Both the position numbers and the translations under genes were made by a program. The notes beneath the pieces are model-generated. The model worked only from the letters and a program-made list of their open reading frames with translations, had not been told where the DNA came from and searched no databases. DNA of 44,906 nucleotides from a bacterium. Its GTDB lineage: Bacteria > Electryoneota > RPQS01. Positions within the stretch are counted from its first letter, which is position 1. Each line of letters opens with the position of its first letter. Shown here one piece after another: positions 1 to 44,906 of this stretch. Where the stretch lies: contig JABWCQ010000020.1 of the NCBI GenBank assembly GCA_013360195.1, positions 1 through 44,906 of the forward strand, given 5' to 3'.

Positions 1-307
1 TCTGATAAAACCTCCTCCCCTCCCCGAGCAGATTGAAACACTCGCGATGCTCCTCAAGCTTCGCAAACCAGTCGACTGGAAAAGCCGCGACCTGTTTGTC
101 CTTTTCGCTCGGATTGCCCTTGCACCAATACAATACCGCCAGCAAGAACCTGAGGACGGCGATTCTGTCCATCGGATTGCTGGCGGCAATGTCACGGATG
201 TCGTGTGCCTTCAACAGCGCGTCTTTGATTCCTACTCTGGGAACCTCGCCTGTGCATGTCAGCACTGGAATCCATTTTTCGTCAATTAGGTTGAACTCAT
301 TGTTCAT
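1..307 (-). CDS. casA: CasA/Cse1 (Cas8e), type I-E Cascade large subunit, N-terminal part only
   Basis: This minus-strand frame starts at ATG 305-307 and is still open at the left edge, giving about 102 residues. The N-terminus contains FNLIDEKWIPV, then a GIKDALLKAHDIRDIA stretch, a hydrophobic VLRFLLAVLYW helix and FNLLGEGRRFYQ. This matches the family opening (FNLl-e-WIPV, then a leucine-rich helix, then FNLLg-..PF-Q). Cse1 is the large Cascade subunit that recognises the PAM and recruits Cas3. A GGAGG ribosome-binding site lies at 319-323, 11 bases before the start. No cas3 lies directly upstream, where it often sits; a restriction-gene stub is there instead. By family synteny, cse2, cas7, cas5, cas6, cas1, cas2 and a CRISPR array would be expected left of the window. 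The call rests on motif memory of a short fragment. Confidence 0.78.
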   Translation of the reverse strand, partial: MNNEFNLIDEKWIPVLTCTGEVPRVGIKDALLKAHDIRDIAASNPMDRIAVLRFLLAVLYWCKGNPSEKDKQVAAFPVDWFAKLEEHRECFNLLGEGRRFYQ

Positions 308-429
308 GCAAGCTTTGTCCTCCAATTTTGGCGTAGTTAGGTGTGAAAGAATTTGCGCATTTGGGCACATGACCGACACACGCCACCACCTGCGCAGACA
401 GCTTTGCATCGGATTGTCTTAAGATTTGC

Positions 430-642
430 CTATCTGACAGACCTTCGTGCGATGGTGCTTTTGTAGTCATCCTTGTTGCGACGCTCGATCAAGAATTTGG
501 CAGCGTCCATATTAGACCGCAGCGCGTCCGCTGCATTCAATAGCTGGGCTTCAAAGCCAATATTCGCGCCGCTGGAAGAGGACGATGCCTCTTTACTTTT
601 CTTGGGGGTCTTGACGGGCGGGTCTTTTTTCGGTCGGGGCAT
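430..642 (-). pseudogene. N-terminal stub of type I restriction-modification methyltransferase subunit (HsdM-like)
   Basis: This 70-residue frame begins with a Lys/Pro-rich and Ser-rich stretch (MPRPKKDPPVKTPKKSKEAS), followed by GANIGFEAQLLNAADALRSN and MDAA. That is the usual start of HsdM, the DNA-methyltransferase subunit of type I restriction systems, which continues with a YKHVVLGLIFLKYISD-like helix. Here the similarity stops after MDAA; the frame goes on with about 22 unrelated residues and ends at a TAG. An intact HsdM is about 500 residues, so this is a remnant or a recombination scar. Neither the rest of HsdM nor HsdS/HsdR is visible in any frame between here and casA. No clear ribosome-binding site precedes the ATG. 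It could instead be a real small protein that shares only this motif. Confidence 0.5.
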
Positions 643-874
643 AGGGGGAAAGTGGGGATTCTGACAGTTGCAGCTAAAAGGTGCTAAAGACTAATAAGGA
701 CAATTTATCAAATCGACTCATAGGATGCCATACTTCAGACGAAGTTATCAGTCTTGATATTGCGCCATAAAATTCCTACATTTGACTTCAGACAGGAGAG
801 AGGAACAGGGTCGAAAAGCCAAGTTCCCTTCTCCTTTCTTGGTCTTAGGGGGGTGTGAAAATCAGCATCTTCAC

Positions 875-902
875 TTGACAATCGGTGTGGATCTGATATA
901 TT
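875..902 (+). promoter_or_regulatory. Sigma-70-type promoter, product unknown
   Basis: TTGACA (875-880) and TATATT (897-902) are separated by 16 bases. Transcription would start near 909 and run into the tandem repeat at 926-961. No protein gene follows closely, so it would drive an untranslated RNA or a long leader. A TGTGAAAA half-site (854-861) lies just upstream of the -35 box. Confidence 0.45.
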
Positions 903-925
903 CTGTCTGGCAAACAACTAAGTCA

Positions 926-961
926 ATGGAATCTGCGCGGTGTCTATGGAAATTGCGCGGT
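926..961 (+). repeat. Two-copy tandem repeat, 20-base period
   Basis: ATGGAATCTGCGCGGT (926-941) and ATGGAAATTGCGCGGT (946-961) differ at two of 16 positions. They lie just downstream of the predicted transcription start of the 875-902 promoter. They could be a two-site protein-binding region or chance duplication; no function can be assigned. Confidence 0.5.
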
Positions 962-1188
962 TGGATTGGGTTCGTGTTAATTCTGACGAGAGGAGTTCAT
1001 CGGCGAGAAAGTGCAGAGACTCCCACAAAGCAAAAATTATCATGCACCAGGAGGGATGACTATCGGGACGTTATGCGATATATTACCGCCGCAGTTGATT
1101 TGAAATGAGCGTTGAAGCCAACCGATGCTAAAGCAAAAGCACGCATCTGACATTCAGCTTGAAATCGTGCAGACCTTTGAATCCAAGA

Positions 1189-1206
1189 TGTGAAAATTTT
1201 TTCACA
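1189..1206. promoter_or_regulatory. Perfect palindrome TGTGAAAATTTTTTCACA, operator candidate
   Basis: Two 8-base arms TGTGAAAA / TTTTCACA flank TT and form an uninterrupted 18-base palindrome, a typical shape for a dimeric repressor site. Related half-sites GTGTGAAA occur at 341 (in front of casA) and 853 (in front of the 875 promoter), so an element-encoded regulator may bind all of them. Confidence 0.4.
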
Positions 1207-1301
1207 CCCTCTGCTAAAGAAAAGTTGGCACGAACTTAATGGTTTTCAGTTTAATAAGACCTCTGAAGCTGCAAGGTAAATAGTGCCTTGAGCTGAACGA
1301 A

Positions 1302-1484
1302 AAGCCGCCCAGTGCGCCAACACTGAACGGCTTACAAATTCGGATTGCGCCTCTCTACAAGCGTCTCTCCTTGCCCGTAATATAGCAAGCTTCCTTGGAC
1401 ATTGTCAATGCCGAGTGTGAAGCTTTCTCATTACGAATCAATAGGAGAGGCGCTGACCGGACACACCGGGTCATGCGCCTTTTT
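1302..1484 (+). ncRNA. Attenuator-like structured leader RNA (candidate)
   Basis: A hairpin at 1302-1333 has arms AAGCCG/CGGCTT and CAGTG/CACTG separated by a symmetric internal loop. Further on, GCGCCTCTC (1347-1355) is perfectly complementary to GAGAGGCGC (1445-1453). The 3' part of that second segment (AGGCGC, 1448-1453) is also the left arm of an intrinsic terminator (GCGCCT at 1475-1480, then five Ts). The two pairings exclude each other, as in transcription attenuators and some riboswitches. CTCTCCT (1365-1371) offers another partner for 1443-1449. The first downstream gene is the sigma-region-4-like protein at 1520. I cannot match it to a named RNA family. Confidence 0.4.
1448..1484 (+). 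terminator. Intrinsic terminator upstream of the sigma-like gene
   Basis: AGGCGC (1448-1453) pairs with GCGCCT (1475-1480) and GACCGG with CCGGGTC (one bulge), with loop ACACA, followed by a T-run at 1480-1484. It lies 36 bases before the start of the next gene, so it must either end an upstream RNA or act as an attenuator. Confidence 0.6.
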
Positions 1485-1519
1485 CATTATCTAAATTCAG
1501 CAAAAACTAAATAAAACGA

Positions 1520-1858
1520 ATGAGAAAAATAAAACGCAAAACAATTAGCCTTTCCTCGCTGCCTGCTTGTCACGACAGAGGAGTGCAGGCAGACATTGAT
1601 CAAACGCCACAGCAATACTTGGTCGTCGGAACTCCGTTCAGCTTGATGGTCTTCGATATAATCGACCGCATTCCAGAACCACAGCGAACGATGGTCAGAC
1701 TTCGATACGCAGGACTTACTTATCGGGAAATAGGGGCAAGACTTTATCCCGTAAGCCAGTCCGACCGCCAAACCGAGTTGAGAGCAAGAGTCGCGACTTT
1801 TCGTGCCCGCAAAGCCATTCTAAGGCAAGTGAAATCAATTATCGGTAACAGGAATTAG
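1520..1858 (+). CDS. Small protein resembling sigma-70 region 4 (helix-turn-helix)
   Basis: The frame encodes 112 residues. The core (about residues 42-100) contains FDIIDRIPEPQRTMVRLRY followed by AGLTYREIGARL and a basic tail with RARVATFRARKAILRQVK. This matches the pattern of sigma-70 region 4: 'L..lPe.qR.v..LRy.gLty.EIa..l', ending in a basic recognition helix. In RNA polymerase sigma factors this domain binds the -35 box. No region 2 is present, so it is unlikely to be a complete sigma factor; a phage-type regulator or a sigma-mimic DNA-binding protein is more likely. The first 40 residues match nothing I know. The start ATG lacks a clear ribosome-binding site, and an internal start is possible. 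A terminator/attenuator precedes it. Function is inferred from the domain only. Confidence 0.55.
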   Translation: MRKIKRKTISLSSLPACHDRGVQADIDQTPQQYLVVGTPFSLMVFDIIDRIPEPQRTMVRLRYAGLTYREIGARLYPVSQSDRQTELRARVATFRARKAILRQVKSIIGNRN

Positions 1859-1861
1859 TCC

Positions 1862-2238
1862 GTTAGCAAGAGATCTGTCCAATAACCTCCTGGGATGTTC
1901 CAAAAGGTTTCTGGCAGATATACTGAGAAGTATATAGACCCTGACGACGGGAAGAGACCAAAACCAAAAAGGTCCCCCGTAGCTAACCTGAAAAGGTTGG
2001 GGTGACACAGCGCAAAGTTCTGGCCGTAGGCAACAACCGTAGCCGCGAGCTATGACCCGACCACGTGAAATTCGTGCGCGAAAACTGGAGAGGGGCAGAC
2101 GAGCTACCCGGCCCCTTCGGTGCACATACGCCGACGCTGTGGCGTTAAACCCGATGAGCAGATAATAACCGCGTCAGGATCAGTGACACCAACGGTCTGA
2201 AACTCAGCGTGCTTGCTGAGTGGGGGTTCTGTTTCCCC
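1862..2238 (+). ncRNA. Candidate large structured RNA, no protein frame
   Basis: This stretch holds many nested complementary arms. GTTAGC (1862-1867) pairs with GCTAAC (1982-1987) and encloses three helices: ATCTG/CAGAT (1873/1915) extended by AACCT/AGGTT (1884/1905), ATATACT/AGTATAT (1918/1929, GAGA loop), and ACGGG+GACC with GGTC+CCCGT (1947-1980). After this come CACG/CGTG (2062/2073), GGGGC/GCCCC (2092/2111), ACGCC/GGCGT (2128/2141), ACTCAGC/GCTGAGT (2202/2215) and GGGG/CCCC (2222/2235). The density of clean helices suggests selection on RNA folding. I looked for RNase P, SRP, group I and group II intron signatures and did not find them. The strand is assumed from the flanking genes. The family is unknown. 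Confidence 0.4.
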
Positions 2239-2634
2239 GATAAGCAATAAAGAACCTAAATCTGAACAAGGAAGAGAGTGTGTTATTCTTGAGAGCTTGT
2301 GGTTGGAGGAATAGGAGATAAACAAAACCATGGTTCAAGACGCGCGCGAGAGAACCCAAGAAGTAACCAAATTAAACATCCCATAAAGAGAGTCTGATTG
2401 AAAGCAAGCTCCGGCTCAAAAGACTGAATCAGTCAGAATCCTACATCCCACAAGGCGTTTTCAATGAATAGTGGTAGATTGCCCAAAACACCCCAATCCA
2501 TAAGGACACCGCCTTCAACACCAAGATATTGCCAACCAACAGTGCTGACTATAATGTACTAAAGCAACTCTGAAGACTCTGGGAACTCTCTCAACTCAGA
2601 AAACAAAAGAAACAAACCAAACTCAAGCAAGGCG
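2239..2634. other. Non-coding stretch with one possible leader peptide and one palindrome
   Basis: No recognisable gene. A 19-codon frame (2330-2386) follows a strong purine-rich stretch (GGAGGAATAGGAG at 2305-2317) and could be a leader peptide. GACTGA-A-TCAGTC (2422-2434) is a perfect 13-base palindrome and may be an operator for the gene that follows. Otherwise nothing stands out. Confidence 0.35.
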
Positions 2635-3642
2635 ATGGCGGGAATTTCAACAATACCGGATGACGTGCAGTGGTGCGCCAGAACATGCGAGCAGAAGTCC
2701 GTCCGGTTCCCGCTCCTACTGCTGCATTGTGTAAGCCATCTAAGTTGCCCGGTACAGAAAGCCTGCTGCATTCTCGCTTATGGAGACGTTGATGATGTCA
2801 TTGAGAGTATTAGCTTAATTACCCCTGACGAGTATAGAGAATTAGTTGACGAGAGACTGGCAGCACTCGCAACACAAGCACAAAGCTCTGCAAACACTTT
2901 TGTCATGACGGATGTCTGGAAACTCGTTCGCGTCGCATACGAGGAGTACTCATGGCGGGAATTCTGTGTCTGGTCAAGCATTCAAAGCGTGGTTGGCAGC
3001 AAGAACTATTGCAGAATTACAAACGATACGATACGACTTCGCGCTTCCGGATTTGTAAAGCTTGTCGAGAAACCTGACGGAGTTGGGTTGCTAACTCCCG
3101 ACCAAGTCCGAAGAACTCGCGACAAGCTGCAAGACAAAGGTCTGCTTCGGTTTCACCAATTGTCCCCGCGTGCAGTCTACTATGCGAGTTGGAGAATTGA
3201 CCAGGAAGCCTTTGCACTTTGCTTAGGAAAAATCAAGCTGCGGAGCGCCCTGCGCAAAGAGACGCAGAGCAGGGTCGATTCATATGCAGCGAGATTGAAA
3301 CTGGTCTATGAGCAAGAACGTGAAAAAGATGAGCACCGAAAGCTCGATGAGGAGAAGAAAAAACTGGAGAATCAAAGAGAGAAGCGGGAAGCCGCTGCCC
3401 GCCAAACCCCGTTCAACTATGTGCAAATTCCCGGTGTTGCCACTCCGACAGAGGTCAGAGTTGCCAACTCTCAAAGAATCGAGTTTGCGAATGGACAGGT
3501 TGCTCATGCAAAGGAAATCTGGATGGCGAATTTTGGCGAAATCTTAACCAATCTCAGTGAAAGTCATATTGCTCTGTCGTATCAAGGAACAGAATATCTG
3601 ATAGAGCGCCACAAACTAAATCTCTTCTTTCCATCTCGATAA
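2635..3642 (+). CDS. Unrecognised island protein with winged-helix-like and coiled-coil segments
   Basis: The frame encodes 335 residues that I cannot assign to a family. The first 45 or so residues are unusually Cys-rich and may be upstream of the true start; there is no good ribosome-binding site at 2635. Residues about 90-185 alternate helices with a NDTIRLRASGF stretch and a TPDQVRRTRDKLQDKGLLRF stretch, which resembles a winged-helix pair as seen in plasmid and phage DNA-binding or replication proteins. Residues about 225-260 are highly charged (EREKDEHRKLDEEKKKLENQ) and should form a coiled coil. The C-terminal 75 residues look globular. It lies 24 bases before the excisionase-like gene and is probably cotranscribed with it, so a role in element replication or control is plausible but is inference. 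Confidence 0.5.
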   Translation: MAGISTIPDDVQWCARTCEQKSVRFPLLLLHCVSHLSCPVQKACCILAYGDVDDVIESISLITPDEYRELVDERLAALATQAQSSANTFVMTDVWKLVRVAYEEYSWREFCVWSSIQSVVGSKNYCRITNDTIRLRASGFVKLVEKPDGVGLLTPDQVRRTRDKLQDKGLLRFHQLSPRAVYYASWRIDQEAFALCLGKIKLRSALRKETQSRVDSYAARLKLVYEQEREKDEHRKLDEEKKKLENQREKREAAARQTPFNYVQIPGVATPTEVRVANSQRIEFANGQVAHAKEIWMANFGEILTNLSESHIALSYQGTEYLIERHKLNLFFPSR

Positions 3643-3666
3643 AGCTATCAAGCTACAAGGAGCACT

Positions 3667-3906
3667 ATGAATCAAAACCCGAATCAGTCATCACCTCTCA
3701 AGACCATTCCCACTCTGATGACCGTCGAGGATGTGGCCAGTTACCTAAAGGTTGCTGTCCAGTCTGTCTATCGCTGGGCATCACAAGAGAAAATCCCCCA
3801 CCTTAAGGTTGGGGGATCGCTCCGATTTGATCCGAATGAGATTCAGGAGTGGCTCAATAAGAAGCCAGCTCGTCGTGGCCGCCCGCCAAAAGGTTTGCAA
3901 AACTGA
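3667..3906 (+). CDS. Excisionase-family helix-turn-helix protein
   Basis: The product has 79 residues. Residues about 17-65 carry LMTVEDVASYLKVAVQSVYR, then WASQEKIPHLKVGGSLRF and EIQEWL. This is the MerR-like winged helix of the excisionase (HTH_17) family, where the first helix pair contacts DNA and the 'vGgs.Rf....i..Wl' part forms the wing. Such proteins act as recombination directionality factors or small regulators in integrative elements. The basic tail (KKPARRGRPPK) could add DNA contacts. AAGGAG, six bases before the ATG, is a good ribosome-binding site. The 3' end overlaps the end of the convergent integrase gene by 53 bases, so antisense interference between the two is possible. 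The pairing with an integrase supports an excision role. Confidence 0.75.
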   Translation: MNQNPNQSSPLKTIPTLMTVEDVASYLKVAVQSVYRWASQEKIPHLKVGGSLRFDPNEIQEWLNKKPARRGRPPKGLQN

Positions 3907-4924
3907 CCTTTGTCATTTCTCTTGCTTTGTGTTCAGGTTGAAGATGCAAGTACTTTTCGGTCATCTTTACGCTCGTGTGCCCCAAGAACTCAGAGACCAT
4001 TTTGATGTTGACATCGTTCATCAAGCAGTGTGTCGCAAAGGTATGCCTGAACGTGTGAAGCGAGACCTGACCCCGCAAGTCAACACCCTCTTTCTTCAAA
4101 ATTCTGTCTAAGAGGTCGACCCACGGCTGACGTGGAGGTGCCCAGCGTTTCGCGTTTGATGTAGTGAAGACATACTTGCCACGCCGAGGAAGCTCGTGAA
4201 ACAACTCACGGGCTTCTCGTGCCATTGGTACTATACGATTTCGGCGCGTCTTTGGTTGCCAGTCGCTCTTAATACGAACGTTAATTTGCCTGCGTTCAAG
4301 GTCAACATCAGCCCACTCCAGATTTCGTAGCTCGCCGTCGCGCAATCCGGTCAGCAATAGAAGCTGATAGAACGGGCGCTGATAGTCGGTAGCATGCTTC
4401 ATGATGAGATGAACTTCCTCACTTGTAAAGACACGAATAGGCTTCGGGTCGACCTTCACGCGCTTCACTTTCAAGGCGGGGTTCTTCTTCACATATTCTC
4501 TGTCTTCGGCCCACTGGAAAAAGACACGGACGGTCGCAAGCTCGTCATTCAGAGTCTTGTCGGCGATAACTGGCCGACGTGCTGCGAGAAATTCTTCAAT
4601 GTCATTTGCCTTGAGTTCCGCAAAGCTTGCCTTGCCATAGCTCTTAAGCCAGTCCTGAAAGTGATGAAAGTGCTGTGTCATCCGTTTCTGCCAAGGTGGG
4701 GATTTCTTGGAAACCACCTGCCCGAAGAACAGCTTGAAAGCTTCATCGTTGGAGACCCGGCGTTGCCCGATTCCGGCCAGGAACTGGTCTCTGTCCTTGA
4801 TGAAATCAGCCTCCAGTTTCTTGGCAGCGTCCTTCGTGGTGACCCCAAGTGACCGCTGGACCAGCTTGCCGTTCTCCAGATACTGAATCTGGTAAGTTTT
4901 CCCTCTTTTGTAGATGCTCGCCAT
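3854..4924 (-). CDS. int: Tyrosine recombinase (phage-type integrase) of the ssrA-integrated island
   Basis: The product has 356 residues, a normal length. The N-terminal 60 residues (MASIYKRGKTYQIQYLENGK onward) form an arm-type DNA-binding domain. Residues about 75-155 form a SAM-like core-binding domain with ANDIEEFLAARR. The catalytic domain shows the usual residues: Arg in LLLTGLRDGELRNLEW, Lys in the IKSDWQPKTRRNR region, the HTFRHTFATH box, LGHTSVKMTEKY with the second His, and Tyr in EKYLHL. It catalyses site-specific integration and excision. The gene starts at ATG 4922-4924 with GAGG six bases upstream. It ends 107 bases from the 3' end of ssrA and points away from it, the usual arrangement for an element using the tmRNA gene as attachment site. 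A consensus promoter lies directly upstream. Confidence 0.92.
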   Translation of the reverse strand: MASIYKRGKTYQIQYLENGKLVQRSLGVTTKDAAKKLEADFIKDRDQFLAGIGQRRVSNDEAFKLFFGQVVSKKSPPWQKRMTQHFHHFQDWLKSYGKASFAELKANDIEEFLAARRPVIADKTLNDELATVRVFFQWAEDREYVKKNPALKVKRVKVDPKPIRVFTSEEVHLIMKHATDYQRPFYQLLLLTGLRDGELRNLEWADVDLERRQINVRIKSDWQPKTRRNRIVPMAREARELFHELPRRGKYVFTTSNAKRWAPPRQPWVDLLDRILKKEGVDLRGQVSLHTFRHTFATHCLMNDVNIKMVSEFLGHTSVKMTEKYLHLQPEHKAREMTKVSFANLLAGGHDELASY

Positions 4925-4940
4925 GGTTACCTCGGAATTG

Positions 4941-4960
4941 TACTGACAGTATTACTGACA
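4941..4960. promoter_or_regulatory. Direct repeats TACTGACA between int promoter and start codon
   Basis: TACTGACA occurs at 4941-4948 and again at 4953-4960, and the junction forms the palindrome CAGTA-T-TACTG (4947-4957). The position, downstream of the int -10 box and before the start codon, suits an autoregulatory operator or an arm-type integrase/excisionase binding site. Confidence 0.4.
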
Positions 4961-4964
4961 AAAC

Positions 4965-4993
4965 AATTTACAAATAAATACGCCCCTTGTCAA
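4965..4993 (-). promoter_or_regulatory. int promoter
   Basis: On the minus strand TTGACA (4993-4988) is followed by 17 bases and TAAATT (4970-4965). This is close to the sigma-70 consensus, and the predicted start lies about 35 bases before the int ATG. The -35 box lies inside the distal arm of the hairpin that follows ssrA. Confidence 0.65.
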
Positions 4994-5022
4994 GACTATG
5001 AAAATCATAGTTTAACAAGGGG
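4982..5022. terminator. Long hairpin after ssrA, probable terminator
   Basis: GCCCCTTGT (4983-4991 region) pairs with ACAAGGGGC, with an inner CTATGA/TCATAG helix around AAA. On the plus strand it is followed by TTTTT; on the minus strand (ssrA direction) by GTATTTATTT. It probably ends ssrA and may work in both directions; its outer arm overlaps the int -35 box. Confidence 0.6.
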
Positions 5023-5030
5023 CTTTTTAG

Positions 5031-5060
5031 TGGAGACGGCGGGAATCGAACCCGCGTCCG
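5031..5060. other. Probable attachment site (att) of the island in the 3' end of ssrA
   Basis: The integrase gene begins 107 bases from the tmRNA 3' end, and the gene is complete because the island carries a replacement 3' segment, as is usual for tRNA/tmRNA integrators. The identity block probably covers the T arm and acceptor strand. A second copy is expected at the far left end of the island; I see none between 1 and 5030, so that end is outside the window. Confidence 0.6.
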
Positions 5061-5387
5061 AGAAGCGGACCACACCGGGCACTACAGGCTTAGGAGTTGG
5101 ATTGGTTTCTCACTCCCGGGGCGTACCAACCCCAAAACTACCGGGAGTCAGCCACTAAATCTCACCCGTTTGCGTGGCGGTCCACGGGCCAGTCCAACCA
5201 TAATTTGATATCGCGGCCGGTATCGTCGGACAGTTCCCGGGGGCGACAGGTGCCGTTATTTTATTTAGGCAGCCATTGCGTAAGTGTCATTGGCACTTAG
5301 TATTTGGGATCCTGATTAAGGAGGGCACCCCATCCTCCGCCTGCTCCCAACGCCATCCATTCATCCCGTCGAAACCTTGGCGTCCCC
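5031..5387 (-). ncRNA. ssrA: Transfer-messenger RNA (tmRNA)
   Basis: The 5' end (5387 downward) reads GGGGACGCCAAGGTTTCGAC, the conserved tmRNA opening, and the 3' end has the tRNA-like T arm GGGTTCGATTCCC and acceptor strand CGTCTCCA; GGGGACG pairs with CGTCTCC. Length is about 357 bases, as expected. The tag frame begins at GCC (5294) and ends with TAA (5267-5265), encoding ANDTYAMAA, similar to the ANDENYALAA tag of E. coli. tmRNA rescues stalled ribosomes and tags the nascent peptide for proteolysis. The encoded 3' terminus reads ACTA rather than ACCA after the stem, so CCA would have to be added or repaired. The 3' end abuts an integrase gene, marking this as the island's attachment site. 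Confidence 0.95.
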
Positions 5388-5396
5388 GAAGATTAC

Positions 5397-5425
5397 AATA
5401 TACAAACAAGTTGGCGGCCTTCCAA
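5397..5425 (-). promoter_or_regulatory. ssrA promoter
   Basis: On the minus strand TTGGAA (5425-5420), a 17-base spacer and TATATT (5402-5397) are followed nine bases later by the GGGG that begins mature tmRNA. The fit of spacing and start point makes this a strong call. Confidence 0.7.
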
Positions 5426-5447
5426 GTTCCCCACGAAAGTCAAACTA

Positions 5448-6113
5448 TCAATGTTCAGACCACTCTCTCAACTCCGCATTCCGCACCATCTTCGGCATCT
5501 CCTCCGCAAACGACACATTGATCATCGCCTTGGAAACCTCAACCGTATCCGTCACAAATCGCGGCATAACCGATTTCAAGCTGTAAAACAAACTCCAAAT
5601 CTTATCCTGCCACTGCGCTTTCTCTCGCGGATGAATTGGATGAATGTAAGCCGGACGAAAAATACAAAGCTGTTTTCCGAAAATTTCACGCAAACGATTC
5701 TCCGCCTGCCCTTTCACGCGCCGCCACAACGTTGAACTTTTCTCCGTTGCATCCGCACCCGCACCGCTCACAAAACAAAATCTCGCCTCAGGATTTGCAG
5801 ACTTGAGAGCTTTCGCCGCCGCCACAACATAATCCAATGTGATCAGAGTGTATTGCTTCGGATCAGAAACCTGCACCTGCGAAACTCCCAGCGCGCAGTA
5901 ACAAACGTCAATCTCACTCAATTCTTCCATCAAATCAGCATAGCTCAAAAAATCTTCGCGCACGATGACGGTAAGCTTCTGATGCGATTCCTTGAGCAGT
6001 CGTCTTGTGATGGCAACAACACTCTCAATCCGCTCATCGCAGATGCATTGTCGCACAAGCTCCGAGCCAACTGCGCCGGTCGCGCCCATAACGAGGACCC
6101 GAGTTTGAGGCAT
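5448..6113 (-). CDS. NAD(P)-binding Rossmann protein, HTATIP2/atypical SDR type
   Basis: From ATG 6113 the product has 221 residues. The N-terminus has a beta strand and the glycine motif VLVMGATGAVGSELVRQC (GxxGxxG), the dinucleotide-binding loop of atypical short-chain dehydrogenases. Later segments typical of this group are CYCALGVSQ, the YTLITLDYVVAAAKALK helix, FCFVSGAGAD and the RVKGQAENRLRE helix, with IFRPAYIH near the end. Relatives include the HTATIP2/TIP30-like oxidoreductases; the substrate is unknown. A TTG 15 bases upstream could also start the frame, but GGAG seven bases before ATG 6113 favours that ATG. It is the last gene of a minus-strand series and could be cotranscribed with the SnoaL-like gene 58 bases upstream. 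Confidence 0.8.
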   Translation of the reverse strand: MPQTRVLVMGATGAVGSELVRQCICDERIESVVAITRRLLKESHQKLTVIVREDFLSYADLMEELSEIDVCYCALGVSQVQVSDPKQYTLITLDYVVAAAKALKSANPEARFCFVSGAGADATEKSSTLWRRVKGQAENRLREIFGKQLCIFRPAYIHPIHPREKAQWQDKIWSLFYSLKSVMPRFVTDTVEVSKAMINVSFAEEMPKMVRNAELREWSEH

Positions 6114-6171
6114 ATCTCTTCTCCACAAAACTTTAGTTCAGCGCGTCTTCGTATGCATGAGAGAATGGCGC

Positions 6172-6552
6172 TTAACGCTCGACAATCTTCCAGTATGAGT
6201 TCTTGCGAACGATCTTGCCGCCCAGAAATTCCCACAAATCACAGCCTCGCACTTCAACGGCCACTCCCGCCACCGTGGTGCCCGTTAGTGTCCATTCGGA
6301 CACTCCTCGGTTTCCGGCCACCCAATGTTCATCGTCACCGTAGTGAACATCAGGAATCCCCTTGAAGCGACCGGCTAACGCCTCACGAACAGCAGCTTTG
6401 CCGATCGACCGTTTGCCCCAGGGATCTGGACCTCGCGGGAAATCAAAGGAACAGTCTTCCGCGAAGAACTCCATGATAGCATCGAGATCATGACGGTTAA
6501 ATGCGTTCAATATCTCCTTCAGGGTCTCCACAGTGACCTTAGTCTCACTCAT
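6172..6552 (-). CDS. SnoaL/NTF2-like fold protein
   Basis: The product has 126 residues. The start, VETLKEILNAFNRHDLDAIM followed by EFFAEDCSFDFP, is the helix-helix-strand opening of the SnoaL-like/NTF2 superfamily. The middle has GKAAVREALAGRFKGIPDVH, and the end has WTLTGTTVAGVAVEVRGCDL followed by WEFLGGKIVRKNSYWK, the usual curved beta sheet of the cone fold. Members are polyketide cyclases, ketosteroid isomerases, or small-molecule binding proteins; the fold alone does not give the reaction. CGGAG seven bases before the ATG is a good ribosome-binding site. It lies between the Dabb gene and the Rossmann gene on the same strand, which suggests a small metabolic operon of unknown purpose. 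Confidence 0.8.
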   Translation of the reverse strand: MSETKVTVETLKEILNAFNRHDLDAIMEFFAEDCSFDFPRGPDPWGKRSIGKAAVREALAGRFKGIPDVHYGDDEHWVAGNRGVSEWTLTGTTVAGVAVEVRGCDLWEFLGGKIVRKNSYWKIVER

Positions 6553-6638
6553 GACATACTCCGGTTTGCAAAGTCATCGTTGGATGCAAAAGCTTGCTCA
6601 TTTTCTGTTTGTTGATTCACATCAAGCTTGAAAGAAAG

Positions 6639-6956
6639 TTACGTTGCCGCAATCTCCCAATCCACCACAACGCGGTCGCTCCGCACCTTCTTAAGCAACT
6701 CAACCACTTCAAGATGCAACGGATGCACGCGATAAGCCTCAAGCGCCTCCCAACTCTCAAGCGTGGAGATGAGCACAACGTCAAAAGCTTGTGGGCCGTC
6801 AAGCTGATTAATACCTACCTCAAATGAATGCAATCCAGCGACGTTGCCGCGCATCGCTTCCATCATCTCTTTCACGCGTCTTGCATTCGTCTGCTTGTCA
6901 CAGCCGTCGGCAAACTCATGCAGCTTGAGCATGATGACATGTCGTATCATATGCAT
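6639..6956 (-). CDS. Dabb-family (stress-responsive A/B barrel) protein
   Basis: The product has 105 residues: MIRHVIMLKLHEFADG at the start, then KEMMEAMRGNVAGLHSFEVG, FDVVLISTLESWEALEAYRV and HPLHLEVVELLKKVRSDRVV. This is the pattern of the Dabb domain (ferredoxin-like dimeric alpha/beta barrel), with the typical 'H.v.f.l....', 'p.v..f.vG' and 'yy..Hp.H..v' segments. Members act as small cyclases or monooxygenase-like proteins or have no known role. The start is three bases after the stop codon of the upstream FG-GAP gene, so the two are likely cotranscribed and perhaps translationally coupled; ATG 6950 is an alternative start two codons in. The biochemical role is unknown. Confidence 0.8.
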   Translation of the reverse strand: MHMIRHVIMLKLHEFADGCDKQTNARRVKEMMEAMRGNVAGLHSFEVGINQLDGPQAFDVVLISTLESWEALEAYRVHPLHLEVVELLKKVRSDRVVVDWEIAAT

Positions 6957-6959
6957 CGC

Positions 6960-8705
6960 CTATTTGATAAACTGAACACTCTGCGTGTCCGAAAGTTGCC
7001 CTTGCGTCGCCGTCACTAAGTACATTCCCGATGCAAGTCCTGAGGGCTGCCACGTGAGTGCCAGCGTTCCCGGTCCGGCCATACCGTCATGCAATGTCGC
7101 GACACTTTGCCCAAGCGTGTTGAAAATCTCAACCTTGGTCAAACCGCGCGCTGGCAATACAGTTTCAAGTGAAACACTCGCATTAAAAGGATTGGGAAAT
7201 GATTTAAGCAACAATTGATTTTCGACCATAGGCGTTTCACGTTCGTCAACACTCACCGCGCCTTCGCCCTGCGTTATCACATAGGTTGTGCTTGCGGAAA
7301 GATTTGGAAACACTTCAATCGAGCCCGCTGGCCATTTCACAACAATCGAGTCCACCGTGGTCTCTTGTCCAAGTCCAAAGTGCAAATCTAGAGTCTGACC
7401 GCAATAGCCCGTTTGCCCTTCAACTTGCCTGATTTGCCGGCCATTCGCCCAACAGCTCACCACCGCTCCGATCGCACTCTTATTGGACGAAGTACCGCGC
7501 AGTTTCAGCACAATCCCGTTGTTCTCCGTCTGGGTATTCCGATAAAGCAGATTGTCTTCGTCAGCATTCCGCGAACGTGCAATACACAAATCCAAATCCT
7601 GATCACCGTCAATATCTCCAAACGCGCAGCCGAATCCCCATCCGCTGTCCGCTTCAATCGGCTCGACGGATGCGCGCGTGAAATTCCCGGCTCCGTCGTT
7701 GTCATAAAGATAGTTGTGACGATAGATATTTCCGCTCGCCGCAAATCCGTTCGTCACCAGTAAATCCAAATCCCCATCGTTGTCATAGTCTCCAAACGCG
7801 CTGCCCACCGCCTGCTGATTGTCACTACTCACAGGTGACCCCGTAATCCATTGGAACTCGCCTCCATGATTGCGGTAAAGCAGACTTTGCGAGCCGTAAG
7901 AGCCGACAAACAAATCGAAATCTCCATCATTGTCAATGTCGCCCCAACTGCTCGTAAAGTTATTTGCGCCGTCCACGCCCGGGTAGGTGCCCGTCCAGCG
8001 CGTGAACGTCCCGTCGCCGTTGCTGACGTAGAGCGCGTCGTTGTCTGCGTTCTCGTTGGCGACAAAGATGTCAGAGTGGCCGTCGCTGTTAAAATCGCAC
8101 CAGCCCGCCGACCGCGAATCATCTCCGTCCGTGGAAATCGGCGCGATTAACATGCTGTTGAAACTGCCGTCGCCATTGCTTCGGTAGAGCCAGTTGTGAT
8201 GATTGTTACCCGCGCTGTTCGTCACAAAAAGGTCGAGCCAACCATTGTTGTCATAGTCGGCCCAACTTCCCGTCTCGCTGTATCCGCCGGAGTTCGTGAC
8301 CGGCGGCACATTCCCGCGGCCGAATGTGCCGTCTCCGAGATTGATGTAGAGTTTGTTGCTCTGGTTCGACCACCGAGCGACAAAACAATCCGCGTCACCG
8401 TCGTTATCGAAATCTCCCCACGACGCGCCGACGTTATGACCGCCGGTCTCTACAATTGTGTCAACGGCAGCGACGGAGAAATTTCCGGTTCCGTCGTTCA
8501 AATAATAGAAGTTCCCTTGCGTCTCCTCATCGTTTGTGATGAACAAATCGAGATCACCGTCATTATCTGTGTCTATGAACGAGACACTCGCCGACGAACC
8601 TCCGTCTGTCACCACGGGCGACTCGGTCATGCGTGAAAAAATTTGCGCGCTCGCGGCCGTGATGAGAAACAAAACGAAAAGTAAAGGCAATACGACTCTG
8701 GCCAT
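6960..8705 (-). CDS. Secreted FG-GAP/VCBS repeat protein with ASPIC/UnbV domain and T9SS sorting tail
   Basis: From ATG 8705 the product has 581 residues. GGAGGAG five bases before this ATG decides the start; a longer frame to 8744 has no site. Residues 1-20 (MARVVLPLLFVLFLITAASA) form a signal peptide. Seven FG-GAP/VCBS repeats follow, each with a calcium-binding DxDxDGDxD-like loop (DTDNDGDLDLF, GDFDNDGDADCF, GDYDNDGDLDLL and others), predicting a seven-bladed propeller. Residues about 400-480 match the ASPIC/UnbV domain (RGTSSNKSAIGAVV, FGLG, VKWPAGSIEVF). The last 80 residues (SFPNPFNASVS, IFNTLGQSVATL, LASGMYLVTA) are a T9SS C-terminal sorting domain. It should be exported across the outer membrane and held on the surface or released. 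The ligand is unknown. Confidence 0.88.
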   Translation of the reverse strand: MARVVLPLLFVLFLITAASAQIFSRMTESPVVTDGGSSASVSFIDTDNDGDLDLFITNDEETQGNFYYLNDGTGNFSVAAVDTIVETGGHNVGASWGDFDNDGDADCFVARWSNQSNKLYINLGDGTFGRGNVPPVTNSGGYSETGSWADYDNNGWLDLFVTNSAGNNHHNWLYRSNGDGSFNSMLIAPISTDGDDSRSAGWCDFNSDGHSDIFVANENADNDALYVSNGDGTFTRWTGTYPGVDGANNFTSSWGDIDNDGDFDLFVGSYGSQSLLYRNHGGEFQWITGSPVSSDNQQAVGSAFGDYDNDGDLDLLVTNGFAASGNIYRHNYLYDNDGAGNFTRASVEPIEADSGWGFGCAFGDIDGDQDLDLCIARSRNADEDNLLYRNTQTENNGIVLKLRGTSSNKSAIGAVVSCWANGRQIRQVEGQTGYCGQTLDLHFGLGQETTVDSIVVKWPAGSIEVFPNLSASTTYVITQGEGAVSVDERETPMVENQLLLKSFPNPFNASVSLETVLPARGLTKVEIFNTLGQSVATLHDGMAGPGTLALTWQPSGLASGMYLVTATQGQLSDTQSVQFIK

Positions 8706-8748
8706 GGACTCCTCCGAGTGCTGGAAAGTGAAGGTACCCACCAAGTTA

Positions 8749-10122
8749 CTAAACTGTCGCGCGACCGGGTTCGCGCACCGAAATCATCAAATACACGGCA
8801 AATGCTCCGAGAAGTGCCAACACATACGATCCGTCAAATGGTTGAATGTAGCTTCCCCACACGGAAACACCAAGCCCTGCAATCAACGCAGCGACGGCCG
8901 CAGTCGTGCCGCCGCGCTGGGAATAGAGCGCGAACAGGGTGATGACGAAAATACCTGCGCTGCCGAGGCCCGACGCCATCTCCACCATTTCATACGTCGT
9001 CGTGCCGTAAATCGCCAAATAATACGCGATGACTCCGAGCACCAGCACACCGCCGCGTGCGGTAAGAAGTTTACTGCGCTCGCTCATCTGCGGGCGGAAC
9101 GAATAGATGATGTTGTGCTCAATCAACGCCGATGCCGCCAGCAGCGCGCTGTCCACGGTGGACAGAATCGCGCTCGCCAAAGCTCCCGCATAGAGAACAT
9201 ACAACACCGTTGGCAAGTACGTCAACGCAAGCTGCGGCATCACTTGCTCGGAATCTTCGATTCCCGGCACCAGCGACACACCGATTAAGCCGATGTAAAC
9301 CGGAATCATTCCGATAACAAGATAAATCGTCGTGGCCGCAAAGGCAGAGCGCTTCGCGACCGTTGCCGACCTTGCCGCCAAGACACGGGAAATGAGTTCC
9401 TGCGCCACAATCGAACCGAAAATCGGTACCGCCCACCCGTCCAAAGTCGCCATCCAACTCTCCGGCTCGGCGTTGCCGCTGCCTGTCCAGATATTGCTCA
9501 TTAACTGCGAAATCGTCGGCGTCTGCTCCTGCAGTGACAAATAGACTGCCAGCGCGCCTAAACCGAAAATCAGCGCGAAGCCCTGAATCACATCCGTGTA
9601 AGCATCCGCCCACAAGCCGCCGCTCACGGTGTACACCAGCACAATAACTGTTGCAATCAAAATACTTGTTTCGAGCTGCAAGTCTGAAGACACGGAGAGT
9701 ACATGTCCGAATGCTCGAATCTGCGCCGCCGCCCATATTACCGAACTGGGAGCGATTATCAACGCCGCAAGTTTCTCCACACTGGGTGAATAACGCTGCT
9801 TGTACAAATCTGCAAGCGTGGTCAGTTTGCGCTTCCACATCGGACCGGCGAAAATCAATGCCATGAGCAAGAGGCAGAGAGTGTAGCCGAACGGATCTGC
9901 GTTGCCGCCGGACAATCCTTTATCATAAATCGACGCCGCAGCGCCGACGCAAGTCTCAGCTCCGAACCATGTGGCGAATATCGAGAATGTCGTCAGCAAG
10001 TAACCGAGCTGCCTCCCCGCAATCAGGTAGTCGCTTTCACTATGCACCTTGCGCGACACCAGGAGGCCTATGAACAGCGACACTCCGATGTAGGCCAGAA
10101 TTCCGATGAAGACAGGACTCAC
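8749..10122 (-). CDS. Sodium:solute symporter (SSS family)
   Basis: The product has 457 residues with about 13 hydrophobic segments. The opening FIGILAYIGVSLFIGLLVSR and SESDYLIAGRQLGYLLTTFS match the family signature 'DYFlAGR.lg....a.sl.at.fga'. FATWFGAETCVGAAASIYDK and YTVSGGLWADAYTDVIQGF continue the core, with the latter being the conserved 'GGl.avv.TD..Q' segment. These transporters couple sodium entry to uptake of sugars, amino acids, or carboxylates; the substrate cannot be read from the sequence. The start is GTG 10122, overlapping the TGA of the PabB-PabC gene in a GTGA arrangement, so translation is probably coupled. AAGGA lies 11 bases upstream. The stop is 44 bases before the FG-GAP gene, suggesting one long transcript. 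Confidence 0.9.
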   Translation of the reverse strand: MSPVFIGILAYIGVSLFIGLLVSRKVHSESDYLIAGRQLGYLLTTFSIFATWFGAETCVGAAASIYDKGLSGGNADPFGYTLCLLLMALIFAGPMWKRKLTTLADLYKQRYSPSVEKLAALIIAPSSVIWAAAQIRAFGHVLSVSSDLQLETSILIATVIVLVYTVSGGLWADAYTDVIQGFALIFGLGALAVYLSLQEQTPTISQLMSNIWTGSGNAEPESWMATLDGWAVPIFGSIVAQELISRVLAARSATVAKRSAFAATTIYLVIGMIPVYIGLIGVSLVPGIEDSEQVMPQLALTYLPTVLYVLYAGALASAILSTVDSALLAASALIEHNIIYSFRPQMSERSKLLTARGGVLVLGVIAYYLAIYGTTTYEMVEMASGLGSAGIFVITLFALYSQRGGTTAAVAALIAGLGVSVWGSYIQPFDGSYVLALLGAFAVYLMISVREPGRATV

Positions 10123-11909
10123 GATTGAATCTTTTCCTTACGATACACTTCCGTTCCGTCCTCGAGAATGATGCAAACCACGTCCTGCTCTCCGCGCACC
10201 GAGTTACCGATGACAATACGTTCTACTCTGTCAAGCTCTGAAAAACTCACGATTCCCTCTCGTGCTCGCCCACTGTGAATTTGATGGTCACGCCAGATGC
10301 CGGGCAGTAGTCCGCACGCGAGTGCCGGAGCAATCCACTTGCCGTCCGTTTGAAACAGAAAACTCGAAATCGTTCCCTCTGTGAACTCGTTCCGGGTATT
10401 GAGGAACAGGCACTCTTCGGCGCCGACGGACTTCGCCTTCGCGCGCAAGGTATATTTTTCAGGCCGTAATGTCGTTTTGTGATACAGTCTGGGATCATCG
10501 GGGTCAAGCCGCAGTTCCGGTATCATTACCGTCACACCCTCCGGACTCCAGCCCAACTCTTCCGGGATAAGTTTGAATGAAATCTCTTCGCCGTCGAGGT
10601 CAAGCCGCACGCGGTTGGGTGCGTCAGCCAGCGTCATTTGCAGCTCATGCAATTTCGCCCGGATTTTGTCTTCGGGGAACGGCCGTCCATAGTATTTGCA
10701 GGAGTGCCGTAGCCGGTTCATGTGGTCGGAGAGATTTTGGAACCCCGCCTTCGGCTCATAGCGAAACGACTCATAGAGTGCAAACTTCTGCGGTCTGAGA
10801 CGCGTGAATTTCGCCTTCAGCAGCACTTCATCCCACTCCCGCTCCGGGTCGCTGTCGGCAACGATACCTGAACCGACTCCCACCGTCGCGATGTTGCCGG
10901 AGATTTCAAGGGTACGGATGGCCACATTCGCGAAGAAGTCGCCTTCCGGTTTGAAGAGTGCCAGACTCCCGCAATAAATTCCCCGCGCAGACTTCTCCGC
11001 TTCGTAGATAATCTTTGTTGCTCGAATTTTCGGCGCACCGGTAATGCTGCCGGCGGGGAATACCGCGCGGAATATGTCAAACAACTCTAATTTGTCCATC
11101 AATTCGCCGTGCACACGCGTCGTCATCTGATGCACTGTCGGATATCGGGTCACGGTGAACGGATTGAATATCTCTACTGTCCCTGTTCTGCAGATGCGGC
11201 CGAAATCGTTGCGCATTAAATCCACAATCATCGTCAGCTCGGCGCGGTCCTTTTCGCTTGTCTTCAGCGCCAGTCGTGCAGCTTCATCTTCATCCCAGGA
11301 CGGTCTGCGCGCGGCTGTTCCTTTCATCGGCTGCGAATGGATGACGTTGCCTGTTCTTTCAATGAACAGCTCGGGCGACATGGACACAATCTGTGTTTCA
11401 CCGGTGTTTATGTAACAGGCATAAGGCGTTCTCACTGCATCCTGCAGCGCGCAAAACGCGCTGAAAGCATCACCGGAAAAATCGCACAGCGCGCGAACGG
11501 TGAAGTTGGCCTGATAAATATCGCCGGAGCGGATGTGTTCCAGAATCTTTCGCACAGCCGCGACATACCCGTCCTTGTCAATGGTAAATCGCGGCTCTCC
11601 GAGTGTAAAACCGCGTTCCTCCGGAGAAAACTCATGCTCGCTTCCGAAGGCTGCAAACCACGCTAAGGGAAGTTTGCCCGGCAGATGAGTGACCAGTGCG
11701 CGATCGAATGCGGCCGCCGCTTCGTAGGTGAATGCCGCACAAACGTAATAGCCTGCGCACTGAAGTTCATGCACGCGGTCAAGTGATTTGCGCATGTCGG
11801 CGGCATGGCTGACCGACCACGTCGCAATGGGATCTGAGAACGCGATGAACCTGTGCCGGAACGGCTCTGAGGCGGGAATCGTGAAAACTGCTGTGGGAGC
11901 CTGTGACAT
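10119..11909 (-). CDS. pabB: Fused aminodeoxychorismate synthase component I / aminodeoxychorismate lyase
   Basis: From ATG 11909 the product has 596 residues. A longer frame to 11984 would run back through a terminator hairpin, so ATG 11909 is preferred. Residues about 1-370 are PabB: HIRSGDIYQANFTVR, SPELFIERTGN, PMKGTAARR, KDRAELTMIVDLMRNDFGRI and PAGSITGAPKIRA are the chorismate-binding enzyme signatures. Residues about 380-596 are PabC, a type IV PLP enzyme: HKTTLRPEKY with the PLP lysine, LFLNTRNEFTEGTISSFLF, GLLPGIWRD and VIGNSVRG. Together they turn chorismate and ammonia into 4-aminodeoxychorismate and then p-aminobenzoate plus pyruvate, for folate synthesis in the cytoplasm. The glutaminase PabA is not in the window. 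The PabB-PabC fusion is known in other bacteria. The 3' end overlaps the symporter start by four bases. Confidence 0.92.
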   Translation of the reverse strand: MSQAPTAVFTIPASEPFRHRFIAFSDPIATWSVSHAADMRKSLDRVHELQCAGYYVCAAFTYEAAAAFDRALVTHLPGKLPLAWFAAFGSEHEFSPEERGFTLGEPRFTIDKDGYVAAVRKILEHIRSGDIYQANFTVRALCDFSGDAFSAFCALQDAVRTPYACYINTGETQIVSMSPELFIERTGNVIHSQPMKGTAARRPSWDEDEAARLALKTSEKDRAELTMIVDLMRNDFGRICRTGTVEIFNPFTVTRYPTVHQMTTRVHGELMDKLELFDIFRAVFPAGSITGAPKIRATKIIYEAEKSARGIYCGSLALFKPEGDFFANVAIRTLEISGNIATVGVGSGIVADSDPEREWDEVLLKAKFTRLRPQKFALYESFRYEPKAGFQNLSDHMNRLRHSCKYYGRPFPEDKIRAKLHELQMTLADAPNRVRLDLDGEEISFKLIPEELGWSPEGVTVMIPELRLDPDDPRLYHKTTLRPEKYTLRAKAKSVGAEECLFLNTRNEFTEGTISSFLFQTDGKWIAPALACGLLPGIWRDHQIHSGRAREGIVSFSELDRVERIVIGNSVRGEQDVVCIILEDGTEVYRKEKIQS

Positions 11910-11943
11910 AACTTTGAAATTACAAAATTCCTCTGAATCACAC

Positions 11944-11973
11944 AAACAAAAAACCCGCGTCACTGCGGGTTTT
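11944..11973 (-). terminator. Terminator after the PAS/coiled-coil gene
   Basis: AAACCCGC (11951-11958) pairs with GCGGGTTT (11965-11972) around GTCACT. On the minus strand it is followed by TTTTTTGTTTG. It ends the gene whose stop is at 12000 and separates it from pabB. Confidence 0.8.
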
Positions 11974-11999
11974 CCGGTATTCAAGAATGTTACGATGTC

Positions 12000-14189
12000 C
12001 TAAGTCGCCACGGCCGCCCGTGCCAACGGCAATGTTATCAAAAGCATCGCTTGGCCGCTGTCTTCAGTCAGGTCAAGTTCGCCGCCCATGCCTCGCAGCA
12101 CTTCGCGGGCAAATATCAAATCCCAACCGGCTTGCCCGACCGCGGGCGGCTGCCCGTCCGACCACCCTGCGGGATAGCGCGCGACACCATCGTATGAGAG
12201 GGAAATGAAGGCCTGACTCTCCGTGTAGGATAGCGTGTAGCACACATGGCCGTCATTCGCCAGATTCTCCCGGGCATGAGCAGAGATAGAGTCCAGCACC
12301 AGCCTTAAACTGTTCGCATCCGCGTTCACGCGGCAGCTTTCTTCACATAGGACGGCTTGCGGGCGCTCGCCAAAGAATCCGGGTTGCATCTTCTTCACAT
12401 ACTGCTGCAGCGTCGACAACAGATCGCATTCATGCACGTGTCGTCCGTGTCCCCCCAGTGCCGAAAGTTTACGCACGAGCTGTGCCGCTTCGCGTGCTGA
12501 CTTTTCGATTTCCAGAATCTCCCGCGACGTCGTGCCGTCCTGCTCTGCTGCGGCGAGAGATGCGTGACCCAACACTCCCGTGAGCAAGTTACTGAACTCA
12601 TCAGCGAGTTCGCGCGAGAGCGTGCGCATATGCGAGGGTAATTGCGGTGCGAATGAAATCATCGAGCCGTTTTGGGATTGTGCCGCAGGGGCCGGAGCCG
12701 GAACGGGCGGAAGCTCTTCAATTTCCGCTCCAATCCAGTTGCCGTCGGAATCCATCACCGGACAGGCTTTCCAACTCGTGCCATCGCGGGAGGTCACCTG
12801 ACACCACCCTTCGGTATGCGACTTCAGCCACTTCTTGAAGGACTTGGCTTCGTCCGCGGGCAGCCATTCAGTGAACGACTGTCCGACCGCCTGTTCAGCC
12901 ACGGCACCGACCTGTTCCCAAAAAGAGCCTGTCGCGCAGAGCACTTTGCCGTCCTTGTCAACGAAGCAAGCGCGCTGCGAAATGTAGTTCAGGAATTCCC
13001 CGGCCGTCGGATCAACGGTGACTTCCTTGACAACTTCAGTGACTACCTCTGTAACGACTTCCTTAACGACTTCCGCTGGTTTGCTTTGGACCTGTTCGAG
13101 GGCGGCCTTCAGCTCGGACGCTTCGCCGCGCGCGCTTTCAAGAGCTTCTTCAAGTTGGGCGACTGTATTCTTGAGTTGTGTGGTTTCCTGTTTGCTTTGC
13201 TCCAAAGCCTTGGAAAGTTCAGCAGATTCGGTTTCAAAGAGTTCACAGCTTTCGGCAAGCTGCTTGACCTTGGCCTTCAATTCTGAGATTTCAGATTGCG
13301 CGGCGTTCGCCCCTTCGGCCTGACCGTTCTGCAGCTCGTGCAGCGAATCAAGTTCCCGCCTTAAATCGTCAACCGTTTCATTTGCGGCGGCAACTGCGCC
13401 GGTGAGCTTACTGTTTTCATCCCGCCGCGCGGCAAGTTCGGCTTGCAATGTTTCGAGTTGAGACCGCAGCTCCGCGGCTTCGGCAATAGCGCTGTTGTTA
13501 TCGGTCTGCTGCTTCTTGAATTTGTCGAGTTCATGCTGAAGGCGGGACGAGCGTTCCACGGACTTTTCCGCCCGTTCAAGAGCCTCTTTCGAACTCTTTT
13601 CAAGCCGCACCATCTTCTCGGCCATCTTCTTGAGCTGCGATTCGCGTTGTGCGATTTCTTCAGTGGCCGCGCGCAGTTTTTCCTGCAGTTGATTAACCTG
13701 CTGCTGAGCCTTTTCGGCCAGCTCGCGGCCCGACAACTGGTCACGGTTCTGCTCAATCAGAGCGAGTCGATTCTGATGCTCTCGCGTGATATCGAGACAG
13801 TGAATGAAGTACCCGGCGAACACACCCTCCTGCCACAACCCTTGTACATGGAGTTGAACATAAAACGGCTTCTCTTTGGTGCCGAGATCCACGACTTGAT
13901 TGTGAACGCCAAGTTCATCAGAGTGCATGGAGTGGAGGAGGCTCTCGAAGACCCGTCGCTGTTCATCGTTGCGGAAGAACAACAGGATCGAACTGCCCAT
14001 CATGGCATTTCGCGAAAGATCCCCTCGGCCGGAGCGGGCCATAAACTCATCCCAAGTACGCCCGACAATGGCCAATTTGAGGTCGGGAGAAACAAGCGCT
14101 GCTGCCCCAAACACGACATCAAGGGCAGATTGGGGCACCTGACGGAGGAGCGGAGTGGTCACATCGTAGGCATTTTGCGACGCATCCAT
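12000..14189 (-). CDS. PAS/coiled-coil protein with degenerate histidine-kinase core (pseudokinase)
   Basis: From ATG 14189 (GGTGG upstream) the product has 729 residues; a start at 14228 is possible but has no ribosome-binding site. There is no signal peptide or membrane helix, so it should be cytoplasmic. An N-terminal PAS-like domain (about 25-135) leads into a very long coiled coil (about 140-390) ending in repeated VVTEVV/VVKEV units. A second PAS-like domain follows (FLNYISQRACFVDKDGKVLC). The next region resembles the dimerisation domain of NtrB-type kinases (AHDFNNLLTxxLGxA), but reads ELADEFSNLLTGVLGHASLA: the phosphoacceptor His is Asp (residue 530). The ATPase part has SAHARENL in place of the N-box VNARDAM and lacks the G1 and G2 glycine signatures. 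It is probably a signalling scaffold or sensor that does not phosphorylate. Its partner is unknown. Confidence 0.75.
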   Translation of the reverse strand: MDASQNAYDVTTPLLRQVPQSALDVVFGAAALVSPDLKLAIVGRTWDEFMARSGRGDLSRNAMMGSSILLFFRNDEQRRVFESLLHSMHSDELGVHNQVVDLGTKEKPFYVQLHVQGLWQEGVFAGYFIHCLDITREHQNRLALIEQNRDQLSGRELAEKAQQQVNQLQEKLRAATEEIAQRESQLKKMAEKMVRLEKSSKEALERAEKSVERSSRLQHELDKFKKQQTDNNSAIAEAAELRSQLETLQAELAARRDENSKLTGAVAAANETVDDLRRELDSLHELQNGQAEGANAAQSEISELKAKVKQLAESCELFETESAELSKALEQSKQETTQLKNTVAQLEEALESARGEASELKAALEQVQSKPAEVVKEVVTEVVTEVVKEVTVDPTAGEFLNYISQRACFVDKDGKVLCATGSFWEQVGAVAEQAVGQSFTEWLPADEAKSFKKWLKSHTEGWCQVTSRDGTSWKACPVMDSDGNWIGAEIEELPPVPAPAPAAQSQNGSMISFAPQLPSHMRTLSRELADEFSNLLTGVLGHASLAAAEQDGTTSREILEIEKSAREAAQLVRKLSALGGHGRHVHECDLLSTLQQYVKKMQPGFFGERPQAVLCEESCRVNADANSLRLVLDSISAHARENLANDGHVCYTLSYTESQAFISLSYDGVARYPAGWSDGQPPAVGQAGWDLIFAREVLRGMGGELDLTEDSGQAMLLITLPLARAAVAT

Positions 14190-14291
14190 TGGGCGTTCAC
14201 CACCTATAGCTTTTCGGATTACAATCATTTACAGTTATCGTTCAGAATATAAATCGCAAAAAGACGGCCAGCTTTGGCGAACATCCGCCCC

Positions 14292-14320
14292 TTGCTTCTC
14301 GAAGGTTTAAGTCTTATATT
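14292..14320 (+). promoter_or_regulatory. Promoter of tRNA-Gln
   Basis: TTGCTT (14292-14297), a 17-base spacer and TATATT (14315-14320). The predicted start near 14327 gives a 5' leader of about 43 bases before the tRNA. The same two hexamers and spacing precede the beta-helix gene at 18317. Confidence 0.6.
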
Positions 14321-14369
14321 AGTCGCCCGAACAGTCCGTTATAACATTGTAAAGGCTACTGTTCAGTAG

Positions 14370-14444
14370 TGGGGAATCGTCTAATTGGCAGGACACCAGA
14401 CTCTGGATCTGTGAATCGGGGTTCGAGTCCCTGTTCCCCAGCCA
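14370..14444 (+). tRNA. tRNA-Gln (anticodon CTG)
   Basis: The cloverleaf folds well: acceptor TGGGGAA pairs with TTCCCCA, D stem GTCT/GGAC, T arm CGGGG-TTCGAGT-CCCTG, discriminator G and encoded CCA. The anticodon loop CTCTGGA places CTG at 14403-14405, reading CAG. The outermost anticodon-stem pair (27-43) is a C-U mismatch; the other four pairs are sound. The sequence resembles bacterial tRNA-Gln (UGGGGUAUCG opening in E. coli). Confidence 0.95.
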
Positions 14445-14445
14445 T

Positions 14446-14480
14446 AAAAAAAGCCCTCGAGGAATCCCTCGGGGGCTTTC
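14446..14480. terminator. Bidirectional terminator between tRNA-Gln and the subtilase gene
   Basis: AAAGCCCTCGAGG and CCTCGGGGGCTTT form a 13-pair stem (one G-T) around AATC (14463-14466). The minus strand continues with seven Ts, which suits the subtilase gene ending at 14499; the plus strand has CTTTCTGCTTT for the tRNA. Confidence 0.85.
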
Positions 14481-14498
14481 TGCTTTGCAAACAGGGGT

Positions 14499-17400
14499 TT
14501 ATTTCAACAGGAGAACTTTGTTCACCGCTTCCTTCGGTCCGGCTGTAACTCGGATGAAATAGAGTCCGCTGGGCAACTGTGCCGCATTCCAATGCACCGT
14601 GTGATACCCGGCGGGCAGGGATTCGGCAAGAATCTCGGCTGTGATTCGACCCAGCAAGTCAAAGGCAACAACAGAGACGTGCGACGCATGCGGCAAGGTC
14701 AGGGTGAATGACGTTGCGGGGTTAAACGGATTCGGATAGGCCGGCGAGAGGGAGAACTCACGCGGCATGCCCGCAGGTAGTTCAACGGCTGACGTCGGAT
14801 CGAAGATGAAGTGATTGCTGGTGTCACTGACTCCGCCGCCGTACTCGGCGATTAGATAATAGTTCCGGACTTGTGTGCCGACAATGGGGTCACGATATGT
14901 CTCAGTGGTCGCGGCGGCAAGCAGCGCGCCATCGCGGAAAATCAGGTAGCGTTCGAACTCGTCGAGCGATTCAGATTGCGGCGGCTCCCATGTAAGTATT
15001 AGCGTGTCATTGACTGCCTGTCCGGTGAGATTTCGCGGCGGGTCCAGCCTCCAGACTTCGATGTTCCAATGAGACAGTGAATCTTCACCAATTTGAATTT
15101 GTGCGACGGCACGTTCATAGCCGGGGAGCAGGAAGACTGCATCCCGCAATCCGGACAGGACATTCTCCGAGTTAAACGCTCCACTCATCACCGCAATATA
15201 CTCACAGCCCGCCCGAACCACCGCATGACTCCAATCATCGGGGAGCGGATGAGCGGTGACAGTGCCGCTCAAACTTCCGGTTGCAAAGGGGAGAGTGCGA
15301 GTCGTAAAGAGTAGGGCTGATCCTGCCCGGATTCCCCACGTGCGATTCCCGTTCGCACCGTTGAAAAGACACTGCACACCAGCGGATTCCGTGTGATTTT
15401 CGATACCGACGGTGGAAGAATTGGGAAGCTCAATTTGCTCGTAGAGCATCAGGAGTTCCGCATCACCGGTGGGAGTCGGCCACGCCGCAGGGTCAAAGAT
15501 TTGGAGCTGGCACGTAATGCTTAAGTCCGTCGCAGAAGCAAACTTGAAGTTCAGAAACTCAATAACGAGCCGGCAATTCAGCGTGTCATGATAGACACAG
15601 AACTCCGATTGTTCCGGGTCCCAATGCAGATTGTCCCAGAAGAGTGCCATCATGGCAGGCGGACCGGACGCACTCGGAATCTGGAAATTGAAGAAGGAGT
15701 GGTCGTGCGAAATCCCTGCGGCAATCCAGCCGTTTTCGTTGATGGTAATCGAGTCATACTCGAGACCGTAATAGCGGAACGGGAAGGGAGTGCGGACATA
15801 TACAGAAGAGTCCCGGTCCTCCACGGCATAGAGTGTGCCGCTGCCCCCGCGTGAGGGCGCGATTTCGAGCCAATCAAAGAGCGGCGGTATTCCGATGTCA
15901 AGATGGTCGTAGGCACGATAACCGTAGTTATCAGGTCCTTGCGGTTCGGAGAGAAGCGACAGCAAAAACAGTTCGAGTTCGATAGTCTGTCCCGTGGCAA
16001 TGGTGAAGGAAGTATCGGCGGTAACACCGCCGTAGGAAACTTCCAACACGTAAGACGAATCGCCCGGCACAGCTAATTCGAATTCACCGTTTGCATCCGT
16101 AATGAGTTGCGGCAAGGGAGTTCCGGGGAACTCCACCGTTGCTTCGGAAACCGGAATGTTTGCGCCGGCGCGCACCACACCGCGCACGGTTCCTTGCGGC
16201 AGAGAAGTCAGAGCGGCATCAACGCGAAGTGTTTCGGCGATTCCCAATTCCACATTTAGAGATTCCGGCATATAACCATACGCTCTGTAAATGAGCTGCC
16301 ACGTCGTATCACCGGGAAGAGATAGTGTGTATTCGCCGCTGGCGTTCGTTTGACGTACTCGGCTGCCGGCGCTGACGGTCGCATGTCCGAGCGGGCTTCC
16401 GGAGTTTTCATCTGTGACAACACCGGTCACGATGCTGCGGTTGGCGGAAATCTCCACAACGGCTTGATAGGCATCCACGAATCCGAATCCGAAGGTGTTG
16501 TCTTCACCCGCGTCACCGTAGTCAATCGCAGTGCGCATGAGAATGGACTTGATTTCACGCACTTCCGCATTGGGATTGGCCTCCCGCATCAGCGCGACTA
16601 TTCCAGCCACATGCGGTCCCGCCATCGAGGTGCCGCTTAAGCGGGTATAGTTCCCATCGGGGAATGAAGAGTAAACATCCACTCCGGGCGCACAGACTTC
16701 GGGCTTGATGAGCGAGAACGGCGGGCAGTCGGTCGGACCTCTGCTGGAGAACGAAGCGATGTTGTATGGCGGGATGGTGTCAGCATTGGCATCAACCGCT
16801 CCGACGGAGAACACGGTGACGGAGTCAATCTGCACCGTCGCCGGGCTGCGCAATGTACGACTCGACGGACCTTCATTTCCGGCGGAAAACGTGACAACCA
16901 CACCGGCCGCTTCGCAGTTCACAATGGCTTGGTTCCATAGCTGATAGCAGTCGGAGTAGCCCGAGAAGCGGCCGTCCACTCCCCATGAATTGTGAACAAC
17001 GTCGGGAACATCATCAAGCGTCGCGCTGTTGCTGTCGGGGTCGGCAAACCACTGGAATGCGGTGAGAATATCATTGTCAAAAGCATCACTGCTGCCCTGG
17101 TCAATCGCGTTGCAGGCTATCCACTGCGCCCCCGGCGCAACGCCGATGGAATCATTGGTAACGGTTGAATTGCCGCAAATGGTGCCCATGACGTGCGTGC
17201 CGTGTCCTCCGGACGGGCTGTCATCTTCGGGGAAAGTGGAATTGCGCACGACATCCAGCCAGCATTCATCTGCGGGTTCGCTCGTGCCGCGCCATCTTCC
17301 CGCCAGAGCCGGATGTGCGCCGTCTACACCGGTGTCAATATTTGCAACCAGTCTTCCCGCGCCGGTGTAACCGAGCTCGTACCACACCCGGCGTGCCCCG

Positions 17401-17945
17401 ATAGCGCGAACACCTGTTGGAACTCCATGGTTTTCATCCAACGGCAACGAACGTCCACGGTCATAATCAACTGGCTCGATAAGAGAAGGACTGAAGTTCA
17501 ACTCCATCCATTGCACATCTGGGTGCGATGCAATTTGTTGAAGAGCGGTGCGATTTCCGCGAAACACAATCGCATTCACAATCCAGTAAGGAGTGAAGCC
17601 GGAAACATCGCCCGCAAGTTTCAGTTCGTCCAGCATTAGCAGAAGCGGGAGTTGTGAGTCATGCGCCACGCGGCGCAGTTCATCCACAATCACTTGGTGA
17701 CGGTGCTGCCTGGTTGCGCGCATTTTGCTAAGTTCAAAATCAAGCGTGGCAATATCAGCTTGGTCAATAAGATAGGCGATGACGGTCAGCTCGTCGTCGG
17801 GCATTAGGTGCGTCAATTGAGCGACAATCTCATCACTTATCGCGTCGGAGATGCCGGCTTGCTCCACAGCGGACGCAGGGAGAAGCAGCGCGCAGAGGCA
17901 AAGCGCGGAAACGAGCAATCGAAGTGGGCAATGCGGGGAATTCAT
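14499..17945 (-). CDS. Secreted subtilisin-like (S8) serine protease with T9SS sorting tail
   Basis: From ATG 17945 the product has 1148 residues; the signal peptide (PLRLLVSALCLCALLLPASA) supports this start over 17990. A prodomain-like region (about 30-150) precedes the S8 domain with all catalytic residues: Asp204 in ANIDTGVDGAHP, His248 in GGHGTHVMGT, Asn357 in FSAGNEGP and Ser440 in LSGTSMAGPHVAG. Two carboxypeptidase-regulatory-like beta domains follow (about 505-670; GVVTDENSGSPLGHATV and GVVRAGANIPVSEATVEF). Next come beta-rich segments and a fibronectin-like part. The last 80 residues (YPNPFNPATSFTLTLP, FDLLGRITAEIL, LPSGLYFIRV) are a T9SS sorting domain. It should digest proteins outside the cell. 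It is flanked by a terminator and divergent from the beta-helix gene. Confidence 0.93.
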   Translation of the reverse strand: MNSPHCPLRLLVSALCLCALLLPASAVEQAGISDAISDEIVAQLTHLMPDDELTVIAYLIDQADIATLDFELSKMRATRQHRHQVIVDELRRVAHDSQLPLLLMLDELKLAGDVSGFTPYWIVNAIVFRGNRTALQQIASHPDVQWMELNFSPSLIEPVDYDRGRSLPLDENHGVPTGVRAIGARRVWYELGYTGAGRLVANIDTGVDGAHPALAGRWRGTSEPADECWLDVVRNSTFPEDDSPSGGHGTHVMGTICGNSTVTNDSIGVAPGAQWIACNAIDQGSSDAFDNDILTAFQWFADPDSNSATLDDVPDVVHNSWGVDGRFSGYSDCYQLWNQAIVNCEAAGVVVTFSAGNEGPSSRTLRSPATVQIDSVTVFSVGAVDANADTIPPYNIASFSSRGPTDCPPFSLIKPEVCAPGVDVYSSFPDGNYTRLSGTSMAGPHVAGIVALMREANPNAEVREIKSILMRTAIDYGDAGEDNTFGFGFVDAYQAVVEISANRSIVTGVVTDENSGSPLGHATVSAGSRVRQTNASGEYTLSLPGDTTWQLIYRAYGYMPESLNVELGIAETLRVDAALTSLPQGTVRGVVRAGANIPVSEATVEFPGTPLPQLITDANGEFELAVPGDSSYVLEVSYGGVTADTSFTIATGQTIELELFLLSLLSEPQGPDNYGYRAYDHLDIGIPPLFDWLEIAPSRGGSGTLYAVEDRDSSVYVRTPFPFRYYGLEYDSITINENGWIAAGISHDHSFFNFQIPSASGPPAMMALFWDNLHWDPEQSEFCVYHDTLNCRLVIEFLNFKFASATDLSITCQLQIFDPAAWPTPTGDAELLMLYEQIELPNSSTVGIENHTESAGVQCLFNGANGNRTWGIRAGSALLFTTRTLPFATGSLSGTVTAHPLPDDWSHAVVRAGCEYIAVMSGAFNSENVLSGLRDAVFLLPGYERAVAQIQIGEDSLSHWNIEVWRLDPPRNLTGQAVNDTLILTWEPPQSESLDEFERYLIFRDGALLAAATTETYRDPIVGTQVRNYYLIAEYGGGVSDTSNHFIFDPTSAVELPAGMPREFSLSPAYPNPFNPATSFTLTLPHASHVSVVAFDLLGRITAEILAESLPAGYHTVHWNAAQLPSGLYFIRVTAGPKEAVNKVLLLK

Positions 17946-18004
17946 CGTTCGCGGCTGTTGTATTGATATTGGGGGAATTTGGGTCAGCAATGTCTGACAG
18001 GAAT

Positions 18005-18033
18005 AAGTTACGGAGGCATGAAATGGAAATCAA
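18005..18033 (-). promoter_or_regulatory. Promoter of the subtilase gene
   Basis: On the minus strand TTGATT (18033-18028), 17 bases, TAACTT (18010-18005), about 60 bases before ATG 17945. The -10 box is weaker than in the other promoters here. Confidence 0.4.
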
Positions 18034-18163
18034 CTGTGCGTGAAAAACATTGCAATTTCAGACTTTGAACTCTTTTTAACGACATCCCGAAAAAACAAAG
18101 TGTTATCCTTGGCTCTTTGGATTGGAACACGTGATGACGATATAACAGGAGTAAAAATAAGTG

Positions 18164-18192
18164 TTGCTTGAAGCTACTATGAGGTATATATT
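18164..18192 (+). promoter_or_regulatory. Promoter of the beta-helix gene
   Basis: TTGCTT (18164-18169), 17-base spacer, TATATT (18187-18192). It is identical in both boxes and spacing to the tRNA-Gln promoter, which suggests strong constitutive expression by the housekeeping sigma factor. Confidence 0.55.
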
Positions 18193-18316
18193 ATAGTGTT
18201 GAAAACGGAATGAATTTGCCGTTGGAACTGAGAACTAGGACGTGACAGAATCTGATTTTGTGCAGGGAGGGTCACCACGGCTCTATCCTGAGGACAGTAG
18301 GTTAAGGAGGCACACA

Positions 18317-21300
18317 ATGGATCGTATCAAAGGGTTGTTGACTTGGGCGTTTCTACTTTGCATGGCATCGTCGGCACTTGCAGTCGATCTAAATGAGAGT
18401 TTCGACGGAACAACGTTTCCGCCGGTCGGTTGGCAGAGTTTTGAAACCGGCGACGGCGTAACTCTATGGAGCCGCACGACATCAAATACGCATTCCGGCA
18501 CGGCAAAGGCGCAGGTGACGGACGAGGATGTCATCGGTGTGGCGGAGCGGTGGTTGATTTCACCGAAACTGCACGTGAACGATGTGACGGATGAACTTTC
18601 CTATTGGCTGCGGACCCAATTTTCGTTTGTCGTGGACAACGATTCAATTTATGTTCGCTTAAGCGCGACGGATTCGCTGCCGTCCAGCTTCACGACTGTG
18701 CTTGCGCAATACAAGTGCGGCTCAGGCGGTGCGTTTATCAACGAGTACATTAACTACATCGTGAGTCTTGCTCCCTATGTCGGTCAGGATATCTACGTGG
18801 CCTTCGTGCACCGCGATGAAGGCGATGGCGGCAATCAGGTTTTTCTCGATGACGTGACTGGACCGGAACTGCTTGCTCCGCCGAACGAAGCAGGCTCACC
18901 GAGCCCCGCCAACGAAGCGGTCGGCGTGGCTGCCAACACGGACCTGCTCTGGGTAAATGGCATTGGCACGGAGACGGTGGATCTCTATTTGGCATGGACA
19001 TCGGACTCCGTGGTCAACGAAATCGCCGCGGCAAGGAAGATTAACAATGTGAACACCTCTTCCTATAATCCGCCTGCAGACCTTGCAAATGATCAGACCT
19101 ACTATTGGAAAGTTGTGACCCGCAATGTCTACGGCGAAACGGACGGACCAGTTTGGTCCTTTACCGTCGTAGGTGCGCCGCTATCCGGCACCTATGACAT
19201 TGGCGGTGCGACACCGGATTACGCAAGCTTCACGGAAGCGGTCGCGGCGCTGTACGGCAACGGTGTTGCCGGTCCTGTGACCTTTGATGTCTACGGTTCG
19301 GATTATGAAGAGCGCATTGAATTCATCGGCGCGATTCCCGGCGCAAACGCGACCAATCGCGTGACCTTTAATGATGCGTCCGGCACGGCGCGAATCCTCG
19401 ACTCGTCGGCCACGACCTCCTCAATTCCGGTTGTGCTCTTGAACGGCGCGAGCTTTATTACGTGGGACGGCATCGATATTTGGGCAAGCGTGGAAACGGA
19501 CAACTGTCTGCAGCTTCAGGGCGGTTCCGCGGAGAACATATTCCGTGACTGCGTGTTGGAATCGCATCTGGCGAGCACGGTTTCGCATGTGATTCGTCTG
19601 TTCGGCAACGGCAACAGCAACAACTTGTTCTCAGGTCTCGATTGCCGCAAGGGTATCGAGTGTATCTATCTGACATCCGGTGCGGCTCCAGCCAGCTCGG
19701 GCATCATTATTGAGAACTGCACGACCGTAAATTGCGAAATTGCGTTGTACACGGATGACTGCGACGGTTTAATTGTCCGCGATTGCGATTTTCAGGCCAA
19801 CGACAGCGGTTCTTCGAACTACGCCATTGAAACCGCATCATCCGCCGCAGGCACTACGATTCACATCTATCGCAACAAGATTCACAACGTCGTCGGCACG
19901 GGAACGATTGGCTTCCTGCGGGCGAACATGGGTGCAAACACGACGATTAACTTCCACAACAACTTCCTCTACGACGCCTTTACGTCGGGTACCGGAGGAT
20001 TGCAGGGGGTGTATGCCTCGAACGGTACGGTGAACTACTACTTCAACAGTATGTACATCGCCGACCTGAACGGCACCGGCGCAGTGCGCGGCTACTATAA
20101 AGCGGCGAGTGCTCAAACGGCAAACATTCAGAATAACATCTTCTATTTCGCCGAAGCCACCGCGGCAACCGATGTTTACTACGGTTTGTCGGCAGGGTAC
20201 AATCCCACCATTCTGGAAAACAATGCCTACTACAACGACGGCGGTACAAACTATCAGGTCTTCGACGTCGGAACGGTGGAATATAACAATCTCGCCGCAT
20301 TGCAGGCTGGCACGGATTATGAGAACTTCGGTGTTGAAGGCAATCCGGGCTTCGTGAGTGGAGCGGATTTGCATATTCAACCCGCCTTCACACTCGTGAG
20401 TAACGCCGGAGCGCCGATTGCAGGCATCACGGATGACATTGACGGTGATACGCGCACGGCGACACCGGACATCGGTGCCGACGAATATCAGGCTATGGCG
20501 CCGCCGAACGACTATGCTGTGCTCGAATTGATTGGCATCACCCCGCTCTATCCTGAAAATACGGTGACACCGATTAACGCCCGCGTACAGAACCGCGGCA
20601 GCGCGGCTCAGGTAAACATACCTATTCGTTTGTTCTATGCCAACACGCAAGTGCAGGAACTGCTTGTGAGTCTTGCTCCCGAAGAAGTTGACACTGTCGT
20701 ATTCTCCTGGACGACTCCGGCCGCTCCAAGCAGCGGAAATCTTGAAGTCCAGAGCTTCCTGCCAGGCGACGTAGACTCGGCCAATGACAGTGCCCTTGCG
20801 GCGGTACAGGTGGTCGGTTTGCCGATGTCGGGTGGTTATGACGTCGGCGGCGGCGACAACGACTATGCAACTGTCGCGGCCGCTGTTGCGGATTTGGCGT
20901 TACGCGGTGTAAGCGGCGCGGTCACATTCAATGTGTATGCAAACACCTACAATCAATCCGTGTCCGTTCCCGCGATACCCGGCGCATCCGCGACAAACAC
21001 CATCACATTTGTCGGTCTTGACCCGGCCTTGACTCCGCCGGAAATTGTCGCCGCCAGCCCGACCGTCCAATTGAACGGTGCGGACTACGTGACATTTGAG
21101 AACATCGATATCACCTGCACCGGCACGGGCCGGGCTGTGGAAATCACTGGCGACGCGGATTATAACACAATCAAGGATTGTGCGATTACCGGCGCAAGCG
21201 TGTCGGGCACATCCAACTACGGTGTGTACGTCGTCGGCGGTGGCAACGACAACAACGTGATTGAAAATGCCGTAATCTCCGGCGCCTACTACGGTGTGCG

Positions 21301-24013
21301 CTTAAGCGGCTCCTCGACCACAAGCGACCAGTCCAATGAGGTGCGCGGCTGTTCGATTCTCGAAGGCAAGTACGGTGCATATCTCGAGCGCCAGAACGGC
21401 AGCAGCGTTCACCATTGTGATATTCAACCCGGCTGGGCCAGCGCAGCGACGGAAATTTACGGCGTGTACGTGACGACCCACAATACGGGCAACACGACGT
21501 ACTCCTACAACAATCAGATACACAACTTCCGCTCGAGCACAACTTCGAACGGTGTCAATGTCAGCACATCTGCAGGCACGACCCACATTTCCTACAACAA
21601 TTTCATCTACGATTGGAACGTGACGGGCGGCACGGTGTATGGAATGCGCTCGACGACCGGCAACTCGGAGTTCTACAACAATAGCGTCCGAATCAACAAC
21701 GTTGCCACGACGGGCAACATTTACGGATTCTACATGACCGGTGCTTCGACGGCGGCCTCTCTGGTGAACAACATCCTGCAGCTTGACGTACCGACCGAAG
21801 AGTGCTGGTCAATCTACCTTGCCGGCGGCTCGCTCAGCAGTAACTACAACTGCGTATACGGTTCCGGAACGGGCTACAACGTCGGTTTCAGCGGCAGCAG
21901 CCATGCGACGCTCGCGGCTTGGAATGCGGCGACCGGTTTTGACGCCAACTCCGTGTCCGGCCTTGCGGGTTTCGTGGACGCGACGAATCTGCACATTGCA
22001 CCGACCTTTGACCTCGTAGACGGCGCGGGACAGACGGTTGCCATCGTAACCACCGATATTGACGACGAAACCCGCAACTCACCGCCCGATATCGGCGCCG
22101 ACGAATATGAATTCTCGTCCCTCGCGCATGACTACGGTGTGTATGCGATTGTCAACCTGCAGGCCAGCTACATCGGCGGCGTGCCGACTTCCATTCAAGC
22201 CGATATCGAAAACTTCGGCACGAATGCGGAAACGGACGTTCCGGTGCGGTTGTTCTACAACGGCGTTCAGCAATCAGAGCTCCTCGTCTCGCTGGCTTCA
22301 GGTGTGCGTGACACGATTTCACTGCCGTGGACTCCGCCGACATCCGATTTCGAAATCGGTCAGTTGGAAGTCCAGGCGTTCCTTGCAACGGATGCCTATG
22401 CGGACAATGACAGCGCAACCTCTGCGGTGACCGTGGTCGGACCTCCGATGTCGGGTATTTATGACCTCGGCGGCGGCAATAACGACTTTGCAACCTTTAA
22501 CGAAGCTGTGACCGCACTGCAGCAGCGCGGCATTGACGGTGAAGTGATTATCGAAGCGTATGACGGAACATATAACGAAAGCATCGTGCTGACTGCAATA
22601 AGCGGCGCGAATTTCGTGGACCGTGTCATTTTCCGTGCGCATCAATCACCTGAACTCGATGTCGTCATTCTTCAGGACGGAGTTGCTCCGCGTGTCGTGT
22701 ACTTTGACGGCGCGGACTTCATCACCTTTGAGGGCATTGACATCGTCGCCACCAACGCCACTAACGTCGCCGTCGAGTTGGACAACGGCGCACAGTACAT
22801 AACCCTGCGTGACCTCTCGATTACGGCGCGAGACAGTTCAAACTCCTCCACACGCGGTGTCAAGGTGAACTTTGACGGCAACGACAACTGCTTGGTGGAC
22901 GGAGTCACGATTCGCGGCGCGTTTTACGGTGTTCGCTGCGAAGGCGGAACAGGCACGGTGCTTGGTCTCGAAGTGATGAATTGCACGATTCTCGCGGCCA
23001 GCTACGGTGTCTATCTTGATGACGCGCATCTGGCGAATGTCCACCATAACGACATCGAGCCGCATGGCTATTCATCCACCTCCTGCTACGGAGTCTACGT
23101 GGCCGCCTTGACCGCGGATGACAGCGTGTTCGTGCATGCCAATCGGATTCATAACTTCCGCCACACCAACACGGGCAACTTCCCGGACGTTGCGGGGGTC
23201 TATTCCGGTCCCGGCACGACAGGTTATTCGTACGTGTTCAATAATTTCGTCTATGATTTCCAGACGAGCGGACCGGGAATCTTCGGTATTCGCAGCAGCA
23301 CGGGCAACACCTTTGCCGTGAACAACAGCATCCTGATGAACAACGTTGCAAACGGTGATGAAATTGCCGGTATCTATTTAGGTGCGGGCAGTGTGACGGC
23401 GTTGAACAACATTGTCAAAGTCGAACAGGACACCAACACCTGCTATGCGATTTGGAGGTCATCCGGTACGCTTGTGGAATCCAACTACAATTGCCTCTAC
23501 GGCACGGGCGCATTCTACAGCACAGGCCGCGATGGCGCGAATATTTTTGCCGACTTCGCAACCTGGCAGGCTTCGGGACGTGACGCGAACGGCATCGGCC
23601 TCGATCCCGGTTTCGTCAGCAACACCGACTTGCACATAGATACGCTGTCTTCGACCGTGGATGGATTGGCACAGCCCATTGCCCTGCTCACCGAGGACAT
23701 TGACGGCGATCCGCGCTCTGCGACAAATCCGGATATCGGCGCCGACGAGTACGAACCGTTTGCCGAAGCGCAGCCGGTGGTTGACCTGATTATCACCATC
23801 GACTACGATAACGGGAACGCGATATTGACTTGGACCGGCACCACGAATGCTCAAAGCTATGAAATCTATGCGTCGAACGTGTCCGATTTCGAGATCATTC
23901 CGGCAAACTCGCTGGGCAGCACGGCCGACACAACCTTTGTGGACATCGGTGCGCTGGCGGCAAGCAATATTCGATTCTATGTGGTGGTGGCCTCAACCGA
24001 ACCGGTTGAATAA
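18317..24013 (+). CDS. Giant secreted protein: choice-of-anchor J domain plus three beta-helix/CARDB-like modules
   Basis: From ATG 18317, with AAGGAGG six bases upstream, the product has 1898 residues; the signal peptide is MDRIKGLLTWAFLLCMASSA. Residues about 25-195 resemble a cleaved-adhesin/choice-of-anchor J domain (FDGTTFPPVGWQSF, VFLDDVTG). A fibronectin-like domain follows. Three modules of about 545 residues start near 19171, 20816 and 22439. Each opens with P.SG.YD.GG...DYA....AV..L, has a parallel beta-helix rich in NN.IYD turns, and closes with D(I)D(G)D.R...PDIGADEY. Modules 1 and 2 are followed by a CARDB-like domain (VPVRLFYN, LLVSLA, LEVQ.FL). The end is a fibronectin-like domain with no T9SS sorting tail. 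Beta-helix folds of this kind often bind or cleave polysaccharides, but no catalytic site is visible. Confidence 0.85.
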   Translation: MDRIKGLLTWAFLLCMASSALAVDLNESFDGTTFPPVGWQSFETGDGVTLWSRTTSNTHSGTAKAQVTDEDVIGVAERWLISPKLHVNDVTDELSYWLRTQFSFVVDNDSIYVRLSATDSLPSSFTTVLAQYKCGSGGAFINEYINYIVSLAPYVGQDIYVAFVHRDEGDGGNQVFLDDVTGPELLAPPNEAGSPSPANEAVGVAANTDLLWVNGIGTETVDLYLAWTSDSVVNEIAAARKINNVNTSSYNPPADLANDQTYYWKVVTRNVYGETDGPVWSFTVVGAPLSGTYDIGGATPDYASFTEAVAALYGNGVAGPVTFDVYGSDYEERIEFIGAIPGANATNRVTFNDASGTARILDSSATTSSIPVVLLNGASFITWDGIDIWASVETDNCLQLQGGSAENIFRDCVLESHLASTVSHVIRLFGNGNSNNLFSGLDCRKGIECIYLTSGAAPASSGIIIENCTTVNCEIALYTDDCDGLIVRDCDFQANDSGSSNYAIETASSAAGTTIHIYRNKIHNVVGTGTIGFLRANMGANTTINFHNNFLYDAFTSGTGGLQGVYASNGTVNYYFNSMYIADLNGTGAVRGYYKAASAQTANIQNNIFYFAEATAATDVYYGLSAGYNPTILENNAYYNDGGTNYQVFDVGTVEYNNLAALQAGTDYENFGVEGNPGFVSGADLHIQPAFTLVSNAGAPIAGITDDIDGDTRTATPDIGADEYQAMAPPNDYAVLELIGITPLYPENTVTPINARVQNRGSAAQVNIPIRLFYANTQVQELLVSLAPEEVDTVVFSWTTPAAPSSGNLEVQSFLPGDVDSANDSALAAVQVVGLPMSGGYDVGGGDNDYATVAAAVADLALRGVSGAVTFNVYANTYNQSVSVPAIPGASATNTITFVGLDPALTPPEIVAASPTVQLNGADYVTFENIDITCTGTGRAVEITGDADYNTIKDCAITGASVSGTSNYGVYVVGGGNDNNVIENAVISGAYYGVRLSGSSTTSDQSNEVRGCSILEGKYGAYLERQNGSSVHHCDIQPGWASAATEIYGVYVTTHNTGNTTYSYNNQIHNFRSSTTSNGVNVSTSAGTTHISYNNFIYDWNVTGGTVYGMRSTTGNSEFYNNSVRINNVATTGNIYGFYMTGASTAASLVNNILQLDVPTEECWSIYLAGGSLSSNYNCVYGSGTGYNVGFSGSSHATLAAWNAATGFDANSVSGLAGFVDATNLHIAPTFDLVDGAGQTVAIVTTDIDDETRNSPPDIGADEYEFSSLAHDYGVYAIVNLQASYIGGVPTSIQADIENFGTNAETDVPVRLFYNGVQQSELLVSLASGVRDTISLPWTPPTSDFEIGQLEVQAFLATDAYADNDSATSAVTVVGPPMSGIYDLGGGNNDFATFNEAVTALQQRGIDGEVIIEAYDGTYNESIVLTAISGANFVDRVIFRAHQSPELDVVILQDGVAPRVVYFDGADFITFEGIDIVATNATNVAVELDNGAQYITLRDLSITARDSSNSSTRGVKVNFDGNDNCLVDGVTIRGAFYGVRCEGGTGTVLGLEVMNCTILAASYGVYLDDAHLANVHHNDIEPHGYSSTSCYGVYVAALTADDSVFVHANRIHNFRHTNTGNFPDVAGVYSGPGTTGYSYVFNNFVYDFQTSGPGIFGIRSSTGNTFAVNNSILMNNVANGDEIAGIYLGAGSVTALNNIVKVEQDTNTCYAIWRSSGTLVESNYNCLYGTGAFYSTGRDGANIFADFATWQASGRDANGIGLDPGFVSNTDLHIDTLSSTVDGLAQPIALLTEDIDGDPRSATNPDIGADEYEPFAEAQPVVDLIITIDYDNGNAILTWTGTTNAQSYEIYASNVSDFEIIPANSLGSTADTTFVDIGALAASNIRFYVVVASTEPVE

Positions 24014-24034
24014 ATCCTCAGGATAACTTACATT

Positions 24035-24080
24035 ACAACGGGGACGCCCACGGGCGGTGTCCCCGTTGTGTCTTTATTTC
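24035..24080 (+). terminator. Terminator after the beta-helix gene
   Basis: ACAACGGGGAC (24035-24045) pairs with GTCCCCGTTGT (24059-24069), with an inner GCCC/GGGC helix, followed by the T-rich GTCTTTATTT. It lies 22 bases after the stop codon. Confidence 0.85.
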
Positions 24081-24158
24081 GGTTAGGACTGCTCATCCAA
24101 TTTGCAACAATACCGCGACTCTTCGGGAATTCGGGGAGTGTTCGGGTAAGGAGGACCC

Positions 24159-27092
24159 ATGTCAGGAAATACGTTGAAAGCAGCTTTTGTCATTGCGGGG
24201 TTTGCCGCTTTGTTTGGCGGTGAAACCCTTGCGCAAGTACTTGTGGGGAGTATCCCCGCGCCTTCGTCCACATCCCAGTCGTTGACCTATGACGGCGAAG
24301 CCTTCTGGTCGGGCGACAACTCAAACCGGTTGGTGCGATTCAGTCCGGTCAACGGCGCGGCATTGGATACAATCACATCGCCGGTCAACGGCTCCGACGG
24401 TCTCGTGTATGCCAACGGAACACTGTGGACAATTTCCGGGAATCTCAGCCGTCAGCAAATCTATCAGCTTGATGCGGCAACTGGAGTGGTATTGGATTCC
24501 ATTCCCGACCCGGCCGCAGGCTATGCCGGTGGAATGGCGGCAGACGGAAATGATTTCTGGGTGAGCAGATACTTTCCGTCCAACAAAATGCTGAAGATTT
24601 CGTCCGAAACAGGCGCCCGGCTCGACAGCTTGAATGCTTTCGGTGATCAAGTGCGCGGCGTTGCCTATAGTGAGGGATATTTGTGGACGACATCTGTGAA
24701 CGCGGACGGTGACGTCGTCTATCGCTTCGATGCCGAGACCGGTGAATTGAACTGGCAATTTACGTTGCCGGAACACGCTACGCTGCCCGACCGCCGGATT
24801 CGCGGGCTGGCTTGGGTAGACGGTTTTCTGTGGGTGATTGCGATAGATCAGAACTCGAATCAAAACCGTGTTCTTCAATATGACGTCAGCAACGCGATTT
24901 CGCCGGACATTGCACTCGACTCCACCTTCCACGATTTCGGTGAACAGGTCGTGGGATTTCCGGTGGATTGGAACATGGTTGTCACCAATATTGGAAATGT
25001 GTCGCTCAGATTGGATTCAGTCACTTTCTCGGTCGGTATCGGTATGTCGGTCGTGGCTGCGAATTTTCCTCTGAGCATTCCTGCGGAACAGGCTCAGTCG
25101 CTGACGATACGGTTTGATCCACCGGAGCCGCGAACATACACGGACACGCTGTGGATACATTCCAACGATTCCGACGAACCGGTGGTTGGAGTCACATTGA
25201 GCGGCATTGCGCATGCGGATGAAGGCAACATTTCTGTGTCACCGACAACGCTGGATTTTGGACAAGTCTGGTATCCAAGTCCGACGTTAAGCTCGTCAAG
25301 GATTGTTGAAATCACGAATACAGGTCACGGCAATCTGACCATTGAAGCGGCCGAAATCACGAGCGGCCTGTCCTATTCAGCGGACGCGCCGGGATTGCCC
25401 GCCGTGCTGGCTCCTCAGGAATCGCTGCTCGTGCGCGTTTGGTTTGCTCCGCATGAATCAGGATTTCACAACGGCACCTTGACGATTGGTTCAACAGACC
25501 CCGACCAGCTTGAATTCAATGTGGTTTTGAATGGCGAAGGAGTCATCGCTGACTTCGATGCCGGCGAGAGTATCTGGACCTATCGTGACCCGCTGGAGAG
25601 CTTTGATGTCGGCATCAATGCGGTGACAGCCATCGGTGATGTTAACGGTGACGGAATTCCCGAAGTAATTGCGTGCGGCGGGACGGGACTGACAGCCTGT
25701 ATCAATGGTGCGTCGGCAAACAGTGCGGACACGCTCTGGACGTACAACTCACGCGCCGATCAGAATCATGCAGGAATGGTCTATTACGACCGCGCATTGT
25801 CCGGCATAACGGATATTACAGGCGACGGAGTGGACGACGTGATAATCGGTACAGCAGGCGGCAGTCTCTCGGTCATTGCCCTTTCCGGGTTAACCGGTGA
25901 AGAGCTCTGGCTGTTTGACACACGCTGGTGGGCAGGTGGCGGCTGGGTGAATGACGTCGAAGGCTTTGTGGATATTGACGGAGACTTCATCGCGGACGTA
26001 TTGGCGTCAGGCGGAAGCGACGGCGGTGGCGGCGGACCGCGGCGTGTGTTCGCACTCAGCGGAGCTTCCGGTGAATTGTTGTGGGAAGGACCTGCATACG
26101 CCTCTTTCTATGCTTTTACCACTGTTCAGGATTTCACGGGTGACTTCATTCCCGAAGTTCTTGGTGGAACTACAAGCTGGGTGATTTGCATGAACGGAGC
26201 GACCGGACAGCAGATTTTCCAGACGTCAATTGGTGCCAACTCTCCTGTATTTGACATCGAATGGATGGGCAACGCTAATCCGGGCGTCAACACCTCTGAC
26301 GATGTCGCGGCGGCCTCTGCCTACTTAGGTATCTACGCCATTGATGGTGAGACAGGACAGCAGCTCTGGCTCCGTTCTACTGCCGGAACGTTCGTCTATG
26401 AATTGACGGTTCTCCCCGACATGACAGGCGATGGTGTTCGTGAAGTGGTTTACGGTACGACATCAGGTCACGTGGTTTGTTTGGATGGAGCGCAGGGCTT
26501 CGAAATTTGGAATGAGATCGCTGACCCCAATGATCCGGAAAATGTGCTGTGTCTTGAGGCCGCGCCCGATTTGAACGACGACGGTATTGCGGACCTGGTA
26601 TGCGGCACATTAAGCGATCGCATGGTAGCGCTGAGCGGCTGGGACGGCGAGCAGATATTCTCCACCGTCGGAGCGGGGGACTTTGACGCTGTCGATTGCG
26701 TCGGAATCTTGCCCGATATTGACAACAGCAATGTCGTCGAAATTCTGATGGGCAACCGTGCCGGCTGGGTGGACTGCGTGTCCGCAGGAAGGGTTATCAT
26801 TGACGACGCGGCTCCAACTCCCGTGGCCAGTGAGTTCGCGTTGAATGCCGCCTATCCGAATCCTTTCAACGCCGGCACGACCATCGAATTCACGTTGGCC
26901 ATGGATGCTCATACCGTGCTCAAAGTCTTCAACACGCTCGGTCAGGAAGTCGCCGAGCTGGTCAATGCGCCAATGCTGCGCGGAAGCCACAGAGTGCAGT
27001 TCACCGCGGACGGACTGCCGTCCGGTCTCTACTTCTACCGCCTTGAAGCCGCGGACTTCACGGCCACACACAAGGTCGTGCTGTTGAAGTAG
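24159..27092 (+). CDS. Secreted propeller / choice-of-anchor D / FG-GAP protein with T9SS sorting tail
   Basis: The product has 977 residues and starts after a good ribosome-binding site (AAGGAGGACCC before ATG). Residues 1-25 are a signal peptide ending LAQ. Residues about 26-245 look like a YVTN/cyclotransferase-type propeller (TYDGEAFWSGD, ANGTLWTIS, YSEGYLWTTS repeats). Two HYDIN/choice-of-anchor D beta domains follow (ALDSTFHDFGEQVVG and SPTTLDFGQVW, each ending with a 'G.....LSG.A'-like strand). Residues about 480-880 form FG-GAP/PQQ-like blades (GDVNGDGIPEV, TDITGDGVDDV, PDMTGDGVREV, PDLNDDGIADL) with calcium-type loops. The last 85 residues (AAYPNPFNAGTTIEF, FNTLGQEVAEL, LPSGLYFYRLEA) are a T9SS sorting domain. 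It is probably a cell-surface protein; the ligand is unknown. Confidence 0.88.
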   Translation: MSGNTLKAAFVIAGFAALFGGETLAQVLVGSIPAPSSTSQSLTYDGEAFWSGDNSNRLVRFSPVNGAALDTITSPVNGSDGLVYANGTLWTISGNLSRQQIYQLDAATGVVLDSIPDPAAGYAGGMAADGNDFWVSRYFPSNKMLKISSETGARLDSLNAFGDQVRGVAYSEGYLWTTSVNADGDVVYRFDAETGELNWQFTLPEHATLPDRRIRGLAWVDGFLWVIAIDQNSNQNRVLQYDVSNAISPDIALDSTFHDFGEQVVGFPVDWNMVVTNIGNVSLRLDSVTFSVGIGMSVVAANFPLSIPAEQAQSLTIRFDPPEPRTYTDTLWIHSNDSDEPVVGVTLSGIAHADEGNISVSPTTLDFGQVWYPSPTLSSSRIVEITNTGHGNLTIEAAEITSGLSYSADAPGLPAVLAPQESLLVRVWFAPHESGFHNGTLTIGSTDPDQLEFNVVLNGEGVIADFDAGESIWTYRDPLESFDVGINAVTAIGDVNGDGIPEVIACGGTGLTACINGASANSADTLWTYNSRADQNHAGMVYYDRALSGITDITGDGVDDVIIGTAGGSLSVIALSGLTGEELWLFDTRWWAGGGWVNDVEGFVDIDGDFIADVLASGGSDGGGGGPRRVFALSGASGELLWEGPAYASFYAFTTVQDFTGDFIPEVLGGTTSWVICMNGATGQQIFQTSIGANSPVFDIEWMGNANPGVNTSDDVAAASAYLGIYAIDGETGQQLWLRSTAGTFVYELTVLPDMTGDGVREVVYGTTSGHVVCLDGAQGFEIWNEIADPNDPENVLCLEAAPDLNDDGIADLVCGTLSDRMVALSGWDGEQIFSTVGAGDFDAVDCVGILPDIDNSNVVEILMGNRAGWVDCVSAGRVIIDDAAPTPVASEFALNAAYPNPFNAGTTIEFTLAMDAHTVLKVFNTLGQEVAELVNAPMLRGSHRVQFTADGLPSGLYFYRLEAADFTATHKVVLLK

Positions 27093-27124
27093 CAGTATTC
27101 CCGATCTCATCCAAGGTGTGTTCA

Positions 27125-27157
27125 GCCCCGCATACGAACTGTGCGGGGCGTTTTTTT
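27125..27157 (+). terminator. Terminator after the propeller/FG-GAP gene
   Basis: GCCCCGCA (27125-27132) pairs perfectly with TGCGGGGC (27142-27149), followed by seven Ts (27151-27157). Confidence 0.9.
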
Positions 27158-27245
27158 GGGGATAGGCGCCAATTGCCGCAACTATTCGTCTGGTTCTCAT
27201 GTCTCTCTTCATGGGGTCCGGCTGTACTATCAAGCGAGGCACAAA

Positions 27246-28556
27246 TTGAATCGGATTTTCATCGCATTTACCGTTCTTGTCAGCAGTTCACTGGCGCTGG
27301 CCCAGTCAGAGATTCCTCCGGCTACGCCTGAACGGAAACGCGCAATCGTGGACACGTTGGCTCAAATGATCGCCAAAGAGTATCTGTTTGGTGACTTGGC
27401 AGAGGCTGCGGTGGAATTAATTACGGACCGGTATGCAAGGGGAGCTTACGACACCCTGAAGTGGCTGCCGGACTTCACGCACGCCGTTACGGCAGACTTA
27501 CGGTCAGTGACAAAGGACCGTCACCTTGGAGTCTGGGCTGAGCCGGAACACGCCCTCATGATTTACAGGGCGACCGGTGCGCAGCGGGATTCGTTGAACA
27601 GGGAGCGTGGCCGCTACAATAACTTCGGTTTTGAAAAGGTTGAGCGGTTGCGCTGCAATATTGGCTACCTGAAACTGAATCAGTTTTCGGGACTCGAAGA
27701 GGCGGCACGCGTTGCCGAAGGAGCGATGTCTTTTCTTGCCAACTCCGAAGCCGTAATCATTGACCTGCGCGAGAATGGCGGCGGCAGTCCGCAGATGATT
27801 CAGCTCATGTCCAGCTATTTTCTGAACGGCAGGGTTCACCTGAACAGCTTTATTTGTCCTCGCAACGGCAAACACGAACAATATTGGACATATGCGAATC
27901 TGAATGGTGTCCGCATGCTCTCGCAACCAGTATATATTTTGCAGAGTAGTCAATCGTTTTCCGCCGCCGAGGAGTTCGCGTACAATCTTCAGGCCTTGCG
28001 CAGAGCAACGATAATCGGTGACACGACCGGGGGCGGAGCGCACGATAATCACACGTACGGTCTGCCGGACCTTGGTGTCACGATTTCCATTCCCTTCACA
28101 CGCGCCGTCAATCCCATTACAGGATCGAATTGGGAAGGAGTTGGGGTGTTGCCGGACATTCCGTGCGAGGATTCCGTTGCCTTGGAACTTGCCATGCTTG
28201 AAGCTGCCCGCCGTTTACACCAATCAGAGACAGACGAACGGCGGCTGCAACAGTTGTCATGGCTAATTGACGAATTGAACGCGCACGTGAATCCCGTTCA
28301 ACTGTCGGAGACGGAACTTTCGTTCTTTGCGGGCGGCTACGGGCCTCGAAGCGTGACCCTTCGCGACGGCGTTCTCTTTTACCAGCGTGATAACGGCCAA
28401 TTGCGCAAACTGACTCCGCTGACGGCGCGTCGCTTTGCAGTTGAGGGATTGTCCTACTTCCGAATCGAATTTGCCGGCAGCGAATCAACTCCGGCCGAAG
28501 CGATTATCGGACTGTACGAAGACGGAAGCACCGACAGATCAGATCGGACAAATTGA
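27246..28556 (+). CDS. S41-family peptidase (C-terminal processing protease-like), exported
   Basis: I place the start at TTG 27246: a GAGG lies seven bases upstream and the product then begins with a signal peptide (NRIFIAFTVLVSSSLALAQ). An earlier ATG at 27141 would lie inside the preceding terminator hairpin. The product has 436 residues. Residues about 30-110 are the helical N-terminal domain of the IRBP/retinol-binding-like S41 group. The catalytic region shows IGYLKLNQFSG, VIIDLRENGGGSPQMIQLMS, ILQSSQSFSAAEEFAYNLQ with the nucleophile Ser, and IIGDTTGGGAH, then INPITGSNWEG-like NPITGSNWEGVGVLPDI. It is likely a periplasmic or lipid-anchored endopeptidase. No PDZ domain is visible, which fits this subgroup. 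Its 3' end overlaps a possible TTG start of the next gene, and the two are likely cotranscribed. Confidence 0.85.
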   Translation: MNRIFIAFTVLVSSSLALAQSEIPPATPERKRAIVDTLAQMIAKEYLFGDLAEAAVELITDRYARGAYDTLKWLPDFTHAVTADLRSVTKDRHLGVWAEPEHALMIYRATGAQRDSLNRERGRYNNFGFEKVERLRCNIGYLKLNQFSGLEEAARVAEGAMSFLANSEAVIIDLRENGGGSPQMIQLMSSYFLNGRVHLNSFICPRNGKHEQYWTYANLNGVRMLSQPVYILQSSQSFSAAEEFAYNLQALRRATIIGDTTGGGAHDNHTYGLPDLGVTISIPFTRAVNPITGSNWEGVGVLPDIPCEDSVALELAMLEAARRLHQSETDERRLQQLSWLIDELNAHVNPVQLSETELSFFAGGYGPRSVTLRDGVLFYQRDNGQLRKLTPLTARRFAVEGLSYFRIEFAGSESTPAEAIIGLYEDGSTDRSDRTN

Positions 28557-28570
28557 GTGAGGAGTATCAT

Positions 28571-29458
28571 ATGAAGTTTAAGACTGCGGTCATGCTGTTT
28601 GCGTGGTCTGTTTCCGCGATCACAGCAGTTGCTGCATCAATGGAATCGGATCCCGCCGTGCCCGAGAAAATCCTCTGGGAACCGGGTAAGGAGAATGCCT
28701 ATCCCCGCTGGTCGAAGGATGGTGAACAAATTCTTTATCAAACCAACCGCACGGGCAAGTGGCAGATTCACATCATGAACCGCGACGGGACGGGGGACAG
28801 ACCCGTCATGGCGGACGATTTCAACAACAACTTCGTGGATTGGTCACCCGACAACTCGCAAATCGCCTTTGTCTCCGACCGCGACGGCAACGAGGAAATT
28901 TACACGATTTCAGTGGACGGAACGGGACTGAAGCGGCTCACACAACATGTCGCGCGCGATATACATCCCTATTTTTCGCCGGACGGCAAGTCGTTACTCT
29001 TCAATTCCAACCGTGACGACCACATGAGTTTCGAAGTCTATCGCATTAACGCGGACGGCACGGGCGAAGAGCGTTTGACCTACTCCGATGAAGTGGAAAC
29101 CTGTGCCCGTTTTTCGCCCGACATGTCGCAAATTGTAATGCTTCGCGGCGAGGCGAACGACGAGGTGTACGTGTGCGATGCCGGATTCACACAATGGACA
29201 AACGTGACGAACACTCCCTCCGCAGAGGGTTGGCCTGCGTGGTCACACGATGGCAAACAAATTATCTACTCCTGCGATGAAAGCGGCACATTTTCACTTT
29301 ACCTGATGGACAGCAACGGCGCGAACCGCACACGCTTGACCTATCCGCTCTCGAATGAACGCGATGCCCGGGCTCAAATTTCACCCGACGGTTCAACAGT
29401 TGTCTTTAACCGCCAGATTGGCCGCACTATCGGAGTCTTTCTGCTGCAACTGAAATAA
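28571..29458 (+). CDS. TolB-like beta-propeller (PD40) protein, exported
   Basis: From ATG 28571 the product has 295 residues; GAGGAG six bases upstream supports this start over a TTG at 28553. The N-terminus (KFKTAVMLFAWSVSAITAVAAS) is a signal peptide. Six WD40-like PD40 blades follow, each with the 'p.wSpDG..i.f.s.r.g..eiy....dg....lt' pattern: YPRWSKDGEQILYQTNRTG, VDWSPDNSQIAFVSDRDG, PYFSPDGKSLLFNSN, ARFSPDMSQIVML, PAWSHDGKQIIYSC and AQISPDGSTVVFNR. This is the C-terminal domain type of TolB and of DPP/oligopeptidase propellers, without the TolB N-terminal domain or a peptidase domain. It probably binds a protein or glycan in the periplasm. It starts 14 bases after the S41 protease gene, suggesting a joint function. 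Confidence 0.8.
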   Translation: MKFKTAVMLFAWSVSAITAVAASMESDPAVPEKILWEPGKENAYPRWSKDGEQILYQTNRTGKWQIHIMNRDGTGDRPVMADDFNNNFVDWSPDNSQIAFVSDRDGNEEIYTISVDGTGLKRLTQHVARDIHPYFSPDGKSLLFNSNRDDHMSFEVYRINADGTGEERLTYSDEVETCARFSPDMSQIVMLRGEANDEVYVCDAGFTQWTNVTNTPSAEGWPAWSHDGKQIIYSCDESGTFSLYLMDSNGANRTRLTYPLSNERDARAQISPDGSTVVFNRQIGRTIGVFLLQLK

Positions 29459-29485
29459 ACCGGACGATTCTCCTTCACTTTTTGA

Positions 29486-29519
29486 CCCCCTGCTTAGTCT
29501 GTACTTGGCAGGGGGTTTT
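29486..29519 (+). terminator. Terminator after the S41-propeller pair
   Basis: CCCCCTGC (29486-29493) pairs with GCAGGGGG (29508-29515), followed by TTTT and a G. It lies 27 bases after the stop. Confidence 0.75.
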
Positions 29520-29547
29520 GCCTGTGACCGAATCGGGAATGGAACTG

Positions 29548-29576
29548 TTGAAAGCCGCAGTTGAATTGTGTACATT
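29548..29576 (+). promoter_or_regulatory. Promoter of the polytopic membrane protein gene
   Basis: TTGAAA (29548-29553), 17-base spacer, TACATT (29571-29576), with a start expected near 29583, about 48 bases before the ATG. Confidence 0.55.
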
Positions 29577-29630
29577 GTGACAATTCACGTGAGGGACCTT
29601 CTGCAACGCAGATAGAGTCTTTAATATTCC

Positions 29631-31502
29631 ATGAATAGTAATATTTCACGTTCCGCAACAGTCGTCCTGGTGGTCTTGGCAGGTGCGCTTACCGGCTTCG
29701 CTCTTTGGAATCTTGTCTCTGTTCCCTACGACAACCCGACCGGGACATTTGGACCGTTGGCAAAAGCACACTTCAGCCAGCGCACGAATACCTTACGTTA
29801 TATTGTCTTCTTAATCGCGATACTTTCCTGCATGACGCTTGCGGCGGCGGTTAAGCTGATTCGGGAAGGATTTCTGGCACAAGGAGCACACACTCCTCAA
29901 TCAAGTCATGCGCCAGGTCTTGCGTCGAAGAATCGTCTGTATGCTGTGCTTGCGTGTCTTGTCCTTGCTCTGGCCGCTCATTATCACTATCTGGAAAGCA
30001 GCCCCGGCGGAACTGGTCCGACGATGGACCACTATCACCACGGATTGGTCGCGGCGACCGTGGTTGCCGCGGAACATGGTCTTGAACCGTACATTGACTT
30101 CTATCCGACGAGAGGCATACTCGTGGACGTCACAAAATCCACGGCGGCTTTCGCGTTGTTTGGCAGATCCGAGTCGTCACTGATTATTATGGACTCTCTG
30201 CTCCATGTTTTCGCGTACTGCACAATCGCTTTCCTGTTCCTTGTAATATTCAACACGAACTATCTTGCGGCGGCGCTTTGTGCTTCGCTGCTGCTTTGCT
30301 TCACAGTTGCAGGCTATGTACTCCCGTCACGATTCGCAGAGCGCGACGCCGTCTACGCGTTACTCGCGGCTCTGTTCTTCCTGCTGCCGCGAACCAAATC
30401 AACCCGCAGTTTGGGTGTCGTTTCCTTTTTGCTGGCATTTCTGCCGCCGTTTGCGTATGCGGTAGCCCTCGACAAAGGCATTATTTCAACAGCGATTTAT
30501 GCCATCGCGTTTCCCGTTATATTGGCACTCTTGCTGCAAAATCGGCTGCAGCGGTTCACCTTTCTTCTGTCCTCATTTGCGGGTGCCTCGGCAGGCATTC
30601 TCACAGTAGGGTGGCTCATCAATTGGCACTACAGCCCGTTTCTGTCCTACGTATTTCGGGACATTCTCGCGTACCGGGGCTATGTTGAGGGCCTGCAATA
30701 CTTGATAACCACGGATAATTTGCGGGCGACACTCTACAGGATGTATGCGCTGTTGATACAAGCCTCCGTTGCCGCATGGATTTTTTATCAGCTGCTGCAG
30801 GCTGAAACCGGATCGAATCGCGGATTCTGGGACAACTTGAAGGAGTTCATCCGCGACAGATTTTCAGACATCATGTTCGCATTGCTTGCGCTGACGGCAT
30901 TTCTCTATGCGTTGAATCACTCAGATCGAGCGCACATTGCCACAGGCGCATCGTGGTCAACCATATTCTTGCTGTACGTCGTCGTTAAATACCATTTGCC
31001 TCGGCTCAAAAACTATCGACTGACACGTCCCTTCGAAATTGGGCTGACTGCAATCGCCGCCTTTGTTGGCACGGCGATCTATGTGACGGCGTTGATGTTC
31101 GGGGGGGGCTTTACCAGAGCCTACCCGGTCGGATATTCTGACGATGATCTTCTGACGGACGAATACCGTGAGACATTGAGCTATTTGAAAACGGTTGTCA
31201 ACGCCGAGAATCTGTTTGTCAGTTTGACCAACGAAGGGTCGTGGTACTACTTACTCGATCAACCATGCCCCGTTGTGTTTTCAGAGATCTGGCTTGCGTC
31301 ATCGAGAAAATTTCAGGAACTGACTATTTCGCAGTTCGAAACCAAACCCATTGAATACGTCTTGTATCAAAACGACGCCGTGTGGAAAGACATTGGCGGA
31401 GTTTCGGTCAAAGAGCGGGTGCCTATGATCTTCCAATATGTCGATCAGAATTTCGTCCCGCACAAAACAATTGGCAGTCAACAAATTTGGGTTCACAAGT
31501 AG
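29631..31502 (+). CDS. Polytopic membrane protein, possibly GT-C glycosyltransferase-like
   Basis: The product has 623 residues with about 11-12 hydrophobic segments: one near the N-terminus (VVLVVLAGALTGFALWNL), one at about 57-75, and a cluster from about 105 to 480. The soluble C-terminal part is about 130 residues (DDLLTDEYRETLSYLKTVVN, WYYLLDQPCPVVF, FQYVDQNFVPHKTIG). An acidic/His loop after the third helix (TMDHYHHGLVAA) and YIDFYPTRG are reminiscent of the extracytoplasmic loop of GT-C/PMT-type glycosyltransferases, which act on lipid-linked sugars. The match is loose, and I would call it a hypothetical membrane protein. No ribosome-binding site of standard type is seen. It stands alone between a terminator and the GH31 promoter. 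Confidence 0.6.
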   Translation: MNSNISRSATVVLVVLAGALTGFALWNLVSVPYDNPTGTFGPLAKAHFSQRTNTLRYIVFLIAILSCMTLAAAVKLIREGFLAQGAHTPQSSHAPGLASKNRLYAVLACLVLALAAHYHYLESSPGGTGPTMDHYHHGLVAATVVAAEHGLEPYIDFYPTRGILVDVTKSTAAFALFGRSESSLIIMDSLLHVFAYCTIAFLFLVIFNTNYLAAALCASLLLCFTVAGYVLPSRFAERDAVYALLAALFFLLPRTKSTRSLGVVSFLLAFLPPFAYAVALDKGIISTAIYAIAFPVILALLLQNRLQRFTFLLSSFAGASAGILTVGWLINWHYSPFLSYVFRDILAYRGYVEGLQYLITTDNLRATLYRMYALLIQASVAAWIFYQLLQAETGSNRGFWDNLKEFIRDRFSDIMFALLALTAFLYALNHSDRAHIATGASWSTIFLLYVVVKYHLPRLKNYRLTRPFEIGLTAIAAFVGTAIYVTALMFGGGFTRAYPVGYSDDDLLTDEYRETLSYLKTVVNAENLFVSLTNEGSWYYLLDQPCPVVFSEIWLASSRKFQELTISQFETKPIEYVLYQNDAVWKDIGGVSVKERVPMIFQYVDQNFVPHKTIGSQQIWVHK

Positions 31503-31617
31503 TGTTCTGCATCATTCACTCATACTAGATGAACCGGGGATCGCGTAAACTCATATTTTCATATACTTAAAAATAGCTCTCCATGACCAATCAAAGTAGC
31601 CTAACCCACCTGATGAC

Positions 31618-31646
31618 TTGACCCCCCGCGAGAATATCCGTACATT
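31618..31646 (+). promoter_or_regulatory. Promoter of the GH31 gene
   Basis: TTGACC (31618-31623), 17-base spacer, TACATT (31641-31646). The expected start near 31653 gives a leader of about 36 bases. Confidence 0.55.
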
Positions 31647-31688
31647 ATCCTCGAACCGGACTAAGGTCTTGCCCCCAAACACAGGGAA

Positions 31689-34148
31689 ATGCTTAGCAGG
31701 CTACTCCTCGCCCTCCTCATAACCACCACAATTGCGCAGGCCAACTACAAGTTCGCCTCGCCTGTGGCCTCCATTGAGTCCACCGAACGCGGCGCGTTAG
31801 TCACCTGTACTGACGGCGTCACGCTCGAACTCAAATTCTTTACTCCCGAAATCGTTCGCATCACTGTGGTCCGCCCCGACGATCCCGAGTCTTTGCTTGG
31901 CGAGGCACTCGTGCTCGCTCCGGACTCAGGCGTGCTCCTGAACCGCACTGAGGAAAGCGACTACATCGAACTTTCGACCGGCAAATACACCGTGCGCCTG
32001 GACCGCGATTCGTTGCATCTGTCGTGGTACATACCAAGTGCCGGTGTCACATATTTAGCCGACGACCCCGCCATGGCCTACGGCTTCGACGGTAACGAAG
32101 TCCGCACGTGGAAGAAGCTTGCTCCCGGAGAAAAGTTCTTCGGCCTTGGCCTGAAGGGCGGAGGCCTCGACCGCCGCGGCCGCGAATTGGTCTTATGGAA
32201 CAGCGATACTCCCGGCTATCAGGATTCCAGCGACCCGCTCTATCAATCCGTCCCCTTCTACATCGGCCTGCGCGACGGCATCGCCTACGGCGTCTTCTTC
32301 AACAACTCCTACAAAACTCGTTTCAATTTCGGCGCCGGTCAACAGCGCTATTCATCTTTCGCCGCCGAAGATGGCCCGATGGATTACTTTGTCATCTTCG
32401 GCCCCACGATCAAAGAAGTCGTCACACGCTTCACCGACCTCACGGGTAAAATGATTCTCCCGCCGCTCTGGTCACTCGGCTATCAACAGTGCCGCTGGAG
32501 CTACTATCCCGAATCCGAAGTCCGCACACTCGCCCAGACCTTTCGCGACAAAGATATTCCTTGTGATGTCATCTACCTCGATATTCATCACATGGACGGC
32601 TATCGCGTCTTCACCTTCGACAGCACGCGCTTTCCCGATCCCGAAAAACTCTTCAGTGATTTAGGCAAAGACGGCTTCAAAGTCATTCCCATCATAGACC
32701 CCGGCGTTAAAGCCGACTGGGAATATTTCATGGCCTCCGAAGGATTAGCAGGCGGTCACTTTGTTAAATTCCCCGACCACTCCGTTCACATCGGTGAAGT
32801 CTGGCCAGGTCAAAGCTATTTCCCTGATTACTCCAATCCCAAAACCCGCGCGTGGTGGGGCAAACACGTCGCGCAATTCCGCAAACGGGGTGTGCGCGGA
32901 TTCTGGAACGACATGAACGAACCCGCCTGTTGGGGACAAGCATTTCCGTTGGAGACAATCTTTAACGACAACGGACTGAACTCGTCGCACAAGAAAATGC
33001 ATAACCTCTACGCGTTGCACATGGCCCAGGCAACGTACGAAGGTTTGCTGAAGGAATTTCCCAACGAACGCCCGTTCATTCTCACGCGCGCGGGATTCGC
33101 CGGTATGCAGCGCTACGCCGCCGCGTGGACAGGTGACAACGTTGCAAGTGAAGACCATCTCGAACTCGGCATTCGCCTGATGCTCTCAATGGGCCTATCC
33201 GGTCAACCCAATATCGGCATGGACATCGGAGGCTTCATGGGCACACCGTCTCCCGAACTCTTTGTCCGCTGGATGCAAGTCGGTGCCGTCTCGCCATTCT
33301 GCCGAACTCATTCGCACTTCGGCTCCAACGACAAAGAACCATGGTCTTTCGGCGAGAACAACGAAGCCATCGCCCGCAAGTTCATCAAGTTCCGCTACGA
33401 GTTATTGCCAACGCTTTACACTCTCTTCCAGCAAGCAAGCGTAACAGGCGAACCCATCTGGCGCCCGATGTTCTACGAATTCCAAAACGATCCCAAATGT
33501 TACGACTGGGCCTATCAACAGCAATTCATGCTCGGCGAAAACATTCTCGTCGCCCCCGTCACCCGCGTTGGCCAATACACCAAAAAAGTCTATCTCCCCG
33601 AAGGCCGCTGGCTCGACTGGAACACAAAAAGAGTGTACGACGGCAACCAGGAGATCATCGTGGATGCGCATTTGGATTGGCTCCCCATGTTCTTGCGGGA
33701 TGGAGCGGTGATCGCTCGTCGCGAAGCACAAGATTACTCTGATCAGTCTCCGATGAAGGAATTGACACTCGACATCTACACCTATGGTCGTCGCTCGCAC
33801 TCCCAGTTTCAGCACTACGAAGATGACGGCACAAGCGTCGCGTATCAGGACAGCGCTTTCAACCGCACCGACTACAACGCCGGAAATGCGGAGGGCTTCC
33901 ATCAGCTTTTTCGATACAAACATACCGCAAACTACAGTGCGCCGGATAGCAAATTAACGATTCGCTGGTGGGATGTTGTCAAGACACCGACTGATATCAT
34001 GCTCAACGATAAACCGATAGAATTAACGGACGCGCGCCTGTTATACGATCCGGACCGGAAGCTCTTCGAGATATCGCTTCCATCCGCGCACCAATTCAAT
34101 AAGCTCGAATTCATGAGCCAAAGCCAGCAACTTTATTACATGAAATAG
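31689..34148 (+). CDS. Glycoside hydrolase family 31 (alpha-glucosidase/alpha-xylosidase), exported
   Basis: The product has 819 residues. The N-terminus (LSRLLLALLITTTIAQA) is a signal peptide. Residues about 25-240 form the GH31 N-terminal beta-sandwich (FFGLGLKGGGLDRRGREL, the usual 'yyGlGe......g' segment). The (beta/alpha)8 barrel has WSLGYQQCRWSYYPESEVR, VIYLDIHHMDGYRVFTFD, the nucleophile Asp408 in GFWNDMNEPACWG, and the acid/base Asp483 in WTGDNVASEDHL, followed by GLSGQPNIGMDIGGFMG and RTHSHFGSNDKEPW. The C-terminal beta domains (QFMLGENILVAPV, YEDDGTSVAY) are standard. The enzyme releases alpha-linked glucose or xylose from oligosaccharide ends. The neighbouring starch enzymes favour alpha-glucosidase. 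The signal peptide implies action in the periplasm or outside. Confidence 0.93.
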   Translation: MLSRLLLALLITTTIAQANYKFASPVASIESTERGALVTCTDGVTLELKFFTPEIVRITVVRPDDPESLLGEALVLAPDSGVLLNRTEESDYIELSTGKYTVRLDRDSLHLSWYIPSAGVTYLADDPAMAYGFDGNEVRTWKKLAPGEKFFGLGLKGGGLDRRGRELVLWNSDTPGYQDSSDPLYQSVPFYIGLRDGIAYGVFFNNSYKTRFNFGAGQQRYSSFAAEDGPMDYFVIFGPTIKEVVTRFTDLTGKMILPPLWSLGYQQCRWSYYPESEVRTLAQTFRDKDIPCDVIYLDIHHMDGYRVFTFDSTRFPDPEKLFSDLGKDGFKVIPIIDPGVKADWEYFMASEGLAGGHFVKFPDHSVHIGEVWPGQSYFPDYSNPKTRAWWGKHVAQFRKRGVRGFWNDMNEPACWGQAFPLETIFNDNGLNSSHKKMHNLYALHMAQATYEGLLKEFPNERPFILTRAGFAGMQRYAAAWTGDNVASEDHLELGIRLMLSMGLSGQPNIGMDIGGFMGTPSPELFVRWMQVGAVSPFCRTHSHFGSNDKEPWSFGENNEAIARKFIKFRYELLPTLYTLFQQASVTGEPIWRPMFYEFQNDPKCYDWAYQQQFMLGENILVAPVTRVGQYTKKVYLPEGRWLDWNTKRVYDGNQEIIVDAHLDWLPMFLRDGAVIARREAQDYSDQSPMKELTLDIYTYGRRSHSQFQHYEDDGTSVAYQDSAFNRTDYNAGNAEGFHQLFRYKHTANYSAPDSKLTIRWWDVVKTPTDIMLNDKPIELTDARLLYDPDRKLFEISLPSAHQFNKLEFMSQSQQLYYMK

Positions 34149-34438
34149 AGCGCTGTGATCTGCTGCGCTTTGTCATCCTGCATGCCCTTGCAAGGGAAGG
34201 CCGCCGCGCTGAAGGATCTACCCGAGCAGATTCACACCGTTAGCATCGAAGGATTCTCGCGGCGGCACCCGCTGCGGGTGCCCCGTTCCCAAGCAAGCAC
34301 GGCAATGTAAACCGCATTGTCACCCTGAAGGCTGTCGCGGCTTAATATAATCTACCCAAGCAGATTCAATCCGCCAGCATCGCATGTGTTCTGCTTCTGC
34401 TTTCCTATTTTCTATTTCCTATTTCAAATTTTCCTCCC
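34149..34438. repeat. Intergenic repeat region between GH31 and the symporter
   Basis: Two imperfect copies of a 32-base unit lie at 34217-34248 and 34351-34382 (27 of 32 equal; both start TCTACCC and contain AGCAGATTCA and AGCATCG). Each is preceded by TGTCAyCCTG (34171 and 34318). Between them is a perfect hairpin GGCACCCGC-T-GCGGGTGCC (34264-34282). A related TTGTCATCCCG occurs at 36089. The last 45 bases are almost pure pyrimidine (see separate finding). No gene is seen. Confidence 0.6.
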
Positions 34439-36040
34439 ATGAACCTCTCCGCCCTTGACCTCATCATCATCGCCGCCTATTTCGCGGCGGTGTTTGCCGT
34501 CGGCTTCTACGTCGCGCGTCGCCGCAAGAACGATGCGGCAGGTTACTTCCTCGCGGGACGGGACGTGGGCTGGTTTGCCATCGGAGCCTCACTCTTCGCC
34601 ACGAACATCTCCAGTGAGCACTTCGTCGGACTTGCAGGCTCCGGCGCGGCAGGCGGCCTCGCCGTCGGTCACTTCGAGTGGCTTGCATGTTTAATTGTGC
34701 TTCTGCTAGGTTGGGTCTTTGCGCCGTTCTATCTGAGATCGCAAGTTTACACCATGCCCGAATTTCTCGAGCGGCGTTACGATGCGAAGAGCCGCTGGTA
34801 TTTGACGGGCGTGAGCATTGTCGCCTACGTGTTGACCAAAGTCTCCGTCACGCTCTTCGCCGGAGCATTGCTGCTGCACGAATTGCTCGGTTGGGATGTT
34901 TACACGTCGGCAATCGCGTTGGTCGTCACTACAGGCATTTACACCGTCATCGGCGGATTGACCGCAGTCATCTACACGGAACTGATTCAAGCGATTATTC
35001 TCATTCTCGGTGCGTTGACACTCACAATTATCGGATTGGGTGAAGTCGGCGGCTGGGGAGAACTTGTCGCCAAAACTCCTCCCGAATTCTGGAGTATGTT
35101 CAAAGCCATGGATCATCCTGAGTTTCCGTGGACAGGCATTATCTTTGGCGCACCCATTCTCGGTATCTGGTATTGGTGTACGGATCAATACATTGTGCAG
35201 CGCGTCCTGAGCGCGCGCGGCATCGAGCAAGCCCGCAGCGGAGCAATCTTCGCAGGCTATTTGAAAATACTTCCAGTCTTCATTCTCGTCGTTCCCGGCA
35301 TGATCGCCTATGTCCTCTATCCCGAAGCAAGCGGCAACAGCGCGTACCCCACGCTCGTCTCGCGGCTGCTTCCTGAAGGATTAAAAGGCGTGGTAGTCGC
35401 CAGTTTGCTCGCTGCGCTGATGTCCTCTCTCGCGTCATGCTTCAATAGTTCATCCACGCTCTTCACCTACGACGTATACAAAAAACTGAAGCCCGACATA
35501 GACGACAAAACACTCGTCCGTGTGGGCAGAATCGCCACCGCTGTGGTCGTGCTCTTGGGAATTCTTTGGGTTCCCTTCATCAATCTGATTTCGTCGCAGC
35601 TCTATGTGTACATGCAGAGTGTGCAGGCCTACATCAGTCCACCCATCGCGGCAGTTTTCCTTTTCGGACTGCTCTGGTCTCGCGGAAATGGCTCAGGCTC
35701 CATTGCAGCACTGCTCACCGGTCTCGTCCTTGGCGCGACTCGGCTGATCGGTGAAATCATGCACAAGCAATCTCCGCTCGATAGCGGATTGCTTGCAACG
35801 ATGGTCGAAATGAACTTCCTGCATTTTGCCACATTCCTGTTTATCATTTGTTCTTTAGTCCTGGTCGCCGTAAGCCTGTCAACACCCGCACCGAGTGCCG
35901 CATCGCTAAACGGTCTGACCTTCAAACATACGCCGCGCAGTTCACGGGAAATCGGCGATCCCGCCGCGCATAAACGCAACATTCAACTGTCCATTCTGTT
36001 GATAGCAATCGTCCTCGTCCTCTGGGGACTCTTCTTCTAA
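34439..36040 (+). CDS. SGLT-like sodium:sugar symporter (SSS family)
   Basis: The product has 533 residues with about 14 hydrophobic segments. The start (LDLIIIAAYFAAVFAVGFYV, then AGYFLAGRDVGWFAIGASLF and ATNISSEHFVGLAGSGAAGG) is the family core, and the 'SSEHFVGLAGSGA' form is typical of the sodium/glucose cotransporter branch rather than the proline or acetate branches. Other matches are FYLRSQVYTMPEFLERRYD, YTVIGGLTAVIYTELIQ, ILGIWYWCTDQYIVQRVLSA and ASLLAALMSSLASCFNSSST. It imports a sugar with sodium across the inner membrane. The position between GH31 and GH57/GH13 genes suggests glucose, xylose, or short maltodextrin as substrate. There is no ribosome-binding site before the ATG, which follows a pyrimidine tract. 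Confidence 0.92.
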   Translation: MNLSALDLIIIAAYFAAVFAVGFYVARRRKNDAAGYFLAGRDVGWFAIGASLFATNISSEHFVGLAGSGAAGGLAVGHFEWLACLIVLLLGWVFAPFYLRSQVYTMPEFLERRYDAKSRWYLTGVSIVAYVLTKVSVTLFAGALLLHELLGWDVYTSAIALVVTTGIYTVIGGLTAVIYTELIQAIILILGALTLTIIGLGEVGGWGELVAKTPPEFWSMFKAMDHPEFPWTGIIFGAPILGIWYWCTDQYIVQRVLSARGIEQARSGAIFAGYLKILPVFILVVPGMIAYVLYPEASGNSAYPTLVSRLLPEGLKGVVVASLLAALMSSLASCFNSSSTLFTYDVYKKLKPDIDDKTLVRVGRIATAVVVLLGILWVPFINLISSQLYVYMQSVQAYISPPIAAVFLFGLLWSRGNGSGSIAALLTGLVLGATRLIGEIMHKQSPLDSGLLATMVEMNFLHFATFLFIICSLVLVAVSLSTPAPSAASLNGLTFKHTPRSSREIGDPAAHKRNIQLSILLIAIVLVLWGLFF

Positions 36041-36050
36041 CCTCTGATTT

Positions 36051-36068
36051 CCCCCAGTCCTCTGGGGG
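36051..36068. repeat. Hairpin and C/G-run repeat after the symporter gene
   Basis: CCCCCAG (36051-36057) pairs with CTGGGGG (36062-36068) around TCCT, followed by ATTAAGGGGGG. It has no T-run, so it is a poor intrinsic terminator. A similar unit (CCCAAAAT/ATTTTGGG, then AGGACTAAGGGAG) follows the next gene, so both look like copies of one intergenic repeat type. Confidence 0.45.
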
Positions 36069-36157
36069 GATTAAGGGGGGCTTCTCCATTGTCATCCCGT
36101 AGGGACCTTTTTGAGTAGGCTCCCATTTCAAGCGCATACTGAAAAACTCGAAATACG

Positions 36158-39100
36158 ATGAATAAACTATTCACGATCCTTTTGTGCTTCTGCGCCAGCG
36201 CAATGGGTCCAGCGTCCACGCTGCTGGCTGCTCCCGTTCACACCACCTATCTGTGGCACATGGAGCAGCCCATCTACTGGCCTGATCAATCACCTTATGG
36301 TGCGGGCTATGAAACGGCACTCGAAAGCATCTGGCAGCGCAATAGCGGCGCTCCGCATCCTGAAAACGATGTGCACTCCATCTTCACACTCGCCGATAGA
36401 GTTGCCGCCTATCAAGACCGACCCAAAAATTCCATCGCGACAATGAGCGGCGTGGATGCCGGTGCGCAAGTCACCTTCTCCGGCGGCCTGATTCGTAACG
36501 TTGCCTCGCTTGGTGCGGCCAACTACGGCGGCTATTCATCGTCATGGAACTCGCACTTCCAAACCGCGCGCAATTGGACAACGTCCGGCGGACGCCCGCG
36601 CATGGAATTGACGATTATCTCCTATCACCACAGCTTCGCGCCGTTGATTGACCGCGAAGTGCTGAAAAAAGACATTCAAATCTATCAAAGCGTATATGGT
36701 TCGATTTGGGGAAACACTCCCGCGCAAACCACCGGCTTCTTTCCGCCTGAAATTGCATTTTCCGAACGCATCATTCCCGTTCTGCGCGAGTGCGGATTGC
36801 AGTGGACGTTCATTTCGTCAACACATCTCTCCCGCGCCTGCTCGAATTTTCCGCTGACACTCGGCACCGGCGGCGAAAACTGCAATCCGCCGAATCTCTC
36901 TGACCAGGTAAACCCCGCGCAAAACATCTGGCGCACGCAAACTATCTCGCGCGGCTGCTCTCCGACCGATGCAGTCCCCTTCGCCTTTCAGCCGCATCGC
37001 GCAATCTACATAGACCCGCAAACCGGCATCGCCGATACCATCATCGCTGTTCCTGTTGCGATGTCCATGAGTTGGCAAGATGGCTATCAGCTCTACAATC
37101 CCAACGACATCGACATCATCGCGCCGAACAACGATCCCGCCAAACCGATGCTGATAACATTGGGACACGACGGCGACAATGCTTTCGGCGGCGGCTACTC
37201 CTACTACATGGAAAGCGTGCCGCAATTCACGAGTCAAGCCGTCGCGCGCGGATACGAACCAACTACCGTTCCCGAATATCTCGCCGACCACGCTCCCGCC
37301 GCAAATGACATCGTGCACGTCGAAGACGGCGCGTGGATAAACGCTGACGGTGATTTCGGTGACCCCGACTTTCCCAATTGGATGTGGCCTCCGCACACCT
37401 CGTCCGGACAAATTGACATTGACAACGGCTGGGCTATTGACGCGCACAACTGGGCCGTCATCACCGCCGCCACAAATTATGTCTTGACCGCCGAGCAAGT
37501 CAGTGGCCCGTCTCACATTCCGGCCATTCAAAATCCGCGTGTTAATGCACCGACCATGCTCGACCTCGCGTGGCACTTCCTGCTCGGCTCATTAAATTCG
37601 GGCTACATGTATTACGGTACGTCACTCGATCTTGAACAGAAACCCGTCGTCGCCTGTAACGAAGCAGTAAACTACGCTGCTCAAGTTATCGGTTCATCAC
37701 AAGACAACACTCCGCCGACAATCTGGCAATTGCAGCAATGGCCCCACAACCCCGGCAGCATCGGCTTCGGCCCGCTGCACGGCTACACTCAGGTTCAAAA
37801 TCCGCGCGATTTCCGAGTCTGGACCTTCGCTCACGACATAAGCGGCATTGCCGCTTGTTCACTCTATTATCGCCTTGACAATGATGGTGCAAATCCGCTA
37901 TCATCATTCCAAAATGAAACCTTTGCCGGTGGAAGCGAAGTTTCTGCCTGGCGCGTTCGTGCCATGACCCGCCGCACGTTTCCCGCCGGAAATCCCTACA
38001 ACTACGGCGACGTCTCCTTTGATGAATTGCCAACAGTCATCTCCGAGCAATTTATTTATCATCTCACCGACGCTGAAGTCACCGACAGCGGCGGCGTCCT
38101 GCTCGATTACTATGTAAAATGTTGGGACAGCGAAGGCAACATTCAAAACTCCGACATTCATCACACCTATGTCGGAACAGGACAGGGTGGAGGCGGTGGC
38201 GGCAATCGCGTGAGTTGGACACCGCAAAATCCACTCGGCGGCCAAACCGTCACGATTTATTTTGATCTGACACAAAGCCCGCTTCCGCAAAACACAAATC
38301 CCGTCAAGATTCACATCGGTCATTCCGGTTGGCAAAATGTTCTGAATCCCGATCCGGTGATGACCTTTGACAACGACTCCCTGATGTGGCGCTATACTTA
38401 TTCAATCCCTTCAAATGCCACGAGTGTGAATTTCGTTTTCACCGATGGCTCCGGCAACTGGGACAACAATGGCGGTGCCGATTGGCACATCTCCGTCACT
38501 CCTGCGGGCACTCCCGGTTTTGTAATGAACGGTGTCCTGGATGCCGGCGCAATCGAGCTTGGCGTGAATGGTGACATGCATCTCTGGGCCGATTACGACG
38601 GCACAAATCTCTACGTCGCCACCGAAAACGCACAGGGCACGAGCAACGACCGCTTCATCTTTGTTTCACAAACTCCCGGCGCTTTGCAAGCCGCACCATG
38701 GAGCAAAGCGGGCCTTGTTGCAAGTTGGAGTGCCTTCATCGGCAACGAATCCGACAACGGTTGGCGCGGCTGGTTCGATGTCAACGGTTCATCCTCCATC
38801 GCCTCGTCTGGAATCTGTGAAGGTTCGCTCAACATCGTCGATGAGTTCGGTTCGCTGCCCGATTCGCTCTATGTCTGCCTCGCACGTTATCAAACTGCAA
38901 ACGCCGGCACTCTGCAAGCGCAAATTCCCTCAGCCGTAATATCCAACGGCAGCATCGAAGCAAACGAATATCAGGTTCTGCATCTGAAGCCGCGCAACTT
39001 AACCATCGTCCCCGACGGAGCATCGCTGACGTTGCGCTGGCAGGGCAGCGCGCTGGCTCAAAGCTATCGCATCTGGCGCGCCAACTCAATCGGTGATACT

Positions 39101-39190
39101 CCAACCCTCATCGGCACCACAACCAACACATCTTTCACCGACACGCCAACATTTTCGCAAGCCATCTATTACATAGATATTCAGTTCTGA
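36158..39190 (+). CDS. Exported GH57-like alpha-glucan enzyme with CBM25-like starch-binding module
   Basis: The product has 1010 residues with a signal peptide (NKLFTILLCFCASAMGPAS...LLAA). TTYLWHMEQPIYWPD near residue 30 resembles the first GH57 region (H.HQP). GFFPPEIAFSERIIPVLREC carries a Glu (198) where GH57 has its nucleophile in W(L/F)PE, and LGHDGDNAFGGG carries Asp338/340 where the acid/base lies. This supports a GH57 or GH57-related (for example GH119) barrel over about 25-450. Residues about 680-770 (GGQTVTIYFDLTQSPLPQNT, IHIGHSGWQNV, NFVFTDGSGNWDNNGGADWH) match a CBM25-type starch-binding module. The C-terminal part (about 870-1010) has a DOMON-like beta region and a fibronectin-like end without a clear T9SS tail. 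It most likely cleaves or rearranges starch-like alpha-glucans. Confidence 0.72.
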   Translation: MNKLFTILLCFCASAMGPASTLLAAPVHTTYLWHMEQPIYWPDQSPYGAGYETALESIWQRNSGAPHPENDVHSIFTLADRVAAYQDRPKNSIATMSGVDAGAQVTFSGGLIRNVASLGAANYGGYSSSWNSHFQTARNWTTSGGRPRMELTIISYHHSFAPLIDREVLKKDIQIYQSVYGSIWGNTPAQTTGFFPPEIAFSERIIPVLRECGLQWTFISSTHLSRACSNFPLTLGTGGENCNPPNLSDQVNPAQNIWRTQTISRGCSPTDAVPFAFQPHRAIYIDPQTGIADTIIAVPVAMSMSWQDGYQLYNPNDIDIIAPNNDPAKPMLITLGHDGDNAFGGGYSYYMESVPQFTSQAVARGYEPTTVPEYLADHAPAANDIVHVEDGAWINADGDFGDPDFPNWMWPPHTSSGQIDIDNGWAIDAHNWAVITAATNYVLTAEQVSGPSHIPAIQNPRVNAPTMLDLAWHFLLGSLNSGYMYYGTSLDLEQKPVVACNEAVNYAAQVIGSSQDNTPPTIWQLQQWPHNPGSIGFGPLHGYTQVQNPRDFRVWTFAHDISGIAACSLYYRLDNDGANPLSSFQNETFAGGSEVSAWRVRAMTRRTFPAGNPYNYGDVSFDELPTVISEQFIYHLTDAEVTDSGGVLLDYYVKCWDSEGNIQNSDIHHTYVGTGQGGGGGGNRVSWTPQNPLGGQTVTIYFDLTQSPLPQNTNPVKIHIGHSGWQNVLNPDPVMTFDNDSLMWRYTYSIPSNATSVNFVFTDGSGNWDNNGGADWHISVTPAGTPGFVMNGVLDAGAIELGVNGDMHLWADYDGTNLYVATENAQGTSNDRFIFVSQTPGALQAAPWSKAGLVASWSAFIGNESDNGWRGWFDVNGSSSIASSGICEGSLNIVDEFGSLPDSLYVCLARYQTANAGTLQAQIPSAVISNGSIEANEYQVLHLKPRNLTIVPDGASLTLRWQGSALAQSYRIWRANSIGDTPTLIGTTTNTSFTDTPTFSQAIYYIDIQF

Positions 39191-39202
39191 TTCCGGTCTC
39201 CC

Positions 39203-39227
39203 CCCAAAATCTGTCCGCAATTTTGGG
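39203..39227. repeat. Hairpin after the GH57-like gene
   Basis: CCCAAAAT (39203-39210) pairs with ATTTTGGG (39220-39227). The following AGGACTAAGGGAG resembles the sequence after the hairpin at 36051. It may reduce readthrough or be a mobile repeat remnant. Confidence 0.4.
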
Positions 39228-39283
39228 AGGACTAAGGGAGCTCCCTCTTTCCTCTTTCAAATTTCCTCTTTCCAATTTCTCTT

Positions 39284-40657
39284 ATGCCTGAACCCGCCAT
39301 GCTCAAACTCATCGCCATCTCGCTCTTCGTCTTAATGACGCTCTTCGCCTGCAAGGCGTCGTCCGATGAAAACTTTGTCGCTCCGCCCGACATGACGCCG
39401 CCCGACTGGTCGCGCAACAGCGTCATCTATGAAGTCAACGTCCGTCAATTCACACGCGAAGGAACCTTCGCAGCCTTCGCAACTCACTTACCGCGTCTGC
39501 GCGAACTGGGCGTGAACATCTTGTGGTTCATGCCGATTCATCCCATCGGTGTCGAAAACCGTAAAGGTTCCCTCGGCAGTTACTACTCCGTCAAAGACTA
39601 TCGTGAGGTCAATCCCGAGTTCGGCACCATGGACGAATGGAAAACTCTCGTGCAGCAATGTCACAACATGGGCTTCAAAGTCATCATTGATTGGGTCGCC
39701 AATCACACGGCGTGGGATAATCCGCTCACACAATCTCATCCCGAATGGTATGCGCACGACAGCACCGGCAACTTCATGCCGCCCGTTTCCGATTGGACGG
39801 ACGTCATTCAACTCGACTACACGCACGACGGCTTGCGTGACTGGATGATTGAGTCGTTGAAATTCTGGATTGAAGAAACGGATATCGACGGCTATCGCTG
39901 CGACGTCGCGGGCATGGTCCCGTTGAGTTTTTGGGAAGCTGCCGCGCGCGAACTTCTCCCCATGAAATCCGTCTTCCTCCTGATGGAGCACGAATCCGCC
40001 GAATATCACAGCGCCTTTCATATGGGCTACGGCTGGGAACTCTTCCACAAATCCATTGACGTCGCCAACGGCACGCGCACCGTCGACGAGTTGATTGCCT
40101 ATTTCAATCGTCACAAGGAAAACTATCCCGCCGATTCCTACGCGATGTATTTCACCAGCAATCACGACGAGAACAGTTGGAACGGCACCGAGTTCGAGCG
40201 CTTTCGCGATGCTGCCAAACCCTTTGCGGTGATGGTCATGACTGCTCCCGGAATGCCCCTGATATACAATGGTCAGGAAGCCGGATTCAATCGCAGATTG
40301 CTCTTTTTCGAAAAAGATTCCATTGACTGGGTGGACAACGAGTGGGACGACTTCTATCGCGCGCTCATCGCGCTGAAACACCGCAATCAGGCCTTGCGTA
40401 ACGGCACTCTCGGCGGCGACCTTGTGCCGGTTCCCTTTTCGGGCGACCAATCCGCTTTCTGTTACAAGCGCGAGTTCGGCACAGACCGCGTGCTTGTGCT
40501 GATAAACACCTCGCAAACCGGGATTAACTTCACTCTGAACGATGCGTCACTGTCCGGCACATATGTGGATGTTCTGTCCGGCGAGTCCGTCACGTTGAAC
40601 GGCACGGAAAGCTTCACACTTCCCAGCGGCGTCGCTCGCGTCTTCGAACTGCAATAA
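39284..40657 (+). CDS. GH13 alpha-amylase-family lipoprotein
   Basis: The product has 457 residues. A second ATG at 39299 gives a better lipoprotein signal (MLKLIAISLFVLMTLFAC, lipobox LFAC), so the protein should be lipid-anchored whichever start is used; neither has a ribosome-binding site. The barrel shows the GH13 regions: VIIDWVANHT (region I), DGYRCDVAG with nucleophile Asp207, FLLMEHES with acid/base Glu235, and FTSNHDEN with Asp295. VIYEVNVRQFTREGTFAAFA and GVNILWFMPIHPIG are also typical. The C-terminal part is the short beta-sandwich domain C. The enzyme hydrolyses alpha-1,4-glucans such as maltodextrins at the membrane surface. The gene is 93 bases after the GH57-like gene and 12 before the oxidase gene. 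Confidence 0.92.
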   Translation: MPEPAMLKLIAISLFVLMTLFACKASSDENFVAPPDMTPPDWSRNSVIYEVNVRQFTREGTFAAFATHLPRLRELGVNILWFMPIHPIGVENRKGSLGSYYSVKDYREVNPEFGTMDEWKTLVQQCHNMGFKVIIDWVANHTAWDNPLTQSHPEWYAHDSTGNFMPPVSDWTDVIQLDYTHDGLRDWMIESLKFWIEETDIDGYRCDVAGMVPLSFWEAAARELLPMKSVFLLMEHESAEYHSAFHMGYGWELFHKSIDVANGTRTVDELIAYFNRHKENYPADSYAMYFTSNHDENSWNGTEFERFRDAAKPFAVMVMTAPGMPLIYNGQEAGFNRRLLFFEKDSIDWVDNEWDDFYRALIALKHRNQALRNGTLGGDLVPVPFSGDQSAFCYKREFGTDRVLVLINTSQTGINFTLNDASLSGTYVDVLSGESVTLNGTESFTLPSGVARVFELQ

Positions 40658-40669
40658 GTCCGGCTTACC

Positions 40670-41746
40670 ATGAATGACATCCTGAAAATCTCCGACTTCG
40701 AACAACTCGCCCGGCAAAAACTTTCACATATGGCATGGGAATATCTTGCCAGCGCGGCGGGCGATGAAATTACTCTGGGATGGAACGAATCCGCCTTTGA
40801 CAAACTTAAGCTGATGCCCTCCGTGTTGCGTGACGTCTCGGCCATCGACATTCGTGTTCCGTTGTTCGGCGACACACTGCCGCATCCGGTGCTGCTCGCT
40901 CCCGTTGCCTACCATAAGCTCTTTCATCCCGTCGGGGAACGCGAAACCGCGCGCGGTGCAATGGTATCCGACACGGTGTATTGCGTCAGCACCATGACCA
41001 ACACCTCAATTGAGGTCATTGCCCGCGATTGCCCCGACACAAGACTTTGGTACCAGCTCTATGTGCAGCGCGACCGCGGGTACACGAAGAGCTTGATTGA
41101 GCGGGTTGAAGCCGCAGGCGTTCGGGCGTTGGTCGTCACCGTGGACACTCCGGTCCTCGGCAACCGCGTGCGCGAAACCCGCGCAGGGTTTCATCTTCCT
41201 GAAGGATTGACTCGCGCCATGCTCGAAGGTCTGCCGCCCGAGCTGCAAATCACAGGGCACGGCACCGACCTCGACGGCATTTACTATCCGCTCTGTGACC
41301 CGAAACTCTCGTGGAACGACATCGAATGGATTTGCAAATCCACCCGGCTCCCTGTTGTGCTGAAGGGAATTCTGAATCCTGCCGATGCGGAGCATGCCGT
41401 ACACACCGGTGCGCAGGCGATTGTTGTCAGCAATCATGGCGGCCGGAATCTCGACACTGCCCCCGCGACCATTGACGTTCTCGAGCGGATTGTGCGGCAA
41501 GTCGATCGCCGTCTGCCCGTTCTCTTTGACGGCGGCATCCGGCGCGGAACCGACATTATAAAAGCAATTGCCCTGGGCGGAGTTGCCGTGATGATTGGCC
41601 GTCCTTATATATGGGGATTGGCGGTGGGAGGACAGGAGGGAGTAGCCAAGTGCTTGAATTTATTGAACACTGAACTGAAAATTGCGATGGCGCTGTGCGG
41701 TTGCAAGTCTCTACGGGAAATTTCCCGCGACATTGTCACACAATAA
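40670..41746 (+). CDS. FMN-dependent alpha-hydroxy-acid oxidase (lactate/glycolate oxidase family)
   Basis: The product has 358 residues, the family's usual length. It has MAWEYLASAAGDEITLGWN (N-terminal 'w.Y...ga.de.T..~N'), LLAPVAYHKLFHPVGERETA, WYQLYVQRDRGYTKSLIERV, VVTVDTPVLGNRVRETRAGF, VLKGILNPADAEHAVHTGAQ with the FMN-contacting Lys, IVVSNHGGRNLDTAPAT with the catalytic His, and LFDGGIRRGTDIIKAIALGG with an Arg for the carboxylate. It oxidises 2-hydroxy acids to 2-oxo acids; with oxygen this gives peroxide. The substrate is open: lactate, glycolate and longer acids are all handled by family members. It starts 12 bases after the GH13 stop, so it may be cotranscribed with the glucan genes, and it is followed by a strong terminator. 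Confidence 0.93.
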   Translation: MNDILKISDFEQLARQKLSHMAWEYLASAAGDEITLGWNESAFDKLKLMPSVLRDVSAIDIRVPLFGDTLPHPVLLAPVAYHKLFHPVGERETARGAMVSDTVYCVSTMTNTSIEVIARDCPDTRLWYQLYVQRDRGYTKSLIERVEAAGVRALVVTVDTPVLGNRVRETRAGFHLPEGLTRAMLEGLPPELQITGHGTDLDGIYYPLCDPKLSWNDIEWICKSTRLPVVLKGILNPADAEHAVHTGAQAIVVSNHGGRNLDTAPATIDVLERIVRQVDRRLPVLFDGGIRRGTDIIKAIALGGVAVMIGRPYIWGLAVGGQEGVAKCLNLLNTELKIAMALCGCKSLREISRDIVTQ

Positions 41747-41830
41747 CTCAGCATTAAGCTAATTTTTCGACCAAGAGGCATTCCTCTCAAGAGAATTTGA
41801 ATCTAACTGGCACACCAGAATTTGCATCAA

Positions 41831-41861
41831 AAGGATAGATTTGTCTATCCTTTATTTTTTT
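41831..41861 (+). terminator. Terminator after the alpha-hydroxy-acid oxidase gene
   Basis: AAGGATAGA (41831-41839) pairs perfectly with TCTATCCTT (41844-41852) around TTTG, then TATTTTTTTAA. It closes the preceding transcript before the MarR promoter. Confidence 0.9.
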
Positions 41862-41867
41862 AAATAT

Positions 41868-41907
41868 TTGTATTAATATTGCAAATTAGATAAAATTTAT
41901 TATTTTA
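41868..41907 (+). promoter_or_regulatory. marR-yceI promoter with operator-like palindrome over the -10 box
   Basis: TTGTAT (41868-41873), a 17-base spacer and TAAAAT (41891-41896). The -10 box is also the left arm of the inverted repeat TAAAAT-TTATT-ATTTTA (41891-41907), a good place for an autorepressing MarR dimer. ATTTG/CAAAT (near 41866/41882) flank the spacer and form a second, looser inverted repeat. Confidence 0.5.
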
Positions 41908-41936
41908 GTACTAAGCGAATTAACATCGGTGGAAAT

Positions 41937-42398
41937 ATGGGAACTAAGCACAAGGGAAATGCGTCAGAAATACGTGCGCTGGATGCGTACATCAAGCTCA
42001 TGCGGGCAGCCGACTCGGTCACCAGCCGCGTCACCAAGGCTCTTTCACCTCACAATCTAACCGGGAGCCAATTCGGAGTCTTGGAAGCCCTGATGCATTT
42101 GGGTGAACTGCATCAAAACGAACTGGGTCAAAAGCTGCTCAAGAGCTCCGGCAACATCACACTCGTTGTCGACAATCTTGAAAAGCGCGGGCTAATCGAA
42201 CGGGAGCGCAGCAAGGAAGACCGCCGCTTCGTCTGGGTGCGCCTGACAAAGGCCGGCGATGCGTTCATTCAGAAAGTCTTTCCCGAGATTGTGCCGGTGA
42301 TAACGGATGCTCTCGTTGTCCTGTCCCCGTTCGAGATTGACAAAATGGCCGAATACCTCAAGCAGGTGGGCTACCATGCGCAGGAAGCGGCCAGTTAA
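41937..42398 (+). CDS. MarR-family transcriptional regulator
   Basis: The product has 153 residues. It has an N-terminal dimerisation helix (ALDAYIKLMRAADSVTSRVT), then a winged helix: LTGSQFGVLEALMHLGELHQ, NELGQKLLKSSGNITLVVDN (recognition helix) and LEKRGLIERERSKEDRRFVW (wing with the conserved D-R pair), then a C-terminal dimerisation helix. MarR proteins repress their own and neighbouring genes and are released by small phenolic or oxidising signals. The gene is 56 bases before yceI in the same direction, and an AT-rich palindrome overlaps the -10 box, which suggests that MarR represses both genes. A MarR gene preceding a YceI gene is a recurrent bacterial pairing. Confidence 0.9.
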   Translation: MGTKHKGNASEIRALDAYIKLMRAADSVTSRVTKALSPHNLTGSQFGVLEALMHLGELHQNELGQKLLKSSGNITLVVDNLEKRGLIERERSKEDRRFVWVRLTKAGDAFIQKVFPEIVPVITDALVVLSPFEIDKMAEYLKQVGYHAQEAAS

Positions 42399-42454
42399 AA
42401 ATCTGATGCATAGACGATAGATACAAAAAACCGATGAAAAAGGGAGAGTTCTCA

Positions 42455-43045
42455 ATGAACACAATTCGCATGCTGGCTTTGGCCGTAATTATTTCCGGAT
42501 CGCAACTTTTCGCCGCCGATTGGAGCCTCGATAAGCCGCACTCTTCGGTCAACTTCTCAGTTAGGCATATGATGGTGGCTACTGTCCACGGCGAATTCAC
42601 TGAGTTTGACGGAACTGCCAGCTTCGACCCGGCGGACCTTTCTACTCTGAAGGCAAACTTCACCGTTCAAGTCGCCTCCGTGACCACGGATGACGAGAAG
42701 CGCGATGGCCACCTGAAGAGCGCGGATTTCTTCGATGTGGAAAAGTTTCCGACCATGACCTTTGTCTCCAAAAGTGCCAAGCAGACCGCGCCGGGCGTCG
42801 CCACTCTGACGGGCGACCTGACGATTCGCGGTGTAACCAAGGAAGTGACCTTCAATATTGAGGGCTTTAACACCGAGATTACCACACCTTGGGGAGTGAA
42901 GGCGGTCGGAGGAACAGCTTCAGCGACCATCAATCGTCATGACTTCGGTGTGAGCTGGAACAAGACTCTGGATGCCGGTGGAGTTGTGGTTGCGGACAAT
43001 GTGAAAATTCAGCTCGAACTTGAGCTGACTCGCCCGGCCAGCTGA
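42455..43045 (+). CDS. YceI-family periplasmic lipid-binding protein
   Basis: From ATG 42455 the product has 196 residues; GGGAG eight bases upstream and the signal peptide (NTIRMLALAVIISGSQLFAA) favour this start over ATG 42434. The mature part shows the family pattern: WSLDKPHSSVNFSVRHMMVA, VHGEFTEFDGTASFD, VASVTTDDEKRDGHLKSADF, FDVEKFPTMTFVSKS, LTIRGVTKEVTFNIEG and DFGVSWNKTLDAGGVVVADN. YceI proteins form a lipocalin-like beta barrel that binds polyprenyl chains such as isoprenoid quinones. The role here is probably in the periplasm, under control of the upstream MarR regulator. A strong hairpin terminator follows. Confidence 0.93.
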   Translation: MNTIRMLALAVIISGSQLFAADWSLDKPHSSVNFSVRHMMVATVHGEFTEFDGTASFDPADLSTLKANFTVQVASVTTDDEKRDGHLKSADFFDVEKFPTMTFVSKSAKQTAPGVATLTGDLTIRGVTKEVTFNIEGFNTEITTPWGVKAVGGTASATINRHDFGVSWNKTLDAGGVVVADNVKIQLELELTRPAS

Positions 43046-43093
43046 CCGTACAAGTTGCGGAATCGCTTTTCGCAGGCGAGTTAACTGACGATA

Positions 43094-43130
43094 GACAACG
43101 GCGGCCTTTGGCCGCCGTTGTCGTTTGTTT
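43094..43130 (+). terminator. Terminator after yceI
   Basis: GACAACGGCGGCC (43094-43106) and GGCCGCCGTTGTC (43110-43122) form a perfect 13-pair stem around TTT, followed by GTTTGTTT. Confidence 0.9.
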
Positions 43131-43157
43131 GCCTTCCTGCGCGGAAGTCAGGAGTTC

Positions 43158-43403
43158 ATGCCAAATGAAACTGATGGCACTGTTCTGTATGAAGGTTTAA
43201 GTTTTGTTAAAGCCAAACACAAATGCTGCAACGGCAAGGTTCTGTGCCTCATCGAGATATCGCGCACCCGCATTAGATACCGGGGTCAGGAATCGTTTTC
43301 GCTGGTTGAAATGGCCCTATTGTTGCTGTTTGAATTGCTGTTACTTGGTTCAACACAACAAACCCGGTGGGGCTATGCAGGCTACTTTATTGGTTGTAGA
43401 TGA
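43158..43403 (+). CDS. Possible small hypothetical protein overlapping the NtrC-type gene start
   Basis: An 81-residue frame follows a good ribosome-binding site (AGGAG three to five bases before ATG 43158). It reads MPNETDGTVLYEGLSFVK, a middle part with two Cys, and a hydrophobic stretch SLVEMALLLLFELLLLGST that could be one membrane helix. It overlaps the first 29 bases of the response-regulator gene in another frame. I know no family for it. It could be a small membrane partner of the regulator, or only a leader open frame. Confidence 0.3.
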   Translation: MPNETDGTVLYEGLSFVKAKHKCCNGKVLCLIEISRTRIRYRGQESFSLVEMALLLLFELLLLGSTQQTRWGYAGYFIGCR

Positions 43404-44808
43404 CGATCGCGACATTCGCGAAATCATCAGGCAAGTTGCGGAAATCAAAGACTATGAAGTGATCGAGGCCGGGGACGCGACGGTGGGTCTGGAAAAGATG
43501 CGCACCATGGCGCCCGACTTGTCTATTCTCGATGTTGGCCTTCCCGGCGGAGTTGACGGTGTTGAGCTGTGTCAACAGATTCATGAAATTTCGCCACAGC
43601 ATCCGGTGCTGATCATCAGCGGACAGGCGACGCCGGAAAAAGCGGTCGAAGCTTTGAAGCACGGGGCCTTTGACTATCTTGGCAAGCCGCTCAATCTTGA
43701 GAAGCTGATGCTGCTGGTGGACCGTGCTCTGTCCAACGTGGCGAAGGAACGGGAAATAGAGCGGGTGTCCGACGAACGGAAGGCGGTGTACGGTTTTGAG
43801 CGGCTGGTCGGCAATTGCAAGCAGATGCAGCAGGTTGTGGATACAGGCCGGAAGGTCGCGGCGGTGCCCTTTGCAACGGTCCTGCTGACGGGTGAATCGG
43901 GGACGGGCAAGGAGCTCGTTGCTCACGCGATTCATTTGGCTTCCCCGAATGCGGACAAGCCGTTTGTCGAGGTTAACTGCGCGGCGATGCCGGAACAGTT
44001 GTTGGAAGCTGAGCTGTTCGGTTACGAAAAGGGTGCCTTCACCGATGCGAAGCAGCGCAAGCGCGGCTTGTTTGAAGTGGCGAGCGGCGGAACCTTCTTT
44101 TTAGATGAAATCGGTGAGATGCCGCTCAATCTGCAGGTAAAGCTGTTAAAAGTCATCGAAGAGCGCACGTTCCGCAGGGTCGGGGGCACACAGCCATTGC
44201 AGATGAAGTTCCGCTTGATTGCGGCGACGAACGCGAACCTGATGGAGCAGATTGAACAGGGGAAATTCCGCCGCGACTTGTATTATCGTTTGGCGGTTTT
44301 TTCGATTCATTTGCCGCCGCTGCGCGAACGCGGTCATGATACGGTGAATATCGCGCAGCATTTTGTCGAGCGGTTCAACCGGGAGTTTGGCAAATCCATT
44401 AAGGGGATTGCTCCGGACGCTGAGCGGTTGTTGGTCAGCTATAATTGGCCGGGGAACATTCGCGAGTTGCGAAATGCGGTTGAGCGTGCCGTGCTGATAG
44501 GTTCGGGTCCGTATATTCAGGCGGCGGATTTGGCGATATTGCCGATGCAGGAGACGCCATCTCCGAGCAAAGCTTCGATGCCGGAAGCGGATATAGATTC
44601 GATGATGTCGAATGCCGGTGACGGATTTCAGATTGACGTTCCGCAGAGCGGTGTCAACATGGAGGAGGTTGAGAAGCAGTTGATTCGCATCGCGATGCGA
44701 CACTGTCACAACAACGCGTCGGCCGCCGCCAGATTCTTGAGGATGACTCGGGAGACCCTCCGGTACAGGTTAAAGAAATATGGAATTCGGGAAGAGATAG
44801 AAGGTTAG
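43375..44808 (+). CDS. NtrC-type sigma-54-dependent response regulator
   Basis: From ATG 43375 (GGTGGGG upstream) the product has 477 residues; the extra in-frame codons upstream have no homology. Residues 1-120 are a receiver domain (LLVVDDDRDIRE, phosphoacceptor Asp53 in LSILDVGLPG, LIISGQATPEKAVEALKHGA, and K in YLGKPL). Residues about 145-380 are the AAA+ sigma-54 activation domain: LTGESGTGKELVA (Walker A), ELFGYEKGAFTDA, GGTFFLDEIGEMPL (Walker B) and YNWPGNIRELRNAVERAV. The GAFTGA sigma-54 contact loop reads GAFTDA. A Fis-type helix-turn-helix (NNASAAARFLRMTRETLRYR) ends the protein. A sensor kinase phosphorylates such proteins, which then open sigma-54 promoters; no kinase gene is adjacent in the window, and the targets are unknown. 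Confidence 0.93.
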   Translation: MQATLLVVDDDRDIREIIRQVAEIKDYEVIEAGDATVGLEKMRTMAPDLSILDVGLPGGVDGVELCQQIHEISPQHPVLIISGQATPEKAVEALKHGAFDYLGKPLNLEKLMLLVDRALSNVAKEREIERVSDERKAVYGFERLVGNCKQMQQVVDTGRKVAAVPFATVLLTGESGTGKELVAHAIHLASPNADKPFVEVNCAAMPEQLLEAELFGYEKGAFTDAKQRKRGLFEVASGGTFFLDEIGEMPLNLQVKLLKVIEERTFRRVGGTQPLQMKFRLIAATNANLMEQIEQGKFRRDLYYRLAVFSIHLPPLRERGHDTVNIAQHFVERFNREFGKSIKGIAPDAERLLVSYNWPGNIRELRNAVERAVLIGSGPYIQAADLAILPMQETPSPSKASMPEADIDSMMSNAGDGFQIDVPQSGVNMEEVEKQLIRIAMRHCHNNASAAARFLRMTRETLRYRLKKYGIREEIEG

Positions 44809-44849
44809 CGGGCTTGGTGCTGGTCAGGCAGTTCCCGTTGCAAATTGAG

Positions 44850-44886
44850 CTGCGGTCGGCGTGTGAACGTTGGCCGCAGTTTTATA
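44850..44886 (+). terminator. Terminator after the NtrC-type gene
   Basis: CTGCGGTC (44850-44857) pairs with GGCCGCAG (44872-44879) with one mismatch or bulge, followed by TTTTATATTT. It lies 41 bases after the stop. Confidence 0.7.
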
Positions 44887-44906
44887 TTTGCGTGTCCGCA
44901 TTGAAG

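Follow-up and report, generated by a model that had tools for sequence, protein, structure and literature searches.

A candidate folded RNA segment downstream of a predicted antisense-RNA attenuator in a CRISPR-carrying integrative element

The + strand at 1853-2203, between two open reading frames of an integrative element, is predicted to fold into a well-defined, multi-branched structure, and we tentatively read it, at somewhat under an even chance, as an untranslated folded intercistronic segment that acts in cis on an antisense-gated transcript. The gate itself is the clearer RNA feature of the two: judged from its sequence, 875-1486 is a putative antisense-RNA transcription attenuator of textbook plasmid rep-leader type. 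This module lies a few hundred bases upstream of, and outside, 1862-2238, the interval in which an earlier note had proposed an unknown structured RNA. The window analyzed here (44,906 nucleotides) is an entire contig of a 3.2-Mb assembly of 46 contigs that is ~96% complete.

Two strong promoter-like sites frame the attenuator. On the + strand, TTGACA-16-TATATT (875-902) has a motif score of 11/12 and carries a TG before its -10 element, and a convergent TTGACA-18-TATATT on the - strand (1379-1408, also 11/12) would serve a short antisense RNA; the 45-kb contig has only four sites of at least 11/12, these two included. The predicted antisense RNA (1296-1372, - strand, ~75 nt) ends in a 14-bp terminator hairpin with a T run (z = -3.79 for 1290-1373), and its UUGGCG faces the loop CGCCAA (1315-1320, + strand) of a hairpin in the sense leader. 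The non-coding stretch ahead of the 112-aa ORF (1109-1519) folds better than 1862-2238, with z = -5.1, and the fold of the sense leader reaches z = -4.3. An intrinsic terminator, GGAGAGGCGCTGACC...GGTCATGCGCCTTTTT (1444-1484, + strand; z = -5.36 for 1444-1486, equaled by 0/200 shuffles), ends ~35 nt short of the 112-aa ORF. Its 5' arm, GGAGAGGCGC, is predicted to be able to pair instead with either of two alternative anti-terminator arms on the same strand, GCGCCTCTCT (1347-1356) or GCGTCTCTCC (1361-1370), each of which has one mismatch to the complement of 1444-1453 and both of which fall within the antisense-covered stretch. When 1294-1372 is blocked, the predicted leader fold turns from anti-terminator to terminator. 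The module therefore combines the features of a countertranscript attenuator, namely convergent promoters, a predicted terminator and anti-terminator that exclude one another, and an anti-terminator arm inside the antisense target. Homologues of it were found neither in 291 genomes nor in the related-element loci examined nor among plasmids.

The candidate RNA begins at the end of the 112-aa ORF. Many of the helices that the earlier note had described for 1862-2238 are present, but the best-defined unit, found by folding a wider stretch, is slightly shifted, and the secondary structure drawn in that note was partly wrong. The extent best supported by fold, shuffles and ensemble statistics is 1853-2203 on the + strand, with an outer helix, two further long-range helices (p >= 0.94 for the long-range helices) and eight local hairpins. 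The outer closing helix joins 1855-1864 to 2191-2200 through 9 pairs (TTAG.CCGTT / AACGG.CTGA; p 0.94-0.96), and the stop codon of the 112-aa ORF falls inside it. Next come an imperfect hairpin at 1873-1919 (ATCTG.CCA..AACCT..TGGG / TCCA..AGGTT..TGG CAGAT; p 0.79-0.99) and a GNRA-looped hairpin at 1918-1935 (ATATACT-GAGA-AGTATAT; p 0.84). The second nested long-range helix pairs CCTGACG (1940-1946) with CGTCAGG (2172-2178) in 7/7 positions (p 0.98), and is followed by a hairpin with an A-rich loop at 1947-1980 (ACGGG..GACC / GGTC..CCCGT; p 0.81-0.98) and by a second GNRA-looped hairpin at 1983-2000 (CTAACCT-GAAA-AGGTTGG). The third, CACAGCG (2006-2012) with CGCTGTG (2135-2141), again forms 7/7 pairs (p 0.98) and surrounds four hairpins at 2017-2056, 2062-2076, 2090-2117 and 2117-2134. 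Just past the core lies one more hairpin, ACTCAGCG-TGCT-TGCTGAGT (2202-2221; p 0.96), with no T run after it. The helix first taken to close the structure, GTTAGC (1862-1867) with GCTAAC (1982-1987), is rivaled by the hairpin at 1983-2000 and had to be abandoned: the larger folds give it a probability of 0.000-0.001 and lose 8 kcal/mol if it is imposed, and its probability exceeds 0.98 solely when 1862-1992 is folded in isolation.

Against dinucleotide shuffles, the + strand of 1862-2238 folds at -127.6 kcal/mol (shuffles -113.0 +/- 5.9; z = -2.46; 2/100 as good) and the - strand at -140.6 kcal/mol (z = -3.91; 0/100 as good). The folding energy of 1853-2203 on the + strand is lower than that of shuffled controls, as the proposal of a structured RNA implied, with z = -3.05 (0/100 shuffles) and -3.41 (1/400 shuffles) for boundaries picked after folding. 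What distinguishes the + strand is how well its structure is defined: 88 pairs have p > 0.8, compared with 38.7 +/- 17.8 in shuffles, of which 0/200 reach 88; its low positional entropy is matched by 2/200 shuffles; and only 1/200 has as much as its two GNRA hairpin loops. The - strand shows no comparable definition: 19/200 shuffles match its confident pairs and 30/200 its entropy.

The strongest rival to a cis-acting folded segment is that there is no functional RNA here at all, and that the helix scan picked out a spacer between genes, or coding sequence in decay, that folds well by chance. We regard this as a serious prospect, a little short of an even one. Among 744 sliding 360-nt windows covering both strands of the contig, 2.3% equal the candidate in confident pairs per base and 1.3% in entropy; since ~2% of windows are as well defined, folding energy alone is no proof of an RNA. 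The coordinates of the earlier note yield z of only -2.5 on the + strand, and in a scan with 150-nt windows 1851-2000 alone stands out (z = -4.5), with 1901-2200 near zero, so a helix search over 45 kb may yield such a region by chance. Conservation of 1853-2203, moreover, was not found in the collections searched. Against a chance fold stand the confident pairs that no shuffle equals, and a well-definedness that is confined to the + strand and comes with GNRA loops. The known tmRNA of the same contig scores poorly on all fold measures (z = -0.4), and these measures therefore neither prove nor disprove an RNA.

The absence of a protein frame, already remarked on from the sequence, was upheld in that no frame is convincing and the ORF fragments searched have no family match, including against NCBIfam. 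Codon-usage scores of its six frames range from -0.09 to -0.29 (off-frame mean -0.27), compared with 0.18 to 0.40 for the chromosomal genes of the contig. The element's own genes score only -0.12 to 0.05, which makes the codon-usage test weak here, and a decayed coding stretch is accordingly possible for 1853-2203.

The setting in an integrative element beside defense genes was confirmed. The mobile element is bounded by att copies, one of which (~5001-5053) overlaps the 3' end of ssrA, the tmRNA gene, and the other of which lies on a second contig (C29:3813-3863; 91% identity, E = 4e-12) adjoining a CRISPR array in which GTATTCCCCACGCACGTGGGGGTGAACCG occurs in 57 exact copies (C29 positions 1 to ~3400). 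A tyrosine integrase (3854-4924, - strand; PF00589 E = 2e-29, phrog_1) and an excisionase-like helix-turn-helix protein (3667-3906, + strand; PF12728 E = 5e-15, phrog_66, TIGR01764) are encoded next to the first att copy, and the left contig end holds the start of cse1 of a type I-E CRISPR system (2-409, - strand; PF09481 E = 1e-19). The remainder of cse1 is absent from the assembly, and the middle of the element is therefore missing; cas3 was not detected above the curated cut-off in the assembly and is not upstream of cse1. Rightward from cse1, a 70-aa ORF is followed by a long non-coding stretch and then the 112-aa ORF; the candidate RNA comes next, ahead of the 335-aa ORF, the excisionase and the integrase. 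In the 70-aa ORF (430-642, - strand), the piece GANIGFEAQLLNAADALRSNMDAAKF is reminiscent of the N-terminus of the type I restriction protein HsdM, an identity for which profile and sequence searches gave no support; the ORF is possibly a gene remnant. Matching of the CRISPR spacers to the window gave, among the matches listed, a single 18-base chance match located outside the element, and repeat-like copies within the candidate region are no better than in shuffles. Integrases 36-60% identical occur in the same phylum, the majority in elements likewise at ssrA, and these sister elements carry other cargo, without the candidate RNA or the 112-aa or 335-aa proteins. Members of this ssrA-targeting integrase family at loci L049, L050, L053, L055 and L056 (35-60% identity) adjoin excisionases and have variable cargo. 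At L056, a strongly folded intergenic inverted repeat at 5231-5560 (of the ATCCTTC..GAAGGAT and TCATCCTGAA..TTCAGGATGA type) resembles a chromosomal repeat.

The gene that follows the attenuator, the 112-aa ORF (1520-1858, + strand), is sigma-70 region 4-like, with a helix-turn-helix of that type matched by PF08281 (E = 5e-4) and TIGR02937 (E = 1e-4), both below curated cut-offs. Further on, the 335-aa orphan ORF (2635-3642, + strand) has no recognized family; it is possibly a DNA-binding or replication protein, and AlphaFold models of the protein and of one fragment were too poor in quality for use. Neither ORF, used as bait, found relatives in the collections searched. Between the candidate RNA and the 335-aa gene, 2331-2470 contains a short ORF, MVQDARERTQEVTKLNIP, after a strong GGAGG ribosome site, then a protein-like stretch in another frame, KESLIESKLRLKRLNQSESYIPQGVFNE, and could encode a leader peptide or be a small gene broken by a frameshift.

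These neighbors give some weight to a second alternative, that 1853-2203 is a DNA site: a replication or transfer origin of the excised element, whose folded single strand an initiator or RNA polymerase recognizes. Plasmid-style antisense control lies directly upstream, a possible DNA-binding orphan gene directly downstream, the element is excisable, and the - strand beats the + strand in folding energy (z -4.0 vs -3.4). Iterons or clear direct repeats were not found in 1850-2700, no relaxase or Rep family is recognized in the assembled part of the element, and the GNRA loops and the well-defined ensemble belong to the + strand; taken together, we consider a DNA site improbable.

As first observed from the letters of the region, none of RNase P, SRP, 6S, tmRNA, T-box or group I/II RNAs matches it (Rfam 15 covariance models). 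With permissive filters, Rfam over 1853-2262 returned nothing up to E = 10, and at gathering score the whole window contains only the tmRNA (5028-5387) and a tRNA (14370-14441). It is very improbable that the segment is a diverged representative of one of the known large RNA classes (group I/II intron remnant, RNase P-like, omega RNA, OLE, GOLLD, ROOL), as its multi-branched fold, with GNRA loops and long-range helices nested in one another, might suggest: that short stretch has no Rfam match, and neither a reverse transcriptase nor IscB/TnpB nor any other customary partner gene is recognized adjacent to it. Within its own genome, in 193 relatives and in the order's 13 genomes, blastn found just 20-40 base chance matches, and 72,556 plasmids and 50,697 phages likewise gave chance matches only. 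A single-sequence covariance model recovered only that sequence in 340 genomes (other matches scored ~9 bits) and no homologue in the related-element loci or, among viral and genome loci, in 86 integrase loci and 80 pattern loci. That the segment represents a new class, a structured RNA of ~350 nt belonging to a CRISPR-carrying integrative element, antisense-attenuated and serving element maintenance or excision, is in our estimation unlikely.

We return to the reading of 1853-2203 as a cis-acting segment of an antisense-gated message. Established here are the sequence elements and their predicted folds, together with the lack of any known family and of a convincing reading frame; from these we infer transcription, co-transcription, an attenuation mechanism and a role for the folded segment. 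The flanking ORFs, too, are on the + strand, the well-defined one. From the attenuator to the 335-aa gene (1486-2635), no + strand promoter of at least 9/12 and no + strand terminator was found, and one antisense-gated transcript is thus the simplest picture. A single rightward transcript would run from the promoter at 875 through the attenuator leader (1290-1486), the 112-aa ORF, the folded segment and the 335-aa ORF to the excisionase. Abundant antisense RNA would cover both anti-terminator arms, so that transcription would end at 1484; with little of it, the polymerase would continue through the folded segment. The segment may then set mRNA stability, or how strongly the 335-aa protein and the excisionase are expressed relative to the upstream ORF; alternatively, a protein of the element may bind its own message there.

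Should its fold have a function, the segment would count as an unclassified RNA linked to mobile-element control in a little-studied phylum. The predicted antisense attenuator, lying as it does in an integrated element, suggests the survival or re-use of copy-number-type control in CRISPR-carrying integrative elements. The candidate RNA resembles OLE, GOLLD, ROOL and HEARO in being non-coding and several hundred bases long, with nested long-range helices and multi-branch junctions, and differs from them in having no sequence or Rfam match, occurring once and being without covariation support; it is also shorter than OLE, at ~600 nt (PMC9723947). The attenuator differs from plasmid rep leaders in that it is a predicted module in an integrative element of a metagenome-assembled genome (MAG), with relatives that include a Calditrichaeota MAG, and in that the gene it would gate is a sigma-region-4-like ORF and no recognized Rep. 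Antisense attenuation by the same logic operates in pT181 and pIP501 (PMC5703833) and in pSA564, where the terminator hairpin of the antisense RNA bears a CGCCAA kissing loop (PMC8129170). Like pT181 repC/RNAI, pIP501 repR/RNAIII and pSA564 repA/RNA1, the module at 875-1486 has convergent promoters and a predicted short antisense RNA, and it shares with plasmid rep leaders an antisense terminator hairpin that is the likely kissing loop, a predicted anti-terminator and terminator that exclude one another, and a terminator placed right before the first gene. The CGCCAA/UUGGCG loop is common to pSA564 and to this attenuator.
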